A program made the position numbers and the translations under genes. A DNA stretch of 64,000 nucleotides from Microvirga sp. Its GTDB lineage: Bacteria > Pseudomonadota > Alphaproteobacteria > Rhizobiales > Beijerinckiaceae. Location of the stretch: the NCBI RefSeq assembly GCF_014699075.1, contig NZ_JACXAB010000001.1, positions 1 to 64,000 of the forward strand, written 5' to 3'. Positions 1 through 64,000 of the stretch are shown in pieces (position 1 is the first letter of the stretch; each line of letters opens with the position of its first letter). The notes under the pieces were generated by a model. The model did no database searches. It was not told where the DNA came from and worked only from the letters and a program-made list of their open reading frames with translations.

Positions 1-87
1 CATCTCGGTGACAAAGGTGTCGATATAGGCACGGACCTGAAGGATGTGGTCCAAGATGTCGGCGCGGCTATCGAAGGAATCTGCCAT
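1..87 (-). CDS. hypothetical protein, N-terminal fragment (runs off window)
   Basis: The first 29 codons of a minus-strand gene are visible and the rest lies outside the window. The start is an ATG preceded by a GAGGGC-like ribosome site about 8 bases upstream. The visible peptide is polar and probably helical, with no motif I recognise. The product cannot be named from this fragment; an open frame with a plausible ribosome site is the only support. Confidence 0.45.
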   Translation of the reverse strand, partial: MADSFDSRADILDHILQVRAYIDTFVTEM

Positions 88-107
88 AGCAATGCCCTCA
101 CAATAAG

Positions 108-368
108 GTGCAGCGCTATCGTAGTGGAGGTCTAACGTGGGTACCAAGTGTCAGATGCTATCCACTAGGAGCCATTCTTCAAGACCAAGAGAGCCGAAAG
201 GTTATTCTAATTTTTCAGAGATCTTTGGATGATTTTCACACAGCGATGATCAAAATCAACTCTGCTGTCTCAGCTACTGAAGCGCTCGAAAAATTAAGAA
301 TTTTTGTTCCTTCGTCGCTAGCGGTAACGAAACGTATAGCTGACCTAAGTGGGATAAAATTTGAATAA
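108..368 (+). CDS. doubtful 86-residue ORF in AT-richer sequence
   Basis: An open frame with a GTG start lies in a stretch clearly more AT-rich than the rest of the window. The C-terminal half looks protein-like (an acidic/hydrophobic helix pattern), but I recognise no family. It may be the end of a decayed acquired gene. The ribosome site is only AAGG placed too close to the start. I list it because the base composition marks the segment as different, not because I think the gene is established. Confidence 0.2.
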   Translation: MQRYRSGGLTWVPSVRCYPLGAILQDQESRKVILIFQRSLDDFHTAMIKINSAVSATEALEKLRIFVPSSLAVTKRIADLSGIKFE

Positions 369-782
369 CAAGGATTTCAGCTTTACATCCTTAATGATCC
401 GCTAATCTTTCAACTTGCTTGAGCCATGGAAGTTGTCTATCTGCCAAGCTGAACTATCCTGCTCCGTTATCGTTAGCGCTCGCCCGCAACATCAGGAGCG
501 CTTTCATGATCTGACGAGGCGATTCCCCCTCCCACCTCGTGACTGTCCTCGCACCGTCTCTGAGGGCAGGCCTAATCATCCCTGCTTCAGAACCCACAAC
601 CCTCATCCTGATGAGGCCACTTGAGCAACCGTCTAGAAGGAGGCACCAGCGCTCTCTAGAAAATCCTTCGAAGCGCAGCCTCACGACTGCTTTTCAGGAA
701 AAGGCTTGAGAGCGCTTGGACGGGGGTAAGGAAGTGGATGGCCGGGACAAGCCCCCATGACACAATCAGGGCGAATGTGTAA
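369..782. other. gene-poor intergenic stretch with degenerate palindromes
   Basis: No convincing gene is visible. Around 589-700 there is a degraded copy of the 'CCTCATCCTGA...TCCTTCGAA' repeat also found near 41.9 kb. Around 735-770 is a short fragment of the 'ATGGCCGG...CCATGAC' type seen near 12.7 and 42.0 kb. Open frames on either strand here have no plausible start or composition. Confidence 0.4.
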
Positions 783-1075
783 GTTCCCCATTCGTTCTTG
801 ACTTCTGTCCTAAGCTCGGCTATATCATCTCACATCCTCGTCCGATGATGGGCGCGCTCGCGAGGCGTCGCAGCAGTGGGGCAAGGAGCGGTCCTGCCGC
901 AGGCCTCGCAAGCCTGTGATCGCAGGTGGCCGATCCTGGCTTGATCCAGGTCCGCTGAAACAAACCGCGCGTGATGAGCAGCTTGGCTCTCACTTCCCAC
1001 CACACATCATCGAGCCGGGCTGCCCAACGCGCCACCCTCGATTGCCTTCAAACCCGGGGCCGAACGGCCCTGGGA
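783..1075 (+). repeat. ~290-bp duplicated element, copy 1 (possible ncRNA gene)
   Basis: This stretch matches 57140-57434 in inverted orientation over its whole length, with long identical blocks separated by short variable segments. The edge starts at GTTCCC. A TTGACT-N17-TATATC promoter-like pair follows, then a run of short hairpins, and the element ends in a hairpin whose position is kept but whose sequence differs from copy 2. Open frames through it look similar in both copies only because the DNA is similar. It is either a repeated structured RNA gene or a non-autonomous mobile repeat, and the sequence alone does not decide between these. Confidence 0.75.
798..826 (+). promoter_or_regulatory. 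sigma70-like promoter inside duplicated element, copy 1
   Basis: TTGACT at 798-803 and TATATC at 821-826 are separated by exactly 17 bases. The inverted copy has TTGACA and TATAGG with the same 17-base spacer length, so the pair is preserved. It would start a transcript running into the hairpin-rich body of the element. Confidence 0.5.
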
Positions 1076-1162
1076 GCGAAGGGTCATGCCTGCTTCATCC
1101 CCGCATTCTTCGCTGACGCATTTTTCATTCATTCCCGCCCTCACCATTGCCGAGACTTCATC

Positions 1163-1435
1163 ATGATCGACGACGACGACCTTCCCCTGTTCGACATGCC
1201 CGATTTCGACGACACCCTGGCCCGCCTGTCCAACCTGCTCCGGATGCACCGGATCTGCCGCAGGCGCACGTGCCGGCGCAACGAAGGCTGCCAGGGCGGC
1301 TTCGGCCCGCCCTGCTACCTGCAATACCGCCACCTCTTCGCCGATGCGGTCCGCTGCGAGCTGGATGAGTACCGGGCCTATTGGTACGACCAGCGCCGGA
1401 AGGCGAAGGCGAGGCCGCCCTGCGGGCGGATGTGA
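1163..1435 (+). CDS. hypothetical protein, acidic N-terminus and Cys/Arg-rich middle
   Basis: This 90-residue protein begins with a run of aspartates, followed by an Arg/Cys-rich segment with four cysteines (RICRRRTCRRNEGCQGG...PPC) and a basic tail. The start at 1163 was chosen because earlier in-frame codons run through the upstream repeat. The four cysteines could bind a metal, but that is inference. I think of it as a small conserved Hyphomicrobiales hypothetical. The ribosome site is weak (GAGAC). Confidence 0.6.
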   Translation: MIDDDDLPLFDMPDFDDTLARLSNLLRMHRICRRRTCRRNEGCQGGFGPPCYLQYRHLFADAVRCELDEYRAYWYDQRRKAKARPPCGRM

Positions 1436-1802
1436 CCGGGAGGCCGGTGCGGCGAACGGCAGGCGGACTTCAGGTCCGGCACGCTGAGCCATCCGGCCCT
1501 GGGGCCGTAAGCCTCCCGTTCCATCGACAGGCGCGTTGTCATGTCCTCGTTCATGATCCCCCGCATGGCGGTTGCGGCAGCCTCCCCCGCGCTGAGCGCG
1601 AGCGGGCGGCGGCAACAACGGATGACCCTCCGTCCCACGAGAACCAAAGGTGCTATGCTGAGCCTCTCGCCGGAGAGGGCCGGCGCATCGTGCGGGCCTC
1701 CGGGTCCGCTCTCAACGGTGGCCGGCCAAGGGCGGAGCATCGGATGGATGCCGAACGTGCACATTCCCTTCTCACGTCCGATGCAGCGCGAGGGAGGAGC
1801 CA
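1436..1802. other. intergenic region without a supportable gene
   Basis: About 370 bases of GC-rich sequence lie between two plus-strand genes. Several overlapping open frames exist on both strands, but none has a good ribosome site or a recognisable product. A minus-strand frame starting near 1552 is the least bad candidate, but it would overlap the preceding gene antisense. I see no terminator hairpin with a T-run. Confidence 0.35.
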
Positions 1803-2135
1803 ATGACGTTCTACCTGACCCGGTTCAGCTACACGCCGGCAACATGGGCGAAGCTCATCCGGAACCCCGAGGACCGCCGAACGGCCGCCAAGGCCTATAT
1901 CGAAGCGGCCGGCGGGACATTGCATGGTTTCTGGTATGCCTTCGGCGAGCACGACGGCTACACCTTGTGGGAGGCCCCGGACAACGTCTCGATGGCCGCC
2001 ACGGCGCTGGCGATCGGCTCCGGCGGCGCGGTCAGCTCCTTCGAGACCACCGTCCTGCTGAGCGTCGAGGAGACCATGGCCGCCCTGCAGAAGGCTTCGT
2101 CGATTGCTTATCGGCCGCCGGGCGAGAGGGCCTGA
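1803..2135 (+). CDS. GYD domain-containing protein
   Basis: The 110-residue product has the compact alpha/beta (ferredoxin-like) pattern of the GYD family. It opens with YLTRFSYTP, has a central 'GGTLHGFWYAFGEHDGYTL' segment carrying the Gly-Tyr signature, and ends with a helix. GYD proteins are small, cytoplasmic and of unknown biochemical role. A GGGAGGAGCC ribosome site stands just before the ATG. The gene stands alone and is followed by two palindromic repeats that may end its transcript. Confidence 0.8.
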   Translation: MTFYLTRFSYTPATWAKLIRNPEDRRTAAKAYIEAAGGTLHGFWYAFGEHDGYTLWEAPDNVSMAATALAIGSGGAVSSFETTVLLSVEETMAALQKASSIAYRPPGERA

Positions 2136-2170
2136 AAACAAGCCATCCCGTTCAAGCAAAAGGGCGGCTC

Positions 2171-2220
2171 AAGCATCGGACCCAAAAGTGGAAGCCACTT
2201 TTGGGGTCAATCCGATGCTT
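2171..2220. repeat. palindromic repeat, type A, copy 1
   Basis: This is a long inverted repeat with outer arms AAGCATCGGA and TCCGATGCTT and inner arms CCCAAAAGTGG and CCACTTTTGGGG. Related copies lie at 4403-4453 and 21054-21100, with a decayed one at 28231-28272. It can form a strong hairpin on either strand. Confidence 0.85.
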
Positions 2221-2229
2221 CTTCTTAAA

Positions 2230-2282
2230 GCGCGCATCGTGTGGACCGGAGAACCGGGACCACTTCTCCGCACGATGCGCGC
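2230..2282. repeat. palindromic repeat, type B, copy 1
   Basis: The outer arms GCGCGCATCGTG and CACGATGCGCGC are perfect inverted repeats around a variable centre. It lies 9 bases from a type A repeat. The same A/B pairing in mirrored order occurs at 20991-21100, so A and B behave as a composite element. Confidence 0.8.
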
Positions 2283-2317
2283 GAGCCGCCCTTTCGTATC
2301 CGCAGAGGCCGTGCCTC

Positions 2318-2968
2318 TCAGAACAGGAAGTCGTCCGCCGCCAGCGTGCCCTTGAAGCCCTGGAGCACGATGGTGCCGGTGCCGGTCTCCACCACCGTGG
2401 CGCCGCCCTTGATGGCGATTTTCAGCTGCTCGAAGGCGGTCACGTCCGTGTTGCGCAGGTCGATGAGGTCGTCGGCCTGGCTGAAGTCGCGGATGCGGTC
2501 GCGGCCGAAGCCCACGTCGAAGGTGAAGGTGTCCTGGCCCTTGCCGCCGCGCAGGAAGTCCGCGCCGGCGCCGCCGTTGACCACGTCGTTGCCCTCGCCC
2601 GCGAAGATCATGTCGAAGCCGTCGCCGCCGAGGATGGCGTCGTTGCCGGCGCCACCCTGGAGGTCGTCGGCGCCCGCGCCGCCATTGATGCTGTCGTCGC
2701 CGGCCCCGGCGAAGACGATGTCGTGGCCTGCGCCCGCATCGACGGTGTCGTTGCCCGCATTGGCCCAGATCCGGTCGCGGCCGTTGCCGCCGGTCACCAG
2801 GTCGTTGCCAGCGCCGCCCCAGATCCGGTCGTTGCCGTCGCCGCCGTCGATGGTGTTGTCGCCGGCCCCGCCGTAAATGCGGTCGTTGCCATTATAGCCC
2901 TTGATGAGGTCCGTCCCCTTGCTGCCGCGCAGCAGGTCGGCCCCGCGGCCCCCGAAATATCGTGCCAT
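2318..2968 (-). CDS. calcium-binding RTX (hemolysin-type) repeat protein
   Basis: The 216-residue product is almost entirely GGXGXD-type nonapeptide repeats (for example GGAGNDLVTGGNGRD), which fold into a calcium-stabilised beta-roll. The C-terminal segment (DTFTFDVGFGRDRIRDFSQADDLIDL) is the usual type I secretion region, so the protein is probably exported uncleaved. There is no catalytic domain. The ATG at 2968 has a GAAGG ribosome site six bases upstream; a TTG two codons earlier is less likely. No type I secretion genes are in the window. Confidence 0.85.
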   Translation of the reverse strand: MARYFGGRGADLLRGSKGTDLIKGYNGNDRIYGGAGDNTIDGGDGNDRIWGGAGNDLVTGGNGRDRIWANAGNDTVDAGAGHDIVFAGAGDDSINGGAGADDLQGGAGNDAILGGDGFDMIFAGEGNDVVNGGAGADFLRGGKGQDTFTFDVGFGRDRIRDFSQADDLIDLRNTDVTAFEQLKIAIKGGATVVETGTGTIVLQGFKGTLAADDFLF

Positions 2969-3114
2969 TTCCAACCTTCATTCTTTGATTTCAAACGGGC
3001 TGTTCAACAATGAAGCGGAGCGATGTCCGCCACCCGTCTGATATCACGTTCCGGCAGGCCGGCCAGGAATTTTGGCCCAATTTCAGCCCACTGGGCCGTT
3101 TGGTCGCTGGGCGC

Positions 3115-3141
3115 AAAAATGGCCGGGGAATCCCCGGCCAT
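3115..3141 (-). terminator. intrinsic terminator downstream of DUF3309 gene
   Basis: ATGGCCGGGGA and TCCCCGGCCAT form a nearly perfect 11-bp stem around a single A. On the minus strand it is followed by TTTTT. It lies 26 bases beyond the stop of the small membrane-protein gene. Confidence 0.75.
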
Positions 3142-3166
3142 CAGGTTCAGTCAGGGTTTATCGGCT

Positions 3167-3325
3167 TCAGAGCCGTCCCATCAGCAGCAGGATGATGAGG
3201 ATGACGAGGACAACGCCGAGCAGGCCGCTCGGGCCATAGCCCCAGCCGCGGCTGTGCGGCCAGGCCGGCACGGCGCCGATGAGCAGCAGGATGACCAGGA
3301 TGAGCAGGATGGTGCTGATACCCAT
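3167..3325 (-). CDS. DUF3309 small membrane protein
   Basis: This 52-residue protein consists of two hydrophobic helices (about residues 3-20 and 34-49) around a short polar turn PAWPHSRGWGYGPSG, the typical DUF3309 layout. Members are tiny inner-membrane proteins often linked to stress responses in Proteobacteria; their function is unknown. An AGGAGAA ribosome site precedes the ATG. A near-consensus EcfG promoter lies 55 bases upstream and a strong terminator follows, so it forms its own transcription unit. Confidence 0.85.
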   Translation of the reverse strand: MGISTILLILVILLLIGAVPAWPHSRGWGYGPSGLLGVVLVILIILLLMGRL

Positions 3326-3379
3326 GGGGAATTCTCCTTGGTGGCGCGCCTTGGGAACGGCCGCGCTTCATGGGTGGGA

Positions 3380-3404
3380 AACTTGGCCATTAGGGAAAGG
3401 TTCC
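3380..3404 (-). promoter_or_regulatory. near-consensus EcfG promoter for DUF3309 gene
   Basis: Read on the minus strand this is GGAAC-N16-AGTT, one base off the general-stress consensus GGAAC-N16/17-CGTT. It is correctly oriented and 55 bases from the start codon. Confidence 0.55.
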
Positions 3405-3463
3405 CGCTTTCCAGGGGTCAGCTTTTGCCTGTGGATGAGCACCGAAGGGGTAGGTTCCGGGGC

Positions 3464-3488
3464 GGAACGATCACAAATGCCTGACGTT
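3464..3488 (+). promoter_or_regulatory. EcfG-type promoter of nepR-ecfG
   Basis: GGAAC at 3464-3468, 16 bases, then CGTT at 3485-3488 match the alphaproteobacterial general-stress promoter exactly. It lies 78 bases before nepR, so the sigma factor probably activates its own operon. Confidence 0.85.
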
Positions 3489-3566
3489 ACCTCCTCGGCG
3501 ATTGGGTGCCGCTTTCAGCGCGGTCCCGACGGGAGGTCGCTAGTCCACGAATGCCCAGGACACCTC

Positions 3567-3794
3567 ATGCAGAAGAAGAATCCAGACCCCATGCGCAACG
3601 AAGATACAGAGAATGTTCCTGGCCTTCACGGATCGTCCTCTCCGGCCCTGAGCCGCTCGGTGCAGGCCCAGATCGGCCAGAGGCTGCGTCAGTTCTACGA
3701 GACGCTGGCGCTCGGCGAGCAGCCGGTTCCGGACCGGTTCATCGAGATCATCAATCGGCTGGACGAGCGTAAGCCGGAGAAGCATCAGTCATGA
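3567..3794 (+). CDS. nepR: anti-sigma factor NepR
   Basis: The 75-residue product carries the NepR core, with two helices (SVQAQIGQRLRQFYETL and PVPDRFIEIINRLDE) that bind and hold the EcfG sigma factor. In this family stress-phosphorylated PhyR captures NepR and frees the sigma factor. The start at 3567 has AGGA seven bases upstream; a second in-frame ATG at 3591 is possible. Its end overlaps ecfG by four bases (ATGA), so the two are translationally coupled. PhyR, often adjacent to this pair, is not in the window. Confidence 0.92.
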   Translation: MQKKNPDPMRNEDTENVPGLHGSSSPALSRSVQAQIGQRLRQFYETLALGEQPVPDRFIEIINRLDERKPEKHQS

Positions 3795-4339
3795 GTATCG
3801 ACATTAGTCTCCGCGATTCCATGCTCAAGGCGACGCCGAACCTGCGCGCCTTCGCCATCTCGCTGACCAATAACGTGGACCGCGCCGACGACCTTGTTCA
3901 GGAAACCCTGATGCGGGCGATCGCCAATATCGACCGCTTCCAGCCGGGCACGAACATGCAGGCCTGGCTCTTCACCATCCTGCGCAACCTGTTCCATTCC
4001 GAATACCGCAAGCGCCGCCGCGAGGTCGAGGATGCGGACGGCAAGTACGCGGCCACCCTCTCGGTGGCGCCCGACCAGATGCCCCATCTCGATTTCGAGG
4101 ATTTGCAGAAGGCCCTGGCCCGCCTGCCCCACGACCAGCGCGAGGCGCTGCTGCTGGTGGGCGCTTCCGGGTTCTCCTACGAGCAGGCGGCGGAGATCTG
4201 CGGCTGTGCGGTGGGCACCATCAAGAGCCGCGTCAACCGGGCCCGCAACCGCCTCGCCGAGCTGATGCACCTCACCGATATGGAGGAGGATCTCGGCCCG
4301 GACCGCGTCACCCTCTCGGTGATGCACGCGGTCGCCTGA
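3791..4339 (+). CDS. ecfG: general-stress ECF sigma factor EcfG
   Basis: The 182-residue protein has sigma region 2 (DRADDLVQETLMRAI...QAWLFTILRN, about residues 28-72) and region 4 with a helix-turn-helix (LPHDQREALLLVGASGFSYEQAAEICG, about 110-160). It directs RNA polymerase to GGAAC-N16/17-CGTT promoters in the general stress response. It is the second gene of the nepR operon. The perfect promoter upstream implies positive feedback, with NepR as the brake. Confidence 0.93.
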   Translation: MSIDISLRDSMLKATPNLRAFAISLTNNVDRADDLVQETLMRAIANIDRFQPGTNMQAWLFTILRNLFHSEYRKRRREVEDADGKYAATLSVAPDQMPHLDFEDLQKALARLPHDQREALLLVGASGFSYEQAAEICGCAVGTIKSRVNRARNRLAELMHLTDMEEDLGPDRVTLSVMHAVA

Positions 4340-4402
4340 CCTAGGCTTTCCATCAGCAGGCGCTCCGCAAGGGGCGCCTCACGATGCTCTCGCTTAGTGA
4401 GG

Positions 4403-4453
4403 AAGCATCGGGTCAATCCCAAAAGTGCAGATCCACTTTTGGGTCCGATGCTT
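4403..4453. repeat. palindromic repeat, type A, copy 2
   Basis: GAAGCATCGGGTCAATCCC... and ...GGGTCCGATGCTT are the arms of the same element as at 2171 and 21054. Its right edge coincides with the infA stop codon, so on the minus strand the hairpin forms directly after translation ends and could act as the infA 3' end. Confidence 0.8.
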
Positions 4454-4734
4454 TAGCGACGCCGGAACTGCTGGTTGCCGCGCTGCGGCGGGCGCGGACC
4501 GGAAGAGGCACCCGAATCCTTGTGACGGAAGATGAGACGGCCCTTCTCCAGATCGTAGGGCGACATCTCGACGGTCACGCGGTCGCCGGCGAGGGTCTTG
4601 ATGCGGTTCTTCTTCATCTTGCCGGCCGTGTACGCGATGACCTCGTGCCCGTTGTCGAGCTGCACGCGGTAGCGCGCATCGGGCAGAATTTCGGTCACAA
4701 GTCCTTCAAAGGTGATCAGTTCTTCCTTTGCCAT
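4453..4734 (-). CDS. infA: translation initiation factor IF-1 (C-terminally extended)
   Basis: The S1-type OB fold spans residues 1-72 ([20 protein letters not shown], then [20 protein letters not shown] and [16 protein letters not shown]). IF-1 binds the 30S A site during initiation. At 93 residues it is about 20 longer than usual: a tail rich in Ser, Gly, Pro and Arg ends in NQQFRRR. A basic tail of this kind suggests a lineage variant or paralogue with extra RNA contacts, which is inference. An AGGAAAGG ribosome site precedes the ATG. A cold-shock gene lies 94 bases upstream on the same strand. Confidence 0.93.
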
Positions 4735-4754
4735 GCAAAGCCTTTCCTCATAAC

Positions 4755-4816
4755 AAAAAAGCCGCCCCTCACCCGGAACGGCTCAGATGCGAGAGAACGT
4801 GCCTTAGCACGTTCTC
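4755..4816 (-). terminator. paired hairpins between cspA and infA
   Basis: GAGAACGTGC-CTTA-GCACGTTCTC (4793-4816) is a perfect stem just after the cold-shock stop codon. A second stem (AGCCG...CGGCT, 4755-4785) is followed on the minus strand by six T residues. Together they form a plausible intrinsic terminator for the cold-shock transcript. The infA leader starts within or just after it. Confidence 0.65.
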
Positions 4817-4828
4817 CGGCATGAAACC

Positions 4829-5038
4829 TTAGGCGTTCTGCAGGTTCACTGCAGAAGCGCGGCCGGTGCGCTGGTCGGTCTGAAGCTCATAGGAGATCTT
4901 CTGGCCTTCCTGCAAGCCGCGCATGCCGGCGCGCTCGAGCGCCGTAGCGTGAACGAACACGTCCTTGCCGCCGTTGTCGGGCTGGATGAAACCATAACCC
5001 TTGGTTTCATTGTACCACTTCACGGTTCCCTGTTCCAT
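4829..5038 (-). CDS. cold-shock domain protein (CspA family)
   Basis: The 69-residue product is one cold-shock domain: KWYNETKGYGFIQP contains the RNP1 motif and DVFVHATAL the RNP2 motif. Such proteins bind single-stranded RNA or DNA and melt mRNA structure at low temperature or under stress. The ATG at 5038 with AAGGGA upstream fits the family's usual N-terminus; a longer in-frame start upstream does not. It sits just upstream of infA on the same strand, separated by terminator-like hairpins. Confidence 0.92.
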   Translation of the reverse strand: MEQGTVKWYNETKGYGFIQPDNGGKDVFVHATALERAGMRGLQEGQKISYELQTDQRTGRASAVNLQNA

Positions 5039-5286
5039 GGGGAATTCCCTTTTCACTGTCGTTTGCACGTGGATGCGAGCATCAAAGCCAGACACCCGTT
5101 AGTCGATAGATGGTAGAGAAGGAACGTGCGCCCGGCAGTGCCAAAGCGGGAAGCCCAGTCGTCCGGCCAAATGTCGATCAGAACTACGTAGGGTACGGAT
5201 GGGGCAAATGCAAGGCAAAGCCAGGGGCTCCTCCCCTGGGCGCTCTTGCGATGAATGCTTGGATGAATGCTTGGCCAGCCGGGCTT

Positions 5287-5541
5287 TTAGCGGTTGCCCC
5301 GGATGCCGGCGATCACCCCCTGCAGGGCCTCCTCGCCTTGCGACGTGAAGCGGATCTCGGCTCCGTCGGCCTCGATCAGCCCTCGGCCCGTAAGCTCCTC
5401 CACGGCAGCGTCGCTCGCCTTGTGGCCGGCTCCGTCCTTCTGCACCACGCTGCGCACCATCTGGCCGCTCGAAAACTGGTGGTAGGCCGCGAAGGCGAAC
5501 ACCGCCAGCGCCTCGTCGCTCAATCCGGACAGATCCGCCAT
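5287..5541 (-). CDS. hypothetical protein, possible winged-helix fold
   Basis: This 84-residue protein has a helix-rich N-terminal half and a pattern (AAVEELTGRGLIEADGAEIRFTSQGEEAL) typical of the recognition helix and wing of small winged-helix proteins. I do not recognise a family, and DNA binding is only suggested. The start at 5541 was chosen because GAGG lies six bases upstream; an in-frame ATG at 5556 has no ribosome site. Confidence 0.6.
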   Translation of the reverse strand: MADLSGLSDEALAVFAFAAYHQFSSGQMVRSVVQKDGAGHKASDAAVEELTGRGLIEADGAEIRFTSQGEEALQGVIAGIRGNR

Positions 5542-5647
5542 CGTTAACCTCGTCATGCTGTTGAAGACCCCACTGTCTCAATGCGACGGCGGCTGGACCG
5601 TTCAAGCGGAGCGAGAAAAACACGCCGCTGGGGGCTTTTCCGGCCCA

Positions 5648-5672
5648 GGAACAGACGTTCGCGCCTCACGTT
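5648..5672 (+). promoter_or_regulatory. EcfG-type promoter of the BON-domain gene
   Basis: GGAAC at 5648-5652, 16 bases, and CGTT at 5669-5672 match the general-stress consensus exactly. The start codon of the BON gene lies 58 bases downstream. Confidence 0.8.
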
Positions 5673-5729
5673 GGTTGCGCAAGAGCGGGCTCTCCAAGAG
5701 CCCGAATGACAGCAAGGAGGAGCGCAATC

Positions 5730-6569
5730 ATGGCAAATGATCGCAACCGCTACGACAATCAGGACTCCGGCTGGCGCGACCAGGATGACGGCTACATCGC
5801 CCGCCGCGGCTTCGGCAACCGCAGCGCCGGCTACGACCGGAACGCCGGCTCCGACCGTCGCTCGGACGAAGGCTATGGCCGCGAGCGCGATTTCGGGGAC
5901 TCGGCCGGCTACGGCACCGGCGGCTCGGCCCTCGACTGGCACGATGTGGTCGGTGAGGAGCGCGGCCAGGGGCGACCCCTGTTCGACACCGACCGCCGGC
6001 ACGATCCGGACCGGTTCGGGCAGGACCGCTATGGACGCGGCCGCTCCGGGTCCGAGAGCTTCGGCCGCGGCTCGCGCGACTACAACGAGGATCGCGGGTT
6101 CTTCGAGCGGGCCGGTGACGAGGTGCGGTCCTGGTTCGGGGATGACGACGCCGAGCGCCGCCGCGACCGCGACATGCACGAGGCCGGCCAGCATCGCGGC
6201 CGTGGCCCGAAGGGCTATCAGCGGTCCGATGCCCGCATCCTGGAGGACTTGAACGACCACCTTACCGAGGATCCGCACATCGACGCCTCCGAGATCGACG
6301 TGAGGGTCGAGAACCGCGAGGTGACGCTTACCGGCACGGTCAACAGCCGCTTCGAGAAGCGCCACGCGGAGGACATCGCAGAGGCCGTTTCCGGCGTCAC
6401 CCATGTGCAGAACAACCTGCGCATCCAGCAGGCGGCCGATGCAGGCATTGCCGGTACCATGATGTCCGGCGCCGGAGCCGCGGGAGCCGGCAGCACCGGA
6501 ACTCCGTCGAGCGACGCCACGGCCCCCAGCCCCCGCAGAACCGGCGGAGCTTCGGGCAGCGGCGTCTGA
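5730..6569 (+). CDS. BON domain protein with Gly/Arg/Asp-rich N-terminus
   Basis: The 279-residue protein starts with about 160 low-complexity residues rich in Asp, Arg, Gly and Tyr, including SWFGDDDAERRRDRD, a segment common in this family. One BON domain follows (about 165-240; DVRVENREVTLTGTVNSR...VTHVQNNLRI). BON domains bind phospholipid or other surfaces and are frequent in stress-induced proteins. No signal peptide is visible. AAGGAGG lies nine bases before the ATG. The perfect EcfG promoter upstream places it in the general stress regulon. Confidence 0.85.
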   Translation: MANDRNRYDNQDSGWRDQDDGYIARRGFGNRSAGYDRNAGSDRRSDEGYGRERDFGDSAGYGTGGSALDWHDVVGEERGQGRPLFDTDRRHDPDRFGQDRYGRGRSGSESFGRGSRDYNEDRGFFERAGDEVRSWFGDDDAERRRDRDMHEAGQHRGRGPKGYQRSDARILEDLNDHLTEDPHIDASEIDVRVENREVTLTGTVNSRFEKRHAEDIAEAVSGVTHVQNNLRIQQAADAGIAGTMMSGAGAAGAGSTGTPSSDATAPSPRRTGGASGSGV

Positions 6570-6713
6570 CGCATTCTCGCGATACGACGCGACCACTGAT
6601 TTACCAGGATGCGCTTCTCCCCTTGGGGACGAGGCGCATCCGTCGTAACAAGGCCTTTGCCTTTCCCCAACCGCGATGAGGCCCCATATGGGACGGAAAG
6701 GAAGAGGACATCG

Positions 6714-7091
6714 ATGGCAGGCATTTCCGTCACGCTCGAAGGCGACAACATCCAGCTGGCGTTCCAGAAGGGCGAACAATCCACCGCCGTGGTCATGGAC
6801 CCCCACGCTGCCCGCTCGCTGGTCAGGGCCGTGAGCCAGCTCCTCGCCGCGATCGGCGAGAGCGTCGGGGAGGAAGGGGAGGAGATGCCTGAGGAACTGG
6901 TGGACGTGACGTCTCAGACCATCGATATCGGTATGGACGAGCACGGCATGGCTGTGGTGGCCCTTCAAGCCGGAGCGATGCCGCCTTTCCTGCTGCGCCT
7001 GAAGGACGATGAGGCAAGGCACATTGCCCAAAGCCTGCTCGAGATTCTCAACAGCCCCCGCGATGCGCGTGTTTCGCACGGGGACCATTAG
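6714..7091 (+). CDS. hypothetical protein (125 residues)
   Basis: A soluble, acidic protein. It has a beta-rich start (GISVTLEGDNIQLAFQKGEQ), a central acidic segment (ESVGEEGEEMPEEL) and a C-terminal helix. I do not recognise the family. The ATG at 6714 has GGAAGAGGA upstream and is preferred over earlier in-frame codons that run through non-coding sequence. It is monocistronic between the BON gene and a methyltransferase on the same strand. Confidence 0.65.
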   Translation: MAGISVTLEGDNIQLAFQKGEQSTAVVMDPHAARSLVRAVSQLLAAIGESVGEEGEEMPEELVDVTSQTIDIGMDEHGMAVVALQAGAMPPFLLRLKDDEARHIAQSLLEILNSPRDARVSHGDH

Positions 7092-7226
7092 GCTTAACCA
7101 ATCTTCCTCAAGGTCACCAGAAAAGCATTGATCTGAATCCGGCCGCCTGACATAGGTTACTTTATAACTTTTCTTCTGCCTGGTTCGGTGCCGTAAGCCG
7201 CATCTTCAGGCGACCGGGATATTGTC

Positions 7227-8804
7227 ATGGCGAATTGGTCGGCCGGTTATGTTGTCGATGTCGAGTATACCCACGGCTTCTATCAGGAGCTGACGCCGAG
7301 CCTCCTCAGCTTCCTGTCGCTCCTGCAGGGCGTGCAGGCACCGGATCTCCGCTCGTCGTCCTTGGCCTATTGCGAACTCGGATGCGGCCAAGGCTTTTCG
7401 ACGAACCTTCTGGCGGCTGCGAACCCACACATCCAGTTCCACGCCACCGACTTCAACCCGGGTCATATCGTCGGTGCGCAGAGCCTCGCTCAGGCAGCGG
7501 AACTGAAAAACGTCCACTTCTACGACGACAGCTTCGCCGACTTCCTCGGCCGCAATGACTTACCGGATTTCGACTTCATTACCCTGCACGGAATCTACAG
7601 CTGGATCTCTCCGGAAAATCGCAAGACGATCGTCGAGTTCATCCGCCGCAAGCTCAAGCCCGGCGGCATTGTCTATATCTCCTACAACACCATGCCGGGC
7701 TGGGCTTCCATGATGCCGCTCAGGCGCCTGCTCCTGGAGCATACAAGAGCTCAAGGATCGCGGCTCACCGGACCGTCACGTGTTAAAAATTTCCTCGAAG
7801 TGGCGGATAAGCTCGGCAAGCTCGACACGCGTTATTTCGCGAGCCATCCCAAGCTGGCGAAAAAGATCGAAAAGCTCAAGGACCAGAACTCCAACTACAT
7901 CGCCCACGAGTATCTCAATAGCGAACTCGAGCCATTCTACTTCACAGACCTAGCCGAAGAGCTCGCGGAGGCGAAGCTGACCTGGGTAGGTCCTGCGAAC
8001 GCGCTGGAAAATCTCGACGAGATCAATCTGACGAAAGAGCAGCAGGAGTTCCTCGCCGGAATCGACGACATTCCCCTGCGTCAGATGACGCGCGATCACA
8101 TCGTCGATCAGCAGTTCCGTCGCGGCATCTTCGTCAAGGGAGCGGTCCGCCTCTCCGCTCAGCAGGTACGCGAGCAATGGCTTGGGACGCCCTTTGCCCT
8201 CACGGCCAAGGGCAGCAAGATCCCGCGCGAGCTGCGTGGCCTCCGCCACGCTGTCAAACTGCACAGCGGCATCTACGATCCCCTGATCGCGGCAATCGAG
8301 AAGGGGCCCCGCACGCTGCGCGAGATCATGACCGAGCCTGCTCTGGCACAAGCGGGCGTCAACCGCGTGATCCAGGCCCTCACGCTGCTTGTCGCCCTGG
8401 GCTCTTGCCAACCCTGCCTGCCGGAGCAGGGCTTTGCCGAACGGAAACTCCAAGCAGATCGCTTCAACAGGGCCGTTGCGAACCAGTCGCGCTTCGAGCG
8501 CAAGTTCAGCCATTTCGCCTCACCGGTCACAGGTGGCGGCATCGCGGCTGATCGCATCAACCAGCTGATGTGGCTGTCTCTCCACGAGCAGGGGACCGTT
8601 ACAGCCGGCTTCGTCGGGACCACTCTGTCGGCCGCCGGCCAGCGTCTGTTGAAGGATGGCAAGCCGTTGAACGGTGCGGAGCATGAGGCGGAACTCCGGA
8701 AGCGTGTTGCCGAGTTCGAGGAGAATGCCCTCGGCGTCTGGACGAACCTCGGTCTTTGCGCCCCCTTGCAGCAAAAATCCGAGGAGCGGCGGCTGCGAGC
8801 CTGA
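7227..8804 (+). CDS. class I SAM methyltransferase with regulatory domain
   Basis: The N-terminal half (about 40-200) is a Rossmann methyltransferase: motif I AYCELGCGQGFSTNLL, an acidic ribose-binding residue in FHATDFNPGH, and motif IV FDFITLHGIYSWISPENR. Residues from about 210 to 320 match the predicted methyltransferase regulatory domain found behind such enzymes. The remaining 200 residues are helical. Homologues are thought to modify proteins or lipids, but the substrate is unknown. A stand-alone gene with an ATG start. Confidence 0.82.
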   Translation: MANWSAGYVVDVEYTHGFYQELTPSLLSFLSLLQGVQAPDLRSSSLAYCELGCGQGFSTNLLAAANPHIQFHATDFNPGHIVGAQSLAQAAELKNVHFYDDSFADFLGRNDLPDFDFITLHGIYSWISPENRKTIVEFIRRKLKPGGIVYISYNTMPGWASMMPLRRLLLEHTRAQGSRLTGPSRVKNFLEVADKLGKLDTRYFASHPKLAKKIEKLKDQNSNYIAHEYLNSELEPFYFTDLAEELAEAKLTWVGPANALENLDEINLTKEQQEFLAGIDDIPLRQMTRDHIVDQQFRRGIFVKGAVRLSAQQVREQWLGTPFALTAKGSKIPRELRGLRHAVKLHSGIYDPLIAAIEKGPRTLREIMTEPALAQAGVNRVIQALTLLVALGSCQPCLPEQGFAERKLQADRFNRAVANQSRFERKFSHFASPVTGGGIAADRINQLMWLSLHEQGTVTAGFVGTTLSAAGQRLLKDGKPLNGAEHEAELRKRVAEFEENALGVWTNLGLCAPLQQKSEERRLRA

Positions 8805-8844
8805 GCCGGCCATCACCTCTCCGGCATCAAGCTTAAGCTTCAGC

Positions 8845-8869
8845 GGAACTTCATGAATGCCATTCGGTT
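8845..8869 (+). promoter_or_regulatory. possible EcfG-like promoter of the nucleotidyltransferase-phosphoesterase pair
   Basis: GGAAC at 8845-8849, 16 bases, and GGTT at 8866-8869 match the stress promoter with one mismatch in the -10. It lies 43 bases before the next start codon. The match is weaker than the perfect sites at 3464, 5648 and 10780. Confidence 0.35.
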
Positions 8870-8911
8870 GTCGAACGCGGGTCATTCTTGGCCGCGCTTC
8901 GGACAGGGCCC

Positions 8912-9727
8912 ATGGCAGTTCACGACCCAGATCTCACCTCCGGCGCATATCCGTCCGTGCCGATCATGGACGCCAAGGCGGAGCCCACCCTCAAACACCC
9001 GGAATCGGAGGGCTTCTATGCAGAGGCTCTTCGGGAGTTGAACTCTCTCGGGTTGCCCTTCCTGCTCGCCGGCACCTACGCGCTCTCGGCCTATACGGGC
9101 ATCACGCGACCGACCAAGGACCTCGACATCTTCTGCAAGGCCGGCGACTACACGCGCGTTCTCTCGCACTTCAAGAGCCTCGGCTACTCCATCGAGATCG
9201 AGGATGACCGCTGGCTCGGCAAGGTGTTCAAGGGCCAGTATTTCTTCGACGTGATATTCGCCTCGTCGAACGGCACCATGCCGATCGGCGATCCTTGGTT
9301 CGAGCATGCGCGGCAGATCGAGGTGTTCGGCATTCCTGTGCGCATCGTCGGCCCGACCGAACTCGTCTGGTCGAAATGCTTCATCCAGCTGCGCCACCGC
9401 TATGACGGTGCCGACGTGGCGCACACGATCCTGAAGGCACACGATCAGATCGACTGGCATGGGCTCCTCGCCTATATGGAAGTGCATTGGGAGGTGCTGC
9501 TCATGCACCTGCTCAACTTCCGCTGGATCTACCCGTCCGAGCGCGACAAGGTCCCCGGCTGGGTGATGGATGAGCTTCTCGACAGGCTCTCCAAGCAACG
9601 CGATCTTCCGCCTCCGCAGATGAAGGTCTGCCGCGGGCGGATGTTTTCCCGCATCGATTACGAGATCGACGTGAAGGAATGGGGCTTTGCCGATGTCGGC
9701 GGCGAAGGTGAATGGCGGAATGAGTGA
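8912..9727 (+). CDS. nucleotidyltransferase-fold protein
   Basis: The 271-residue protein has the signature of the minimal nucleotidyltransferase fold. There is a helix-strand FLLAGTYALSAYTGITRPTKDLDIFC, where Gly and the DLD pair match the GG/GS...DxD metal site, and a further aspartate in FFDVIFASSNG. The C-terminal half is helical. The substrate is unknown; relatives include antibiotic nucleotidyltransferases and AbiEii-like toxins. The start at 8912 has AGGG close by. The last eight bases overlap the downstream metallophosphoesterase, so the two are probably co-translated. Confidence 0.7.
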   Translation: MAVHDPDLTSGAYPSVPIMDAKAEPTLKHPESEGFYAEALRELNSLGLPFLLAGTYALSAYTGITRPTKDLDIFCKAGDYTRVLSHFKSLGYSIEIEDDRWLGKVFKGQYFFDVIFASSNGTMPIGDPWFEHARQIEVFGIPVRIVGPTELVWSKCFIQLRHRYDGADVAHTILKAHDQIDWHGLLAYMEVHWEVLLMHLLNFRWIYPSERDKVPGWVMDELLDRLSKQRDLPPPQMKVCRGRMFSRIDYEIDVKEWGFADVGGEGEWRNE

Positions 9728-10442
9728 CGTGCAAACAACCCTGAAGGTCGCAGCCATGGGCGACCTTCACGTTCGTGAAGACAATGCCGAATCCTACCGC
9801 GATCTGTTCGGGGAAATCTCCCGAGAGGCGGATGTGCTGGTGCTGGCCGGAGACCTGACAGATCTCGGCAAGCCGAAGGAGGCGGAGCTTCTCGCGCAGG
9901 ACCTGAAGGCCTGCTCGATTCCCGTGGTCGGCGTGCTCGGCAATCACGATTACGAATGCGGCGCGCATGAAGAGGTGGCGCAGATTCTGCGCGATGCCGG
10001 CATGAAGCTGCTCGACGGCCAGTCGGTTGAGATCGACGGCGTCGGCTTTGTCGGCGTGAAAGGATTTGCCGGCGGCTTCGGCCGGCGGATGCTCGGCTAT
10101 TTCGGCGAGCCGGCCATGAAGCAGTTCGTCAACGAGACCATGAACGAGACGCTGCGGCTGGAAAACGCCATGCGTCAGGTGCGCGCCAAACGTTCCGTAG
10201 TCATCCTGCATTACGCGCCGGTCACCGACACGATCGAGAGCGAGCCGCTTGAGATCTACCCGTTCCTGGGCTCATCGCGCTTGGCGGAAACCATCGACCG
10301 CTTCAAGGTCAATGCCATCGTGCACGGCCATGCCCATCGCGGCCGCTTCGAGGGCCGCACGCCGGGAGGTCAGCCGGTCTACAATGTGGCCAAGCACATC
10401 GAGAAGCCGACGGGCAAGCCCTACGCCATTCTCGAGATCTGA
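9720..10442 (+). CDS. metallophosphoesterase
   Basis: The 240-residue calcineurin-like enzyme shows all metal-binding motifs in order: GDLH (near residue 14), GDLTD, GNHDYE, a histidine in ILHYAPV and GHAHRG near the C-terminus. It should hydrolyse a phosphomonoester or diester with two metal ions in the cytoplasm; the substrate is unknown. The ATG at 9720 overlaps the preceding nucleotidyltransferase gene by eight bases. The coupling suggests the two enzymes act on the same nucleotide or phosphate chemistry, which is inference. Confidence 0.88.
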   Translation: MSDVQTTLKVAAMGDLHVREDNAESYRDLFGEISREADVLVLAGDLTDLGKPKEAELLAQDLKACSIPVVGVLGNHDYECGAHEEVAQILRDAGMKLLDGQSVEIDGVGFVGVKGFAGGFGRRMLGYFGEPAMKQFVNETMNETLRLENAMRQVRAKRSVVILHYAPVTDTIESEPLEIYPFLGSSRLAETIDRFKVNAIVHGHAHRGRFEGRTPGGQPVYNVAKHIEKPTGKPYAILEI

Positions 10443-10479
10443 GCGGGCTGATCGGCAGCCCGCCCACCGTTATTTCCGT

Positions 10480-10701
10480 TTAATAGCGCGTGCCAGGATC
10501 CGTTGGGTTGCCGGGCAGGTAATCGGGCTCGGAGCCAGGGCCTTTCGGATCGTTGATGCCTGGATCGTTCACAGGATAGGGCGTGCGCGGTCCGGTCGGG
10601 CCGATGTCCGGCTCCTCATCAGGAATGGTTCCTGGCGGCACCTCGCTCGGGATGTTCCCGCCCGGCAGCGGTTCGTTTGTGGGGCTTCCCGGATTGACCA
10701 T
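10480..10701 (-). CDS. Pro/Gly/Asp-rich small protein
   Basis: The 73-residue protein is dominated by Pro, Gly, Asp and Asn with no hydrophobic core, so it is probably disordered. I do not recognise a named family. A strong AGGAGGAAACG ribosome site precedes the ATG, and a near-consensus EcfG promoter (GGAAC-N16-TGTT) lies 37 bases upstream. It is divergent from the PfpI-like stress gene. Low-complexity hydrophilic proteins of this kind are often desiccation or osmotic-stress proteins, which is inference here. Confidence 0.65.
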   Translation of the reverse strand: MVNPGSPTNEPLPGGNIPSEVPPGTIPDEEPDIGPTGPRTPYPVNDPGINDPKGPGSEPDYLPGNPTDPGTRY

Positions 10702-10737
10702 CGTTTCCTCCTCACTTTTCAAACCCGTGATTGGGTC

Positions 10738-10762
10738 AACAAGTCCGCGTGAGCAGGGTTCC
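10738..10762 (-). promoter_or_regulatory. near-consensus EcfG promoter for Pro/Gly-rich protein
   Basis: On the minus strand this is GGAAC-N16-TGTT, one base off consensus. It stands 18 bases from a perfect EcfG site facing the other way, which gives a divergent stress promoter region. Confidence 0.5.
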
Positions 10763-10779
10763 GATTGCGGTCTTCGCAC

Positions 10780-10804
10780 GGAACCGCGCCCCCCTTCACT
10801 CGTT
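10780..10804 (+). promoter_or_regulatory. EcfG-type promoter of PfpI-like gene
   Basis: GGAAC at 10780-10784, 16 bases, and CGTT at 10801-10804 are an exact match to the general-stress consensus, 36 bases before the downstream ATG. Confidence 0.82.
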
Positions 10805-10839
10805 CCAGAAGCAGTTCCCGAAAACGATGGAGAAGCCTC

Positions 10840-11421
10840 ATGCCTGACATCAAACAGGCCAGAATCCTCATCATGGCGACCGACGGCTTCGAGCAGTCGG
10901 AACTTATGGTGCCGCAGGAAAAGCTCTCGGATGCCGGCGCAACGGTGGAGGTTGCGGCCCCGAAGTCACGCATGAAATCCGGCAAGATCTACGGCTGGGA
11001 TGAGAATGACTGGGGCAAGACCGTGTCCGTCGACAAGGACATCGAGGATGTGAACCCGGCGGATTACGATGCCCTCGTGCTGCCCGGCGGACAGATCAAT
11101 CCCGACAAGCTCCGTGCGGAGCCGAAGGCGATCGAGATCATCCGCGCCTTCTACTCCTCGGGCAAGACCGTGGCGGCGATCTGCCATGCGCCTTGGCTGC
11201 TGATCGAAGCCGGCGTCATCAAAGGCAAGCAATGCACGTCCTACCACTCGATCAAGACGGACGTGATCAATGCCGGCGGGCAGTGGCGCGACGAGACGGT
11301 GGTGACCGATCACGGCCTCATCACCAGCCGCAATCCCGGCGACCTCGATGCCTTCGTGAACAAGATCATCGAAGAGGTACGTGAGGGCTCCCACGCAGGC
11401 CGCCGTCAGGCCGCAGAGTAA
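10840..11421 (+). CDS. DJ-1/PfpI family (type 1 glutamine amidotransferase-like) protein
   Basis: The 193-residue protein has the DJ-1/PfpI fold with a nucleophile elbow AAICHAPWLLIEAG, giving the Cys-His of the active site, and an acidic partner near the N-terminus (DGFEQSEL). Relatives act as proteases, chaperones or deglycases on glycated proteins and nucleotides. The start at 10840 has GGAGAAG upstream. It is under a perfect EcfG promoter, which fits a general-stress role. It converges with a Tim44-like gene and shares a terminator region. Confidence 0.9.
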   Translation: MPDIKQARILIMATDGFEQSELMVPQEKLSDAGATVEVAAPKSRMKSGKIYGWDENDWGKTVSVDKDIEDVNPADYDALVLPGGQINPDKLRAEPKAIEIIRAFYSSGKTVAAICHAPWLLIEAGVIKGKQCTSYHSIKTDVINAGGQWRDETVVTDHGLITSRNPGDLDAFVNKIIEEVREGSHAGRRQAAE

Positions 11422-11441
11422 TCACACGCATTTACGCCAAC

Positions 11442-11472
11442 AAAAAAGCGGCCGGTTCTCACCGGCCGCTTT
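11442..11472 (-). terminator. intrinsic terminator between convergent genes
   Basis: AGCGGCCGGT and ACCGGCCGCT form a perfect 10-bp stem around a four-base loop. On the minus strand it is followed by six T residues, and on the plus strand by a weaker TTCG, so it mainly serves the Tim44-like gene. Confidence 0.8.
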
Positions 11473-11494
11473 CGTATTCGTCTGCATATCGGCT

Positions 11495-12562
11495 TTAAGC
11501 CTGCTGGATCGCCGAGACTTTCCAGGAACCGCCCTGATCGCGACGGAAGGTCCAAAGCTCGGTCGCCTCTTCCACCTTATTCGAATCACCCTCCACCACG
11601 CGGCCGCTGGCGCGGTCCACCATGACGTCGGTGATGCCGAAGCGCATGGCCACGGTGGCGTAGTCCGTTGCGCCCTCGCGCCAGGCCTCAGACAGATCAC
11701 CCTGGTTGAGGCGTACGTTGGAGAGCTTGTTCACGACGCCACGGGCCGTGTTGTCGTTCAGCTCCTCCTGGATGTAGCCGGCCATCTCTGGGGTCGCGAT
11801 CGTCCAGAGCTTGGCGACGTCCTCGCGGGAATAGGCATCCTGCATCTCGACGAGGCCACGCTCGAAATCCGCGAAGTCGCGCTCGCCGATGCCGATCTCA
11901 TCCCGCACGCCGGGACGGGGTTGCGCACCCTGAGGCTGAGCCCCTCTGGACATGCCGCCGAGCGCCCCACCCAGACCACCGGCAAGGCCGCCCAAGCCCG
12001 CGCCGAGGCCACCGCTCGTGGGCCGTCCGCCTGTCGGGGGCACGCTGCCACCCATGGAGCGGGCATAGCCCTGCCCCTGGGCCGACCCTGCATAGGCCGG
12101 CTGCTGTCGCCTACGGAACCACTTCATGGCGAAGGAGACCAGCAGGACGACAAGGCCGATCTGGAGCAGGAGGCCGAAGATCGAGGCAAGGCCACCGAGG
12201 CCGCCGAAGAAGCCGTTACCCATCAGTAGGCCGAGCAGGCCGGCGCCGAAGAGACCGGCCATGAGACCCGTGCCGAAACCGAAGCGGCGCGGCTGCGCCA
12301 CGTTGGGCGCCGGAGTGCCCGGACGGGTCACGTTGGGACCCAGGTTCGGAACTTGCGAGCGCTGGATCGGGGCTGCGGCGTCCGGGGCCGTGCGCGTGGC
12401 CGGCGGAGGCGTGTAGGTGCGCGAGCCGCGCGAGCCGAAGCTGCCCCCGCCCCGTCCGACGCGAGCCTCAGCCGCGCTTCCGGCGAAGATCAGACCGGCC
12501 GCCAGGACCATCATGATCCGGCTGCGGCGAGAAGCTAAATTCATCATCGTCTTTTGTTTCAT
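11495..12562 (-). CDS. Tim44-like domain membrane protein
   Basis: The 355-residue protein begins with a hydrophobic signal or anchor (MMVLAAGLIFAGSAAEA), followed by a Gly/Pro-rich linker, a glycine-rich double hydrophobic stretch (about 100-155, GTGLMAGLFGAGLLGLLMG) and a C-terminal Tim44-like domain (about 220-355). Tim44-like domains have a cystatin/NTF2-like fold and in mitochondria tether import motors; the bacterial role is unknown. Start choice is uncertain: 12562 or the ATG pair 15 bases later, and neither has a good ribosome site. It ends at a strong terminator. Confidence 0.8.
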   Translation of the reverse strand: MKQKTMMNLASRRSRIMMVLAAGLIFAGSAAEARVGRGGGSFGSRGSRTYTPPPATRTAPDAAAPIQRSQVPNLGPNVTRPGTPAPNVAQPRRFGFGTGLMAGLFGAGLLGLLMGNGFFGGLGGLASIFGLLLQIGLVVLLVSFAMKWFRRRQQPAYAGSAQGQGYARSMGGSVPPTGGRPTSGGLGAGLGGLAGGLGGALGGMSRGAQPQGAQPRPGVRDEIGIGERDFADFERGLVEMQDAYSREDVAKLWTIATPEMAGYIQEELNDNTARGVVNKLSNVRLNQGDLSEAWREGATDYATVAMRFGITDVMVDRASGRVVEGDSNKVEEATELWTFRRDQGGSWKVSAIQQA

Positions 12563-12668
12563 CCCTGCGGAGCATGACGCTCCCTGGAGATAATGTGGTG
12601 ATGCCCGAGGGGTTGCGGAAGGGTGGGACGTTCGATTTTGGCTAAGGCTCCAACAGCCTCTGCCCTTC

Positions 12669-12765
12669 CCGTCATCACCGGCCTTGTGCCGGTGATCCCG
12701 ATGCTGCAAGGCGCCGCGCTCCCAGAACAGAGATGGCCGGGGCAAGCCCGGCCATGACGTAGGTC
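12669..12765. repeat. intergenic palindromic repeat, type F
   Basis: ATCACCGGCCTTGTGCCGGTGAT and ATGGCCGGGGCAAGCCCGGCCAT are two adjacent hairpins of a composite that recurs, rearranged, at 42004-42094. It fills the space between two minus-strand genes. Confidence 0.7.
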
Positions 12766-12774
12766 TTTGATCTG

Positions 12775-13050
12775 TCAGTGACCCTGTTTCTGCTTCAGCT
12801 GATCGATCCGCTTCGAGGCCTCGGCCTTGTCGAGCTTGGGATCAAAAGCCTTGGGATCGTGCGCCTGTTCGGACAGGGTCTTGAGGTAGGATGCTTGGGC
12901 GCCGGTCATGGGTTCGTCGCCCGTCACCCACTCGTCCGGATCCTTGATCTGGTTGTCGGAAGGATCGGGATTGGTCTTCGGGTTAACTGCCTCTGCGGAA
13001 GGCTTATGGTTAGCGGAAGCACCGGAATTCACTTTGCCGTGCGAAGACAT
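12775..13050 (-). CDS. DUF3072 domain protein
   Basis: The 91-residue hydrophilic protein carries the DUF3072 core (PMTGAQASYLKTLSEQA) followed by a Lys-rich C-terminus. The N-terminal 35 residues are Asn/Pro/Ser-rich and probably disordered. The function of the domain is unknown. A near-consensus EcfG promoter lies 39 bases before the start, which suggests general-stress control like its neighbours. Confidence 0.82.
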   Translation of the reverse strand: MSSHGKVNSGASANHKPSAEAVNPKTNPDPSDNQIKDPDEWVTGDEPMTGAQASYLKTLSEQAHDPKAFDPKLDKAEASKRIDQLKQKQGH

Positions 13051-13088
13051 GCAGGACTCCTATTGTTCTAGTTTTGTTCTGAAACGAG

Positions 13089-13113
13089 AACACGCTTCCA
13101 GGGCCTTGGTTCC
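13089..13113 (-). promoter_or_regulatory. near-consensus EcfG promoter of DUF3072 gene
   Basis: The minus strand reads GGAAC-N16-TGTT, one base off consensus and 39 bases upstream of the start codon. The same TGTT variant occurs at 10738. Confidence 0.5.
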
Positions 13114-13191
13114 TCAGAGAAAGGCGGATTACTCCCGGAGACTCATCCCCGTTATCCACAGATATGGCCCTCGACTCGCTGCCAAGCTCGT

Positions 13192-13206
13192 GTTCTTGCT
13201 TTGTTC
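13192..13206 (+). promoter_or_regulatory. LexA box
   Basis: GTTC-TTGCTTT-GTTC is an exact match to the alphaproteobacterial LexA operator GTTC-N7-GTTC. It ends 24 bases before the ATG of the Y-family polymerase, a position suited to repression. Confidence 0.8.
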
Positions 13207-13230
13207 ACGAAACACAAAAGGTGGACGGCG

Positions 13231-14475
13231 ATGCGCAAACCCACGGGTCTGGAGCGGCTCTATGTCGACTTCGATTCCTTCTTCGCCAGCGCGGAACAGC
13301 ACCTTCAACCCCATCTGCGCGGCCGGCCCGTTGGAGTGATCCCGGTCGATTCCGAGCATACGGGACTCATCGCGGTCAGCAGGGAAGCGAAGGCTAAAGG
13401 ACTCAAGCGTGGCACTTTCGTTCGCGATGCGCGCCGGCAATGCCCCGGCCTTATTCTCGTGACGGCACGGCACGAGGCCTATGTGGAACTGCACCGGCAG
13501 ATCCTGGAGGCCATTGAGACCGCAATCCCCGTCAAGGCGGTCTGCTCCATCGACGAGATGGTCTGCGCGCTGATGCCCTCGGAATGGCCTCAGGGGCTCG
13601 CGATCGGGCAGCGGGTGAAGGACGTGATCGCCAGACGGATCGGCCCCACCCTCACCTGCTCGGTGGGCTTGGGCCCCAACGACCTGCTGGCCAAGATCGC
13701 TGCCGAGATGCAGAAGCCCGACGGTCTGGTAGCGCTCCATCCCGACGATCTGCCCGGCCCCCTGCTCTCGCTCGATCTCACGGACATCCCTGGCATCGCG
13801 CGGGGCAATGCGGCGCGGCTTGCCCGCGCCGGAGTTGGCGATATGACCGCCCTCTGGCGGCTCCAGCCCAAGGAGCTGCGCCGGCTCTGGGGCAGCGTCG
13901 AGGGGGAGCGGCTGTGGATGGGGCTGCACGGCTACACCGTGGAGCGGCCCGAGACCCGGCGCCGCATGTTCGGCCACGGACGGGTTCTTCCCGCCGACTG
14001 GCGCTCCCTGAGCGGCGCCTATGCGGCCGCCCGGGTGCTGCTCGCCAAGGCTTCGGCCCGCATGCGCCGCGCCGGCTTTGCATCCAAAGCGCTCGCCCTC
14101 TGGCTGACGGACAGGAACAGCGCGGGCTGGTATGGGGAGGAACATTTCCGGGCCACCTGGGACGACCCGTCCCTGCTGGCGTCCTTGAGCCGTCTGTTCC
14201 GCCATGCCGAGCGGGAGGAGATGCATCGCAGCCGCAGCGTTCATGTGGCCCTGCACGATCTGGTGCCTCTAAGCGACATCGAGGACGACCTGTTCGATGA
14301 TGCGCCGGAAGCGCAGCTCAAGCGGCGCATGGAATACCTGTCCGCCATCGCCGACCAGCTTAATGTCAGCCACCGAAAGACCCTGCTGCACTGGGGCCCT
14401 TGGGTGACGATCCCTGGAGGCTATGCAGGCGCCAAGATCGCCTTCAACCGCATTCCCGATGCGGAGGATTTTTAA
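13231..14475 (+). CDS. Y-family (DinB-like) translesion DNA polymerase
   Basis: The 414-residue protein has the Y-family palm motifs: YVDFDSFFASAE supplies the first catalytic aspartate and a double-Phe steric gate, and SIDEM the Asp-Glu pair. Helix-hairpin-helix segments (DIPGIARGNAARLARAG) and a little-finger domain follow. It should copy damaged DNA without proofreading. It differs from standard DinB around the SIDE motif (MVCAL instead of the usual aromatic run), so it may be a paralogue. The start at 13231 has AAGG upstream, and a LexA box makes it SOS-inducible. Confidence 0.88.
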   Translation: MRKPTGLERLYVDFDSFFASAEQHLQPHLRGRPVGVIPVDSEHTGLIAVSREAKAKGLKRGTFVRDARRQCPGLILVTARHEAYVELHRQILEAIETAIPVKAVCSIDEMVCALMPSEWPQGLAIGQRVKDVIARRIGPTLTCSVGLGPNDLLAKIAAEMQKPDGLVALHPDDLPGPLLSLDLTDIPGIARGNAARLARAGVGDMTALWRLQPKELRRLWGSVEGERLWMGLHGYTVERPETRRRMFGHGRVLPADWRSLSGAYAAARVLLAKASARMRRAGFASKALALWLTDRNSAGWYGEEHFRATWDDPSLLASLSRLFRHAEREEMHRSRSVHVALHDLVPLSDIEDDLFDDAPEAQLKRRMEYLSAIADQLNVSHRKTLLHWGPWVTIPGGYAGAKIAFNRIPDAEDF

Positions 14476-14551
14476 GCTGCGCCTGGGATGTTGAGCGTCA
14501 GGGCCGCCTTAGGCCATGATCTCAGCTCAGTTGCTTTCTGGAGGCTGCTCA

Positions 14552-14950
14552 ATGGCCAAACGCGCAATCATTCCGCCTGACTTCAGAGCGGCGGCCGACC
14601 GGTTGAAAATGTCTCCTGGCATTGTCTCTGGAGACCACGTGTTTCTGACCGGCGTCACCGGGAGCGACACGCACGGACGGATGCCGGATGATGCGGAAAC
14701 CCAGATCAGGAACGCTTTCGAGAAGATCGGATCCGTGCTGCGCGCAGGTGGCCTGACATTTGAGTCAATTGTGGAGATGACAACCTATCATGTCGGTCTG
14801 CGGGATCATTTCGACATCTTCGATCGAATCCGCCTCGAGTACCTGGACGAGCCCTACCCGGCCTGGACGGCGGTTGAAGTGGCGGGCCTCAGGCGTGAAG
14901 GGGCCATCGTCGAGATCCGTGTCATTGCTCACAATGATCCCGATGATTGA
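14552..14950 (+). CDS. RidA family protein
   Basis: The 132-residue protein shows the YjgF/RidA fold with DHVFLTGVTGSD near residue 28 and the conserved C-terminal patch PYPAWTAVEVAGLRREGAIVEI, where RidA enzymes have the substrate-binding Arg and Glu. Classical RidA hydrolyses reactive enamine/imine intermediates made by PLP enzymes. GGAGG lies eight bases before the ATG. It converges with ilvE, a PLP aminotransferase, which fits but does not prove a link. Confidence 0.88.
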   Translation: MAKRAIIPPDFRAAADRLKMSPGIVSGDHVFLTGVTGSDTHGRMPDDAETQIRNAFEKIGSVLRAGGLTFESIVEMTTYHVGLRDHFDIFDRIRLEYLDEPYPAWTAVEVAGLRREGAIVEIRVIAHNDPDD

Positions 14951-14968
14951 GACTGCCTAAAAACGTGA

Positions 14969-14991
14969 ATGCCCGGCACGAGGCCGGGCAT
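14969..14991 (-). terminator. hairpin downstream of ilvE
   Basis: ATGCCCGGC and GCCGGGCAT form a 9-bp stem. On the minus strand it is followed within six bases by TTTTT, as expected for an intrinsic terminator of ilvE. It also resembles the dispersed ATGCCCGG repeats. Confidence 0.6.
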
Positions 14992-15019
14992 GACATCAAG
15001 GATATGAGAAGTGGAAGCC

Positions 15020-15907
15020 TCAGGCAGCCTTGCTCTTCGGCTGCACTTCGGCCGAGTAATCGTCCATCAGAACCTTGGTCATGTTGCCGGGCTGGTACTT
15101 GTGCGGGCCGATCTCGGACACGGGCGTCACTTCGGCCGCCGTACCGGTGATGAAGCACTCGTTGAAGCTCGGGAGCTCGTCCGGCATGATCCGGCGCTCG
15201 GCCACTTCGAAGCCTCGGCGCTTGGCGAGGTCGATCACCGTGCGGCGGGTGATGCCGTCGAGGAAGCAATCGGCAATCGGCGTGTGGACGATGCCGTCAC
15301 GGATGAAGAACACGTTGGCGCCCGTACATTCGGCCACACGGCCCTGCCAGTCGAGCATCAGCGCATCCGCATACCCTTTGCGCTCCGCCTTGTGCTTGGA
15401 GATGGTGCAGATCATGTACAGGCCCGCGGCCTTGGCAGCGGATGGCGCGGTCGCCGGATCGGGACGGCGGTATTCGGCCATATCGATGCGGATGCCCTTC
15501 ATCTTCTCGGCCGGGTCGAAATAGCTCGGCCATTCCCAGGCTGCGATGGCGAGATGGATCTTGTTGGCCTGCGCGGCTACACCCATCATCTCCGAACCGC
15601 GCCATGCGACGGGGCGCAGATAGGCATCCTTCATGCCGCTCTTTTCCAGCACGAGGCGCTTGGCCGCGTCGATCTCGGCCACGCTGTAGGGAATCTCGAA
15701 ATCGAGGATTTCAGCCGACTTTTTCAAGCGCTCCGAATGCTCCGTCGACTTGAAAATCGCGCCGCCATAGGCACGCTCGCCTTCGAACACCGACGACCCA
15801 TAATGAAGGCCGTGCGAGAGAACGTGAAGCTGGGCATCCTTCCAGGGTACGAGCTGCCCGTCGTACCAGATCCATCCATCACGTTGATCGAAGGGGGTCG
15901 CGGACAT
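15020..15907 (-). CDS. ilvE: branched-chain amino acid aminotransferase
   Basis: This 295-residue fold-type IV PLP enzyme has the BCAT opening GLHYGSSVFEGERAYGG, RPVAWRGSEMMGV in the active site, the PLP-lysine region in TISKHKAERKGYADALMLD and the cofactor-binding end GITRRTVIDLA and GTAAEVTPV. It interconverts Leu/Ile/Val and their 2-oxo acids. GGAGAGAGACG precedes the ATG at 15907. It diverges from the MarR-type petP gene, with a palindromic operator between them, so the two may be co-regulated. Confidence 0.92.
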   Translation of the reverse strand: MSATPFDQRDGWIWYDGQLVPWKDAQLHVLSHGLHYGSSVFEGERAYGGAIFKSTEHSERLKKSAEILDFEIPYSVAEIDAAKRLVLEKSGMKDAYLRPVAWRGSEMMGVAAQANKIHLAIAAWEWPSYFDPAEKMKGIRIDMAEYRRPDPATAPSAAKAAGLYMICTISKHKAERKGYADALMLDWQGRVAECTGANVFFIRDGIVHTPIADCFLDGITRRTVIDLAKRRGFEVAERRIMPDELPSFNECFITGTAAEVTPVSEIGPHKYQPGNMTKVLMDDYSAEVQPKSKAA

Positions 15908-16031
15908 CGTCTCTCTCCTTGAAGGCCGACCTTGTGGCAACCGGGGTCGGGTAATTTCCGGTGCGCTCCCAGCCAATTTCAATTTCATTCATTTCGCGGA
16001 AGCGGCTTGACGAGTAACAATCGTCCTGAGA

Positions 16032-16052
16032 TATGTCAACAAGGCTGACATA
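16032..16052. promoter_or_regulatory. palindromic operator between ilvE and petP
   Basis: TATGTCA-N7-TGACATA is a perfect inverted repeat in the 160-base divergent intergenic region. Its size fits a MarR-family dimer site, so autoregulation by the adjacent petP product is the simple reading. Confidence 0.6.
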
Positions 16053-16067
16053 AAATTTGGGAACAGG

Positions 16068-16589
16068 ATGGTGCCTGACGCTCTTCCGGCTTTGAAGTCT
16101 CATCACTCCGGCAAGGACATCCTCGCCGAGACCCCGGCCTATGACCTGATCGAATTGTTCTTCTTCGCGTATCGCGACTTCGTCAGCGATCCGGACCGGA
16201 TCCTGGATGAGTATGGTTTCGGACGGGCGCACCACCGGGTCCTGCACTTCGTCAGCCGCAACCCGGGTCTCACCATCGCGGAACTCCTCGATATCCTGCG
16301 CATCACCAAGCAGAGTCTCAACCGGGTCCTCAAGGAGCTGATCGAAAAGGACTTCATCGAGAGCCGGATGGGCACCTCCGACCGGCGCCAGCGCCTGCTC
16401 TTCGCTACGCCTCAAGGCCGGGAACTCGCCCTGAAGCTCGCCAAGCTGCAGACCCGCCGCATCATGCGCGCCCTGTCGGGCATGGAGCCCGAGGCCAAGG
16501 ATGCGGTCAGCCGCTACCTCCTGAGCCTGATCGATCCCGACAGCAGCGCCCATGTGAAGCACCTCGTATTCGGGTCTGAGGAAACCTGA
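16068..16589 (+). CDS. petP: MarR-family regulator (PetP-like)
   Basis: The 173-residue protein has a winged helix (LTIAELLDILRITKQSLNRVLKELIEKDFIESRMGTSDRRQRLL, about 70-115) flanked by dimerisation helices, the MarR layout. In Rhodobacter the MarR/OmpR pair PetP/PetR lies by the bc1 genes, and in many Hyphomicrobiales the pair is followed by a histidine kinase, as here. The ATG at 16068 is close to an AGG, so the ribosome site is poor. The palindrome upstream is a likely binding site. Confidence 0.85.
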   Translation: MVPDALPALKSHHSGKDILAETPAYDLIELFFFAYRDFVSDPDRILDEYGFGRAHHRVLHFVSRNPGLTIAELLDILRITKQSLNRVLKELIEKDFIESRMGTSDRRQRLLFATPQGRELALKLAKLQTRRIMRALSGMEPEAKDAVSRYLLSLIDPDSSAHVKHLVFGSEET

Positions 16590-16625
16590 TAAAGCAGGGT
16601 CCGCGACAGTGAAGTGTTAGACCCG

Positions 16626-17342
16626 ATGGATGCACGCATCGACATTCCCGACCACGCCCCGCATGTCCTCGTGGTGGACGACGACCGCCGTCTACGCGAC
16701 CTGCTGACCCGGTTTCTCAGCGAAAACGGCTATCGGGTGACGGCCGCCGCCAGCGCCGCTGAGGCGCGGGCAAAGGCGGAGAACTTCGTCTTCGACGCCC
16801 TCGTCCTCGACGTGATGATGCCGGGCGAAACCGGCTTCGACTATGCCCGCTCCTTACGGGAGCATTCCCAGGTGCCGATCCTGATGCTCACCGCCCGATC
16901 CGACACCTCCGACCGGGTGACGGGCCTCGAGATCGGCGCGGACGACTACCTGTCGAAACCCTTTGAGCCCCGCGAGTTGCTCCTGCGTCTCGGCAACATC
17001 CTCAAGCGCGCGGTGCCTGTGCCGGGTGCTGCCAATGGCGACACGCCCGACGTGATCCATTTCGGACCCTTCTCCTACCGCTTCGACCGGGGCGAGTTGC
17101 GGCGAGGCGACGAGATGGTGCGCATCACCGAGCGCGAGCGCGAGATCCTGACCATTCTCGGCAGCCAGGCGGGCGACAACGTGCCCCGTGAGGCGCTGTC
17201 CGGAACCGGGATCGCCGCCAACGAGCGCACGGTGGATGTCCAGATCAACCGCCTGCGGCGCAAGATCGAAACCGACCCGGCCAACCCGATCTTTCTCCAG
17301 ACCGTGCGCGGCATCGGCTATCGGCTCGTGATCGACCGATGA
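16626..17342 (+). CDS. petR: OmpR-type response regulator (PetR-like)
   Basis: The 238-residue protein has a receiver domain (1-125) with the acidic pocket VVDDD near residue 18, phospho-acceptor Asp62 in VLDVMMPGETG and Lys111 in LSKPF. An OmpR-type winged helix (about 140-238) follows, with NERTVDVQINRLRRKIE. The ATG at 16626 is preferred to a GTG four codons earlier. Its stop overlaps the kinase start by four bases, so regulator and sensor are co-translated as a matched pair. Confidence 0.9.
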   Translation: MDARIDIPDHAPHVLVVDDDRRLRDLLTRFLSENGYRVTAAASAAEARAKAENFVFDALVLDVMMPGETGFDYARSLREHSQVPILMLTARSDTSDRVTGLEIGADDYLSKPFEPRELLLRLGNILKRAVPVPGAANGDTPDVIHFGPFSYRFDRGELRRGDEMVRITEREREILTILGSQAGDNVPREALSGTGIAANERTVDVQINRLRRKIETDPANPIFLQTVRGIGYRLVIDR

Positions 17343-18706
17343 AGATCGGCGCGACCCTGAATTACTCGCCCCTCGACCACGCCGCGCGCTGGTTCGGGCG
17401 TTTCCTGCCGAAGGGTCTCTATGCGCGCGCGCTCATCATCATCATCGCGCCGGTCATCCTGCTGCAATCCGTCGTGGCCTACGTGTTCATGGAGCGCCAC
17501 TACGAGCTCGTGACGCGCCGCCTGTCATCGGCTGTGACGGCAGACATCTCGGCTTTGATCGACATCTACGAGAGCTACCCGCAAGACAGGAACACCAGCA
17601 CCCTCTCGCGCATCGCCTCCGAGCGCCTGCAGCTCGATGTGGATATCCTGCGCAACACCGATCTGCCGCCGCCGGGGCCGAAGCCGTTCTTCGATATTCT
17701 CGACGAAACCCTCTCGAACGAGTTGCGCCGCCAGATCGACCGCCCCTACTGGATCGATACGGTCGGTCGGTCGAGCTATGTGGAAGTGCGCATCAAGCTC
17801 GACCAGAGCGACGTGATGCGCGTTCTGGCGCGGCGCAGCCAGGCTTACGCATCGAACTCGCACATCTTCCTCGTGTGGATGGGCGGCTCATCCTTCGTGC
17901 TGCTCGGTATCGCCATCCTGTTCCTGCGCAACCAGATCAGGCCGATCTTGAGGCTCGCGGAAGCAGCCGAAGCTCTCGGCAAGGGACGCGAGATCGATTT
18001 CCGCCCGCGCGGCGCGCGCGAGGTGCGCCAGGCCGGTCACGCCTTCCTCGAAATGAAGCGGCGCATCGAGCGCAACATGGAACAGCGCACCACGATGCTC
18101 AACGGTGTGAGCCACGACCTGCGCACCATCCTGACGCGCTTCAAGCTGTCGCTCGTCTTCCTCGAACAGACACCCGAGGTCGAAGATCTCAAGCGCGATG
18201 TGGACGAGATGAGCCGCATGCTCGAAGGCTATCTCGCCTTCGCCCGCGGCGAGGGCGGCGATGCGGGCGAGCAGGCGGTCGAGACGGACCTGCGGCAGCT
18301 GCTCGAAGAGGTGCAGTCGGACGCCGAGCGGCAAGGACACGTGACGGAGCTCGAGATCGTCGGAGACCCGATGATCACAGTGCGTCCCGATGCGTTCCGC
18401 CGCCTGCTGTTCAATCTGGTCGGCAATGCGGCGCGGCATGGCGACCGGATCGAGATCACGGCCAATCACGAAACACGCTGGCTCGTGCTGCATGTGGATG
18501 ACGACGGGCCTGGCATCCCGCCTCAGATGCGCGAGGAGGTTTTCAAGCCGTTCGTGCGCCTGGACGAAGCGCGCAACCAGGACGAGGGCGGTTCAGGTCT
18601 GGGCCTCGCCATTGCCCGTGACGTCGCACGCTCCCATGGCGGCGACATCGTGCTCGGTGACAGTCCTCTGGGAGGCTTGCGTGCGACGGTGCGACTGCCG
18701 GCCTAG
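17339..18706 (+). CDS. sensor histidine kinase (EnvZ type)
   Basis: The 455-residue inner-membrane kinase has two membrane helices (about 30-51 and 175-197) around a periplasmic sensor of 120 residues, a HAMP linker (200-250), the phospho-acceptor His259 in GVSHDLRTILTR, and an ATP-binding domain with NLVGNAARH, DDDGPGIP and GGSGLGLAIA. The usual H-box proline after RT is isoleucine here. It should phosphorylate the PetR-like regulator whose gene overlaps its start. The periplasmic domain gives no clue to the signal. Confidence 0.9.
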   Translation: MKIGATLNYSPLDHAARWFGRFLPKGLYARALIIIIAPVILLQSVVAYVFMERHYELVTRRLSSAVTADISALIDIYESYPQDRNTSTLSRIASERLQLDVDILRNTDLPPPGPKPFFDILDETLSNELRRQIDRPYWIDTVGRSSYVEVRIKLDQSDVMRVLARRSQAYASNSHIFLVWMGGSSFVLLGIAILFLRNQIRPILRLAEAAEALGKGREIDFRPRGAREVRQAGHAFLEMKRRIERNMEQRTTMLNGVSHDLRTILTRFKLSLVFLEQTPEVEDLKRDVDEMSRMLEGYLAFARGEGGDAGEQAVETDLRQLLEEVQSDAERQGHVTELEIVGDPMITVRPDAFRRLLFNLVGNAARHGDRIEITANHETRWLVLHVDDDGPGIPPQMREEVFKPFVRLDEARNQDEGGSGLGLAIARDVARSHGGDIVLGDSPLGGLRATVRLPA

Positions 18707-18718
18707 TCTTTCAGCAAT

Positions 18719-18923
18719 CGTCATTCCGGACGAAGCGCAGCGAAGATCCGGGATCGTGGGACGAGAATGGCTTGTAAACATCGACACTGTCATTCCCGCG
18801 AAGGCGGGAATCCATAACCGCTGACGGTGGAGGATATGACGAAGCGGCTTCCGTAGTGCGGAACTCAACAGGCGTCGTGTTTATGGATTCCGGGCTCCGC
18901 TGCGCGGCCCCGGAATGACAGTT
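18719..18923. repeat. composite intergenic repeat, types E + D
   Basis: An E unit (GTCATTCCGGACGAAGC... to GATCCGGGATCG) is followed by a D unit that opens with GTCATTCCCGCGAAGGCGGG, passes through CCATAACCGC, and closes with GGATTCCGGGCTCC...CCGGAATGAC. The same order and spacing recur at 56859-57052. It fills the gap between the kinase and csaA and may insulate the convergent transcripts. Confidence 0.75.
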
Positions 18924-18932
18924 GGGACCTAC

Positions 18933-19292
18933 CTAATACAACCGTCCACCAATCGGCACGTCACGGTCCGGACGGATCAGCATGACGTCGCCGTTGGCGT
19001 CGGGCACGCCTAGCGTCAGAACCTCCGACACGAACGGCCCGATCTGCCGAGGCGGGAAATTCACCACGGCGAGCACGAGCGTGCCGACGAGATCCTCTGG
19101 CGTATGGTTAACCGTGATCTGGGCCGATGAGCGCTTGGTGCCAATCTCGGGGCCGAAATCGAGCGTGAGCTTGAAGGCGGGCTTGCGCGCCTGCGGAAAG
19201 GGATCCACGGCAAGGATTCGCCCGACTCGGATGTCGACCTTCAGGAAATCATCAAACGTGATCGGCGGTAAGATCAATTGCCCCTGATCCAT
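18933..19292 (-). CDS. csaA: CsaA-type tRNA-binding domain protein (export chaperone)
   Basis: The 119-residue protein is a single tRNA-binding OB fold of the CsaA/EMAP type: FLKVDIRVGRILAVDPFPQARKPAFKL, then SAQIT near the middle and GVPDANGDVMLIRPD at the end. CsaA proteins are dimers that bind unfolded proteins, and in Bacillus the SecA/preprotein route. The length and N-terminus fit the family. It lies 18 bases downstream of a TetR-family gene on the same strand. Confidence 0.9.
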   Translation of the reverse strand: MDQGQLILPPITFDDFLKVDIRVGRILAVDPFPQARKPAFKLTLDFGPEIGTKRSSAQITVNHTPEDLVGTLVLAVVNFPPRQIGPFVSEVLTLGVPDANGDVMLIRPDRDVPIGGRLY

Positions 19293-19310
19293 GTGCCCCT
19301 CTGCGTCTTG

Positions 19311-20027
19311 TCAGATCGCCGCTGCGGGATTCTCTGCATCGCCATTGTCATCCGTGGCGCGACGCCTCTCGGAACGGGATGAGCGGCGCCCCTGCATGAA
19401 GGCGCGGCCGACCGCGCGCAACGGAGCGCTCAGGCGGCGCAGATCTTCGGCGCCTTCCAGAATACGCTCGCCGCGGCGCAATTCGCGATCAAGGCGCGCC
19501 ATGGTCCTGGCCTGTGCGGGATCGTCGTCCTCGAGCCACGTGCGCATGGTGTTGGCATAGACGAGCACCGCGCCCTGGAGCTTCAAGGTGCCGAGCGGCC
19601 CTTCCGTGCTGATGCCGGCAGCCGCCAACATGAAACGCTGGGAGTTGAGCGCCACCTGGTTGAGCGCTGCAAGCGACACGGGATCGTATTGCAGGTCCTG
19701 CGAGATCCGGCGCAGGGCCTCTTTATAGGGCTGCATCGCATCGAAGCGGCGCATCAGCACGTCGAAGATGCGCTCGCGGGCAGGCTCGCCGGCGAGGTCG
19801 TCCGTCGTTCCCTCTAGCACCTGCTTGTCGATCATGCGGGACAGCCCGCCGAGCACCGCGCCTTTCGAGGGAAAAAGATCGCGAAACTCCGCGAGCGTGA
19901 CATTGGCGGCCTTCGCAATGTCGGTGATCTCGATCTCATGCCAGGAGCGCCGGGCGGCGAGATCCATGAGCGCTTCGATGATGGCCTTGCGCTTGTCCAT
20001 CGGAGCTGTGGAAGCCTGTGCCGTCAC
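19311..20027 (-). CDS. TetR-family transcriptional regulator
   Basis: The 238-residue protein has an N-terminal TetR helix-turn-helix (about 15-60, EITDIAKAANVTLAEFRDLFPSKGAVL) and a helical C-terminal domain, ending with an Arg/Ser-rich tail. The ligand and targets are unknown. The GTG at 20027 is chosen because AGGAGG lies six bases upstream; a TTG two codons earlier is possible. csaA follows after 18 bases on the same strand, so they may form an operon. Confidence 0.85.
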   Translation of the reverse strand: MTAQASTAPMDKRKAIIEALMDLAARRSWHEIEITDIAKAANVTLAEFRDLFPSKGAVLGGLSRMIDKQVLEGTTDDLAGEPARERIFDVLMRRFDAMQPYKEALRRISQDLQYDPVSLAALNQVALNSQRFMLAAAGISTEGPLGTLKLQGAVLVYANTMRTWLEDDDPAQARTMARLDRELRRGERILEGAEDLRRLSAPLRAVGRAFMQGRRSSRSERRRATDDNGDAENPAAAI

Positions 20028-20091
20028 GATCAACCTCCTGAAGTGATGCCGTTGAGGCTAATCTAGGGATGCACCGCAGCAATCCCAAGGC

Positions 20092-20919
20092 TCACCCGGC
20101 GAGTTCCTCGGCGCGCCGCTTGGCCGCGGCCACGGCTTCGCGCATGAGAGCCTTCATCCCATTCGGGTCACGCATAAGCACGTCGAGTGCCGCCGCCGTG
20201 GTGCCGCCGGGCGAGGTGACGTTCTGGCGCAGCGTCGCCGGCGGCAGGTCGCTTTGGAACAGGAGTTCGCCCGCTCCGGTTACTGTGGCGCGTGCGAGGC
20301 GCTCGGCAAGGTCCTTTGGGAGGCCGGCCGCGGCGCCTGCCTCGGCGAGACACTCCACGAGATGGAACACATAGGCCGGCCCTGAGCCCGACACCGCCGT
20401 AACGGCGTCGATCAGATCCTCCGAAGGAAGCCACTCGACGATGCCGTTGCTGCTCAAGAGCGCATCGGCCATGAGCCGCTGCTCCTCGCTCACCTGATCG
20501 TTGACGGCCGCCCCCGTAGCGCCGCGGCCGATGCTGGCAGGCAAGTTCGGCATGGCGCGCACGATGGCACCCGCGGCGGAAAGCCTTGACCGCAGGTCGC
20601 CTATGGTCTTGCCGGCAAGGATGGAGATGATGAGGGTCTGAGGCCCAAGGCAGGCATTCACCGAGGACGCTGCCTCATCCAGCATCTGCGGCTTGGTGGC
20701 GAGCACCAGCACATCGGGCGCGGCCGGGTTCGCAGGATTGAGAGCGATGCCCTGCTCGCGGCAAAACCGGGTCATTTCCTCGGACGGGCGCGGGTCGATC
20801 ACCGTGACGCCCTGCGGTCTCATGCCGACTTTGAGCCAACCCTCCAGCATGGAGCCGCCCATTTTGCCGGCACCAACAAGGATGAGGGACGATGGGAGGC
20901 GGGGAGCGTTCGGAGACAT
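20092..20919 (-). CDS. proC: pyrroline-5-carboxylate reductase
   Basis: The 275-residue protein has the NAD(P)-binding Rossmann motif LVGAGKMGGSMLEGW near residue 15, the family's VLATKPQ, and the C-terminal helical dimer domain with SGSGPAYVFH and SPGGTTAAALDVL, which carry the P5C site. It makes proline from pyrroline-5-carboxylate with NADPH in the cytoplasm. Length is typical. It stands just upstream of the TetR gene on the same strand. Confidence 0.94.
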   Translation of the reverse strand: MSPNAPRLPSSLILVGAGKMGGSMLEGWLKVGMRPQGVTVIDPRPSEEMTRFCREQGIALNPANPAAPDVLVLATKPQMLDEAASSVNACLGPQTLIISILAGKTIGDLRSRLSAAGAIVRAMPNLPASIGRGATGAAVNDQVSEEQRLMADALLSSNGIVEWLPSEDLIDAVTAVSGSGPAYVFHLVECLAEAGAAAGLPKDLAERLARATVTGAGELLFQSDLPPATLRQNVTSPGGTTAAALDVLMRDPNGMKALMREAVAAAKRRAEELAG

Positions 20920-20990
20920 AAGCTGACCTGACGGAAGAGATGCGGAATACCGCTATCTATCCCTGCCGATCAGGCCCTGTCGAGGCAGGT

Positions 20991-21041
20991 CGCGCATCGT
21001 GCGGAAAGGTGGGAACCGGTGTTCCGCGTTAGACGATGCGC
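20991..21041. repeat. palindromic repeat, type B, copy 2
   Basis: The arms CGCGCATCGT and ACGATGCGCT surround a variable centre, the same family as 2230-2282. It lies 12 bases from a type A repeat. Confidence 0.75.
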
Positions 21042-21053
21042 TCTTCTAAGAAG

Positions 21054-21100
21054 GAGCATCGGACCCAAAAGTGCAAATCCACTTTTGGGTCCGATGCTCT
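21054..21100. repeat. palindromic repeat, type A, copy 3
   Basis: GAGCATCGGACCCAAAAGTG and CACTTTTGGGTCCGATGCTC are perfect 20-base arms around CAAATC. The right edge runs into the ybjN stop codon, so the hairpin forms immediately after translation of ybjN ends on the minus strand. Confidence 0.88.
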
Positions 21101-21599
21101 AGGCCTCGCCTTCGGTTTCAAAAAGGACACTGTCGAGGGCCTCGCGGGCCGACTTGCCGGCCCAGATCACGAACTGGAATGCTTGGAAATAGCGCTCGCA
21201 GGCTTCCACCGCGACCCGCAGCATGGTCTCGCACTGCCCATCTGTGGGATCGGCGCCGCCTGCCAGCAGCAGGGCGTGCCGGAACATCACCACGTTTTCG
21301 GTGCTCCACAGGTCGAAATGCCCGACCCAGAGTTGTTCGTTGACGGCGGAGATGAGCTGGACAACCTCCTGCCGGCGACGATCCGGCACCTTCAGGTCGA
21401 AGGCGCAGGCCATATGCAGGGCCTCCACGTCCTCGATCCACGTGAAGGCGACATCGTAATCGGCCCAGCGGCCGGAGACGGAAACGGACATCTCGTCCGC
21501 CTCGGCCCGATCGAAGATCCAATGCCGCAGGGCCGCCAGCCGCTCGACCACGTCGAGGGGATGCTCTGCGCGGTCGATTTCAAGATGAATCTGCGACAT
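21099..21599 (-). CDS. YbjN domain-containing protein
   Basis: The 166-residue cytoplasmic protein has the YbjN alpha/beta pattern, including AFTWIEDVEALHMACAFDLKVP, VNEQLWVGHFDLWSTENVVMFRHAL and a C-terminal helix with CERYFQAFQFVIWAG. The fold resembles type III secretion chaperones; E. coli YbjN affects motility and stress tolerance, but the molecular role is unclear. The stop codon coincides with a palindromic repeat that probably ends the transcript. Confidence 0.87.
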   Translation of the reverse strand: MSQIHLEIDRAEHPLDVVERLAALRHWIFDRAEADEMSVSVSGRWADYDVAFTWIEDVEALHMACAFDLKVPDRRRQEVVQLISAVNEQLWVGHFDLWSTENVVMFRHALLLAGGADPTDGQCETMLRVAVEACERYFQAFQFVIWAGKSAREALDSVLFETEGEA

Positions 21600-21842
21600 G
21601 TCGATCCTGAAAACTCAGTTGCCTGAACATGGTAAACACATTCGGGCAATACCATTGCGTCAATCCGGGCACTTTTCGGAGAAAGACCTCGGAATACCTT
21701 CGGTATTCGGAAGCTCTCCCGCGGCAACCTCGAATCAGCTCATAATCGACAGTCTTAGATTTCGGCCTCCGTCACAATGCGCCGGATTCCTCTGTCCACA
21801 ACAGGAGCCCCGCGCCGGATGCAGGCCGGCTTTTCACCCCGG

Positions 21843-22121
21843 TCAGGGTGCAGCAGTGCTCGCGCCGCCGGCAGGCGTCAACTTCGCCTCGAGTTCCTTC
21901 ACCCGAGCCTCGAGGCGCTCGTTCTCCTCACGGGCCGCGATCACCATCTCGCGCAGAACCTCGACCTCTTCGCGGGTGGCAACGTCCATATCCTTGATCA
22001 GCCGCTCGAACTGGCTGCGGACCATGCTCTCGACCTCGCGGCGGACACCCTGCGCTGCCCCTGCGGCATCGGTAGCGAAGCGGGCGAGTTCATCGAAGAT
22101 CCGGTTGGACGATTGGGTCAT
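21843..22121 (-). CDS. ubiK: accessory factor UbiK family protein
   Basis: The 92-residue protein is a near-continuous helix with a heptad-like C-terminal half (VEVLREMVIAAREENERLEARVKELEAKL), the BMFP/YqiC layout. In E. coli, UbiK forms a complex with UbiJ that aids aerobic ubiquinone synthesis. Length and order of parts match. It is divergent from lgt, which is the usual Hyphomicrobiales arrangement as I recall it. Confidence 0.85.
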   Translation of the reverse strand: MTQSSNRIFDELARFATDAAGAAQGVRREVESMVRSQFERLIKDMDVATREEVEVLREMVIAAREENERLEARVKELEAKLTPAGGASTAAP

Positions 22122-22256
22122 GGGTCAATCCACAGCGTTCGGTGGGCCCATCGGCCCTGGAACGCCACACATGGGCGCATTCGCCCTAAACTGCAACAGG
22201 GTTGACGATCCTCGCCTGAAGGGTCCAATGGCAGCCCGTTCGATCAAGGCCCGCTC

Positions 22257-23114
22257 ATGCCGCTCTCCTTCCCAATCATCGACCCAATCGCGATCTCCAT
22301 CGGCCCCCTGGCGATCCGCTGGTATGCGCTCGCCTATGTGGTGGGCCTCCTGGGCGGCTGGTTCTATGCCAAGCGCCTGGCCGCAAAGGCCGATCTCTGG
22401 GGCGGCCCGAAGCAGCCCAAGCCCATCGACGTGGACGACCTCATCGTGTGGGTGGCGCTCGGCGTCGTGCTGGGGGGGCGCATCGGCTACGTGCTGTTCT
22501 ACAACCTGGGCTCCTATCTCTCGCAGCCGCTGGAGATCCTGGCGGTCTGGCGCGGGGGCATGTCCTTCCACGGGGGCTTCCTGGGCGCGGTGCTCGCCAT
22601 CGTGCTCTTTGCCCGCTCACGCGGACTCAACCCGCTGGCCATGCTCGACATGGCCGCCGTGGTGACGCCCATCGGCCTGTTCTTCGGCCGCATCGCCAAC
22701 TTCATCAATGGCGAATTGTGGGGAAGGCCGGCACCCGACTTACCCTATGCGGTGGTCTTCCCCCATGCGGGTCCGGTGCCGCGCCATCCGAGCCAGCTCT
22801 ACGAGGCTTTCGGCGAGGGCCTGATCCTGTTCATCGTCATGGCGTTCGCGGCACGGCGCTTCGGCTTCCGCAGACCGGGTCTTCTCGGTGGCATCTTCGT
22901 GCTGGGTTATGCGCTGGCCCGCATCGCGGCCGAGTTCTTCCGCGAGCCGGACGCGCAGCTCGGCTTCCTGTTCGGTTCCTCCGTGGGGGCATTGGGCGGC
23001 GGCATCACCATGGGCATGCTGCTCTCGATCCCCATGGCCCTCGTGGGCGCAGGCGCCATCGTGCTGGCAGCGCGCGGTCTGACGCGCCCCCGGCAGGCAA
23101 TCGAGGCCGCGTGA
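22257..23114 (+). CDS. lgt: prolipoprotein diacylglyceryl transferase
   Basis: The 285-residue inner-membrane enzyme has about seven hydrophobic segments, the Lgt signature GGMSFHGGFLGAV, a following GRIANFINGELWGR and HPSQLYEAFGEG. It transfers diacylglycerol from phosphatidylglycerol to the lipobox cysteine of prolipoproteins, such as the two putative lipoproteins in this window (29446-30471 and 36678-37214). The stop overlaps the next start (GTGA), so lgt, the methyltransferase and pgeF form an operon. Confidence 0.95.
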   Translation: MPLSFPIIDPIAISIGPLAIRWYALAYVVGLLGGWFYAKRLAAKADLWGGPKQPKPIDVDDLIVWVALGVVLGGRIGYVLFYNLGSYLSQPLEILAVWRGGMSFHGGFLGAVLAIVLFARSRGLNPLAMLDMAAVVTPIGLFFGRIANFINGELWGRPAPDLPYAVVFPHAGPVPRHPSQLYEAFGEGLILFIVMAFAARRFGFRRPGLLGGIFVLGYALARIAAEFFREPDAQLGFLFGSSVGALGGGITMGMLLSIPMALVGAGAIVLAARGLTRPRQAIEAA

Positions 23115-24187
23115 GGCCGCTGAAGGATACGTTGCGCGAGATGATCGCCCTGGAGGGGCCGATCTCGGTCGAGCGCTATATGAGCCTGTGCCTCAGGCAA
23201 TACTACGCCACCCGCGATCCGCTGGGAGCCGCCGGCGACTTCACCACGGCGCCCGAGATCAGCCAGATGTTCGGCGAGCTGATCGGCCTGTGGATGCTGG
23301 AGGTCTGGAACGGCATGGGCCGCCCTGCGCCGTGCCGTCTCGTGGAGCTGGGACCCGGACGCGGCACCCTGATGGCGGATCTCCTGCGGGCGACCTGCCT
23401 CCTGCCCGACTTCCAAGCGGCTGCCACGGTTCACCTCGTCGAGACGAGTCCGGCCTTGAGGCAGCGCCAGCAGGCTCCTCTTGCTGCTTCAGGCTTCTCG
23501 GTTGAATGGCACGACCGGCTCGAGGATGTGCCGTCAGGCCCGACCCTGCTTATCGCCAACGAGTTCTTCGATGCGCTCCCGGTCCGCCAGTTCGCTGCCA
23601 CCGACCGCGGCTGGTGCGAACGGCTGGTGGGCCTCGACGGCGAGGATCTGATTTTCGGCGTGCGCGCGGAGCCGGAACACGCTCTCGGCAAGCCGCTGCG
23701 GTTGGGCGATGTCCTTGAATGGCCTGCCGTCTCAATCGACATCATGGTCGGGCTCGCCGGGCGCCTTGCCCGCGATGGGGGAGCTGCCCTGATCCTGGAT
23801 TACGGCTATTGGGGGCCGGCCTTCGGCGACACCCTGCAGGCGCTTAAAGATCATCGGCCCGTCGATCCCTTGGAGGAGCCGGGCGAGGCGGATCTGACCA
23901 CCCATGTGGATTTTCATCGCTTGGCCCAAGCCGCTGCAATGCACGGCACCCGGGTTCACGGCATCGTCACGCAGGGCGAGTTTCTTCAAGTGCTCGGGAT
24001 TCAAGCGCGAGCGGAGGCCTTGAAGGCACGCGCCACGCCAGCCCAGGCGGCCGACATCGACCACGCCCTCGCGCGCCTCACCGAGCGCGGACCGACCGGG
24101 ATGGGAGAGCTGTTTAAGGTTTTGGCCGTTACACATGAAGCCATCCAGGCCGTACCCGGATTGCCCGCCCTGCCCTTCTCTTCGTAA
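23111..24187 (+). CDS. SAM-dependent methyltransferase, NDUFAF7/MidA family
   Basis: The 358-residue protein shows the DUF185/NDUFAF7 pattern: GDFTTAPEISQMFGELIGLW, motif I LVELGPGRGTLMADLL, ANEFFDALPVRQF and LILDYGYWGP. The human relative methylates an arginine of a complex I subunit during assembly. The GTG start at 23111 overlaps the lgt stop by four bases, which fixes it. pgeF follows after 9 bases. Confidence 0.9.
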   Translation: MRPLKDTLREMIALEGPISVERYMSLCLRQYYATRDPLGAAGDFTTAPEISQMFGELIGLWMLEVWNGMGRPAPCRLVELGPGRGTLMADLLRATCLLPDFQAAATVHLVETSPALRQRQQAPLAASGFSVEWHDRLEDVPSGPTLLIANEFFDALPVRQFAATDRGWCERLVGLDGEDLIFGVRAEPEHALGKPLRLGDVLEWPAVSIDIMVGLAGRLARDGGAALILDYGYWGPAFGDTLQALKDHRPVDPLEEPGEADLTTHVDFHRLAQAAAMHGTRVHGIVTQGEFLQVLGIQARAEALKARATPAQAADIDHALARLTERGPTGMGELFKVLAVTHEAIQAVPGLPALPFSS

Positions 24188-24196
24188 GATCGCCCC

Positions 24197-24964
24197 ATGT
24201 TCATCCAAGCCCCTGCCCTTTCCTCCCAGACTGGTCTCCGCCACGCCTTCTTCACGCGGGAGGGCGGTGTCTCGGAAGGCATCTATGCCTCGCTCAACGG
24301 CGGTGTCGGCTCCTCGGATAATCCGGAAAAGGTGCAGGAGAACCGCCGGCGCATGGCCGAGGCGCTCAGCGTCACGCCTGAGGCCCTCATCAGCGTCTAT
24401 CAGGTCCACTCGCCCGACGCGGTGATCGTGGAAGGCCCCTGGCGCGGCGAGCGCCCCAAAGCCGATGCCATGGTGACCTCCATGCCGGGGATCGCACTTG
24501 GCATCACGACAGCGGATTGCGGACCGGTTCTGCTTGCCGACGCGCAGGCCCGTGTGATCGGGGCAGCCCACGCGGGCTGGCGCGGCGCGGTGACTGGCGT
24601 TCTCGAATCCACCGTCGAGGCGATGGAGCGGCTGGGCGCGACGCGCGAGAACATCGTCGCGGTGCTCGGACCCACGATCAGCCAGAATGCCTATGAGGTC
24701 GGCCCCGACTTCATCGAGCGCTTCACCAGGGAGGCGCCCGGCCATGAACGCTTCCTCAAGGAGGCGGAGAGGCCGGGACATGCCATGTTCGACCTTCCCG
24801 GCTTTATCGGCGCCCGCCTGAAGGCTGCAGGGATCGGCGCCTTCACGGATCTCGGACTCTGCACTTATTCCGACGAGGAGCGGTTCTTCAGCTATCGCCG
24901 CACCACTCACCGGCAAGAGCCGGATTACGGTCGCCTGATCTCGGCGATCGCGCTCACTCCCTGA
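24197..24964 (+). CDS. pgeF: peptidoglycan editing factor PgeF
   Basis: The 255-residue protein belongs to the YfiH/laccase-domain family, with FFTREGGVSEGIYASLN, the histidine in VHSP, TADCGPVLLAD (Cys ligand) and GAAHAGWRGA (His ligand) forming the metal site. E. coli PgeF removes wrongly incorporated amino acids from peptidoglycan precursors. It is the third gene of the lgt operon. Its last 11 bases overlap the 3' end of a convergent SDR gene. Confidence 0.9.
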   Translation: MFIQAPALSSQTGLRHAFFTREGGVSEGIYASLNGGVGSSDNPEKVQENRRRMAEALSVTPEALISVYQVHSPDAVIVEGPWRGERPKADAMVTSMPGIALGITTADCGPVLLADAQARVIGAAHAGWRGAVTGVLESTVEAMERLGATRENIVAVLGPTISQNAYEVGPDFIERFTREAPGHERFLKEAERPGHAMFDLPGFIGARLKAAGIGAFTDLGLCTYSDEERFFSYRRTTHRQEPDYGRLISAIALTP

Positions 24965-25709
24965 TGCCGGCTACGTCCGGCGTCTCCCAGGCGAGGTGCT
25001 GGCCGCCATCGACCGCGATCATCTGGCCTGTCACGCTGCGAGCCTCAGCAAGGTAGAGCACCGCATCGGCGATCTCGTCCGGCGTTCCGCCATGGCCCAG
25101 CAGCACGGCGCCGCTCTGTTTGTTGAAGTCTTCATCCCCCTGGCGCACGTTCGACAGGGTGGGGCCGGGTCCGATGGCATTCACGCGGATGCGCGGCGCC
25201 AGGGCCTGGGCCATGGTCTGGGTCGCGGTGAAGAGAGCCGCCTTGGTGAGCGTGTAGGAGAAGAACTGCGGCGTCAGCTTCCACACCCGCTGGTCCACGA
25301 TGTTGACGATGCAGCCGCAGCCCTCGACGGGCAGCTGATGCGCGAAATCCCGGGCGAGGAAGGCGGGAGCCCGCAAATTGACGGCGAAGTGACGATCCCA
25401 ACGCTCCTGCGACAGGGTCCCGACCTCGTCGGGCTCGAACTCGGAGGCGTTGTTCACGAGGAGAGTCAGAGGACCAAGTGCCCGGACGGCTTCGGGTACC
25501 AGGCGAGCCACGGCCTCTCCATCGGCGAGGTCGGCCTGCACGACCACCGCTCGCCCGCCGGCTCGCCTGATCTGGGCTGCCAAATGCTCAGCGTCAGACG
25601 TCGAGCGGCGGCAGTGGATCGCCACCGCGTAGCCCTCTGCAGCGAGTCGCTCGACGATTCTGCGCCCGATGCGTTGAGCTCCTCCCGTGACGAGAGCCGC
25701 TTTTTCCAT
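24954..25709 (-). CDS. SDR family oxidoreductase
   Basis: The 251-residue Rossmann enzyme has the NAD(P) motif VTGGAQRIGRRIVERLA, NNAS in LLVNNASEFEP, and the catalytic Tyr/Lys in FFSYTLTKAALFTATQTMA. The AQRIG and IHCRRS segments resemble dihydromonapterin/pteridine reductases, but the substrate is not certain. The ATG at 25709 matches the family start. It converges with pgeF and overlaps it by 11 bases. Confidence 0.87.
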   Translation of the reverse strand: MEKAALVTGGAQRIGRRIVERLAAEGYAVAIHCRRSTSDAEHLAAQIRRAGGRAVVVQADLADGEAVARLVPEAVRALGPLTLLVNNASEFEPDEVGTLSQERWDRHFAVNLRAPAFLARDFAHQLPVEGCGCIVNIVDQRVWKLTPQFFSYTLTKAALFTATQTMAQALAPRIRVNAIGPGPTLSNVRQGDEDFNKQSGAVLLGHGGTPDEIADAVLYLAEARSVTGQMIAVDGGQHLAWETPDVAGIRE

Positions 25710-26001
25710 GGTAAGCCTCTTGAAATGTAAGTCTGTAGCGTCAACTAGCGATATTCGCCAAGAAAATGACATTTTTTCGCTGCTGCGTCGAACCAATGGC
25801 CAAGCTGTGCGTTGTAGGTCCAGCGATGTCGCAAGGGGATAATCTGCGTATTGCCGCCACAATCCTGCCACAGCTGTTCTTGGCCGCTGTGGTTGTGAGG
25901 TCACAGCCCTCGCGAGATTGTCGCTCTATAAATGGGGAGTGTCCGGCTGACTCAGCGTAATCGGGTCGGGCTGGCATGACATCGATTAGGAAAGAGAAAC
26001 C
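25710..26001. other. AT-richer intergenic region before outer-membrane protein
   Basis: About 290 bases divide an SDR gene from a divergent outer-membrane beta-barrel gene. The sequence is richer in A and T than its flanks and no gene is supported. It probably holds the promoter and a 5' leader of the abundant-type outer-membrane protein. I could not assign -10/-35 boxes with confidence. Confidence 0.4.
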
Positions 26002-26643
26002 ATGAAGAAGATTCTTCTCGCCAGCGTCGCTCTCTTCGGCTTCGCCGGGGCTGCTGCCGCTGCTGACCTGCCGGTCCGCTCCGCTCCTCCGGCTCCGATC
26101 ATTGCCGCTGCTCCGATCTTCACCTGGACCGGCTTCTACGTCGGTGTGAACGCCGGCTACGGCTGGTCGAACGACGACTTCGACGCGATCGACTTCGCTG
26201 ATGACGAGGACGACGGCGGCTTCGTCGGCGGCGCCCAGGTGGGCTACAACTACCAGATCGGCTCGTTCGTGGTCGGTCTCGAAGGCGACATCCAGTACGC
26301 CGACTTCGGCCGTGAAGGCGCCTTCGACATCGACGGCGACGGCCCCGATGATGGCGTGTTCGAGTCCAGCGACTGGTTCGGCACGGTGCGTGCTCGCGCC
26401 GGTGTGGCCTTCGACCGCGCTCTGATCTACGCAACCGGCGGTTTCGCCTTCGCTGACGACTCCACCGGCTGGACCGTGGGTGGTGGCTTGGAGTACGCCT
26501 TCACCAACAACCTGTCGGCCAAGATCGAAGGCCTCTACGTCAACCTCGAGAACGACGACGACTTCGATTTCGACGGCTTCGACGGCGAGACCGACTTCGG
26601 CGTGATCCGCGCTGGTCTGAACTTCCGCTTCGGCACCTACTAA
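26002..26643 (+). CDS. outer membrane beta-barrel protein (Omp25/porin-like family)
   Basis: The 213-residue protein has a clean signal peptide (MKKILLASVALFGFAGAAAA, cleavage near residue 21), a Pro/Ala linker, and an eight-stranded barrel pattern starting WTGFYVGVNAGYGW and ending GVIRAGLNFRFGTY with a terminal aromatic. Extracellular loops are strikingly acidic (runs of Asp/Glu). It is a Hyphomicrobiales Omp25/31-type surface protein. AGGAAAGAG precedes the ATG and a strong terminator follows, so it is monocistronic. Confidence 0.9.
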   Translation: MKKILLASVALFGFAGAAAAADLPVRSAPPAPIIAAAPIFTWTGFYVGVNAGYGWSNDDFDAIDFADDEDDGGFVGGAQVGYNYQIGSFVVGLEGDIQYADFGREGAFDIDGDGPDDGVFESSDWFGTVRARAGVAFDRALIYATGGFAFADDSTGWTVGGGLEYAFTNNLSAKIEGLYVNLENDDDFDFDGFDGETDFGVIRAGLNFRFGTY

Positions 26644-26670
26644 GATCCATCGCCTCGGCGATCGACGAAA

Positions 26671-26698
26671 AGGCCCGGGTCACCCCGGGCCTTTTTTG
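26671..26698 (+). terminator. intrinsic terminator of outer-membrane protein gene
   Basis: AGGCCCGGG and CCCGGGCCT form a 9-bp stem with a four-base loop, followed by TTTTTTG on the plus strand, 28 bases after the stop codon. Confidence 0.9.
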
Positions 26699-26700
26699 TT

Positions 26701-27303
26701 TCAGGGCGTGACCCTGGTCTTCGCATAGGCCGGAACGCGGGCTTCGAAATCGGCAAGCCACGCCACGAGTTTCGGATGGCTTTCACGCCAGCGTCCGCCG
26801 AAGCGCAGGTCGAGATAGCCCAGGGCGCAAGCCAGGGCGATCTGGCCGATCTGCAGATTCTGGCCGGGGGTCGACAGATGAGCCTCCGCATGATCGAGGC
26901 CGCGGCGGACCTTGTCTGCCTGATGGTCGACCCATTTCGGCTCGCGCTTGTCCTCCTGGCGGAAGCGGCCCTCATAGACCTGCAACAGCGCCGCATCCAT
27001 GATGCCGTCGGCCAGCGCCTGATCGCGCAGGGCGGTGAACCGCTCCGGCCCGTTCGGGATGACGCGCCCGCCCCCAAGATGATCGAGATAATCCACAATC
27101 ACGCGGGAATCGTACAGTACATCCCCGTTCTCGAGGATGAGCGCCGGGATCTTGCCCAGGGGGTTCTGCTGGCGGATCGAGTCCCCGGGGTTCAGCGTAT
27201 CTGCATCCACGATCTCGATCCGGTCCAAGAGACCAAGAATTGCGGCGGTGAGCTTCACCTTCCGGCCGAATGGTGAGGCGGGTGATGAGCGGAGAACGAG
27301 CAT
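26701..27303 (-). CDS. glutathione S-transferase family protein
   Basis: The 200-residue protein has the thioredoxin-like N-terminal domain (LRSSPASPFGRKVKLTAAILGL with the active Ser near residue 7, NPLGKIPALIL and the glutathione-binding DSRVIVDYLD) and an all-helical C-terminal domain. It should conjugate or reduce substrates with glutathione; the substrate is unknown. It converges with the outer-membrane gene, whose terminator ends two bases from this stop codon. Confidence 0.88.
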   Translation of the reverse strand: MLVLRSSPASPFGRKVKLTAAILGLLDRIEIVDADTLNPGDSIRQQNPLGKIPALILENGDVLYDSRVIVDYLDHLGGGRVIPNGPERFTALRDQALADGIMDAALLQVYEGRFRQEDKREPKWVDHQADKVRRGLDHAEAHLSTPGQNLQIGQIALACALGYLDLRFGGRWRESHPKLVAWLADFEARVPAYAKTRVTP

Positions 27304-27371
27304 GAGAAAACCCCTGGATTGAAGAGACTGGGGCCAGTCATGAACGGTCGGGGCGCGTGCGGCAATCCGTT

Positions 27372-28220
27372 TTAAGCAGGGGGTCCGAAGGCTTCACAGC
27401 GATAAGCGCCGTAGCCGCTGCGCGACAGGCGCTCCGCCAAAGCGGGCAGAAGAACCTCCGCCTCCTCCCTCAACGACCATGGCGGATTGAGAACGAAGAG
27501 CCCGCTGCCGTTGAGCCGTGCTGTATCGCGCGGATCATCCACATAGAGCTCGAGCCGCAGCCCCGGACGCGAACTCTCCCGGTGGAGTTGCTCGGCCACC
27601 GCGTCAACAGGCCCCACATCCTTGATCGGATACCAGCCGGCGTAGATTCCGGTCGGCCATTTCTTCAATGCGGCGAGAAGCTCCGTGCCGAGACGCTCCA
27701 ACTCGTTCGGCTTTTCGTAGGGCGGGTCAATCAGGACAAGCCCACGCTTTTCCTTGGGTGGGATGAGGGCATGCAGGGCCGTCCAAGCGTCGAGATGCAT
27801 GACCTTCAGGTTGGAAACCTCATTGAAAGCCTCGCTCAACACCGCATGATCGGCGGGGTGCAATTCCACGAGCACACCCCGGTCCTGCTGCCGCAGGATT
27901 TCCCGCACAATGCCGGGAGAGCCGGGATAGATGGTCTCTCCATGCCGGGCACGCACATCGGCAATCACCTTGCGATAGGGAGCAAGGATCTCTTCCACCT
28001 CGGGAGCAAAAGCTTCGTCCAGGCGCCCAATTCCGTCGATCCACTCCCCGGTTCGCTCGGCCTCGTCAGCCGTCAGATCATAGAGGCCGATTCCCGCATG
28101 GGTGTCGATGACGCGAAGCGGCGTCTCCTTGCGCTGCAGATAGGTGAGGATCCGCACCAGAAGGGCGTGTTTCATGACGTCGGCGAAGTTGCCGGCGTGA
28201 AAGGCGTGGCGGTAGTTCAT
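27372..28220 (-). CDS. rlmJ: 23S rRNA (adenine(2030)-N(6))-methyltransferase RlmJ
   Basis: The 282-residue protein opens with MNYRHAFHAGNFADVMKHA, the RlmJ signature, followed by VIDTHAGIGLYDL (SAM motif I) and the N6-adenine methylase motif LIDPPYE. It methylates A2030 of 23S rRNA before 50S assembly. Length fits the family. A decayed type A palindrome stands just upstream, and an RNase T2 gene lies further upstream on the same strand. Confidence 0.93.
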   Translation of the reverse strand: MNYRHAFHAGNFADVMKHALLVRILTYLQRKETPLRVIDTHAGIGLYDLTADEAERTGEWIDGIGRLDEAFAPEVEEILAPYRKVIADVRARHGETIYPGSPGIVREILRQQDRGVLVELHPADHAVLSEAFNEVSNLKVMHLDAWTALHALIPPKEKRGLVLIDPPYEKPNELERLGTELLAALKKWPTGIYAGWYPIKDVGPVDAVAEQLHRESSRPGLRLELYVDDPRDTARLNGSGLFVLNPPWSLREEAEVLLPALAERLSRSGYGAYRCEAFGPPA

Positions 28221-28230
28221 GTCTGTCCTA

Positions 28231-28272
28231 AAGCATCGGGCCCGAAAGCAGGCTGCACATTCGGGAGATGCG
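28231..28272. repeat. decayed palindromic repeat, type A, copy 4
   Basis: AAGCATCGGGCCCGAAAGCAG and a mutated second arm (TGCACATTCGGGAGATGCGC) resemble type A with substitutions in both arms. It abuts the stop codon of the RNase T2 gene, the same position type A has at infA and ybjN. Confidence 0.5.
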
Positions 28273-28935
28273 CTATCTCACCGCCGGAACCGTGATCTCG
28301 CCCGCGCGGCAGCTGTCGCGGTCAACCTCGGGACACTGGCGAAAGCCGCGCAGATCCTTGGCCAAGCAGATGCGCACCTCCTGGAAGATGCGCCGCCCGC
28401 AGGAAACCGAAATCATGTCGGGGCGCAAGCCTGGATTGGCGTTCAGGAAAGCCTGCTCGATCTCGTTCGGCAGCACGCGTGGGCGGCTGTCCAGTCCTTT
28501 GAAACTCTCGGGAATGCGCACGAGTTCGCGGGCGCGTCGAACAGCCTGGAAGTAGCCGCTTGGAGATTCTCCCGTGCAGGTTCCGTGCTTGCGCCATTGG
28601 TAGCGCGCCAGGTTGTTGTCAGGAAAGAGGCCGTCGGCCTCGATGATCGCCGCCTGCGGGACGAAGCGCCCGTTGGGCTCGCAGAAGCTGGGATAGCCTT
28701 TTTCGTTCTGCGGCCACAGGCCGTGGGTGACGAAGCCGAGGCCACTGCCGCTGTCGCATTGCCGGCTCCGGCTGCCGCTGTTCTCGCAGAAGCCCGGCGA
28801 CCAGGAGAGCGCGAGCACGTAGAAGTCGAACTGCCCCATGGGGGCGCCCCTCGCCTCCCGCGGTCCCTGAGCCGCCGTGGGAGAGAGCAGGAGAAAGCAG
28901 GCGCCTGCAAACGAGAGGCACCAGCGCAGGATCAA
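28273..28935 (-). CDS. secreted ribonuclease T2 family protein
   Basis: The 220-residue protein has a signal peptide (WCLSFAGACFLLLSPTAAQ), active-site motif CAS I in THGLWPQ and CAS II in WRKHGTC, each with its catalytic histidine, and several cysteines for disulphides. It should cut single-stranded RNA in the periplasm or outside. The start is probably the TTG at 28935, which overlaps the upstream stop codon (TTGA); no ATG gives a complete signal peptide. It is coupled to a secreted hypothetical protein. Confidence 0.87.
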   Translation of the reverse strand: MILRWCLSFAGACFLLLSPTAAQGPREARGAPMGQFDFYVLALSWSPGFCENSGSRSRQCDSGSGLGFVTHGLWPQNEKGYPSFCEPNGRFVPQAAIIEADGLFPDNNLARYQWRKHGTCTGESPSGYFQAVRRARELVRIPESFKGLDSRPRVLPNEIEQAFLNANPGLRPDMISVSCGRRIFQEVRICLAKDLRGFRQCPEVDRDSCRAGEITVPAVR

Positions 28936-29363
28936 GGAGCAGCCTGCTTGCAATGGGGCGCGAAGGCATAATGGCGGTCGAAGCCGTCCACGCAGGCCTC
29001 CGTGTCCCAGCCGATGCCGATAAATCCGAGATCCTCGCGGATCGAGAAGTTGATCTTGTGCTTGTAGCCGTCGGACACGACCACCGTTCCGGTGCAGTAG
29101 CGGCGGGGAATGTAGTCGAGACCCCAAGGACGCCAGGCAACCTGCTGCACCCGTTCGAAAGCGACGATCTGCAGGTTGGAGTTCCAGAACTTGTGTTCCT
29201 TGTTCCGGAAATTCACGCTGATGTCATGGAGCACGGACGGATCCGCACAGGCCGGCAGCGAGGCGTCGAAAGGCTCTTCCCGCCGCTCCGCAGGGGTGAT
29301 CTCGCGGGCCATCGCAGGTGCGCTCAACATCATGCAGGAGATGAAAGCCGCCAGCCACTTCAT
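28932..29363 (-). CDS. secreted hypothetical protein
   Basis: The 143-residue protein has a signal peptide (MKWLAAFISCMMLSAPAMA) and four cysteines in the mature part, consistent with a disulphide-bonded periplasmic protein. I recognise no family. GGAG lies eight bases before the ATG. It is translated just ahead of the RNase T2 gene with a four-base overlap, so the two products probably work in the same compartment; a role as partner or inhibitor is only a guess. Confidence 0.75.
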   Translation of the reverse strand: MKWLAAFISCMMLSAPAMAREITPAERREEPFDASLPACADPSVLHDISVNFRNKEHKFWNSNLQIVAFERVQQVAWRPWGLDYIPRRYCTGTVVVSDGYKHKINFSIREDLGFIGIGWDTEACVDGFDRHYAFAPHCKQAAP

Positions 29364-29445
29364 TCGGATGCTCCAACAGGTCTTCGGATTCTGTTCCATC
29401 GACCATGTGGGCGAAGCCCCAGAAGGTCAAGGCTCCGCTTATGGT

Positions 29446-30471
29446 TTAATAGATGGCGTGTCTGTTCAGCATCATCGGCGCATTGGCCGGACGCCCCTGG
29501 GACTGCGGCGAGAGATAAGTCTGCTCCGGAGGCCGGCCGGCGGATGGCTGGGGATAGGATGGCGGCGAGCCCCTGGCACCGCCAGGACCGGGAAGATCGG
29601 CCGGATAGCCGTTCGAGGACGAGTAGCGCGGTGGCGGAGCCACGGGCGCAGCCAGCGCAGGGGCCGGAGGCGGCGCAGGCGGGATGTAAGCCTCCCCTTC
29701 CGGCACGTCCTGCTCAAGATCCACCGGAGCCAGATCGCCCGCGGCGGCCACGCTTTGAAGAACCTCCTGGCTCTTCTCGGGGTCGATCCGGGGCGCAAAC
29801 TTCAGGATCGGCTTGCAGATGCGTCGCTGCCCTTTCGGGTCGTGGCGCGCCAGATCGATATGGAAGTGATCGTAGTGGAAAGCGTCGGAGCCCGGCCCCA
29901 GAACGGTCGTGAAGTAGCGGCAGGCGCCGACGAAGACCTCGCGGAGGAATTCCTGCTCGGCGGGATCCCGGCTCCGCCAGCCATTGACGACCGAGATCTC
30001 CCGCCCGTCGGTCAGGGCAAAGCCCATGACATCCAGCGCGTTGCCGAAGGAATGCTCGGAGAGCTTGGCGCCCCGCTGGTTGTTGCGGGGGCGGCAGGAG
30101 TAAGAGCCCGCCTTGAGGTCGGCCAGCGGCACGCCGAAATACATTTCGGCGGCCGGCCTCACGATCTCGTCGAGCCAGGTATCGATCCGCGGGATGATCG
30201 GGCAGGCCAGCGTCACCTTGGACTTCAGGCCGACGGCGCCGTTGTTGAAGGCCGAGACCTTGAACGGATAATCCATGCCGCAGACGCCGGGGCCTTCGAT
30301 CTTGGAGCTCAGGGCCATGTAGGCCGAAGGCTGAACGAGCCGCTGCGACAGGCAGGCCTCCTCAGCCTGCGCGCGCCAAGGCTCGCGCTGCTCGAACCGA
30401 AACAGTCCGCAACCGGTGACCCCGAGCCCAACGAGCGATAGGGCAAAAAACGCAACTAACCCACGACGCAT
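29446..30471 (-). CDS. extensin-like lipoprotein (M15-type peptidase fold)
   Basis: The 341-residue protein starts with a lipoprotein signal ending in the lipobox GVTGC. The extensin-like C domain (about 40-235) contains CRPRNNQRGAKLSEHSFGNALDVMGF and DAFHYDHFHIDLARH, whose His and Asp residues match the zinc site of D,D-carboxypeptidase-like enzymes. A long Pro/Ala/Ser-rich tail follows. It probably acts on peptidoglycan from the outer or inner membrane. Confidence 0.88.
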   Translation of the reverse strand: MRRGLVAFFALSLVGLGVTGCGLFRFEQREPWRAQAEEACLSQRLVQPSAYMALSSKIEGPGVCGMDYPFKVSAFNNGAVGLKSKVTLACPIIPRIDTWLDEIVRPAAEMYFGVPLADLKAGSYSCRPRNNQRGAKLSEHSFGNALDVMGFALTDGREISVVNGWRSRDPAEQEFLREVFVGACRYFTTVLGPGSDAFHYDHFHIDLARHDPKGQRRICKPILKFAPRIDPEKSQEVLQSVAAAGDLAPVDLEQDVPEGEAYIPPAPPPAPALAAPVAPPPRYSSSNGYPADLPGPGGARGSPPSYPQPSAGRPPEQTYLSPQSQGRPANAPMMLNRHAIY

Positions 30472-30767
30472 GGCCGGAGGCTAGCAACAGGCCCGTAAAT
30501 ATCTCGTCAACGTCAATCGGTGCTGGCCGCCTTCATCCTTCGATTCGGCCTGTCCGACCACGGGCATGGAGATGGAAGGCACGGTGCAACCAAGGTGCGA
30601 CACAATAGAGCAGGAACTTTTTTCGCACGCTTGTGAAAACGATTGCAGGCCAGCGAATTCAAGACGTTAAGGATTTGTTAACCATTCCGAAAGCCACCTT
30701 GTACAGCCTGATCAGCTCGGCAGGCGCTTCTCAGGTCCCCGCAGGTTTGATACCTTACCTATCCATT
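30472..30767. other. intergenic region upstream of the 33-residue ORF
   Basis: About 300 bases contain no supportable gene. The part from 30600 to 30700 is AT-richer, with TTTTTTCGC and GTTAAGGATTTGTTAACC, which includes a short inverted repeat (GTTAAG...GTTAAC). It probably contains the promoter for the small ORF downstream. Confidence 0.4.
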
Positions 30768-30769
30768 CA

Positions 30770-30799
30770 TAGAGGGGATCAACCCCTATAGGAAAGGGG
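30770..30799 (+). promoter_or_regulatory. possible translational switch before small ORF
   Basis: Three short segments can pair alternatively: AGGGG at 30773-30777, CCCCT at 30783-30787 and AGGGG at 30795-30799. The last is the ribosome-binding site. CCCCT can pair with the first copy, leaving the ribosome site free, or with the last, hiding it. Such mutually exclusive pairing is typical of riboregulators, but it is inferred from sequence alone. Confidence 0.4.
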
Positions 30800-30804
30800 C
30801 TACG

Positions 30805-30906
30805 ATGAATCTGACATCCGATCTCGACTGGAGTGCCAAGCTCAACATCGTAGCCGTTTGCGCCTCCTCCTCCTTCATTCTTGCCGTCGTGGCAGGTCTT
30901 TTCTGA
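30805..30906 (+). CDS. 33-residue single-pass membrane peptide
   Basis: This short ORF encodes a polar N-terminus (MNLTSDLDWSAKLN) followed by one hydrophobic helix (IVAVCASSSFILAVVAGLF). It has an AAGGGG ribosome site five bases before the ATG and an intrinsic terminator 54 bases after the stop, so it looks like a complete small transcription unit. I do not recognise the peptide. Small hydrophobic peptides of this size include toxins and regulators of membrane complexes, but nothing here decides. Confidence 0.6.
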   Translation: MNLTSDLDWSAKLNIVAVCASSSFILAVVAGLF

Positions 30907-30959
30907 GGGGGTCTCTGCGGCTCCCGGCGAGCCGCTCCACGAGCTTCATGGTTTTTCAC

Positions 30960-30990
30960 GCTGCCGCGGTGCTTCCCGGCAGCTTTTTTA
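30960..30990 (+). terminator. intrinsic terminator after small ORF
   Basis: GCTGCCG and CGGCAGC form a 7-bp stem around a 10-base loop, followed by TTTTTT. The T-run ends at the 3' edge of the convergent secreted-protein gene. Confidence 0.8.
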
Positions 30991-31245
30991 TGTCTCCGGG
31001 CAGGGCGTTTCCGTGACGCTCCAGGACATGACATTGATCTCCATGCGGCATTGGGCGAGCCGCGCCCCTTCAGCCGTCTTCAGGCAGACATTTTCTCCGG
31101 GTGCGAACATCTTTCCCTGCGCCCGGCAGTAGCAATCAAGCGGATTGTGATCGGGAGCCTGTACCTGCTGGGGCAGCGCTGGCCGCTCATGGGCGTTCGC
31201 CGACGCCAAAACCATCAGGCTGAAGACAAGGACGACACTGCGCAT
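30988..31245 (-). CDS. small secreted hypothetical protein
   Basis: The 85-residue protein has a signal peptide (MRSVVLVFSLMVLASANA), and the mature part contains five cysteines (NPLDCYCRAQGKMF...NVCLKTA, AQCRMEIN, ETPCPET), suggesting disulphides or a cofactor. I recognise no family. GGAG is placed eight bases before the ATG at 31245. It diverges from a GNAT gene; the start regions of the two are about 60 bases apart. Confidence 0.7.
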   Translation of the reverse strand: MRSVVLVFSLMVLASANAHERPALPQQVQAPDHNPLDCYCRAQGKMFAPGENVCLKTAEGARLAQCRMEINVMSWSVTETPCPET

Positions 31246-31306
31246 GAGGCATCTCCGCGTGTCATGTCTCGCAATGGTCTGCCTTTCCCGGCATAAGGTC
31301 AAGGAT

Positions 31307-31894
31307 ATGAACCTCCGATGCCGCGTAGCCTTGATGACCCTTCCTGCACCTGACATTTCGATCCGTCCCGGAACCCCGGCCGACAGCGCAGCCATCGGGC
31401 GGATTTTGGCTGACGGCTGGCGCCAAGCCTATTCCGGCTTCATGCCCAAAAGCGAACTCGGTCCGCGCATCGACCCCGATTATCGAGCGCGAGAGGTAGG
31501 GGCGTGGCTCTCAACCCAGTTCGACCCGAACGCGGAACTGCTGCTCGTCGCAGAGCAGGCGGGCCACGTGACAGGCTTCCTTGCCGCGCGCCTCGGCGAT
31601 CGGAACGATGTAGGGTCGGCAGCACAGGTCACGCTGCTCTACGTCGCGCCGGAGCATCAAGGCCGAGGCGCCGGACGCCAGCTCCTCCTGGAGGCCGCCG
31701 AGTGGCTGAAGGTCCATGCTCCGGGCCCGGTCTCCATCGGGGCTTTCGAGCAGAACCCGTTCCGGTCCTTCTACGAGGCCATCGGAGGCGTGGTGGTCAA
31801 GGCAGTCGTGGTCAGGGTCGATGCCCGGGAATGGCCGGTGGTCGTCTATCTCTGGCCGTCGCCGGAGGCGCTTCAGGAGGGCATCCGAGCCTGA
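31307..31894 (+). CDS. GNAT family N-acetyltransferase
   Basis: The 195-residue protein has the GNAT core, with ISIRPGTPADSAAIGRIL at the N-terminal strand-helix, the acetyl-CoA pyrophosphate loop in LLYVAPEHQGRGAGRQLLLEAAEW (motif A), and a typical C-terminal VSIGAFEQNPFRSFYEAIG (motif B). The acceptor substrate is unknown. The ATG at 31307 has AAGG upstream; an in-frame ATG at 31334 is an alternative. It converges with moaE, only four bases away. Confidence 0.87.
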   Translation: MNLRCRVALMTLPAPDISIRPGTPADSAAIGRILADGWRQAYSGFMPKSELGPRIDPDYRAREVGAWLSTQFDPNAELLLVAEQAGHVTGFLAARLGDRNDVGSAAQVTLLYVAPEHQGRGAGRQLLLEAAEWLKVHAPGPVSIGAFEQNPFRSFYEAIGGVVVKAVVVRVDAREWPVVVYLWPSPEALQEGIRA

Positions 31895-31898
31895 GGGA

Positions 31899-32354
31899 TC
31901 AGGCCCACCGCGCCATAGCGTGATCATCGGCCTCTTTGGCCTCGACCCAGGCGCCAGTGGTGCCGTCCTTGAGGTGCTCGCGCTTCCAGAACGGAGCCTG
32001 CGTCTTCAGGTAATCCATCATGAAGGACGCCGCCTCGAAGGCGACCAGGCGATGGGCGCTGGCGGCCAGGACCAGCACGATCTCCTCGCCGGGGGAAATC
32101 CGGCCGAAGCGGTGGATCACAGTCAGCCCCAGCAGGGGCCAGCGCTTCTCCGCCTGCTCGGCAATCCTGTCGATCTCGGCCTCGGCCATGCCGGGATAAT
32201 GCTCGAGCTCGAGGGCCGCGAGCCGTCCGCCCTCGTCCCGGCACAGGCCTGTGAAGGCCACCACAGCGCCGATATCCGCCCTCCCCCCGGTCAGGGCCGC
32301 CGTCTCGGCGGAAACATCGAAGGGTTCGGCCTGGATACTGATCATGCGTGCCAT
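31899..32354 (-). CDS. moaE: molybdopterin synthase catalytic subunit MoaE
   Basis: The 151-residue protein matches MoaE: VVAFTGLCRDEGG, LELEHYPGMAEAEIDRI, VIHRFGRISPGEEIVLVLAASAHR and the catalytic Lys in FWKREHL. It takes sulphur from the MoaD thiocarboxylate to convert cPMP into molybdopterin. The ATG at 32354 fits the family; the ribosome site GAGGGG is rather far. moaD lies 22 bases upstream on the same strand. Confidence 0.93.
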   Translation of the reverse strand: MARMISIQAEPFDVSAETAALTGGRADIGAVVAFTGLCRDEGGRLAALELEHYPGMAEAEIDRIAEQAEKRWPLLGLTVIHRFGRISPGEEIVLVLAASAHRLVAFEAASFMMDYLKTQAPFWKREHLKDGTTGAWVEAKEADDHAMARWA

Positions 32355-32376
32355 GGCGGTGCCGCCCCTCAAGGGG

Positions 32377-32628
32377 CTAGCCTCCCGTCATGGGCGGGAA
32401 AAAAGCAATCTCGCGCGCGCCGGCAATGGAGGCCTCGGGCTTGGCGTGGACGTGGTCGATAGCCGCTCGGACAACGCCTTCATTCTCGAAGGCGTATTCA
32501 TATTCGTCGCCCCGGCTCTTCAGCCAGCGCACCAGATCAACCACGGTCCCGATGCCTTCCGGCACCTCGACATCCTCGTCGGTCTTCCCGACCCTTTCGC
32601 GGACCCATGCGAAGTAGACGAGCTTCAT
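32377..32628 (-). CDS. moaD: molybdopterin synthase sulfur carrier subunit MoaD
   Basis: The 83-residue ubiquitin-like protein ends in the required Gly-Gly (PPMTGG), which is adenylated and turned into a thiocarboxylate before sulphur transfer in the MoaD-MoaE complex. The beta-grasp pattern MKLVYFAWVRERVG at the start is typical. It lies between pgsA and moaE on the same strand, four bases after pgsA. Confidence 0.93.
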   Translation of the reverse strand: MKLVYFAWVRERVGKTDEDVEVPEGIGTVVDLVRWLKSRGDEYEYAFENEGVVRAAIDHVHAKPEASIAGAREIAFFPPMTGG

Positions 32629-32632
32629 GGCT

Positions 32633-33247
32633 CTAGCCCTCGTCCATGAGATGATGGATGCCGTTCTTGAAGTAGTCCCATCCGGTATAAAGCGTCAGAA
32701 CCGCCGCCACCCAGAGCAGGATGATGCCGATCAGGGTGTTGTTCGGCAGCACCGTCTCGCCCGCAGGACCAGCGATCAGGAAGCCGAGCGACACGAGCTG
32801 CAGGGTGGTCTTCCACTTGGCCACCCGGCTCACCGGCACGCTCACCTTCAGCTCGGCCAGGAACTCGCGCAGGCCCGAGACCAGGATCTCGCGGCACAGG
32901 ATCACGATGGCAGCCCAGAGCGCCCAGCCATGGATGGTGCCGTCGGCCACCAGCATCAGCAGGCAGGCAGCCACCAAAAGCTTGTCGGCGATGGGATCGA
33001 GCATGCGCCCGAGGGCCGATTGCTGAGCGAAGGTGCGCGCCACATAGCCGTCGAGGTAGTCGGTGATGGCCGCGAGCGCAAAGACGATCAGGGCGGCCCA
33101 GCGGGACCAGTGGTCCTCGGGCCAGAACAGCAGGCCGACCACGGCCGGTACGGCCACCAGCCGACCGTAGGTCAGCATGTTGGCCAGGTTGAAGGCCTTG
33201 GAGCGGCCGATGGAAGGAGCAGACTTCATCACACCCGCAGGAAGCAT
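32633..33247 (-). CDS. pgsA: CDP-diacylglycerol-glycerol-3-phosphate 3-phosphatidyltransferase
   Basis: The protein has the CDP-alcohol phosphotransferase motif D-x2-DG-x2-AR-x8-G-x3-D-x3-D in DYLDGYVARTFAQQSALGRM followed by LDPIADK, plus about five membrane helices. It makes phosphatidylglycerol phosphate at the inner membrane. Two starts are possible: ATG 33247 (204 residues) or ATG 33229 (198); neither has a strong ribosome site. moaD and moaE follow, and uvrC lies upstream. Confidence 0.92.
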   Translation of the reverse strand: MLPAGVMKSAPSIGRSKAFNLANMLTYGRLVAVPAVVGLLFWPEDHWSRWAALIVFALAAITDYLDGYVARTFAQQSALGRMLDPIADKLLVAACLLMLVADGTIHGWALWAAIVILCREILVSGLREFLAELKVSVPVSRVAKWKTTLQLVSLGFLIAGPAGETVLPNNTLIGIILLWVAAVLTLYTGWDYFKNGIHHLMDEG

Positions 33248-33331
33248 GAGGACGGATCATCCGTCAATTGCAGAAGCCGGCAATTGCGAAACGCCACCGC
33301 GATGTCCTCCAGGTCCTGCCGCACCCGAATC

Positions 33332-35341
33332 CTAGCCTCGCTCGTGGAAGAAGTCGTAGACGGCGCGGGCCGTAGCGGCATTCACGCCAGGCGCCTTCAT
33401 CAGATCCTCCAGGGCCGCCCGCTGAATCGCCTTGACCGTGCCGAAATGGTGCAGGAGCGCCCGCTTGCGCGTCGGGCCGATGCCGGGGATCTCGTCCAGG
33501 GGATTCTTGACCAGTTCACGCTTGCGCTTGGCCCGGTGCGCCCCGATGGCGAAGCGATGCGCCTCGTCGCGCAGGCGCTGCACGAAATAGAGCGCCGGAT
33601 CCCGCGGCGGCATCTTGAAGGGCGGCTGGCCCGGCTTGAAGAAGGTCTCGCGCCCGGCATCGCGGTCGCGCCCCTTGGCAATGCCGACGAGCGCCACCTC
33701 ATCCTCGCTCACGCCCACCTCCGCAAGCGCCTGGCGCGCGGCTTCAAGCTGCCCCTTGCCACCGTCGATCAGCACGAGATCGGGCCAGGCGGGAAATCCG
33801 TCGTCTCCCTGCGGCGCGGCGCGATCTTCGTCAGCAGCACGTGGCTCCTCCTTCACCAGACGGGCGAAGCGGCGCTGAAGCATTTCGCGCATCATGCCGT
33901 AATCGTCGCCGGGCTTCAGGTCTTCCGACTTCATGTTGAAGGTGCGGTAGTGCTGCTTCATGAAGCCGTTGGCCCCTGCTACCACCATGGCGCCTACAGC
34001 GTTGGTGCCCATGATGTGCGAGTTGTCGTAGACCTCGACCCGCCGGGGCGATTTCGACAGGCCGAAAGCCTGGCCGAGGGAGACGAGAAGCTTCTGCTGA
34101 GAGGCTGTATCCGCAAGCCGTCGGCCGAGCGCTTCGCGGGCATTGCGAAGCACGTACTCGATGAGTTGACGCCGTTCGCCCCGCTGCGGCGCATGGATCT
34201 CCACCTTCGTGTCGGTTTTGGTCGACAGCGCAGCCGCCATCAACTCCGCGTCCTCGATCTCGTGCGAGAGCAGGACGAGGCGCGGTGCCGGCTTGTCGTC
34301 GTAGAACTGGGCGATGAAGGAGCCGAGAACCTCCTCCCGGCTCATGGATTTGTCGGCCTTCGGGAAATAGGCGCGGTTGCCCCAGTTCTGCCAGTTGCGG
34401 AAGAAGAACACCTCGACGCAGAACTGCCCCGCCTGCTCGTCGAGGGCGAACACATCCGCCTCCTCCACCGATTGGGTGTTGATGCCCTGAACGCCCTGAA
34501 TGGCCGAGAGCGCCGCCAAGCGGTCGCGGCAGCGGGCCGCGCGCTCGAATTCAAGGTCTTCGGCCGCCTGCTGCATCTCCTCGGTGATGCGCTGCTTCAC
34601 GGCATTCGACTTGCCCGACAGAAACGCCCGCGCCTCGGCGGCAAGCCCAGCATAATCCTCGTGCGAGATCTCGTTGGTGCAGGGACCCGAGCAGCGCTTG
34701 ATTTGGAACAGCAGGCACGGCCGCGTGCGGTTCTCGTAGTAGCTGTCGTTGCAGGAGCGCAGCAGGAACGCGCGCTGGAGCGCGTTGATGGTGCGGTTCA
34801 CCGCCCAGACACTGGCGAAGGGGCCGTAGTAATCGCCCTTGCGCTTGCGCGCGCCGCGATGCTTCACGAGCTGCGGCGCTTCGTGGTCTGCGGTGAGCAG
34901 GATATAGGGCAGCGACTTGTCGTCCCGCAGCAGCACGTTGTAGCGCGGCTTCAGCTGCTTGATGAGGTTGGCCTCAAGCAGCAGCGCCTCGGTTTCCGTT
35001 GCCGTAGTGACGAACTCCATCGACGAAGTCTCGCCGATCATCCGGGCGATGCGATTCGAATGGGCCTGCCCGCGGGCATAGGAGCCCACGCGGTTCTTCA
35101 GGTTCTTGGCCTTGCCCACATAGAGAACGTCGCCCTTCGCATCGAGCATGCGGTAGACGCCGGGCGCATTGGGAAGCGTGTTCCAGAAATGCCGGATGAC
35201 CTCGGTGCCGCGCTGGACCGAGCCCGGATTGGCCTCCAGGTCGAACTCGACGTCCGAGCCGCTCTCAAGGGCGACAGACTGATCGTCTTCCTCGTTGTCC
35301 AGAATGTCCGGCGGGACGTCATTGGTGGTGTTGCGACTCAT
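33332..35341 (-). CDS. uvrC: excinuclease ABC subunit C
   Basis: The 669-residue protein has the GIY-YIG nuclease domain (about 55-140, [20 protein letters not shown]), a Cys-containing stretch [15 protein letters not shown], a UVR motif near 245, the UvrC RNase H-like domain (about 400-600; [25 protein letters not shown]) and a C-terminal helix-hairpin-helix pair ([16 protein letters not shown]). It cuts on both sides of DNA lesions marked by UvrAB. It has an acidic N-terminal extension of about 45 residues. No LexA box is seen upstream. Confidence 0.96.
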
Positions 35342-35454
35342 GGGGGAGATTTAAGGGCTCGGGAGGCGTGAGGAAAGTGCCTCCGACGAACTGGCGCAGC
35401 CCTGCCGTTCGGGCTAAACGGCAAAGCTCCTGGAATGCAGCCTGGAGCCGGATC

Positions 35455-36615
35455 ATGCGCCTGTCGATCGTCACATCCGCTGTCGTGGCGGCCCTGGTAG
35501 GATTCGGCAGCACGATTGCGATCATCATCGCGGCGGCGCAGGCCGTAGGCGCGGATGCGGCGCAGACCTCCTCCTGGGTGGCGGCCCTGTGCCTCGCCAT
35601 GGCGGCGAGCAGCGGCTTCCTGAGCGTCCGCTATCGCATGCCGGTCATCACCGCCTGGTCGACACCGGGCGCGGCTCTCATCGCGGCTTCAGCCGGCATC
35701 TCCATCCACGCCGCTGTCGGCGCGTTCCTGCTGGCCGGTGCCCTCATCGTGCTGGCAGCCCTCATCAAGCCGTTCGGGCGCGCAATCGAGCGCATTCCGA
35801 CATCCATCGCAGCCGCGATGCTGGCGGGCGTGCTGCTTCAGTTCGTGGTCGGGGTGTTCCAGAGTGCACAGGGCGCGCCCGGCCTCGTGCTTCCCCTCGT
35901 GGGCATCTTCCTGGTGGTGCGCCTGTTCAATCCAGCCTTGGCCGTGCTCGCTGTGCTGTTCGTGGGCCTCGGCATCGCCTTCGGCGGCGGAATGGCCCGG
36001 CCTCTGGCCTCTGACTTAAGCCTCTCCTCCCTCACCTTCATCGCGCCTGCCTTCGAGCCTGCGGTGTTGATCGGGCTCGGGCTGCCCCTATTTCTGGTGA
36101 CCATGGCGTCTCAGAACCTGCCGGGCTTCGCCGTGCTCAGGGCCTCCGGGTATCAGCCGCCCTCCCGCCCGATCCTGGCCGTGACCGGGCTGGCCTCCGT
36201 GGTCACTGCCCTCTTCGGCGCCCACACGAGCAATCTCGCGGCCATTTCGGCAGCGATCTGCACCGGACCCGATACCCACCCCGACCCTACCAAGCGCTGG
36301 ATGGTCGGCCCCTTCTACGCCTTGAGCTATCTGGTCTTTGCCGCTTTCAGCGCGGCGCTGATCGGCATGATTGCGGCGCTGCCGCCGGAACTCATCAAGA
36401 CCGTGGCGGGCTTGGCCCTCCTGGGAGCCTTCGCGGGAGCCTTAGGCTCCGCCCTGTCTGAGGGGTCCAAGATTTTTCCAGCCGTGATCACTCTGGCGGT
36501 GACAGCCTCCGGCCTGACGCTTTTCGGCATCGGCTCGGCGTTCTGGGGGCTGGTGGCGGGTCTCGTCACCCTGGGGCTCGATTCGCTTGCGATCCGGCTG
36601 CGCAAGCACGGCTGA
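35455..36615 (+). CDS. BenE family transporter
   Basis: The 386-residue membrane protein has about 11-12 hydrophobic segments and the BenE hallmark QNLPGFAVLRASGYQPP near the middle, with FGAHTSNLAAISAAICTG after it. BenE relatives are benzoate/H+ symporters, but there are no aromatic catabolism genes nearby, so the substrate is unproven. GGAG is seven bases before the ATG at 35455. It diverges from uvrC. Confidence 0.85.
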   Translation: MRLSIVTSAVVAALVGFGSTIAIIIAAAQAVGADAAQTSSWVAALCLAMAASSGFLSVRYRMPVITAWSTPGAALIAASAGISIHAAVGAFLLAGALIVLAALIKPFGRAIERIPTSIAAAMLAGVLLQFVVGVFQSAQGAPGLVLPLVGIFLVVRLFNPALAVLAVLFVGLGIAFGGGMARPLASDLSLSSLTFIAPAFEPAVLIGLGLPLFLVTMASQNLPGFAVLRASGYQPPSRPILAVTGLASVVTALFGAHTSNLAAISAAICTGPDTHPDPTKRWMVGPFYALSYLVFAAFSAALIGMIAALPPELIKTVAGLALLGAFAGALGSALSEGSKIFPAVITLAVTASGLTLFGIGSAFWGLVAGLVTLGLDSLAIRLRKHG

Positions 36616-36677
36616 ACTGGACGGGAGGCCCCGTTAAGCTTAAGACTTCGTTACGAAGAACAAGAACGGGGGCTTTC

Positions 36678-37214
36678 ATGGGCGGAATGGCGCTTGCACG
36701 GCGGATCGCCGCGATCATGCTGACGGCGGCTCTGGGAGCCTGCCAAGGCACATTCAGCGCATCGCCCGAGGGCATCCCCGTTGCTCTCGAGAGCATCGAC
36801 GGGGCGCCGGCTCCAATCCGCACCGCCCTGGCCGAGGAGCTCGCCACCGCGGCCACCGACCGCAAGGTCGAGCTGGTCGGCGCCAGCGCCGCGGCGCGCT
36901 ACCGGGTCCGCGGCTATCTCTCGACCGCAACCGAGGACGGCGAAACCAAGGTGGCCTATGTCTGGGACGTGTTCGACTCTCAGAAGCGCCGGGCCAAGCG
37001 CCTGGAAGGGTCGAGCCCCGTTCCAGCCGCTTCCATCTCGTCCCTCGACAAGCAGGCTCTCGCCAAGCTGGCTCAGTCCAGCATGGGCGAGATCGCCGAA
37101 TTCCTGAGTGCGGCCAAGTCCGAGCCTCCGGCCAGAGCCGATGCGCCGATCCAGACGGCGGAGGCTCAGCCCACGGGGACACTGGATGAGGAGAACCCGG
37201 TTGCAATGCAGTAA
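36678..37214 (+). CDS. putative lipoprotein
   Basis: The 178-residue protein has a signal peptide with a lipobox (MLTAALGAC), then a strand-helix pattern with a mid-section SAAARYRVRGYLSTATEDGETKVAYVWDVFD that reads like a small alpha/beta domain, and a charged Pro/Ala tail. I do not recognise the family. It stands upstream of prs with a 155-base gap. Lgt from this same window would lipidate it. Confidence 0.72.
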   Translation: MGGMALARRIAAIMLTAALGACQGTFSASPEGIPVALESIDGAPAPIRTALAEELATAATDRKVELVGASAAARYRVRGYLSTATEDGETKVAYVWDVFDSQKRRAKRLEGSSPVPAASISSLDKQALAKLAQSSMGEIAEFLSAAKSEPPARADAPIQTAEAQPTGTLDEENPVAMQ

Positions 37215-37369
37215 TCGCATGGCAACAACCCGGTATTGCGGCCCATCAAAGCCGCTCACGTGTATTGTGACGGTTTGATATCGCTGCTAAGACCCTTGCG
37301 CCCGAAGGCGCAGGAAATACGGCGTTGCGCAACGGGCATCGTCGGTCACACAGAGCCAAAGTTGCTTTC

Positions 37370-38302
<933 letters not shown>

Positions 38303-38379
38303 TATCGTTTGAGCGCAGCCGAGGCGCTAGGCCGGATCTATCCCGTCCGTTATAACCTACCCATTCCTGGAGAGGTGAG

Positions 38380-39207
38380 ATGAGACAGGTTTCCAGCGCC
38401 ATCGCATTCGACGCGCTCTTTCTATATCCAAGTGCCGATCAAACGATCGGGCCATGTCTTGCCTCGGCGGGCGAATTTGCCCGGGCTGAAGTCGATTTCC
38501 TGCTCGCCCACCTGTCACCTGACGGTGCTGTCTGCGATGTAGGTGCCAACATCGGCACTGTGTCCATCCCGATCGCCAAGGCACTGCCAGGACTGTCCGT
38601 TTTTGCCTTTGAGCCGCAACTGCCGATCTTCCGGCTCCTGATGCGGAACGTGACTCTCAATGGATTGATGTCCATCGAAGCCTATCCCTGGGCCTTAGGT
38701 GAGGCTGACGGAATTATTGAATTCGCCACTCCTGCCTTGACTACCCAGACGAACTTCGGAGCCGTCGGACGTGGAAGCCAGAGTGGAGACAAGGTTCCGG
38801 TCATCATCCGCAGACTGGATTCGTTGGCGCTTCCACCCCTCAGCATCATCAAAATCGATGTGGAAGGATACGACCTGGAGGTGGTTCGTGGAGCGCAGGA
38901 GACAATCCAGCGGGACAGGCCTATCCTGTTTTGCGAGGCTCATGCATCACCCAAGACGGTCGAGTTGATCAAATTATTGGACCAGTGGGGCTATGATACC
39001 TACTGGTTTTTCGCTCCCTTCGTCTCAGCATCGGCCTCCCAGCGGTCCGACAGCTCGGCTAGAGTTGTGGGCGACACCAACATCGTCGCCCTTCCCAAGG
39101 GGAAAGAACCACACTGGCCCCTACCCCGCATCGGCAATCCCGAGGAGAATTGGCGAAAGCGGGTGAAGGAAATGCGCTATCTCGAGCGGTATGGCTGTTA
39201 TCCGTAG
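38380..39207 (+). CDS. FkbM family methyltransferase
   Basis: The 275-residue protein has SAM motif I in AVCDVGANIGTVSIPIAKAL, FAFEPQLPIFRLL and the FkbM signature LSIIKIDVEGYDLEVVRGAQ. FkbM enzymes O-methylate sugars or small molecules; many lie in glycan clusters, but no glycan genes are nearby. AGAGGTGAG precedes the ATG. It lies between prs and rplY, often neighbours in this order, and looks slightly lower in GC than both, so it may be an insertion. Confidence 0.87.
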   Translation: MRQVSSAIAFDALFLYPSADQTIGPCLASAGEFARAEVDFLLAHLSPDGAVCDVGANIGTVSIPIAKALPGLSVFAFEPQLPIFRLLMRNVTLNGLMSIEAYPWALGEADGIIEFATPALTTQTNFGAVGRGSQSGDKVPVIIRRLDSLALPPLSIIKIDVEGYDLEVVRGAQETIQRDRPILFCEAHASPKTVELIKLLDQWGYDTYWFFAPFVSASASQRSDSSARVVGDTNIVALPKGKEPHWPLPRIGNPEENWRKRVKEMRYLERYGCYP

Positions 39208-39320
39208 GCCTCTGAGGGGCCGGGATGCCGGATCTCCTGAAATGATTGTCTTTCGTGGAGATTTACCTTATAGGGATGCCGCGCCCGCTCGACACCCTTG
39301 GAGGCACGGGCGCTGACCTC

Positions 39321-39364
39321 ATGGCCGCCGATAGGTTTTAGGACCTTGGCGGCCATCGGTTTTT
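39321..39364 (+). promoter_or_regulatory. rplY: terminator-like hairpin in rplY leader
   Basis: ATGGCCGCC and GGCGGCCAT pair over 9 bp with an inner GGT/ACC, followed by CGG and TTTTT. It ends 28 bases before the rplY start. It could terminate the FkbM transcript or attenuate rplY transcription. The position inside a probable leader makes attenuation worth considering. Confidence 0.6.
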
Positions 39365-39391
39365 CCAATCCATTTATCAAGGACCACGACC

Positions 39392-40009
39392 ATGAGCGAA
39401 GTAAAGCAAATCAAGGCCGTGGCGCGCGACCGGGCCGGCAAGGGGGCCGCCCGGGCCGTTCGTCGCCAAGGCCAAGTTCCCGCCGTCATTTACGGAGCCG
39501 GCCAGCCGGCCCAGGCGATCGCCCTCGACTTCAACCAGACCAAGCAGCTGATCTTCGCCGGTCACTTCCTCACCACGATCTTCGAGATCGACGTGGACGG
39601 CCAGACGATCCGCGCCATTCCGCGCGACTACCAGCTCGACCCGGTCCGTGACTTCCCGATTCACATCGACTTCCTGCGCCTTTCGCAGGGTCAGGCGATC
39701 AAGGTCGTGGTTCCGGTGCACGTGGTCGGCCAGGAGAAGAGCCCGGGCGTGAAGCGCGGCGGCGCTCTCCAGATCGTCGAGCACTCGGTGGAACTGCTCG
39801 TTCCGTCCGACTCGATTCCGGACTTTATCGAAGTTTCCGTTGCAAACCTCGAAATTGGCTCGTCGATCCACCTCAACGAAGTTGCCCTGCCGAACGGCGC
39901 CAAGGCGACCTCGACCGAGAACATGACCCTCGTCACCGTTGTGGCCCCGACCGGCCTCACGGAAGAGGATGCGGCTCCGGCTGCTGCCGAAGGCACCGCT
40001 GCGGCCTAA
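39392..40009 (+). CDS. rplY: 50S ribosomal protein L25 (Ctc/TL5 type)
   Basis: The 205-residue protein has an N-terminal L25 domain (about 5-95, AVARDRAGKGAARAVRRQGQVPAVIYG) that binds 5S rRNA, and a C-terminal TL5 domain (100-185), followed by an Ala/Glu-rich tail. The two-domain form is called Ctc in Bacillus and is linked to stress. It is followed by an intrinsic terminator, then pth, which is the usual order. Confidence 0.94.
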   Translation: MSEVKQIKAVARDRAGKGAARAVRRQGQVPAVIYGAGQPAQAIALDFNQTKQLIFAGHFLTTIFEIDVDGQTIRAIPRDYQLDPVRDFPIHIDFLRLSQGQAIKVVVPVHVVGQEKSPGVKRGGALQIVEHSVELLVPSDSIPDFIEVSVANLEIGSSIHLNEVALPNGAKATSTENMTLVTVVAPTGLTEEDAAPAAAEGTAAA

Positions 40010-40047
40010 AGGCTCTGATAGGGCGTTCAAGCCCATCGATCGGCTTC

Positions 40048-40079
40048 AACGCTCCGACCGCAAGGCCGGAGCGTTTCTT
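40048..40079 (+). terminator. intrinsic terminator after rplY
   Basis: AACGCTCCG and CGGAGCGTT form a 9-bp stem with TTTCTTA at the end. pth begins 18 bases after, so read-through or a separate promoter must supply pth. Confidence 0.7.
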
Positions 40080-40096
40080 ATGAGCAGGACCAAGCG

Positions 40097-40729
40097 ATGC
40101 GCCTCTTCGTCGGCCTCGGCAATCCCGGATCCCGCTACGCCAGGAACCGTCATAATATCGGGTTCATGGCCGTGGATGAGGTTGCACGCGTGCACAATGC
40201 CGGACCCTGGCGCAAGCGCTTTCACGCGGAGGCCGCCGATGCGGTGATCGGGGGCGAGAAGGTGCTGCTGATCAAGCCGCAGACCTACATGAACCTGTCA
40301 GGCCAGGCCGTGGGAGAAGCGCAGAACTTCTTCAAGATCCCGCTCCACGACGTGACGGTCTTCTACGACGAGCTCGATCTGCCGCCGGCCAAGCTGCGCG
40401 TGAAGATCGGCGGCGGCAATGCGGGCCATAACGGCCTGCGGTCGATCTCGGCCCATTGCGGCAACGATTATCGCCGCGTGCGCCTCGGCATCGGCCATCC
40501 GGGCCACAAGGCTCTCGTGCAGAGCCACGTGCTGGGCGATTTCGGCAAGAGCGAGGAGGCTTGGGTCGATGACCTGTGCCGGATCATCGCGGACAGTGCT
40601 GCCCTTCTCGCCAAGGGTGAGGACGGCAGCTTTCAGAACAAGGTCCACCTCGCCATGGAGGCGAGAGGCTGGACGGACGTGAAGCGGCCCGGAGAAAAGG
40701 CTGCCGAAGGCAAGAACAACGCCGGCTAG
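40097..40729 (+). CDS. pth: peptidyl-tRNA hydrolase
   Basis: The 210-residue enzyme has [22 protein letters not shown], whose histidine (in NRHNIG) is catalytic, then [10 protein letters not shown] and [13 protein letters not shown]. It frees tRNA from prematurely released peptidyl-tRNA. The C-terminal 20 residues are basic/variable. It is followed 27 bases later by ychF, with which pth is usually linked. Confidence 0.95.
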
Positions 40730-40756
40730 AGCCCGGCTACCATAAGGAGTGAGGCC

Positions 40757-41854
40757 ATGGGCTTCAAAATGGGCATCGTCGGCCTGCCGAACGTGGGCAA
40801 GTCCACCCTCTTCAACGCCTTGACGCAGACGGCTGCGGCACAGGCGGCCAATTACCCGTTCTGCACCATCGAGCCGAATGTGGGCGACGTGGCGGTGCCG
40901 GACGACCGGCTCGACCAGCTTGCAGGCATCGCCAGCTCGGCGCAGATCATACCGACCCGCCTCACCTTCGTGGACATTGCCGGCCTCGTGCGCGGCGCGT
41001 CCCGCGGTGAAGGCCTCGGCAACCAGTTCCTGGCCAATATCCGCGAGGTCGATGCCATCGCCCATGTGGTGCGCTGCTTCGAGGATACGGACATCACCCA
41101 CGTGGAAGGCAAGATCGACCCGATCGCCGATATCGAGACCATCGAGACCGAGCTGATGCTGGCCGACCTCGACAGCCTTGAGAAGCGCGTCACCGCGCTT
41201 GAGAAGAAGGCCAAGGGCAACGACAAGGAGGCGAAGGAAACCCTCGACCTCGTCAACCGCACCCTGCCCCTTCTGCGTGAAGGCAAGCCCGCCCGCATGG
41301 TGGAGCGCAAGGTCGAAGAAGAGCGCCTGTTCCAGATGCTGGGCCTCCTCTCCTCCAAGCCCGTTCTCTACGTGTGCAACGTGGAGGAGGCCTCCGCCGA
41401 CCAGGGCAACGCCTTCTCGGCCAAGGTCTTCGAGCGCGCGAAGGAAGAAGGCGCGAAGGCCGTGGTCGTCTCGGCCAAGATCGAGAGCGAGATCGCCGTT
41501 CTGCCGCCCGACGAGCAGAAGGATTATCTCGACGCGGTTGGCCTTGCCGAGCCTGGCCTCAACCGGGTGATCCGCGCCGGTTATGAGTTGCTCGGCCTCA
41601 TCACCTACTTCACCGTCGGCCCGAAGGAGGCCCGCGCCTGGACGATCACCAAGGGCACCAAGGCTCCCGGTGCTGCCGGCGTGATCCACACGGATTTCGA
41701 GAAGGGCTTCATCCGCGCCGAGACCATTGCGTACACGGACTACACCTCCCTGAAGGGCGAGGCCGGCGCGCGCGATGCGGGTAAGCTGCGGCTGGAGGGC
41801 AAGGAATATATTGTCCAGGATGGCGACGTGATGCACTTCCGCTTCAACACATAG
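40757..41854 (+). CDS. ychF: redox-regulated ATPase YchF (Obg family)
   Basis: The 365-residue P-loop protein has GLPNVGKSTLFNAL (Walker A), the G3 region FVDIAGLVRGASRGEGLGNQFL and a long helical insert (about 130-195). A C-terminal TGS domain includes ARAWTITKGTKAPGAAGVIHTDF. YchF/Ola1 binds ATP rather than GTP and associates with ribosomes. AGGAG lies seven bases before the ATG. Confidence 0.95.
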   Translation: MGFKMGIVGLPNVGKSTLFNALTQTAAAQAANYPFCTIEPNVGDVAVPDDRLDQLAGIASSAQIIPTRLTFVDIAGLVRGASRGEGLGNQFLANIREVDAIAHVVRCFEDTDITHVEGKIDPIADIETIETELMLADLDSLEKRVTALEKKAKGNDKEAKETLDLVNRTLPLLREGKPARMVERKVEEERLFQMLGLLSSKPVLYVCNVEEASADQGNAFSAKVFERAKEEGAKAVVVSAKIESEIAVLPPDEQKDYLDAVGLAEPGLNRVIRAGYELLGLITYFTVGPKEARAWTITKGTKAPGAAGVIHTDFEKGFIRAETIAYTDYTSLKGEAGARDAGKLRLEGKEYIVQDGDVMHFRFNT

Positions 41855-41867
41855 AGCCTAACAATTT

Positions 41868-41975
41868 CCCCTCATCCTGAGGAGCCACGAAGCGGCGTCT
41901 CGAAGGAGGGTCCAGTGCTCTCTAGAGACGCCTCGTCCTTCGAGACAGAGCTAGAGGTCCTCCTCAGAGTCTGGC
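41868..41975. repeat. intergenic repeat, type G
   Basis: CCTCATCCTGAGGAGCC...GAAGGAGGG with following CTCTAGAGACGCCTCGTCCTTCGAGAC forms overlapping hairpins. Degraded relatives lie at 589-700 and around 42121-42165. It begins 13 bases after ychF and may serve as its 3' end. Confidence 0.65.
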
Positions 41976-42003
41976 TCATAAAGAGGAACACGCCTCGGCT
42001 TTC

Positions 42004-42094
42004 GTCATGGCCGGCCTTGTGCCGGCCATCCCGATGCTGAAAAGCACGGCGCTTCAAGCCATCGAGATCACCGGCACAAGGCCGGTGATGACGT
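42004..42094. repeat. intergenic palindromic repeat, type F, copy 2
   Basis: ATGGCCGGCCTTGTGCCGGCCAT and ACCGGCACAAGGCCGGT are hairpins of the same type as 12669-12765, joined by CCCGATGCTG as there. A G-type fragment follows at 42121-42165. No gene is supported between 41855 and 42247. Confidence 0.7.
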
Positions 42095-42224
42095 CAGAAA
42101 GGCTGCCGGTCTTTTATGAGCCAGCCTCTCAGGATGAGGCTCAGGTTTTCTCTAGTGGCTCCTCATCAACCTGTCGGAATCCTGAACACGGGCTTTTTCA
42201 TGCGTTCAGGGCCATGATGCGACA

Positions 42225-42262
42225 AAGCCTGCATGGAGGGTGGCTTCATGCAGGCTTTTTTC
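42225..42262 (+). promoter_or_regulatory. start-codon hairpin with T-run
   Basis: AAGCCTGCATG and CATGCAGGCTT pair perfectly over 11 bp. The loop contains the GAGGG ribosome site and the right arm contains the ATG of the small membrane protein. TTTTTT overlaps the end of the right arm. In RNA this would both hide the start codon and look like an intrinsic terminator. Confidence 0.55.
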
Positions 42263-42400
42263 GAGACTTTCTTTTCCCCTTGCTTCGGCAGTGCCGAATT
42301 CTTCGTCGGTGTGCTCGTGGCCTGCGGCTTTCTCATGATCGGCATCTCATCCCTGCTGCCCAAGAGCGGCAATGACGAGCTTGAGTGGTGGGAACGGTAG
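42248..42400 (+). CDS. 50-residue small membrane protein
   Basis: The product has an aromatic N-terminus (MQAFFETFFSPCFGSAEFF), one hydrophobic helix (VGVLVACGFLMIGISSLL) and an acidic end (NDELEWWER). A GGAGGG ribosome site precedes the ATG, but both sit in a perfect hairpin. I do not recognise a family. It ends two bases before the convergent globin gene. The ORF could be spurious if the hairpin is a real terminator. Confidence 0.5.
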   Translation: MQAFFETFFSPCFGSAEFFVGVLVACGFLMIGISSLLPKSGNDELEWWER

Positions 42401-42402
42401 TC

Positions 42403-42822
42403 TTAAAGCCTCAAGGCAGCCGCAGGGCTCCCGAGGCCGATCTGCAGGCTCTCGGCGATCCGTCGGGCCCGATCCACGAAGAAAGCCGACACATCCGGCT
42501 CGAACAGCTCCTTCGCCGTCTGCTCGAACAATGACAACCAGCGTGCAAAAAGCTCGGGCGTGAGGCTCATGCCCATATGGGCCGCCTGAGGCTTGCCTTG
42601 GTAGCGGCCCGTCCGCAGGGCAATCGACGACCAGAAATCCACCATCAGGGCCAGGTGCCGGCTCCATCGCCCGGAGAGCGCCGTGTGAAAGATCGGCCCG
42701 AGTTCCGGATCGCGGATCACCCGGTCATAGAACGTCTCCACGAGTTCGCGGATCATTGCCTCCGTCACGCCCTCGGCCGGGCTGATGATCGGGATGCTGC
42801 GGCCTGCGGCTGAATGCGCCAA
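42403..42822 (-). CDS. group III truncated hemoglobin
   Basis: The 139-residue protein has the 2-on-2 globin pattern. MIRELVETFYDRVIRDPELGPIF is helix B-C with its Tyr and Phe, WSRHLALMVDFWSSIALRTGRYQGKP is helix E, and AHMGMSLTPELFARWLSLF holds the proximal His. It probably binds O2 or NO at haem in the cytoplasm. The best start is a TTG at 42822 with GAGGAG seven bases upstream; the GTG at 42858 would run through a hairpin. It follows a large membrane-protein gene on the same strand. Confidence 0.87.
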   Translation of the reverse strand: MAHSAAGRSIPIISPAEGVTEAMIRELVETFYDRVIRDPELGPIFHTALSGRWSRHLALMVDFWSSIALRTGRYQGKPQAAHMGMSLTPELFARWLSLFEQTAKELFEPDVSAFFVDRARRIAESLQIGLGSPAAALRL

Positions 42823-42835
42823 ATCGGATCTCCTC

Positions 42836-42877
42836 AAAACCGAACGGGATGGAGGCACGATGCTCCATCCCGTTCGG
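42836..42877 (-). terminator. hairpin directly upstream of the globin gene
   Basis: CCGAACGGGATGGAG and CTCCATCCCGTTCGG form a perfect 15-bp stem, followed on the minus strand by TTTTG and then at once by the GAGGAG ribosome site of the globin gene. It can act as terminator for the membrane-protein transcript or as attenuator for the globin. Confidence 0.75.
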
Positions 42878-42896
42878 TCATTCTTTGCGAAAGATC

Positions 42897-42925
42897 AAGC
42901 CGGGCCGTTATGAGCGGCCCGGCTT
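42897..42925 (-). terminator. hairpin after the membrane-protein gene
   Basis: AAGCCGGGCCG and CGGCCCGGCTT form a perfect 11-bp stem just after the stop codon of the 42934-44082 gene. It is followed by GATCTTTCG on the minus strand, a weak T-run. Confidence 0.6.
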
Positions 42926-42933
42926 CAGCTTGG

Positions 42934-44082
42934 TCAGTGATGGCTGCGGTTCTCAGGCTTGGGCTGAGGCCCGTGCGGGTATTCCTTGCTGTGGGAATGG
43001 GTTGTCTGTTCGATCTGCCGTTCGATCCCATACTCGGCACCATAGAACACCCCGTGCAGTCCCCAGTACCCACTCACCAGCACCACGAGGGCCACCGCAA
43101 GTCCCGCAGGAACCGAAGCCAGGCTGCCGAAGCGCGGCAGGGCATTGGGCATCTTCACGGCAACCGCTTTGGCCTCGCGGCACGGATCGGCGGCAACCAG
43201 GAACAGGGCCGCCATGATCAGGGCGTGACCCACGAGGTCGATGCGACCGAACGGGTAGACGGCGGTGAAGAAGATCACCAGCAGAGCCACGGCCGAGAGA
43301 CGGCGCACCAGCGCGGTCCAGAGCAGGCCGAAGCCCATGGTGAACTCGGCGACGCCGGCCATCGGGATGAACACGTCACGCGGCATGCCGAAGGTCAGGA
43401 AAGGCTTCTCCTCCACGAGCGGATAGAACCACTCCGGATAGGCGAATTTTTCCAGGCTCGACCACATGAGAGCAATCGCGATGCCCCAGCGCAGGGCCAG
43501 GAACCGGCGGGCGCGCCACTTCTCGTCATCGGACGAGGCCAGCACCAGATAGGCCGCGACGGCAACGCCGAGCGCCAGATAGTCGAGCAGGTGGAACAGG
43601 TCGTATTCCCGCAGCGCCACCACCCAGAGGGCAATGATGCCGGCAGCGGCAATCGGCATCGTCCGGCGCGAGAACACGCACATGGCGATCAGCAGCTGCG
43701 CCCAGGAAATGAGCTCGTAGTCCGTCTTGAGATCAGGGGTAAGATAGACCCCGCCGACGGCGAAGATCGCCACGAAGAAGCCGCCGATGGACACGCGCAT
43801 GAAGTCGTCCGCGCGGCTCCACAACGGGGCGCTGACGCGGTCGAGGCCCGACTGGATGCCGCGACCGACGAATGTGCGCTCGATCATGAGCGTGGCGAGG
43901 AAGAAGGCGAGCACCAGGCCGATGCCGTTCCAGAACCACACGTTGGTCAGGGTGGCGGAAATCGGCTGCGGGGCGGCATCGACGATATAAGGGGCGAACC
44001 ACTTCACATGAGCTTCGGCAGGCCACGCCCAGAGGCCGGTGCCGAGGGCCGCAAGACCGGCGGCGGCAGATACGCGAGACAT
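42934..44082 (-). CDS. polytopic membrane protein (DoxX-like)
   Basis: The 382-residue protein has a signal-like first segment (AAAGLAALGTGLWAWPAEA, cut before HVKWF) and about nine further membrane helices. Around residues 185-300, ALRWGIAIALMWSSLEKFAYPEWF and MAGVAEFTMGFGLLW resemble the DoxX helical bundle. A His-rich C-terminal tail (THSHSKEYPHG...SHH) could bind metal. Linkage to a truncated globin suggests a redox or NO-related role, which is inference. Confidence 0.72.
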   Translation of the reverse strand: MSRVSAAAGLAALGTGLWAWPAEAHVKWFAPYIVDAAPQPISATLTNVWFWNGIGLVLAFFLATLMIERTFVGRGIQSGLDRVSAPLWSRADDFMRVSIGGFFVAIFAVGGVYLTPDLKTDYELISWAQLLIAMCVFSRRTMPIAAAGIIALWVVALREYDLFHLLDYLALGVAVAAYLVLASSDDEKWRARRFLALRWGIAIALMWSSLEKFAYPEWFYPLVEEKPFLTFGMPRDVFIPMAGVAEFTMGFGLLWTALVRRLSAVALLVIFFTAVYPFGRIDLVGHALIMAALFLVAADPCREAKAVAVKMPNALPRFGSLASVPAGLAVALVVLVSGYWGLHGVFYGAEYGIERQIEQTTHSHSKEYPHGPQPKPENRSHH

Positions 44083-44293
44083 GACATCCTCGTTGTTGGA
44101 CTTCGTCTAGTGATCAAGGGTGTATACCCGCCAGACCGAGGACGATATTCAGACAATGTCCCTAAGGGGTTTCCCGTAGTGATGTCATAGGCTTGGCCAT
44201 AGGATTTGCTGGCTTTGGTCCGGCGCCCCGGGCTTGAAAGGGATCGATCCCGAACCTTGAGCGTTGAGCCCTCGTCCTCTTCGATGTCGGATC
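44083..44293. other. divergent promoter region, membrane protein / endonuclease V
   Basis: No gene or clear motif is seen in these 211 bases. I looked for FNR, NnrR and NsrR-type palindromes, because of the globin-linked operon, and found no convincing match. Confidence 0.35.
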
Positions 44294-44962
44294 ATGAAGC
44301 TACACCATCGCCACGACTGGAACCTCTCCCCCTCCGAGGCCATCGCCCTGCAGCAGGAGCTGCGCAGGGAGGTCGTGTCCGATCGCCCCATCGACCTCGA
44401 CGCGGTCGAGCTGGTGGCGGGCGTCGATGTGAGCGTGAAGAACGAGCAGTCGCAAGCTGCCATCGTGGTGGTCACTTATCCGGGCTTCCTGCCGGTGGAG
44501 ACGGTGCTGGCGCAGCGCCCGACGCCCTTTCCTTACGTTCCAGGACTCTTGAGCTTCCGCGAAGGACCGGTGCTCGAAGAGGCGTTCGAGAAGCTGAAAA
44601 CCGTGCCCGACGTGTTCCTCTTCGACGGCATGGGCATCGCCCATCCCCGCCGCATTGGAATCGCCAGCCATATGGGCCTGTGGCTCCAGCGCCCGACCAT
44701 CGGCTGCGGCAAGACGCTGCTCTGCGGTCGCTACAAGGATCTGGCCGAAGAGAAAGGCTCTGCCGCGCCGCTCATCGACCGCAAGGAGACCATCGGCGTG
44801 GCCTTGCGCACTCGCACGGCGAAGAACCCTATGTTCATCTCGCCGGGCCACCTCGCGGACATTCCGACGGCCACCGAAGTCGTGCTGCGCTGCTCGCCAA
44901 AGTACCGCCTGCCCGAGCCGATCCGACTGGCGCACCACGCGGCGGGGCAGTTCTCTCCCTAA
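44294..44962 (+). CDS. nfi: endonuclease V
   Basis: The 222-residue protein shows the endonuclease V motifs: VAGVDVSVK (catalytic Asp), YVPGLLSFREGP (catalytic Glu), FLFDGMGIAHPRRIGIASHMGL (second Asp) and TIGCGKTLLCG. It nicks DNA one base 3' of hypoxanthine formed by adenine deamination. The start at 44294 has a weak ribosome site. Length and spacing of motifs are typical, so it should be active. Confidence 0.92.
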   Translation: MKLHHRHDWNLSPSEAIALQQELRREVVSDRPIDLDAVELVAGVDVSVKNEQSQAAIVVVTYPGFLPVETVLAQRPTPFPYVPGLLSFREGPVLEEAFEKLKTVPDVFLFDGMGIAHPRRIGIASHMGLWLQRPTIGCGKTLLCGRYKDLAEEKGSAAPLIDRKETIGVALRTRTAKNPMFISPGHLADIPTATEVVLRCSPKYRLPEPIRLAHHAAGQFSP

Positions 44963-45146
44963 ATGCTGCCAATTGCCGCGGCGTGATGGGCTCAGGAGTC
45001 ATGGTTGTGTTTGACAGGCTTTTCATTGCCGGAACGAGACAAACCTGCCCCTTCGTCAAGAACCCTCCCCGTTCAGAGAGTTGTCCCAGCCAAGCCCCTC
45101 AGCAACAGATGGAGGCAAGTAACACTTTCAATGTGGGGCAACGACT

Positions 45147-47411
45147 ATGGCGACTTATCCGGGTACTTCCGCATCCGATAATATCACAGGCTCTAATGGG
45201 GCCGACACGATCTATGGATACGATCCGTCCTCTCCCACAGCGACGCAATTTGGAACAGGCATGTTCCAGACAGTCTTCGCCACGGCCCCGGCCGGAGACG
45301 CCAATCGCCTTTTCGTTGCTGAAAAAGGATTTATGGATGAGAATGGAATAGGGAAAGCACTGGTCAAAGTTGTAAATCTCCAGAATCCCACCGCTGCCGC
45401 GGAGACCATTCTCACAATTTCCCCAATAAGCAGTGGCAATGAGACGGGCCTTCTCGGCCTGGCACTTCATCCGGAATTTGCTCTTGCGGGGAGCCCTCAT
45501 CGCGGGAAGTTATACGTCAACTATACTGCTTCAACAGCATCCGGAACTGACCAGGTTATCGTGGAGTACATTTTCAATCCGGAAAATCTTGCCGCAGGTC
45601 CGACCGCTCCGCCCAAGACGATCATGACGATCGATTATGCCACTTCCAATCATCGAGCAGGTTGGATGGAATTTGGTCCCGACAAAAAGCTGTACATCGC
45701 CACGGGCGAAGATCAGGACGCCAACAACTCCCAAACCATCATGCAGGGTGGTTCAGTAAACCTGAAAGGCAAGATCCTGCGAATTGATGTGAATGGGGAC
45801 AGCTTTCCAGGGGACGAGAACAACAACTACGGGATCCCAACCGACAATCCCACTAGCTTTGTGAATATCAATGGCACCTTTGCGCCGTCCGCCATTTGGG
45901 CCGTTGGCCTGCGCAATCCGTGGCGCTGCAGCTTCGATGAGGACGGAAGGCTCTACATCGCGGATGTAGGCGACCGAGCGTACGAAGAGATCAATATTGG
46001 CACAGCCGGCGCGAACTACGGCTGGCGGCCGACAACCGGTGGCGCTCAAGCCGACGGGCCCCAAGGAAACGGCTATACAGACCCAGTATACGCCTACCAG
46101 CACAACGTCATGGGCAGATCCATCACCGGTGGATATGTCTACGAAGGACCGGGTGAGTTCAAGGGGCATTACATTTTCGGCGACTACGGCAACGGCCAGA
46201 TCTTTGCCATCGATCTTCGCGTCGCTGGCTCCCAACCTGTCAACATTACAAGCCGGATCGCCTTCCCGAACAACACTTCGGTAGGGGCATGGCAGTTCGT
46301 CTCTTTCGGCCAGGACGGCCAAGGCAACCTGTACGTCCTCGGCATGAATGGTCGGATTCTCAAGCTGGACCTCAGCGGCAGCACCACGGATCTCGGCGAC
46401 ACCCTCGCTGGCGACGACGGCGACGACACCATATACGGCGGCGCCGGCAACGACACTATCTCTGGCGATGCAGGAGCGGATACCCTCAACGGCGGTGCAG
46501 ACAGTGACGTCTACTATGTCGACGGCAGCGACCGAGTATTCGAACTTGCTAACCAGGGTACTGACGAGGTTTGCGCAACGGAGTCGTTCACCCTGGGGGC
46601 TGGTCAAGCCGTCGAAATCCTGCGGGCTTGGCCTGCTGACTGCGAGACCGCTATTGACCTGACCGGCAATGAGCTCGCGCAGCGTCTCATCGGCAATGAA
46701 GGAACCAATGTTCTGGATGGCCGCGGCGGTGCGGACACACTTGAGGGCGGAGCTGGCAACGACACCTACGTGGTGTATGGAATCGACAAGATTGACGAGA
46801 CGATCGAAGTTGATGGCGTGAAAGTTGATGCTGGTGGCACCGATACTGTCCGCACTGCGGTGAACAACTACACTCTCGGCGCGAACCTTGAGAACCTTAT
46901 CCTTCTTGGAACCACTGCCATCAACGGCAATGGCAACGACCTTGCCAACACCATCACCGGCAACGATGCGGCGAACTCCCTTTCCGGTGCGGATGGCGTC
47001 GATATCCTCACTGGCGGAGACGGATCGGACACGCTCAACGGCGGAGAAGAAGCCGACAGGCTGGACGGCGGTAGAGGGGACGACACCTACATCCTCGACG
47101 GGGATGACACCATCGTCGAAGGAGCTGAGGAAGGAACCGACACAGTCAGGTCCGCGCAGAACTACACGCTCGGCGGCAACCTGGAGAACCTGATCCTTCT
47201 CGACGGCGCCGAGACTGGCATGGGCAACATTCTCGATAACATCATCATCGGCAATGGTGGCACCAATATCCTCGACGGCAAGGGCGGCCAGATACGCTCG
47301 AGGGCGGCGCAGGCGGCGACATCTACTATGTCGATGGCAGCAATGCGGTGGTTGAGAGCGGTGCAGATACGGGCCAGGACGAGATTCATGCATCAGAGTC
47401 CTTTACCCTGA
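45147..47411 (+). CDS. fragment 1: PQQ-type sugar dehydrogenase plus RTX repeats
   Basis: The first open frame (754 codons) stays true to the protein until about residue 714; after the frameshift near 47289 its last 40 residues are an Arg/Ala/Ser-rich nonsense tail. It holds the whole beta-propeller and four RTX blocks. The start ATG at 45147 gives MATYPGTSASDNITG. Without the later fragments the protein would lack the C-terminal type I secretion signal. Confidence 0.75.
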   Translation: MATYPGTSASDNITGSNGADTIYGYDPSSPTATQFGTGMFQTVFATAPAGDANRLFVAEKGFMDENGIGKALVKVVNLQNPTAAAETILTISPISSGNETGLLGLALHPEFALAGSPHRGKLYVNYTASTASGTDQVIVEYIFNPENLAAGPTAPPKTIMTIDYATSNHRAGWMEFGPDKKLYIATGEDQDANNSQTIMQGGSVNLKGKILRIDVNGDSFPGDENNNYGIPTDNPTSFVNINGTFAPSAIWAVGLRNPWRCSFDEDGRLYIADVGDRAYEEINIGTAGANYGWRPTTGGAQADGPQGNGYTDPVYAYQHNVMGRSITGGYVYEGPGEFKGHYIFGDYGNGQIFAIDLRVAGSQPVNITSRIAFPNNTSVGAWQFVSFGQDGQGNLYVLGMNGRILKLDLSGSTTDLGDTLAGDDGDDTIYGGAGNDTISGDAGADTLNGGADSDVYYVDGSDRVFELANQGTDEVCATESFTLGAGQAVEILRAWPADCETAIDLTGNELAQRLIGNEGTNVLDGRGGADTLEGGAGNDTYVVYGIDKIDETIEVDGVKVDAGGTDTVRTAVNNYTLGANLENLILLGTTAINGNGNDLANTITGNDAANSLSGADGVDILTGGDGSDTLNGGEEADRLDGGRGDDTYILDGDDTIVEGAEEGTDTVRSAQNYTLGGNLENLILLDGAETGMGNILDNIIIGNGGTNILDGKGGQIRSRAAQAATSTMSMAAMRWLRAVQIRARTRFMHQSPLP

Positions 47412-48451
47412 GCGTTGGTCAGGCAGTAGAACTGCTTCAAGCCAATGCTGGCACAGTTGACATTAATCTGACCGGCAATGCGCTAGGACAGATTCTCATC
47501 GGCAATGCGGGCCGCAACAGCCTTAATGGCGGCGGCGGTGCGGATACGCTCAGAGGTCTGGGCGGCAACGACACCTATGTGGTGGGCGCAGACGACACCA
47601 TCGACGAGACGATTGAAGTTGACGGTCGCAAAGTCGATGCTGGTGGCATCGATACTGTTGAGACCAGCGGAACCTACGGCCTTTCCGACTACCTGGAGAA
47701 CCTGACGCTCCTGGGAACCGCTGCCATCAACGGCACCGGCAACGCGCTTGCCAATACCATCATCGGCAACGATGCAGCCAACGTCATCAATGGCGACGCG
47801 GGTGCGGATACATTGGACGGTCGTGGTGGAAACGACACGTACCGGATCGATAATCAGAACGACGGAATCATCGAAGCCGACTCCGGCGACATCGACACGC
47901 TCGTCTCAAGCGTAAACTATACGCTTGGCGGAGCATCTCATGTGGAGATCCTCAGGGCTGACGGCGCTGCCGCCATCAACCTCACAGGCAACGGCTTCGC
48001 CAACACGTTCCATGGCAACAGCGCCAACAACAGCTTCGACGGCAGGGGCGGCCAGGATACGGTTGTCTTCACCGGCCAGCGGTCCGACTACGAGGTCACC
48101 CGCAATGGTGAGGTTCTCACGATCAAGGACAAGCGCGCCAATGGTGATGGGACCGATACGGTCACCGGAGCCGAGATCTTCCAGTTCTCCGATATCAAGG
48201 TAGACTTTGACAGCATCCAAAACGTTCCACCGAGCGGCGTTAATCTGGTCGGTAACGTGATTGAGGAGAACAGCAAGACAGGACATCCCATTGGCAAGCT
48301 CTCGGTCACGGACGATGCCAACGACAAGCACCTGTTTACCCTTGTAGACAATGCAGGCGGCCGCTTCTCGCTCGATGCGGACGGGACGCTCAGGGTGGCC
48401 AACGGCGTGCTGCTCGACTACGAGCAGGCGCAGAAACACACGATGCGGTGA
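47291..48451 (+). CDS. fragment 2: RTX repeats and cadherin-like domain
   Basis: This continuation in another frame has no start codon of its own. It resumes with DTLEGGAGGDIYYVDGSNAVVE, contains repeats nearly identical to fragment 1 (LENLTLLGTAAINGTGNALANTI against LENLILLGTTAINGNGNDLANTI), and a cadherin-like domain (about 48230-48430) with LDYE near its end. It stops at a TGA caused by the second frameshift. Confidence 0.65.
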   Translation, partial: DTLEGGAGGDIYYVDGSNAVVESGADTGQDEIHASESFTLSVGQAVELLQANAGTVDINLTGNALGQILIGNAGRNSLNGGGGADTLRGLGGNDTYVVGADDTIDETIEVDGRKVDAGGIDTVETSGTYGLSDYLENLTLLGTAAINGTGNALANTIIGNDAANVINGDAGADTLDGRGGNDTYRIDNQNDGIIEADSGDIDTLVSSVNYTLGGASHVEILRADGAAAINLTGNGFANTFHGNSANNSFDGRGGQDTVVFTGQRSDYEVTRNGEVLTIKDKRANGDGTDTVTGAEIFQFSDIKVDFDSIQNVPPSGVNLVGNVIEENSKTGHPIGKLSVTDDANDKHLFTLVDNAGGRFSLDADGTLRVANGVLLDYEQAQKHTMR

Positions 48452-48990
48452 CCGTTACAGATTCGTTCGGAGCGAAGCTCACCCAGCGAATCGATGTAAC
48501 GATTGGTGACTCGCAGGCTGAGCGAGCTGTCGGAAGCGCTTTGGCAGACGTCATCAAGGGCGGATACGGCAACGATGTGCTGTCCGGCGTCGGTGGCAAC
48601 GACCTGCTCAGCGCAGGGATCGGCAACGACCGGCTGATCGGCGGCCTCGGCAAGGACACGATGACGGGCAGCACCGGCCGGGACGTGTTCGTTTTCGACG
48701 ACCGGGACACCGGCACGTCCAAGAGCAGGGCTGATTATATCACCGACTTCTCGGGCCGGCAGGGCGACAGGCTCGACCTGAAGCTGGTGGATGCCAACTC
48801 GAGCAAGCGCGGTGACCAGAACTTCAGCTTCATCGGCAAGAACGCCTTCAGCAAGGCCGGTGAGGTTCGCTACGAGAAGACCAAGACGGACACTTACGTC
48901 TATCTCAACACAGACAACGACAAGACGGCAGAAGCCGTCATCAGGCTCAAGGGAAGCTTCGACCTGCAAAAGAGCTGGTTCGTACTCTAG
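48445..48990 (+). CDS. fragment 3: C-terminal RTX and secretion region
   Basis: The third frame resumes with AVTVTDSFGAKLTQRIDVTIGD, the end of the cadherin-like domain. It then has RTX repeats (GGYGNDVLSGVGGNDLL) and the terminal segment with DYITDFSGRQGDRLDL, typical of exported RTX proteins. Expressed alone from an internal start it would be a small secreted beta-roll. Confidence 0.65.
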   Translation, partial: AVTVTDSFGAKLTQRIDVTIGDSQAERAVGSALADVIKGGYGNDVLSGVGGNDLLSAGIGNDRLIGGLGKDTMTGSTGRDVFVFDDRDTGTSKSRADYITDFSGRQGDRLDLKLVDANSSKRGDQNFSFIGKNAFSKAGEVRYEKTKTDTYVYLNTDNDKTAEAVIRLKGSFDLQKSWFVL

Positions 48991-49033
48991 GAACTGCCAT
49001 TCCGGCCCTAAACCAGAGCCACTCACACTGAAG

Positions 49034-49060
49034 CGGGCCTCCCATCGGGAGGCCCGTTGT
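49034..49060 (+). terminator. intrinsic terminator after the RTX gene
   Basis: CGGGCCTCCC and GGGAGGCCCG pair over 10 bp around ATC, followed by TTGTG. It ends 31 bases before the next start codon. Confidence 0.65.
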
Positions 49061-49090
49061 GCTAGGGCAGGTCCTGACAGGGGACTGCTC

Positions 49091-50101
49091 ATGCGCACAT
49101 TCGAAGATCTGCCGGTCGGCTTCGCTCAAACCCTCGGGCCCCTCCATGTGTCGAAGGACGACATCCTGGCCTTCGCGCGGGAATACGATGCCCAGCCCTT
49201 CCATGTGGACGAGGTAGCGGCCAAAGACAGCTTCATCGGCACCCTGATCGCCTCGGGCTGGCACACCTGCAGCCTCAACATGCGCCTTGTGGCCGATGGG
49301 CTGCTGCTGGACTCGTCCGCCATGGGCGCTCCGGGCATCGAGGAGGTGAAATGGGTGAGGCCCGTGAGGCCGGGCGATACCCTGCGCTCGCACGTGAAGG
49401 TCCTGGAGAGCCGTATCTCCAAGAGCAGGCCGACGCTGGGACTCGTGCAGTTGCATTTCGACATGGTGAACCAAGCCGATGAGACGGTGCTGACGCAGAC
49501 CAACTGGGTGATGTTCGCAACCCGCGATGCCGAGCCCTTTGCGGTCGACAACAGCAAAGTCCTCAACGCTGTGGCGGACTCGCTGCCCGGCGACCATCCG
49601 CAACGCGAAATCCCGCCGATCTCCTCAAATCCCTATTTCGAAGATCTCATCATCGGCGAGACGGAGGAATTAGGCTCCTACACCTTCGTGCCGGACGACA
49701 TCATCGGCTTCGCAAAGCAGTACGATCCGCAGCGCTTCCATGTGGATGCTGAGGCTGCCAAGAGCAGCCTGTTCGGGGCGCTCTGTGCTTCGGGCTGGCA
49801 TACGGCCAGTGTCTGGATGAAGCACATGGTCGGGCATCGCGACCGGATCCGCGCCTATGCGCTCGCCCACGGCCAGCGCCCGGCCCGGCTCGGCCCCTCG
49901 CCGGGTTTCTCGAACCTGAAGTGGCTGAAGCCCGTCTATGCGGGCGACACGATCACCTACCGCACCACGGTGACGGCCAAGCGCCCCTCCGCGTCCCGCC
50001 CGGAATGGGGCTTGGTGTTCCACCACAACACCGGCACCAACCAGCACGGCGAGGCGGTTTTCGCCTTCGACGGCATGGTGTTCTGGGAAAGGCGGGGGTG
50101 A
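49091..50101 (+). CDS. MaoC-type double-hotdog dehydratase
   Basis: The 336-residue protein holds two hotdog domains in tandem (about 1-150 and 170-336). Each contains a matching segment: DILAFAREYDAQPFHVDEVAAKDSFIGTLIASGWHT and DIIGFAKQYDPQRFHVDAEAAKSSLFGALCASGWHT, where the Asp and His are the hydratase dyad. Both copies keep D and H. Such enzymes hydrate 2-enoyl-CoA thioesters. The ATG at 49091 has AGGGGA upstream. Confidence 0.88.
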   Translation: MRTFEDLPVGFAQTLGPLHVSKDDILAFAREYDAQPFHVDEVAAKDSFIGTLIASGWHTCSLNMRLVADGLLLDSSAMGAPGIEEVKWVRPVRPGDTLRSHVKVLESRISKSRPTLGLVQLHFDMVNQADETVLTQTNWVMFATRDAEPFAVDNSKVLNAVADSLPGDHPQREIPPISSNPYFEDLIIGETEELGSYTFVPDDIIGFAKQYDPQRFHVDAEAAKSSLFGALCASGWHTASVWMKHMVGHRDRIRAYALAHGQRPARLGPSPGFSNLKWLKPVYAGDTITYRTTVTAKRPSASRPEWGLVFHHNTGTNQHGEAVFAFDGMVFWERRG

Positions 50102-50132
50102 GGGCCAGCTCAGGGCGCCCCGCTCTACCCCG

Positions 50133-50172
50133 CTGTCATCCCGGGCTTGGCTACGCCGCCCCGGGGTGACAG
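50133..50172. repeat. short dispersed palindrome, E-like
   Basis: CTGTCATCCCGGGCTTGGC... and ...CCCCGGGGTGACAG form a hairpin between the convergent MaoC and apt genes. It resembles the GTCATCCCGGA repeats at 56859 and 57066 and may end both transcripts. Confidence 0.55.
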
Positions 50173-50181
50173 TGTGTGGCG

Positions 50182-50727
50182 TCAATGCCCCTCGAAGCTC
50201 ACGAGGCTGCGCACCTCGACGCCGAGATCGCGCAGCTTCCGGGCTCCGCCGAGATCGGGCAGGTCGATGATGAAGCAGGCGGCCACGATGTTCGCCCCCA
50301 TCTGGCGCAGGAGCTGGGTGGCGGCGACCGCCGTCCCGCCGGTGGCGATGAGGTCGTCCACGAGGATCACCCGCTCGTCCTGACCGATGGCATCCGTGTG
50401 GATCTCCATTTCGTCGACGCCGTATTCCAGCGAATAGGCGATCCGCACCGTCTCGTGGGGCAGCTTGCCCTTTTTGCGGATCGGCACGAAGCCGGAGGAG
50501 AGTTGGTGCGCGATGGCTCCGCCGAGAATGAATCCGCGCGCCTCGATGCCCGCCACCTTGTCGACGCGACCGCCCGCGAAAGGATGGACGAGTTCGTCCA
50601 CGGAGCGCCGGAAGGCCCGCGCGTCGCCCAGCAGGGTCGTGATGTCGCGGAACACGATGCCCGGCTTGGGATAATCCGGGATCGAGCGGATCGCGGCCTT
50701 CAGGTCGGTGAGGAGACGCTGGTCCAT
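50182..50727 (-). CDS. apt: adenine phosphoribosyltransferase
   Basis: The 181-residue enzyme has [16 protein letters not shown] at the start, [23 protein letters not shown] and the PRPP motif [18 protein letters not shown]. It makes AMP from adenine and PRPP. The upstream mtnP gene on the same strand releases adenine from methylthioadenosine, so the two form a salvage pair. Confidence 0.95.
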
Positions 50728-50770
50728 GGGTTCAAGCCTGCCTGAGTGTTTGACGACGATGGGTCCGTGA

Positions 50771-51655
50771 TCACGCTTTGGAAGGGTTTAGCACCCGGCC
50801 CGCCACCGCATCCAACTTTTTCAGCAGTTCCGGATCGCGCGCGGATGGCGCCGTCATGACGGCACCCTCAAGCGCCTGGTCGGAACCGGCAGGGCACGGC
50901 TCGTGCTCGGCTGGGAAGTCGCGGGCGACGCGGGCCACGAGGCGCGCGACCTTGGCGGCGTTCTGCTGCGCCACGGCAACAACGGAGGCTACATCGACAT
51001 GGTCGTGCTCCGGGTGCCAGCAATCGTAGTCCGTCACCATGGCGATGGTCGCGTAGGTGATCTCGGCCTCGCGGGCGAGCTTGGCCTCCGGCATCGCCGT
51101 CATGCCGATCACGTCGTAGCCGAGTCCCTTGTAGGTGATCGACTCGGCGTAAGTGGAGAATTGCGGACCTTCGATGCAGACCAGCGTGCCGCCCAGCGCA
51201 AACGGAATGTCCTCGGCCAAAGCGGCATCGGCGATGCGCTGGCGCAGCAGAGGGCCAACCGGATGAGCCATGGGCACATGGGCCACGCAACCCTGGCCGA
51301 AGAAGGAGCTCTCGCGCTTGTGGGTGCGGTCCACATACTGGTCCACCAGCACGAAGAAGCCTGGGTGGTACTCGTGCTTGAACGAACCGACCGCCGAGAC
51401 CGAGATCAGGTCGGTGACGCCGGCTCGCTTCATCACGTCGATATTGGCCCGGTAGTTGATGTCGGAGGGCGACAGGCGATGGCCGCGTCCGTGGCGGGGG
51501 AGGAACGCAATCGTCGTTCCGCCGATGCGGCCAATGCGCAAAATGTCGGAGGGCTCGCCCCAGGGGGACGTGATGCGCTCCTCGCACATGTCCTCAAGGC
51601 CCGGCAGATCATAGACCCCCGATCCGCCGATGATTCCTAGAACCGCCTTCGTCAT
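50771..51655 (-). CDS. mtnP: S-methyl-5'-thioadenosine phosphorylase
   Basis: The 294-residue enzyme of the PNP/MTAP family has [72 protein letters not shown] and the adenine-specific [13 protein letters not shown]. It splits methylthioadenosine with phosphate into adenine and methylthioribose-1-phosphate. apt lies 43 bases downstream on the same strand, which supports an adenine-recycling operon. Confidence 0.94.
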
Positions 51656-51736
51656 GCTCGTCCTCGTATACCAGGGGCTGTTAAGGGCCTGTCATAGCCG
51701 AGGAAGGCCTACGTCCCAAGTGTCACCTGCCAAGCC

Positions 51737-52351
51737 TCACCTCGTGGTCAGCGGAATCGAGGCGATCTCGTCGGTCCTGAGACAGGGAAAAAGCGTCTCG
51801 CGAACAAGCCTGATCTGCGTCACCGGCGCCGTGATGGAGACGGGCAGGCTCTCGATGCGCCCGACCGCATCGTCCGGAATGGAGGCTCCCGTCGGGTAGC
51901 GGGCCAGGGTCGCGTGGATGAGATCGTAGATGATCGGCTGATGACCCGGCGGCGGGGGAATATCACGGACGATCCTGTTCCGAATGGCGTCAATCAGCCC
52001 GGTCTCCTCGGTCGCGGTCGCGATGATGGCCGTGTCGGTGACCTTGAGGCGGGAGAACCGCAGTTCCAGAGACTGGTGACCGGCACAGAGATCCTCCAGG
52101 AGACTCTGACTTTGTCGTGCGATGCCCTGCCAGTAGGCGGCCTTGTCGAAAGAGCCTCTCACCGGAACCAGGGGATAAATAGTGACATGCAGCCCGTGCT
52201 TCGGTCCGATATGCAACGGCTCCGGCCAGTGCTCGGCAATTTTCCGCTGCACCGCCTCGAAGGCGTCGCGGGTTTCAGGCTCAAGGCTCGGCTGAACGTG
52301 GTAGGCGAGGCAGGGCTTTCCCCAGATGTCGTCGGCGATCGTCTGCAGCAT
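51737..52351 (-). CDS. 2H phosphoesterase (2'-5' RNA ligase-like) protein
   Basis: The 204-residue protein shows the two HxT/S motifs of the 2H superfamily: HGLHVTIYPL near residue 57 and DLIHATLARY near 150. Members hydrolyse cyclic phosphodiesters in RNA or nucleotides; the substrate here is unknown. An in-frame stop lies nine codons before the ATG at 52351, so the start is fixed within that window. It lies between the mtnP and bc1 genes on the same strand. Confidence 0.78.
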   Translation of the reverse strand: MLQTIADDIWGKPCLAYHVQPSLEPETRDAFEAVQRKIAEHWPEPLHIGPKHGLHVTIYPLVPVRGSFDKAAYWQGIARQSQSLLEDLCAGHQSLELRFSRLKVTDTAIIATATEETGLIDAIRNRIVRDIPPPPGHQPIIYDLIHATLARYPTGASIPDDAVGRIESLPVSITAPVTQIRLVRETLFPCLRTDEIASIPLTTR

Positions 52352-52393
52352 CGCCTCGAAATAGGGCTGCCGTCACACGCTGTCACCCAATAA

Positions 52394-52417
52394 AGAAAAA
52401 GGCCCCTTTCGGGGCCT
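52394..52417 (-). terminator. intrinsic terminator of the bc1 operon
   Basis: AGGCCCC-TTTC-GGGGCCT is a perfect 7-bp hairpin; on the minus strand a TTTTTC run follows. It ends the cytochrome c1 gene. Confidence 0.85.
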
Positions 52418-52429
52418 CGTTCTCGATCT

Positions 52430-53314
52430 TTACGGATTGTGCGTCATCGGGGGTGTGGCGTGGCCTTCGACCTCGCCGCCCACGCGGGCCCAGATCTTCT
52501 TCTTGGTGAAGTAGAGCAGGCCTGCGAGCACGATCAGGAACAGCATGACCTGGAATCCGAGACGCTTGCGGGCCTCGAGATGCGGTTCCGCGGTCCAGAC
52601 GAGGAAAGCCGTTACGTCGCGGGCATACTGGTCGACCGTCTCCGGCACCTGAGGCTGTCCGGCCTCATTCTTCGGATACTCGACCTGCCCGTCGCTGAGC
52701 GGCTTCGGCATCGCGATCACGTGGCCCGGATAATACTCGTTGTAGTGACCACCCTCCGGCACTTTGAAGCCCTGCGGAGCCTCATGATAGCCGTTGAGGA
52801 GCGCTGTGAGATAATCCGCACCGTTCTCGGAATACTGACGGAAGATATCCGTGATCCACCAGGGAAAACCGCGCTCATAGGTGCGGGCCTTGGCCATCAG
52901 GGACAGGTCCGGCGGAGCCTTGCCGCCGTTGGCCGCGGCCGCCGCATTCTCGTTCGGGAACGGCGACGGGAAGCGGTCGGCCGCACGGCCGGGGCGCTCG
53001 AACATGTCACCCGCATCGTTCGGGCCGTCCTGGATCTTGTACTCGGCTGCCAGAGCACGAACCTGGGCTTCGGAGAACTCCGGACCGCCGGGTGCCGACA
53101 GGTTGCGGAACGCGACATAGCTCAGGCCATGGCAGGAGGCGCAGACCTCCCGATAGACCTTGAAGCCGCGCTGGAGCTGGGCCCGGTCGAAGGTGCCGAA
53201 CGGTCCCTGGAAGCTCCACTTGAGCTGCGGCGGGACCGGGGTCTCGCCGGCAGCGAAGGCCGGAGCGGAGAGGCCGAGAACGGCCGCAGCGATGAGAAGG
53301 ATACGCTTCATCAT
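52430..53314 (-). CDS. petC: cytochrome c1 of the bc1 complex
   Basis: The 294-residue protein has a signal peptide (RILLIAAAVLGLSAPAFAA), the haem c site CASCH at residues 58-62, a Met ligand in HVIAMPKPL, and a C-terminal membrane anchor (VMLFLIVLAGLLYFTKKKIW). It passes electrons from the Rieske centre to cytochrome c on the periplasmic face. GAGG is eight bases before the ATG at 53314. It is the last gene of petABC and is followed by a strong terminator. Confidence 0.95.
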   Translation of the reverse strand: MMKRILLIAAAVLGLSAPAFAAGETPVPPQLKWSFQGPFGTFDRAQLQRGFKVYREVCASCHGLSYVAFRNLSAPGGPEFSEAQVRALAAEYKIQDGPNDAGDMFERPGRAADRFPSPFPNENAAAAANGGKAPPDLSLMAKARTYERGFPWWITDIFRQYSENGADYLTALLNGYHEAPQGFKVPEGGHYNEYYPGHVIAMPKPLSDGQVEYPKNEAGQPQVPETVDQYARDVTAFLVWTAEPHLEARKRLGFQVMLFLIVLAGLLYFTKKKIWARVGGEVEGHATPPMTHNP

Positions 53315-53337
53315 GATGTTTTCCTCAACGCTTCCGT

Positions 53338-54618
53338 TCAGCCCTTGGACTGCGGTTCGGCATTGGCGCCGGCCGGCATGCCAGCCCCGCCCTTCTGCAC
53401 GCCCATGACGGATTCGAGGATCGAATTCGGCAGCGGCAGCGGACGCTCGACGAAGCCGAGCACCGGAAGGACGATCAGGAAGTGGGCGAAATAGTAGACC
53501 GTGCAGATCTGGGACGCGATCACGTACCAGCCCTCCGCCGGGCGGGAACCCAGCCAGCCGAGCACGAGGCACACAGCCACGAAGACCCAGAAGAACTGCT
53601 TGTAGAGCGGACGGTAGGCGGTGGAGCGCACCTTGGAGGTATCGAGCCAGGGCATGAACACCCAGATCACGATGGCCGCGCCCATGGCGAGGACGCCACC
53701 GAGCTTGTCGGGAATGGCGCGCAGGATCGCGTAGAACGGCAGGAAGTACCATTCCGGCACGATGTGCGCGGGCGTCACGGCCGGGTTCGCCGGGATGTAG
53801 TTGTCCGCATGGCCGAGATAGTTCGGCATGTAGAACACCCAATAGGCGAAGAAGATCAGGAACACGACGACGGCGAAGATGTCCTTGATCGTGGCATAAG
53901 GCGTGAACGGAACCGCGTCCTTGCCCGACTTGATCGGAATGCCGGTCGGGTTGTTCTGGCCCGGCACGTGCAGCGCCCAGATGTGCAGGGCGACGACGCC
54001 CGCGATCATGAAGGGCAGCAGGTAGTGCAGGGAGAAGAAGCGGTTGAGCGTCGGGTTGCCCACGGAATAGCCGCCCCAGAGGTAGCTGACGATGGTCTCG
54101 CCGACGAGGGGGATCGCCGAGAAGAGGTTGGTGATCACGGTGGCGCCCCAGAAGCTCATCTGGCCCCAGGGAAGCACGTAGCCCATGAAGGCGGTGGCCA
54201 TCATGAGGATGAAGATGATCACGCCGAGGATGTACAGAACCTCGCGGGGTGCCTTGTAGGAGCCGTAGTAGAAGTTCCGGAAAATGTGGAGATAGACGGC
54301 GATGAAGAACATCGACGCGCCGTTGGCGTGCAGATAGCGGATCAGCCAGCCATAGTTCACGTCGCGCATGATATGCTCGACGGATTGGAAGGCCATCCCG
54401 GCGTTCGGGGTGTAGTACATCGCCAGGAACACGCCCGTCACGATCTGCGCGACGAGCATGAAGGACAGGATGGCGCCGAAGGTCCAGAAATAGGTCAGGT
54501 TCCGCGGAACCGGGAACGCGACGAACGAGGAGTGGACGAGGCCCGCGATCGGCAGGCGGCTCTCGAACCACCGACCGAAGGCGCTCTTGGGAACGTAAGT
54601 TGTGGGATGCTGGCTCAT
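53338..54618 (-). CDS. petB: cytochrome b of the bc1 complex
   Basis: The 426-residue membrane protein has eight helices with the four haem histidines ([20 protein letters not shown] and [22 protein letters not shown]) and the Qo-site [13 protein letters not shown]. It oxidises ubiquinol at Qo and reduces quinone at Qi. The start MSQHP fits the family. It lies between petA (25 bases upstream) and petC (23 bases downstream). Confidence 0.96.
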
Positions 54619-54643
54619 GTGTATCGCCTGATCGTCGCTTAGG

Positions 54644-55207
54644 TTACGCCGTGGCTTCTTGGCCGATGATGACCTTCGTGTCGGACGCGAAGGCATAAGG
54701 CGGGATCGGAAGATTGATCGGCGCCGGGCCGCCGCGGACGCGGCCGGAGGTATCGAACACCGAGCCGTGGCAGGGGCAGAACCAGCCGTTGTACTCGCCG
54801 GAGTTGCCCAGCGGCACGCAGCCGAGATGGGTGCAGTTGCCATAGACGACGAGCCACTGCGCCTTGCCGTCCTTCACGCGGGCCGCGTCGGGCTGCGGGT
54901 CGCGCAGGGAGGCAACGTTCACGTCCGCTGCAGCCTTGATCTCGTCCGGGGTGCGGTGGCGGATGAAGATCAGCTTGCCGCGCCAGAACACCTTCACGAT
55001 CTGGCCTTCGGCGATCGGAGCCAGGTCGACTTCGACGGGGGCGCCGGCCGCCACCGTCGCCGCATCGGGCGCCAGGGACTGGACGAAGGGCCATACCAGG
55101 GTGGCTCCGCCGATCGCGGCGGCGGCGCCCGTGGCGATGTACAGAAAATCGCGCCGTGTCGGCTCAGCGACATGAGTGGTGGTCTCGGCCACTTGGCTCT
55201 CCAGCAT
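54644..55207 (-). CDS. petA: Rieske iron-sulfur subunit of the bc1 complex
   Basis: The 187-residue protein has a Tat-type signal anchor ([22 protein letters not shown]) and the 2Fe-2S ligand boxes CTHLGC and CPCHGS. It carries electrons from ubiquinol to cytochrome c1. It is the first gene of the operon. The 256-base gap to trmL holds the divergent promoters. Confidence 0.96.
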
Positions 55208-55463
55208 TGGTCAAAAAACGAGAACCGCGCATCGGCAATGCCTTGGTAACCCGGGCATTCGGCTCACGCACTCCGATATGGAATGCGACAACGCGCGCGC
55301 AATGCGACTGGGAGTCGCCGCGCGGTGGCTCTTTGGCACGGTCAAGCCCGCCTGTCCATAGCCGGATTGGAGTTGTTCCAGCCTGTGCCTCAAAATGCCG
55401 CCGACCCGGCAGCCAACACGTCGCTCCCTTGACGGCGAGGCGCGTTGCCACGATGACGAACCC
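55208..55463. other. divergent promoter region, petABC / trmL-hemF
   Basis: There is no gene in these bases. The region contains the petA promoter on the minus strand and the trmL leader on the plus strand. I looked for a TGACATA-type palindrome like the petP operator at 16032 and found none, so direct PetP control is not supported by this window. Confidence 0.4.
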
Positions 55464-55943
55464 ATGCCCCGTCTTGCCATCTACCAGCCGGACATCCCGC
55501 AGAACACCGGCACCATGCTGCGCCTGTCGGCCTGCCTCGGCGTGCCGGTCGAGATCATCGAACCTGCGGCATTCGACGTCTCCGACCGCAACCTGCGCCG
55601 CTCCGGCATGGATTATCTCAACCATGCGGCGATCACCCGTCACATCTCCTGGCGGGCCTTCGAGGCCTGGCGGCAGGAGACCGGGGGCCGCCTCGTCCTC
55701 GCCACCACCAAGGGGGCGATCCCCTATGCGGATTTTGCGTACCGGCTTGACGACATCATCCTGGTCGGGCGGGAATCCGCCGGCGTGCCGGAGGAGGTCC
55801 ATGCGGCAGCCGATGCGCGGATCCTCATTCCCATGCAGCCCGGGATGCGCTCCCTCAACGTGGCCGTGACCGCTGCCATGATCCTGGGCGAGTCCCTAAG
55901 GCAGACCCGTTCGTTTCCCGTTCCCGCCCCTTCCGAGATGTGA
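55464..55943 (+). CDS. trmL: tRNA (cytidine(34)-2'-O)-methyltransferase
   Basis: The 159-residue SPOUT enzyme has [18 protein letters not shown] at the start, [18 protein letters not shown] and the knot ending [20 protein letters not shown]. It 2'-O-methylates the wobble base of tRNA-Leu in E. coli. The ATG at 55464 has a weak ribosome site, but the product starts exactly where the family does. hemF follows after 11 bases. Confidence 0.92.
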
Positions 55944-55954
55944 GGCAAGACCTG

Positions 55955-56851
55955 ATGACCGACCAAGCCGCCGTGGCGCGCCTGCAGACCGAAGCCCCCG
56001 TCTGGTTCGCGCTGCTGCGCGACCGGATCTGCGCTGCTTTCGAGGCCCTGGAGGACGAGGTGACAGGCCCCCTCCCCCCGGAAGCGTCCGAGCCCGGCCG
56101 CTTCGAGCGCACCCCCTGGGAGCGCAAGGACCACAGCGGCGCGGCCGGCGGCGGGGGCGTCATGTCCATGATGAAGGGCCGGGTGTTCGAGAAGGTGGGC
56201 GTGCACGTCTCGACCGTCCATGGGGAGTTCGCGCCCGAGTTCCGCGGCCAGATCCCCGGATCGGACCAGGACCCGCGCTTCTGGGCCGGCGGCATCTCGC
56301 TCATCGCCCATCCCTGGAACCCGAACGTGCCGACCGTTCACATGAACACCCGCTTTGTGGTGACCACGAAGCCCTGGTTCGGCGGCGGGGCGGACCTCAC
56401 CCCCGTGCTCGAAAGGCGGCGCACCCAAGAAGACCCGGACACGGTCCTGTTCCACGAGGCCCTGGAACGGGCCTGCAGCGCCCACGCGCCGGAGGGATCC
56501 TATGAAAAGTACAAGTCATGGTGCGACGAGTACTTCTTCCTGAAGCACCGCAACGAGCCGCGCGGCATCGGCGGCATCTTCTACGACTATCACTGGACCG
56601 GGAACCCGGACGAGGATTTCGCCTTCACCCGCAACGTGGGCGAGGCCTTCCTCAAGGTCTATCCCGAAATCGTCCGCCGCAATGTCAGCAAGCCCTGGTC
56701 CGAGGAGGACCGTATCGAGCAGCAGGTGCGGCGCGGACGCTATGTGGAGTTCAACCTGCTCTACGACCGGGGCACGATCTTCGGCCTGAAGACCGGCGGC
56801 AACATCGCGTCGATCCTGTCCTCCATGCCGCCCATGGTAAGGTGGCCCTGA
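55955..56851 (+). CDS. hemF: oxygen-dependent coproporphyrinogen III oxidase
   Basis: The 298-residue enzyme has the HemF signature: [56 protein letters not shown], and [21 protein letters not shown]. It makes protoporphyrinogen IX from coproporphyrinogen III with O2. The ATG at 55955 with GAGG ten bases upstream is preferred; a GTG at 55940 overlapping the trmL stop is possible. Haem made here feeds the cytochromes next door. Confidence 0.95.
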
Positions 56852-56858
56852 GTGAAAT

Positions 56859-57105
56859 CCCGTCATCCCGGACGGCGTAGCCGATCCGGGATCGTGTGCA
56901 GGAGGTAGCGCCTTAAACTCAACGCTGTCATCCCCGCGCAGGCGGGGATCCATAACCGCTAACGTTTCAGAAGAGAGCGAGCAACGTCGCGCTTCGTTAT
57001 GCCTCGTCGGCGGTTATGGATCTTGAGCTCTGCTGCGCAGCCCCGGGATGACAATGTTGGATTGGTTTACGCGATCCCGGATCGGCTTTGCCGTCCGGGA
57101 TGACG
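56859..57105. repeat. composite intergenic repeat, types E + D + E
   Basis: CGTCATCCCGGACGGCGTAG... (E), then GTCATCCCCGCGCAGGCGGGG, CCATAACCGC, a variable centre, and ...GGTTATGGATC...CCCGGGATGAC (D), then a second E unit in reverse (GGATCGGCTTTGCCGTCCGG). The E-D order equals that at 18719-18923. No gene is supported between hemF and cca. Confidence 0.75.
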
Positions 57106-57139
57106 CTGTTGGTCAGCTTGTCAAAGAGCCAGCGCCTTC

Positions 57140-57434
57140 GGGCCCGAGGCTGGGAAGCCTCAGGCCGTCAAGTCAATCGAGGGTGGCGCGTTGGGCAGCC
57201 CGGCTCGATGTGGTGTGTGGAAGGTGAGAGCCAGACTGCTCATCACGCGCGGTTTGTTTCAGCGGACCTGGAGGCATGCCAGATCGGCCACCTGCGATCA
57301 CAGGCTTGCGAGGCCTGCGGCAGGACCGCTCCTCGCCCCACTCTTGCGACGCCTCGCGAGCGCGCCCCTCATCGGGCGAGGATGTCCATACCTATAGCCG
57401 AGCTTAGGAGAATTGTCAAGAACAAAATGGGAAC
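57140..57434 (-). repeat. ~290-bp duplicated element, copy 2 (inverted)
   Basis: The reverse complement matches 783-1075 along its length. Identical blocks include the run from GCGCGCTCGCGAGG to GGTCCGCTGAAACAAACC, split by a small variable hairpin loop, and the CGAGCCGGGCTGCCC block. Its promoter-like pair is TTGACA-N17-TATAGG, better than copy 1. The distal hairpin (GCCTGAGGC...GCCTCGGGC) has a different sequence from that of copy 1 in the same place. Confidence 0.75.
57391..57419 (-). promoter_or_regulatory. sigma70-like promoter inside duplicated element, copy 2
   Basis: On the minus strand, TTGACA (57414-57419) and TATAGG (57391-57396) are 17 bases apart, almost a perfect sigma70 promoter. 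It would direct transcription into the body of the element. Confidence 0.6.
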
Positions 57435-57448
57435 ATGCACAGCGCCTG

Positions 57449-57570
57449 CCCTCTCCCCTTTGCGGGAGAGGGTGGCCTGCGCAGCAGGCCGGGAGAGGGG
57501 CAGTGCTCAACCGGACTCCCCCTCTCCCGGCTCACTCCGTTCGCCACCCTCCCCCGCACAGGGGGGAGGG
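57449..57570. repeat. hairpin-rich CCCTCTCCC repeat
   Basis: CCCTCTCCCCTTTGCGGGAGAGGG, GGCCTGCGCAGCAGGCC and CCCTCCCCCGCACAGGGGGGAGGG are three consecutive hairpins of a type common in alphaproteobacterial intergenic DNA. It lies upstream of the cca 3' end. Confidence 0.6.
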
Positions 57571-57643
57571 TTCACGCGCCTCACCCTGCCCGCGATCCGG
57601 GACCGACTTCGCCGTTTGGGGTGAAACTAAGGACGACGGCAAC

Positions 57644-58891
57644 CTAGGCCCGCTGCAGCATCCGTTTGAGCAGTTCTTGGGCATAGCTCGCGTCGGTTCG
57701 GCAGCCCTCCGCCAGCCAAGCCTGCCGGGCCTGGGCAAGCATTTGGCCGATCTTCGGCCCCTTCGGAACGCCGCCCTCAACGAGATGGGCCCCGCGCAGG
57801 GGAAAAACCGGCACAGGCTCGGCGCCGTTGCGGTAACGAGCGAGCGCCCCGTGAGCATCGTCGTGGACCACGGGAAACGGCTCTCCGGCTGTTGCCGCCA
57901 GAGCAATACCGAGAGCCTCTGGCTCGTGATCCGCCACCAAGCGGCGGATGGTTGCGGCATCGAGCGGCAGGGCCCAGGTCTTGAGAAGGCTGAGAAGCCC
58001 GGCATAGGCGATGAGCTTCCTTTGCTCATCGTTGGACAGCCGAAGCTGCTCGCGCAGGCGTTCCACATCTTGCTCCACCAGAACGGCGAGAGCCGCCAGA
58101 CGCCAGATCGCAGCAGGGTCGTCCTTGTCATAGGCCACCACGCGTCTGAAGCGCCCCAACTCGGCGACGCCGCCGAGCAGTCCAGTAAGGAAGCCGTGAT
58201 CGGCGAGAATGCGGATCGTCTCCTCCGCCCGCCGCGCGACGAGAAGCTTGAGGAGCTCGTGCCGGATCCGCTCCTTCGAGAGGATGGCCAATCCCTGGCG
58301 CTCGGCGCCCGAGGCAGCAAGGCCCTCGGCGTCAGGTTCGCCTTGCGCATATTCCGCATGGAAGCGGAAGAACCTCATGATGCGCAGGTAATCCTCGCGG
58401 ATCCGGATGCGCGGCTCGCCGATGAAGCGCACCCGCCGGGCGGCAAGATCCGCCTCGCCGCCGGTGTAGTCGTAGAGCTGCCCGTCGAGCCCCAGGGACA
58501 GGGCGTTGATGGTGAAGTCCCGCCGCCTGGCATCGCGGACGAAATCGCGCCCGAAATGCACCACCGCATGGCGCCCGTCGGTTTCCACATCCTCGCGCAG
58601 GGTCGTGATCTCGAAAGGCTCGCCGCCGACGATCACCGTGATCGTGCCGTGCTCGATGCCTGTGGGCACTGCTTTGAACCCAGCCCGCTTCGCCCGCTCC
58701 ATGATGGCCTCGGGCAACACGGTCGTGGTGCAGTCCACCTCGGTCACCGGGCGTCCGAGCAGGGCATTGCGCACGGCGCCGCCCACGATGCGCGTCTCCT
58801 CGGCCCCATCGTTGAAGACCTCAAGGAGACGGCGCAGTTCAGGGCGCTGAAGAAGGGTCGTCAGCGCCTGTCGGCTCAGGGCTTCGGTCAC
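57644..58891 (-). CDS. cca: CCA tRNA nucleotidyltransferase
   Basis: The 415-residue class II enzyme has the head motif RIVGGAVRNALLGRPVTEVDCTTT, RRDFTINALSLGLDG, and the neck helix RIREDYLRIMRFFRFHA, followed by a long helical body. It adds CCA to tRNA 3' ends. In the catalytic DxD the first residue is Glu (TEVD), a conservative change. The GTG start at 58891 overlaps the upstream stop codon by four bases. Confidence 0.92.
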   Translation of the reverse strand: MTEALSRQALTTLLQRPELRRLLEVFNDGAEETRIVGGAVRNALLGRPVTEVDCTTTVLPEAIMERAKRAGFKAVPTGIEHGTITVIVGGEPFEITTLREDVETDGRHAVVHFGRDFVRDARRRDFTINALSLGLDGQLYDYTGGEADLAARRVRFIGEPRIRIREDYLRIMRFFRFHAEYAQGEPDAEGLAASGAERQGLAILSKERIRHELLKLLVARRAEETIRILADHGFLTGLLGGVAELGRFRRVVAYDKDDPAAIWRLAALAVLVEQDVERLREQLRLSNDEQRKLIAYAGLLSLLKTWALPLDAATIRRLVADHEPEALGIALAATAGEPFPVVHDDAHGALARYRNGAEPVPVFPLRGAHLVEGGVPKGPKIGQMLAQARQAWLAEGCRTDASYAQELLKRMLQRA

Positions 58892-59145
58892 TGAAAATGT
58901 CCCGGAACGACGCGACCGTTCTCGATGCGCGTCGGCACATAGGCGCCGGTCTGCCGCTCTTCGAGGAGCCCTGCTGCGACGAGCGAAATGACCACGAAGC
59001 TCAAGCCTGCAATCGTGAGCCACACGGACTGGCTGCTCCAGTGGGACCAGAGCAGAGGATTGCGCCGACGGATCACGAGATAGATGCCGAACAAGACGAA
59101 AGGCAGCAGGAACAGCACCAAACCCTGAACGACCGCCCGTGTCAT
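58888..59145 (-). CDS. DUF6111 family membrane protein
   Basis: The 85-residue protein has two membrane helices (about 5-25 and 41-60) and a polar tail with ERQTGAYVPTRIENGRVVPGHF. Its position between nudL and cca, overlapping both by four bases, is the usual place for this family in Hyphomicrobiales as I recall it. Its function is unknown. Confidence 0.8.
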   Translation of the reverse strand: MTRAVVQGLVLFLLPFVLFGIYLVIRRRNPLLWSHWSSQSVWLTIAGLSFVVISLVAAGLLEERQTGAYVPTRIENGRVVPGHFQ

Positions 59146-59780
59146 GAACCGTAGAGCCTCTCATAAAGATTGCGGATGATGCCCGCCGTCACGCCCCAGA
59201 TGTAGCGTCCCTCATAGGGCATTGCATAGTAGCGCCGCAGCCGCCCCTTGAACTCGCGGGAATGGAGCTCGTGGCGCGCGGGATCCATGAGGAAGTTCAG
59301 CGGCACCTCGAAGGCATCGGCCACCTCCCCGTGATTGACGGCAAGCGTGTAGGAGGGCGACACCCGGGCCACCACCGGCATCACCAGGTAATTCGTGGTG
59401 GACAGGTAAGGATCGAGGTAGCCGAGCGGGCTGATGAAGCGGCTGTCGAGGCCGATCTCCTCCATGGCCTCGCGGCAGGCGGCCTCCAGGATGGAGGCAT
59501 CGGTCGGGTCGACCCGGCCGCCCGGAAAGGCGATCTGTCCGGAATGCTGGCGCAGATGCGCGGCGCGCTCGGTCAGGAGCAGCATCGGCTCGTCGCGCAT
59601 GACCACGGGCACCAGCACCGCGGCAGGCTTCGGCGTCAGCGGATAGACCAGCGGCACGTCGTCGAGGCTGTGATCGCCGCGCGGATCCGCCAAGGCTTCC
59701 TCGGCGTGCGGCGGCTCCGGCCGCAGCCGCTCGGCCGCCAGCGTCAGGAAGTCCGGTTCGTCGTGGGGAGCAAGGCGCAT
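59142..59780 (-). CDS. CoA pyrophosphatase (NudL-type Nudix hydrolase)
   Basis: The 212-residue protein has the UPF0035 motif LLTERAAHLRQHSGQIAFPGGR immediately before the Nudix box, with GGRVDPTDAS and REAMEEIGL. That combination marks the CoA-specific group, which splits CoA into 4'-phosphopantetheine and adenosine-3',5'-bisphosphate. The ATG at 59780 overlaps the DUF1285 stop by one base. Its own end overlaps the DUF6111 gene by four. Confidence 0.9.
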   Translation of the reverse strand: MRLAPHDEPDFLTLAAERLRPEPPHAEEALADPRGDHSLDDVPLVYPLTPKPAAVLVPVVMRDEPMLLLTERAAHLRQHSGQIAFPGGRVDPTDASILEAACREAMEEIGLDSRFISPLGYLDPYLSTTNYLVMPVVARVSPSYTLAVNHGEVADAFEVPLNFLMDPARHELHSREFKGRLRRYYAMPYEGRYIWGVTAGIIRNLYERLYGS

Positions 59781-60379
59781 CAAGCGATGCCCAGTTCGGA
59801 CGCCGGAGCGATGGGAAAGAAGGCACCGCCCGCGGCGAGGCCGAAGGTCGCCGCCTTATCGACGGTCCTTTCCTCGCCCATGGCAACCAGATCGAGGGTC
59901 AGGCTTCGCGTCACAAGGGCCCACAGTTCCCCTCGAACTTTCACGTAAGGCTTGATGCCGCCATTCGCGTCCTGCTCGAAGCGCAGGGGATGATCCGGCC
60001 CGACCTGCACGAGATCGTCCACATTGGTGCGGAACGCGATCTGCCGGCCCTCGCCTTCGCCTTCCACGGCCATCTCGACGGCCAGGAAGGGCGCGTCTTC
60101 CACCGTAATCCCGACCCGCTCGACCGGCGTGACGAGCACATAACGCTCCGGATCCTTGCGCAGAACCGTCGAAAACAGCTTCACAAGGGCGGGCCGGTTG
60201 ATGGGCGAGCCCATGTAATGCCACGTGCCGTCGGCCGCGATGCGCATGTCGATCTCGCCGCAATAGGCCGGGTTCCAGCGCTCGACCGGCGGCGGGCCTT
60301 TGCGCTTTGAATCGGACCCGAGCGCCTCTGTCAGGCGGGTCAGGGCGCTTCCGGGAGGGAGAGGCGAAGGATCGGTCAT
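59780..60379 (-). CDS. DUF1285 domain protein
   Basis: The 199-residue protein shows the DUF1285 pattern: PVERWNPAYCGEIDMRIAADGTWHYMGSPINRPALVKLFSTVL and RYVLVTPVERVGITVEDAPFLAV. The fold has two SAF-like or PH-like domains, and no enzyme activity is established. It is the first gene of a four-gene operon (DUF1285, nudL, DUF6111, cca) joined by overlapping starts and stops, divergent from moxR. Confidence 0.9.
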   Translation of the reverse strand: MTDPSPLPPGSALTRLTEALGSDSKRKGPPPVERWNPAYCGEIDMRIAADGTWHYMGSPINRPALVKLFSTVLRKDPERYVLVTPVERVGITVEDAPFLAVEMAVEGEGEGRQIAFRTNVDDLVQVGPDHPLRFEQDANGGIKPYVKVRGELWALVTRSLTLDLVAMGEERTVDKAATFGLAAGGAFFPIAPASELGIA

Positions 60380-60580
60380 GACGCAAGCGTGAACATGTTT
60401 TTCACTTTTCGGGATCGACGAACGGCGGCCGATGGTTACTTCCTAGAGCATAGAGTCCTCGGCTGTCTCGTCCACTCCACCCGGGTTCAGCGCTGCGGCG
60501 CATCGACCCTTGCTTATCGACCGGGATCAAAGGCAGACTAGCTAACGGGGGCACATGCGTATGAGAGGGAGAATGACCTC
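60380..60580. other. divergent promoter region, DUF1285 / moxR
   Basis: Two hundred bases without a gene hold the promoters of two operons. No EcfG-type or LexA-type motif is visible. AGGGAGAATG stands near the moxR start. Confidence 0.4.
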
Positions 60581-61597
60581 ATGACGGCCAGCATTGCTCA
60601 AGCGCCCACCGCCCTGGACGACGCGATCATCCGCAACGCGGAGGCGACCCTTGAGACAGTCGGCCGGGCCCGGGAGGCCATTCACACCGTCATTTTCGGC
60701 CAGGAAGACGTCGTCGACCTGACCCTCATCACCCTTCTGGCCGGCGGTCACGGCCTTCTGGTCGGCGTTCCAGGCCTTGCGAAAACAAAGCTTGTGGACA
60801 CCCTGGGCACCGTGCTCGGGCTCGACGCCCGCCGCATCCAGTTCACCCCGGACCTGATGCCCTCCGATATCCTGGGCTCCGAAATTCTCGACGAGGGCGC
60901 CGACCGTCGTCGCTCCTTCCGGTTCGTGAAGGGTCCGGTCTTCGCCCAGCTGCTCATGGCCGACGAGATCAACCGCGCGAGCCCCCGCACCCAATCCGCC
61001 CTGCTGCAGGCCATGCAGGAGCATCACGTTTCCGTGGGCGGTGAGCGGCACGACCTGCCGCAGCCTTTCCACGTGCTGGCCACCCAGAACCCCATCGAGC
61101 AGGAGGGAACGTATCCCCTCCCCGAAGCCCAGCTCGACCGCTTCCTGCTGGAGATCGACGTCGGCTATCCGAGCCGCGAGGCCGAGCGTCGCATCCTGAT
61201 CGAGACGACGGGCGCGGAGGACCGCAAGCCGACCACGGTCATGAATGCCGAGACGCTGATGAACGCCCAGCGCCTTGTCCGACGCCTTCCCGTGGGCGAG
61301 AGCGTCGTCGAGGCGATCCTCGATCTCGTGCGCTCGGCCCGTCCGGAAGCAGACCGGATCGAGGGCGTCAGCGACAAGATCCTGTGGGGCCCTGGCCCCC
61401 GCGCCAGCCAGGCCCTGATGCTGGCCGTGCGCGCCCGCGCGCTCATCGAGGGCCGGGTGGCTCCCTCGCTGGCCGACGTGGTGGCGCTGGCCGAGCCGGT
61501 TCTCAAGCACCGCATGGCGCTCACCTTCTCGGCCCGTGCGGATGGCGACACCATCGGCAGCGTCATCGGCCGGCTCACCGCGCGCCTGGCAGGCTAG
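60581..61597 (+). CDS. MoxR family AAA+ ATPase
   Basis: The 338-residue protein has a Walker A variant GVPGLAKTKL (about 63-72), Walker B LLMADEINRASPRTQSALLQAMQEH, sensor 1 in VLATQNPIEQEGTYPLPEAQLDRF and a C-terminal lid. MoxR ATPases are chaperones that insert metals or assemble complexes through partner von Willebrand-type proteins. The next genes (DUF58 and DUF4159) are the usual partners. Confidence 0.92.
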   Translation: MTASIAQAPTALDDAIIRNAEATLETVGRAREAIHTVIFGQEDVVDLTLITLLAGGHGLLVGVPGLAKTKLVDTLGTVLGLDARRIQFTPDLMPSDILGSEILDEGADRRRSFRFVKGPVFAQLLMADEINRASPRTQSALLQAMQEHHVSVGGERHDLPQPFHVLATQNPIEQEGTYPLPEAQLDRFLLEIDVGYPSREAERRILIETTGAEDRKPTTVMNAETLMNAQRLVRRLPVGESVVEAILDLVRSARPEADRIEGVSDKILWGPGPRASQALMLAVRARALIEGRVAPSLADVVALAEPVLKHRMALTFSARADGDTIGSVIGRLTARLAG

Positions 61598-61607
61598 GAT
61601 CATCGCC

Positions 61608-62534
61608 ATGGCCCGTGTCCGGGTCCTCCCCGAAAGCGCTCGCTCGCCGGGCCGCCAAGAGACGGAGAGCGCGCTTTCCCTCGCTCACCGGATGCCGCGC
61701 CTCGTGCTGGAAGCCCGGCGCGTCGCGGCCAACCTCGCCCACGGCATTCACGGCCGCCGCCGCTCCGGCACCGGCGAGACCTTCTGGCAGTTCCGCCCCT
61801 TCGTGGCCGGCGAGGCCGCGCAGCGAATCGATTGGCGCCGCTCGGGCCGCGACGATCGCCTCTATGTTCGGGAGCGCGAGTGGGAAACAGCCCAGACCGT
61901 CTGGTTCTGGATCGACCGCTCCGCCTCCATGGGCTATGCCTCCGACCTCGCCCAGGCGCCCAAGATAGAACGTGCCATCGTGCTGGGGATGGCTCTGGCC
62001 AATTGCTTCGTCGAGGGCGGCGAGCGCGTGGGCATGCTGGGGCTGATGTCGCCGCGCGCAACCCGGCGCATTGCGGAAACCATGGCCCAGACCCTGGTGG
62101 CGGACCGCGCCTCCCTGGAGGAGGACCTGCCGCCGCAGGCCGCCGTTGCGCCGCAGCACGAAGCGATCCTGATCAGCGATTTCCTGTCGCCCGCGCGCGA
62201 CATCGCCACCATGGTCGAGGGCATCTCGTCCCGCGGTGCCCGTGGGCATCTGGTGATGATCGTCGATCCTGTGGAAGAGACCTTCCCGTTCCAGGGGCAG
62301 GCGGTTCTGCACGATCTCGAAGACGGCCTGTCGCTTCGGATCGGTGATGCCACCTCCTGGGGAAAGGCCTATCGCTCGAGGATCGAGCAGCATCGGGCGG
62401 AACTGCAGGAACTGGCGCGCCGCCGCGGCTGGACTTTGACCATCCACCGGACCGACCGACCGGCGAGCGAAGCAGCGCTTCGCCTCATGACGCTGGTCGC
62501 GACCTCCCGTGGTGCCGGTGTGGGAGGGCGCTGA
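61608..62534 (+). CDS. DUF58 domain protein (vWA-like partner of MoxR)
   Basis: The 308-residue protein has the DUF58 core: GRRRSGTGETFWQFRPFVAGEAAQRIDWRRSGRDDRLYVRERE. A vWA-like domain follows with WIDRSASMG, whose DxSxS metal site is intact. Such proteins pair with MoxR ATPases. It begins 10 bases after moxR and ends three bases before the next gene, so they form one operon. Confidence 0.9.
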   Translation: MARVRVLPESARSPGRQETESALSLAHRMPRLVLEARRVAANLAHGIHGRRRSGTGETFWQFRPFVAGEAAQRIDWRRSGRDDRLYVREREWETAQTVWFWIDRSASMGYASDLAQAPKIERAIVLGMALANCFVEGGERVGMLGLMSPRATRRIAETMAQTLVADRASLEEDLPPQAAVAPQHEAILISDFLSPARDIATMVEGISSRGARGHLVMIVDPVEETFPFQGQAVLHDLEDGLSLRIGDATSWGKAYRSRIEQHRAELQELARRRGWTLTIHRTDRPASEAALRLMTLVATSRGAGVGGR

Positions 62535-62537
62535 GCG

Positions 62538-64000
62538 ATGCTGGGCCTGCCTCTCACCTTCACCGTCCCGCTCGTCCTCACGGCGCTCGCCGCGCTCCCG
62601 GCGATCTGGCTGCTCCTGCGGATCACGCCGCCGCAGCCGAAGCGCGTGGATTTCCCGCCGCTCAGGATCATGGCGGACCTGCGCCCCGAGCAGGAAATGC
62701 CCGCCCGCACGCCCTGGTGGCTCCTGCTCCTGCGGCTCCTGCTCGCCGCCTTCCTCATCCTCGCGGCCTCCGGTCCGATCTGGAATCCCCTGGCCGAGGA
62801 CAACAGCCGCTCGCCGCTTCTGATCGTGCTCGATAATGGTTTCGCCGCCGCTCACGACTGGCGCGAGCGCATGAACCTGGCCTCCGAGCACATCGAGGCC
62901 GCAGGACGCGACGGGCGCACCGTGGCTCTTGTTGCGACAGCCGAGATCCCGGCCGCCATCGAGCCTGCAAGCCCCGCCGCGGCGCTCGAGCGCCTGCGAT
63001 CCTTAAAACCTCTGCCGCATCTGCAGGACCGTCAGGTGCATCTCGAGTCCATCAGGCGCTTTCTGGAAGCGACGCCGGACGCCAACATCGTCTGGATCAG
63101 CGACGGGGTCGCGGGCGTTGATGGCCAAGGCTTCATCGACGGTTTGGCGCCTATGGCCAGCTCTCAGCGCATCACCGTGCTCAAAGCGGAGCGTGCTCCG
63201 GCCCTTGCGGTTGCCGGCGTGGAGAATGCCAGCGGTCAGCTGAATGTCAGGCTGGTACGGCCCGAGCCGAATGGGCGCGATTCCGGCACTGTGCGGGTTC
63301 TGGACCTCAAGAGCCTGCCGCTCGCTGACACGCGATTCTCCTTCGAGGCCAACGCCACCGAGACCAATGTGGCATTCAACCTGCCCACCGAGATCCGCAA
63401 CGCCATTGCGCGCATCGAGATCCTCGGCGAAGGGTCGGCCGGCGCCGTGCACCTGCTCGACGAACGCGGCAAGCGCCGCCGCGTTGGCCTTGTGTTCGGC
63501 GGCACCTCGGAACAGGCGCAGCCCCTCCTCTCGCCGCTCTACTACATCGAGCGGGCGCTCGCGCCTTACTCGGAAATCCGCACGGGACGCGGCGGCGTGG
63601 CGGATTCGGTGAACCAGCTCATCGACGAGCAGGTCTCCGTGCTGGTGCTGGCCGATGTGGGCGGGCTCGACCGGGAGACGCTCGGCAAGGTCACGGCCTT
63701 CGTCGAACAGGGCGGCATGCTGCTGCGCTTTGCAGGCTCGCGGCTGTCCGCCGGCAACGACGAGCTGGTTCCGGTGCGCCTGCGCCGCGGCGGGCGCAGC
63801 CTCGGCGGCACCCTGTCCTGGGATACGCCGAAAACCTTCGCACCTTTCACCCGCGAGAGCCCGTTCTTCGGCCTCACTGTGCCGGAGGAGATCGGCATTC
63901 GCCGCCAGATCCTCGCGGAGCCCGATGGCGACCTGCCGGCCAAGACCTGGGCATCGCTCGCCGACGGCACGCCCATCGTGACGGCCGACAAGCGCGGCGA
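62538..64000 (+). CDS. BatA/DUF4159-type membrane protein, N-terminal part
   Basis: The first 487 residues are present and the gene runs off the window. It opens with an N-terminal Aerotolerance (BatA) segment of two membrane helices (about 8-28 and 60-80) around RVDFPPLRIMADLRPEQE. A vWA-like domain follows (LLIVLDNGFAAAHDWRERM, NIVWISDGVAGVDG), then a glutamine amidotransferase-like region. In Hyphomicrobiales the full protein carries a C-terminal DUF4159 domain, not visible here. It is the third gene of the moxR operon. Confidence 0.85.
   Translation, partial: MLGLPLTFTVPLVLTALAALPAIWLLLRITPPQPKRVDFPPLRIMADLRPEQEMPARTPWWLLLLRLLLAAFLILAASGPIWNPLAEDNSRSPLLIVLDNGFAAAHDWRERMNLASEHIEAAGRDGRTVALVATAEIPAAIEPASPAAALERLRSLKPLPHLQDRQVHLESIRRFLEATPDANIVWISDGVAGVDGQGFIDGLAPMASSQRITVLKAERAPALAVAGVENASGQLNVRLVRPEPNGRDSGTVRVLDLKSLPLADTRFSFEANATETNVAFNLPTEIRNAIARIEILGEGSAGAVHLLDERGKRRRVGLVFGGTSEQAQPLLSPLYYIERALAPYSEIRTGRGGVADSVNQLIDEQVSVLVLADVGGLDRETLGKVTAFVEQGGMLLRFAGSRLSAGNDELVPVRLRRGGRSLGGTLSWDTPKTFAPFTRESPFFGLTVPEEIGIRRQILAEPDGDLPAKTWASLADGTPIVTADKRG

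Follow-up and report, generated by a model that had tools for sequence, protein, structure and literature searches.

A predicted LexA-controlled structured non-coding RNA present in many copies in Microvirga genomes

RESULTS AND DISCUSSION

Two copies of a structured element in the window

We propose that an element occurring twice in 64 kb of DNA from a soil bacterium, Microvirga (the whole stretch that was analysed, hereafter the window) belongs to a family of predicted LexA-controlled, many-copy structured non-coding RNAs. Taken whole, with the particle mechanism discussed below, this is the reading that we favour on balance. The narrower claim within it, of an RNA gene whose LexA site is functional, is highly probable as judged from sequence.

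The first-pass annotation of this DNA had matched two inverted stretches of the window with each other, and the alignment bore this out: positions 776–1048 and 57170–57441 (minus strand) match at 88% over ~273 bases. A covariance model (R1), for which the sequence of copy 1 itself was among those used, found two strong places in the window, both predicted structured RNAs of the type termed A below: 828–1088 on the plus strand (copy 1; 254.8 bits, E=1.2e-76, with covariation) and 57129–57389 on the minus strand (copy 2; 265 bits, E=9.7e-80). The third-best R1 match in the window had an E value of 0.024 and lay antisense on copy 2. The neighbours of copy 2 are a CCA-transferase-like gene on one side and hemF on the other (Pfam and NCBIfam). 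As both copies are merely two of 17 in the genome, the pair as such is not special. The predicted LexA box, the two structural types, the pseudoknot and the concerted evolution reported below were unforeseen in the first-pass annotation.

Copy number within the genus

A search of its own and of related genomes, proposed with that annotation, did find further copies. In its own genome, 22 matching DNA pieces merged into 17 places; a model of the 5′ domain also gave 17 copies, and the full model gave 18 matches in one run and 16 with stricter filters. Matches by DNA were found in 19 of 25 same-genus genomes (its own included) and none in the other six. With the full model, 15 of 19 same-genus genomes matched, with 1 to 34 matches each, and four did not. 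These model counts are possibly low, since the number of candidates scored per genome was limited (65 in the same-genus full-model run, 16 in the order-wide run, 28 in the class and 5′-domain run and 102 in the run on the genomes G039 and G146 described below). The six genomes of 25 without a DNA match and the four of 19 without a model match indicate that the RNA is not essential to the genus. When a 22-base invariant piece was scanned over named genomes, all of the matches listed, at least 115, were to Microvirga.

Predicted LexA box and promoter

The 5′ edge of the conserved unit in copy 1 is a predicted LexA (SOS) box, GTTC-N7-GTTC (783–797, plus strand), followed by a promoter at 798–826 with a −35 element TTGACT, a 17-base spacer and a −10 element TATATC. 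Copy 2 has the same layout on the minus strand, with a predicted GTTC-N7-GTTC box at 57420–57434, also matched by the strict genome-wide pattern described below, and a promoter at 57391–57419 (TTGACA, 17-base spacer, TATAGG). The TTGAC(T/A)-N17-TATA arrangement claimed at first pass is thus present in both window copies, and it is kept across the family. GTTC-N7-GTTC is the published alphaproteobacterial LexA site (PMC3323433), and the Caulobacter LexA consensus agrees with this motif (PMC12907096).

The exact box was found in 171 of 181 distinct copies (221 places merged, after matches under 70 bits had been dropped), and in 157 of 165 places of an earlier, smaller set from which one spurious short match had been dropped. 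Of the ten copies without it, five (L189, L216 and L228–L230) run into a contig end or a masked stretch at this position. Thus it was missing without cut or mask in five of 181 (L039, L040, L048, L096 and L100), and two of these, L096 and L100, have one box mismatch each. The predicted box directly abuts the −35 TTGAC, that is, the operator would lie within the promoter, and TATA follows at a constant distance in 155 of 166 copies, a set from which copies without a box or too near an edge were left out. Across these 166 copies conservation rises steeply at ATGTTC, from 0.39 bits per base in the preceding ten bases to 1.5 and 1.93 in the next two tens. We infer that LexA binds and represses these promoters; because each promoter carries a LexA-site sequence, all of the copies would likely switch on together upon DNA damage.

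One might ask whether the element acts at the DNA level alone, as scattered sites for LexA or a nucleoid protein plus hairpins, with no transcript. The box is the sharpest conserved feature, as such a function would have it, but the constant spacing of the −35 and −10 elements points to a transcript, and ~260 further bases change while keeping RNA pairs, G-U pairs included. We therefore consider a purely DNA-level function very improbable.

Elsewhere in the same genome, GTTC-N7-GTTC precedes each of the two recA genes, at one of which its orientation points away from the gene, and the likely start of lexA, an internal start that was judged likely to be the true one. The motif also occurs beside a putative DNA-repair radical-SAM gene. 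The window contains six such boxes versus 1.53 expected by chance. A strict form, TGTTC-N4-TTTGTTC, has 27 sites in the genome versus one for the reversed control. Sixteen of the 27 fall at copies of the RNA family, a share that is an upper view, biased upwards by the reading of the strict letters from the family itself. It says less than it seems for that reason, and also because an obvious SOS gene is missing next to several of the remaining 11. Copy 1 of the window carries the exact but not the strict form. What stands out is that 17 predicted operators of one genome precede copies of one RNA.

Several further observations were made on these boxes. Two comparison sites in the window, both on the plus strand, lie 127 bases apart within 13065–13206: one in the region before a Y-family polymerase gene (13065–13079) and one at its start (13192–13206), the ORF running from 13201 or 13231 to 14475 with IMS domains (Pfam). 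Together they suggest a shared damage-controlled region. Strict boxes adjoin two radical-SAM genes, of the rSAM_link_UDG and PA0069 families (L200, 1641–2855, and L199, 509–1690), which are candidate damage-response genes, and another stands 74 bases before a 223-residue ORF with no match in Pfam or NCBIfam (L194, 2289–2960). The two recA genes (G000:C35:84746-85534 and G000:C24:288596-289381; L073 and L074) are both full genes of similar score, each with its own upstream GTTC-N7-GTTC, and their settings differ by eye, with an alanyl-tRNA synthetase near one and a Y-family polymerase near the other.

Compensatory changes support a pseudoknotted fold

Sorted by length, the copies fall into two structural types, type A of ~260 nt and type B of ~335 nt, the latter with a long extra arm. 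Common to both are a closing helix P1 (CGAGGG/CCCTCG), the helices P2, P3, P4, P7 and P8, and a terminal hairpin P9; P0 pairs across P1, forming a pseudoknot. In copy 1, where the structure was mapped by eye, the 5′ strand of P1 (846–851) pairs with 1035–1040 with one mismatch, and P8 (982–1019) consists of a stem of 982–989 with 1012–1019 around a variable, nearly G-free loop.

The small stems that the first reading of the two copies had described as kept proved to be real. In 54 type A copies, 95.8% of the cells were paired and 19 of 64 pairs were changed on both sides, against 5–12 when partners were slid; in 32 type B copies, the corresponding values were 96.9% and 35 of 91 pairs, against 10–15. 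Covariation scores were 0.212 for type A (0.047–0.069 slid) and 0.276 for type B (0.038–0.082 slid). The structures were derived from the same alignments that were counted and so lean towards themselves, to an extent that the slid controls show. The type A alignment (A1) held 54 of 58 representatives (L033, L034, L136 and L139 left out), the type B alignment (A2) all 32 representatives, and a third (A3) 31 of 37 pieces. The pseudoknot helix P0 had four of seven pairs changed on both sides in type A and five of eight in type B, and G-U pairs were among those kept through base changes in both types. P4 varies along almost its whole length (in type B, 11 of 13 pairs change), and its loop keeps CGCA without exception in A2 and to at least 90% in A3. 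P1 shows hardly any variation and is thus weakly tested. Single-sequence folding beat shuffled sequences only moderately (z=−2.3 and −3.1). Taken together, the compensatory changes support a pseudoknotted RNA fold of ~260 or 335 nt.

Both window copies end in a hairpin, CCCGGGGCC-GAAC-GGCCCTGGG at 1053–1074 (plus strand) in copy 1, which is helix 12 of the type A structure, and one of unrelated sequence at 57141–57166 (minus strand) in copy 2, also part of that structure. Such a hairpin, at the same place with unrelated sequence, had been pointed out at first pass, and in the family its main stem had five of ten pairs changed on both sides. No clear U-run was seen after it. The further copies, the covarying stems and the kept promoter support the view, already put forward with the first annotation, that the element is a repeated structured RNA gene rather than passive DNA.

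A small-protein gene is not supported by the reading frames. The longest sense ATG ORF had a median length of 29 residues in type A (92 copies) and 13 residues in type B (38 copies) versus 34 and 44 in shuffled sequences. The distance between two conserved blocks took all three phases in both types, with 18 of 30 type B distances in one phase. A short frame from ATGAGGGGC is present in some copies, but the triplet before AGGGG varies widely and is ATG in just 18 of 120 pattern-matched copies. No conserved sense reading frame was found in either type, in agreement with the earlier judgement that the ORFs through the element are probably not genes. Antisense ORFs were longer (median 60 residues in type A and 82 in type B).

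The P8 loop is kept in kind but not in sequence

The P8 loop could be parsed by pattern in 151 of the 181 copies; it measured 19–24 nt in 150 of the 151, among which there were 96 distinct sequences. G made up 1.2% of the inner loop versus 31% of the whole element. Since length and G-poverty are kept across 96 sequences, the loop appears to be kept open in kind and not in sequence. CCTCC was found in none of the 151 parsed loops, which sets them apart from the many-copy anti-Shine–Dalgarno sRNAs of Rhizobiales, and in 67 of 181 copies elsewhere in the element; CCTCCTCCC was found in none of the 181 elements.

These results bear on the possibility that the family is a LexA-controlled base-pairing sRNA, whose P8 loop and perhaps other loops would bind the ribosome-binding sites of mRNAs and lower translation after damage, much as DinR acts on ftsZ mRNA in Klebsiella. 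C-, A- and U-rich, G-free loops suit pairing. There are also precedents, namely many-copy sRNAs of Rhizobiales with anti-Shine–Dalgarno loops (PMC3927594) and DinR as a LexA-controlled sRNA (PMC10907235). However, the diversity of the P8 loops, in copies that are not alike by site, and the lack of CCTCC in the parsed loops and of CCTCCTCCC in the elements speak against it; in our judgement, a pseudoknotted fold of 260–335 nt also exceeds what an antisense RNA needs. We hold a base-pairing sRNA to be unlikely, though a more serious contender than the DNA-level function considered above. An antisense RNA with kept guide loops was rejected, as the loop sequences vary.

Copies at shared sites are homogenised within genomes

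For each of the 17 sites of the genome, other species carry a copy between matching flanks, where a match meant both flanks over more than 250 bases or one over more than 600, and where one group joins what are apparently two sites. Two sites searched directly (L053 and L065) were occupied in four of four other genomes. Of the 94 copies in the five best-sampled genomes, nine lacked a counterpart elsewhere in the set, either because some gain and loss of sites is ongoing or because sampling is incomplete.

The structural type differed in 38 of 89 distinct same-site pairs. In one such pair, L044 and L064, the type switches at a single site and the 3′ flank is 94% identical from its first base. 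Copies of the same type had a mean identity of 84.6% when they came from one genome. Between two species the mean was 80.7% for copies sharing a site and 79.2% for copies of those species pairs at different sites; all remaining pairs averaged 74.5%. In a tree built from 69 type A copies of five genomes, the species labels required 16 changes (34–48 in 200 shuffles; minimum 4), whereas the site labels, on 57 copies at 17 sites, required 47 (41–50 in shuffles; minimum 16). Because likeness among the copies follows species instead of site, and because types swap at shared sites, we infer that they are homogenised within genomes at shared sites, a pattern of concerted evolution as read from their sequences. 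Gene conversion would be the simplest cause. Ribosomal RNA gene families are likewise many-copy and kept alike within a genome by concerted evolution; the Microvirga copies bear no relation to them in sequence or known function, and are single genes with predicted damage control.

The alternative raised at first pass, a non-autonomous mobile repeat spread by transposition and carrying its promoter by chance, found little support. The copies are dispersed, with 0 to 34 model matches per same-genus genome, and both the nine unmatched copies and the exchange of types at shared sites could be taken as signs of movement. On the other hand, in the 111 copies with both edges found, the mean target-site duplication was 1.97 versus 2.12 in partner-swapped controls, a search for terminal inverted repeats found none, and the sites are shared, with the two searched directly being occupied throughout. 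A search of plasmids and phages with copy 1 and a search of viral contigs with the 22-base core gave no match, and the compensatory changes run throughout the fold. A transposable repeat is disfavoured by the lack of inverted ends and duplications and by the shared sites, and carriage by phages or plasmids by the lack of matches in these searches; the chance that the element is a mobile repeat is in our view small, scarcely better than that of a DNA-only function.

A second, unrelated intergenic repeat (of the GTCATCCCGGACGGCAAAGCCGATCCGGGATCGC type) was often seen directly 3′ of the RNA element, as at ~56880–57120 in the window and at L059–L061, L065 and L067.

Distant relatives outside the genus

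With stricter filters, three of 121 genomes of the order matched at an E cut-off of 0.001 (its own, G039 and G095), and of 142 genomes of the class its own alone did. In G039, which belongs to another family of the order, the 5′ domain is kept with P0, P2 and the P4 hairpin with its CGCA loop; the GCGA/UCGC of P2 is replaced by AUGA/UCAU, a change on both sides, and the domain lies behind TTGACA-17-TATATT. We have taken this match as a real distant relative. Three more loci with modest scores (E=2.4e-4 to 7.6e-4 per genome) were found in G146, of the same genus as G039; they lie outside the alignment of model R2, which includes G039, so that the R2 score of G039 itself is by construction. The matches in G095 (E=4.7e-4) and in G025 (E=2.9e-4, weak and gone with stricter filters) were not accepted as relatives.

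GTTC-N7-GTTC was absent from all four G039 and G146 loci (2.5–3.1 kb read), so damage control is not a trait of the whole RNA class within the loci read. Low-copy relatives in a second family of the same order suggest that the RNA predates the genus Microvirga, and on present evidence the LexA box and the high copy number would be a Microvirga trait.

Comparison with known RNAs

At the gathering cut-off, no family of Rfam 15 matched the element, the sole match being an unrelated tRNA in L151; loose searches gave four weak matches to other families, far below their cut-offs, in one search and none in two others. A known RNA family was thus rejected, as nothing credible came from Rfam at either threshold. 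In the one literature collection searched, no description of the element was found. Among 104 candidate RNAs published earlier are the Methylobacterium-1 and Rhizobiales motifs (PMC2864571).

Few sRNAs are known to answer directly to LexA. Among damage-related RNAs, DinR of Klebsiella pneumoniae is a LexA-controlled, Hfq-dependent sRNA cut from the dinI mRNA, and the paper remarks on the lack of other sRNAs directly under LexA (PMC10907235). As with DinR, the output of the Microvirga RNA would be LexA-controlled and raised by DNA damage, although this is predicted here. The two differ in that DinR, as described there, is one piece of an mRNA, whereas the Microvirga RNA has its own promoter with a predicted SOS box, is present in many copies and is predicted to adopt a large pseudoknotted fold. 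SmelA075 and SmelA099 are described as many-copy, stress-tied sRNAs of Rhizobiales with anti-Shine–Dalgarno loops (PMC3927594). They resemble the present family in having several copies per genome in Rhizobiales, a tie to stress and hairpins with variable stems, but they are depicted there as three or four hairpins in a row, their loops carrying CCUCCUCCC, whereas the Microvirga RNA is one multibranched fold with LexA boxes; CCUCCUCCC was found in none of the 181 elements. Mitomycin C (MMC)-induced sRNAs of Caulobacter are also alphaproteobacterial RNAs raised by DNA damage, as is predicted for the Microvirga RNA. However, no SOS box was found near their start sites in that study, and ChvR, which is under ChvI–ChvG, is just 84 nt long (PMC6237742).

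Proposed role in the damage response

RecA-driven cleavage of LexA would induce the RNA after DNA damage, and the many copies would raise its dose. With less assurance, we suggest that the RNA acts in trans, serving as a scaffold on which an abundant RNA–protein particle would form after damage. A protein would be bound, and the fold maintained, by the regions that vary least, namely P1, P2, the P4 loop with CGCA and the A-rich strand ahead of CCG. The nearly G-free P8 loop, whose sequence is free to change, would leave a single strand exposed for docking or as a decoy and would not serve as a specific antisense sequence. As in rRNA genes, the set would stay uniform through gene conversion among its copies. 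The shape of the modelled fold suggests such a particle, and taken by itself the particle model is a tentative proposal that we think may well be wrong.

We would extend this, equally speculatively, to a wider picture in which 17 to over 30 dispersed RNA genes dominate the Microvirga damage response by operator number. These genes might descend from a low-copy RNA of the order that multiplied, came under LexA and has been held uniform by gene conversion, and their product might be a ribonucleoprotein that is induced by damage and has an exchangeable G-free loop; we put somewhat less than an even chance on this account. If true, this would make it the first RNA gene family with many copies in an SOS regulon. 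If the RNA is expressed, it would mean that bacteria can base a damage response on a structured RNA whose dose is amplified, and the family would offer a tractable case of concerted evolution of dispersed bacterial RNA genes.

Other features of the window

Two further features were noted by eye. At 2160–2290, after a small ORF, there are two strong inverted repeats, one of them AAGCATCGGACCC...GGGTCAATCCGATGCTT. The ORF at 2318–2974 on the minus strand has glycine- and aspartate-rich repeats and perhaps encodes an RTX-like calcium-binding protein.
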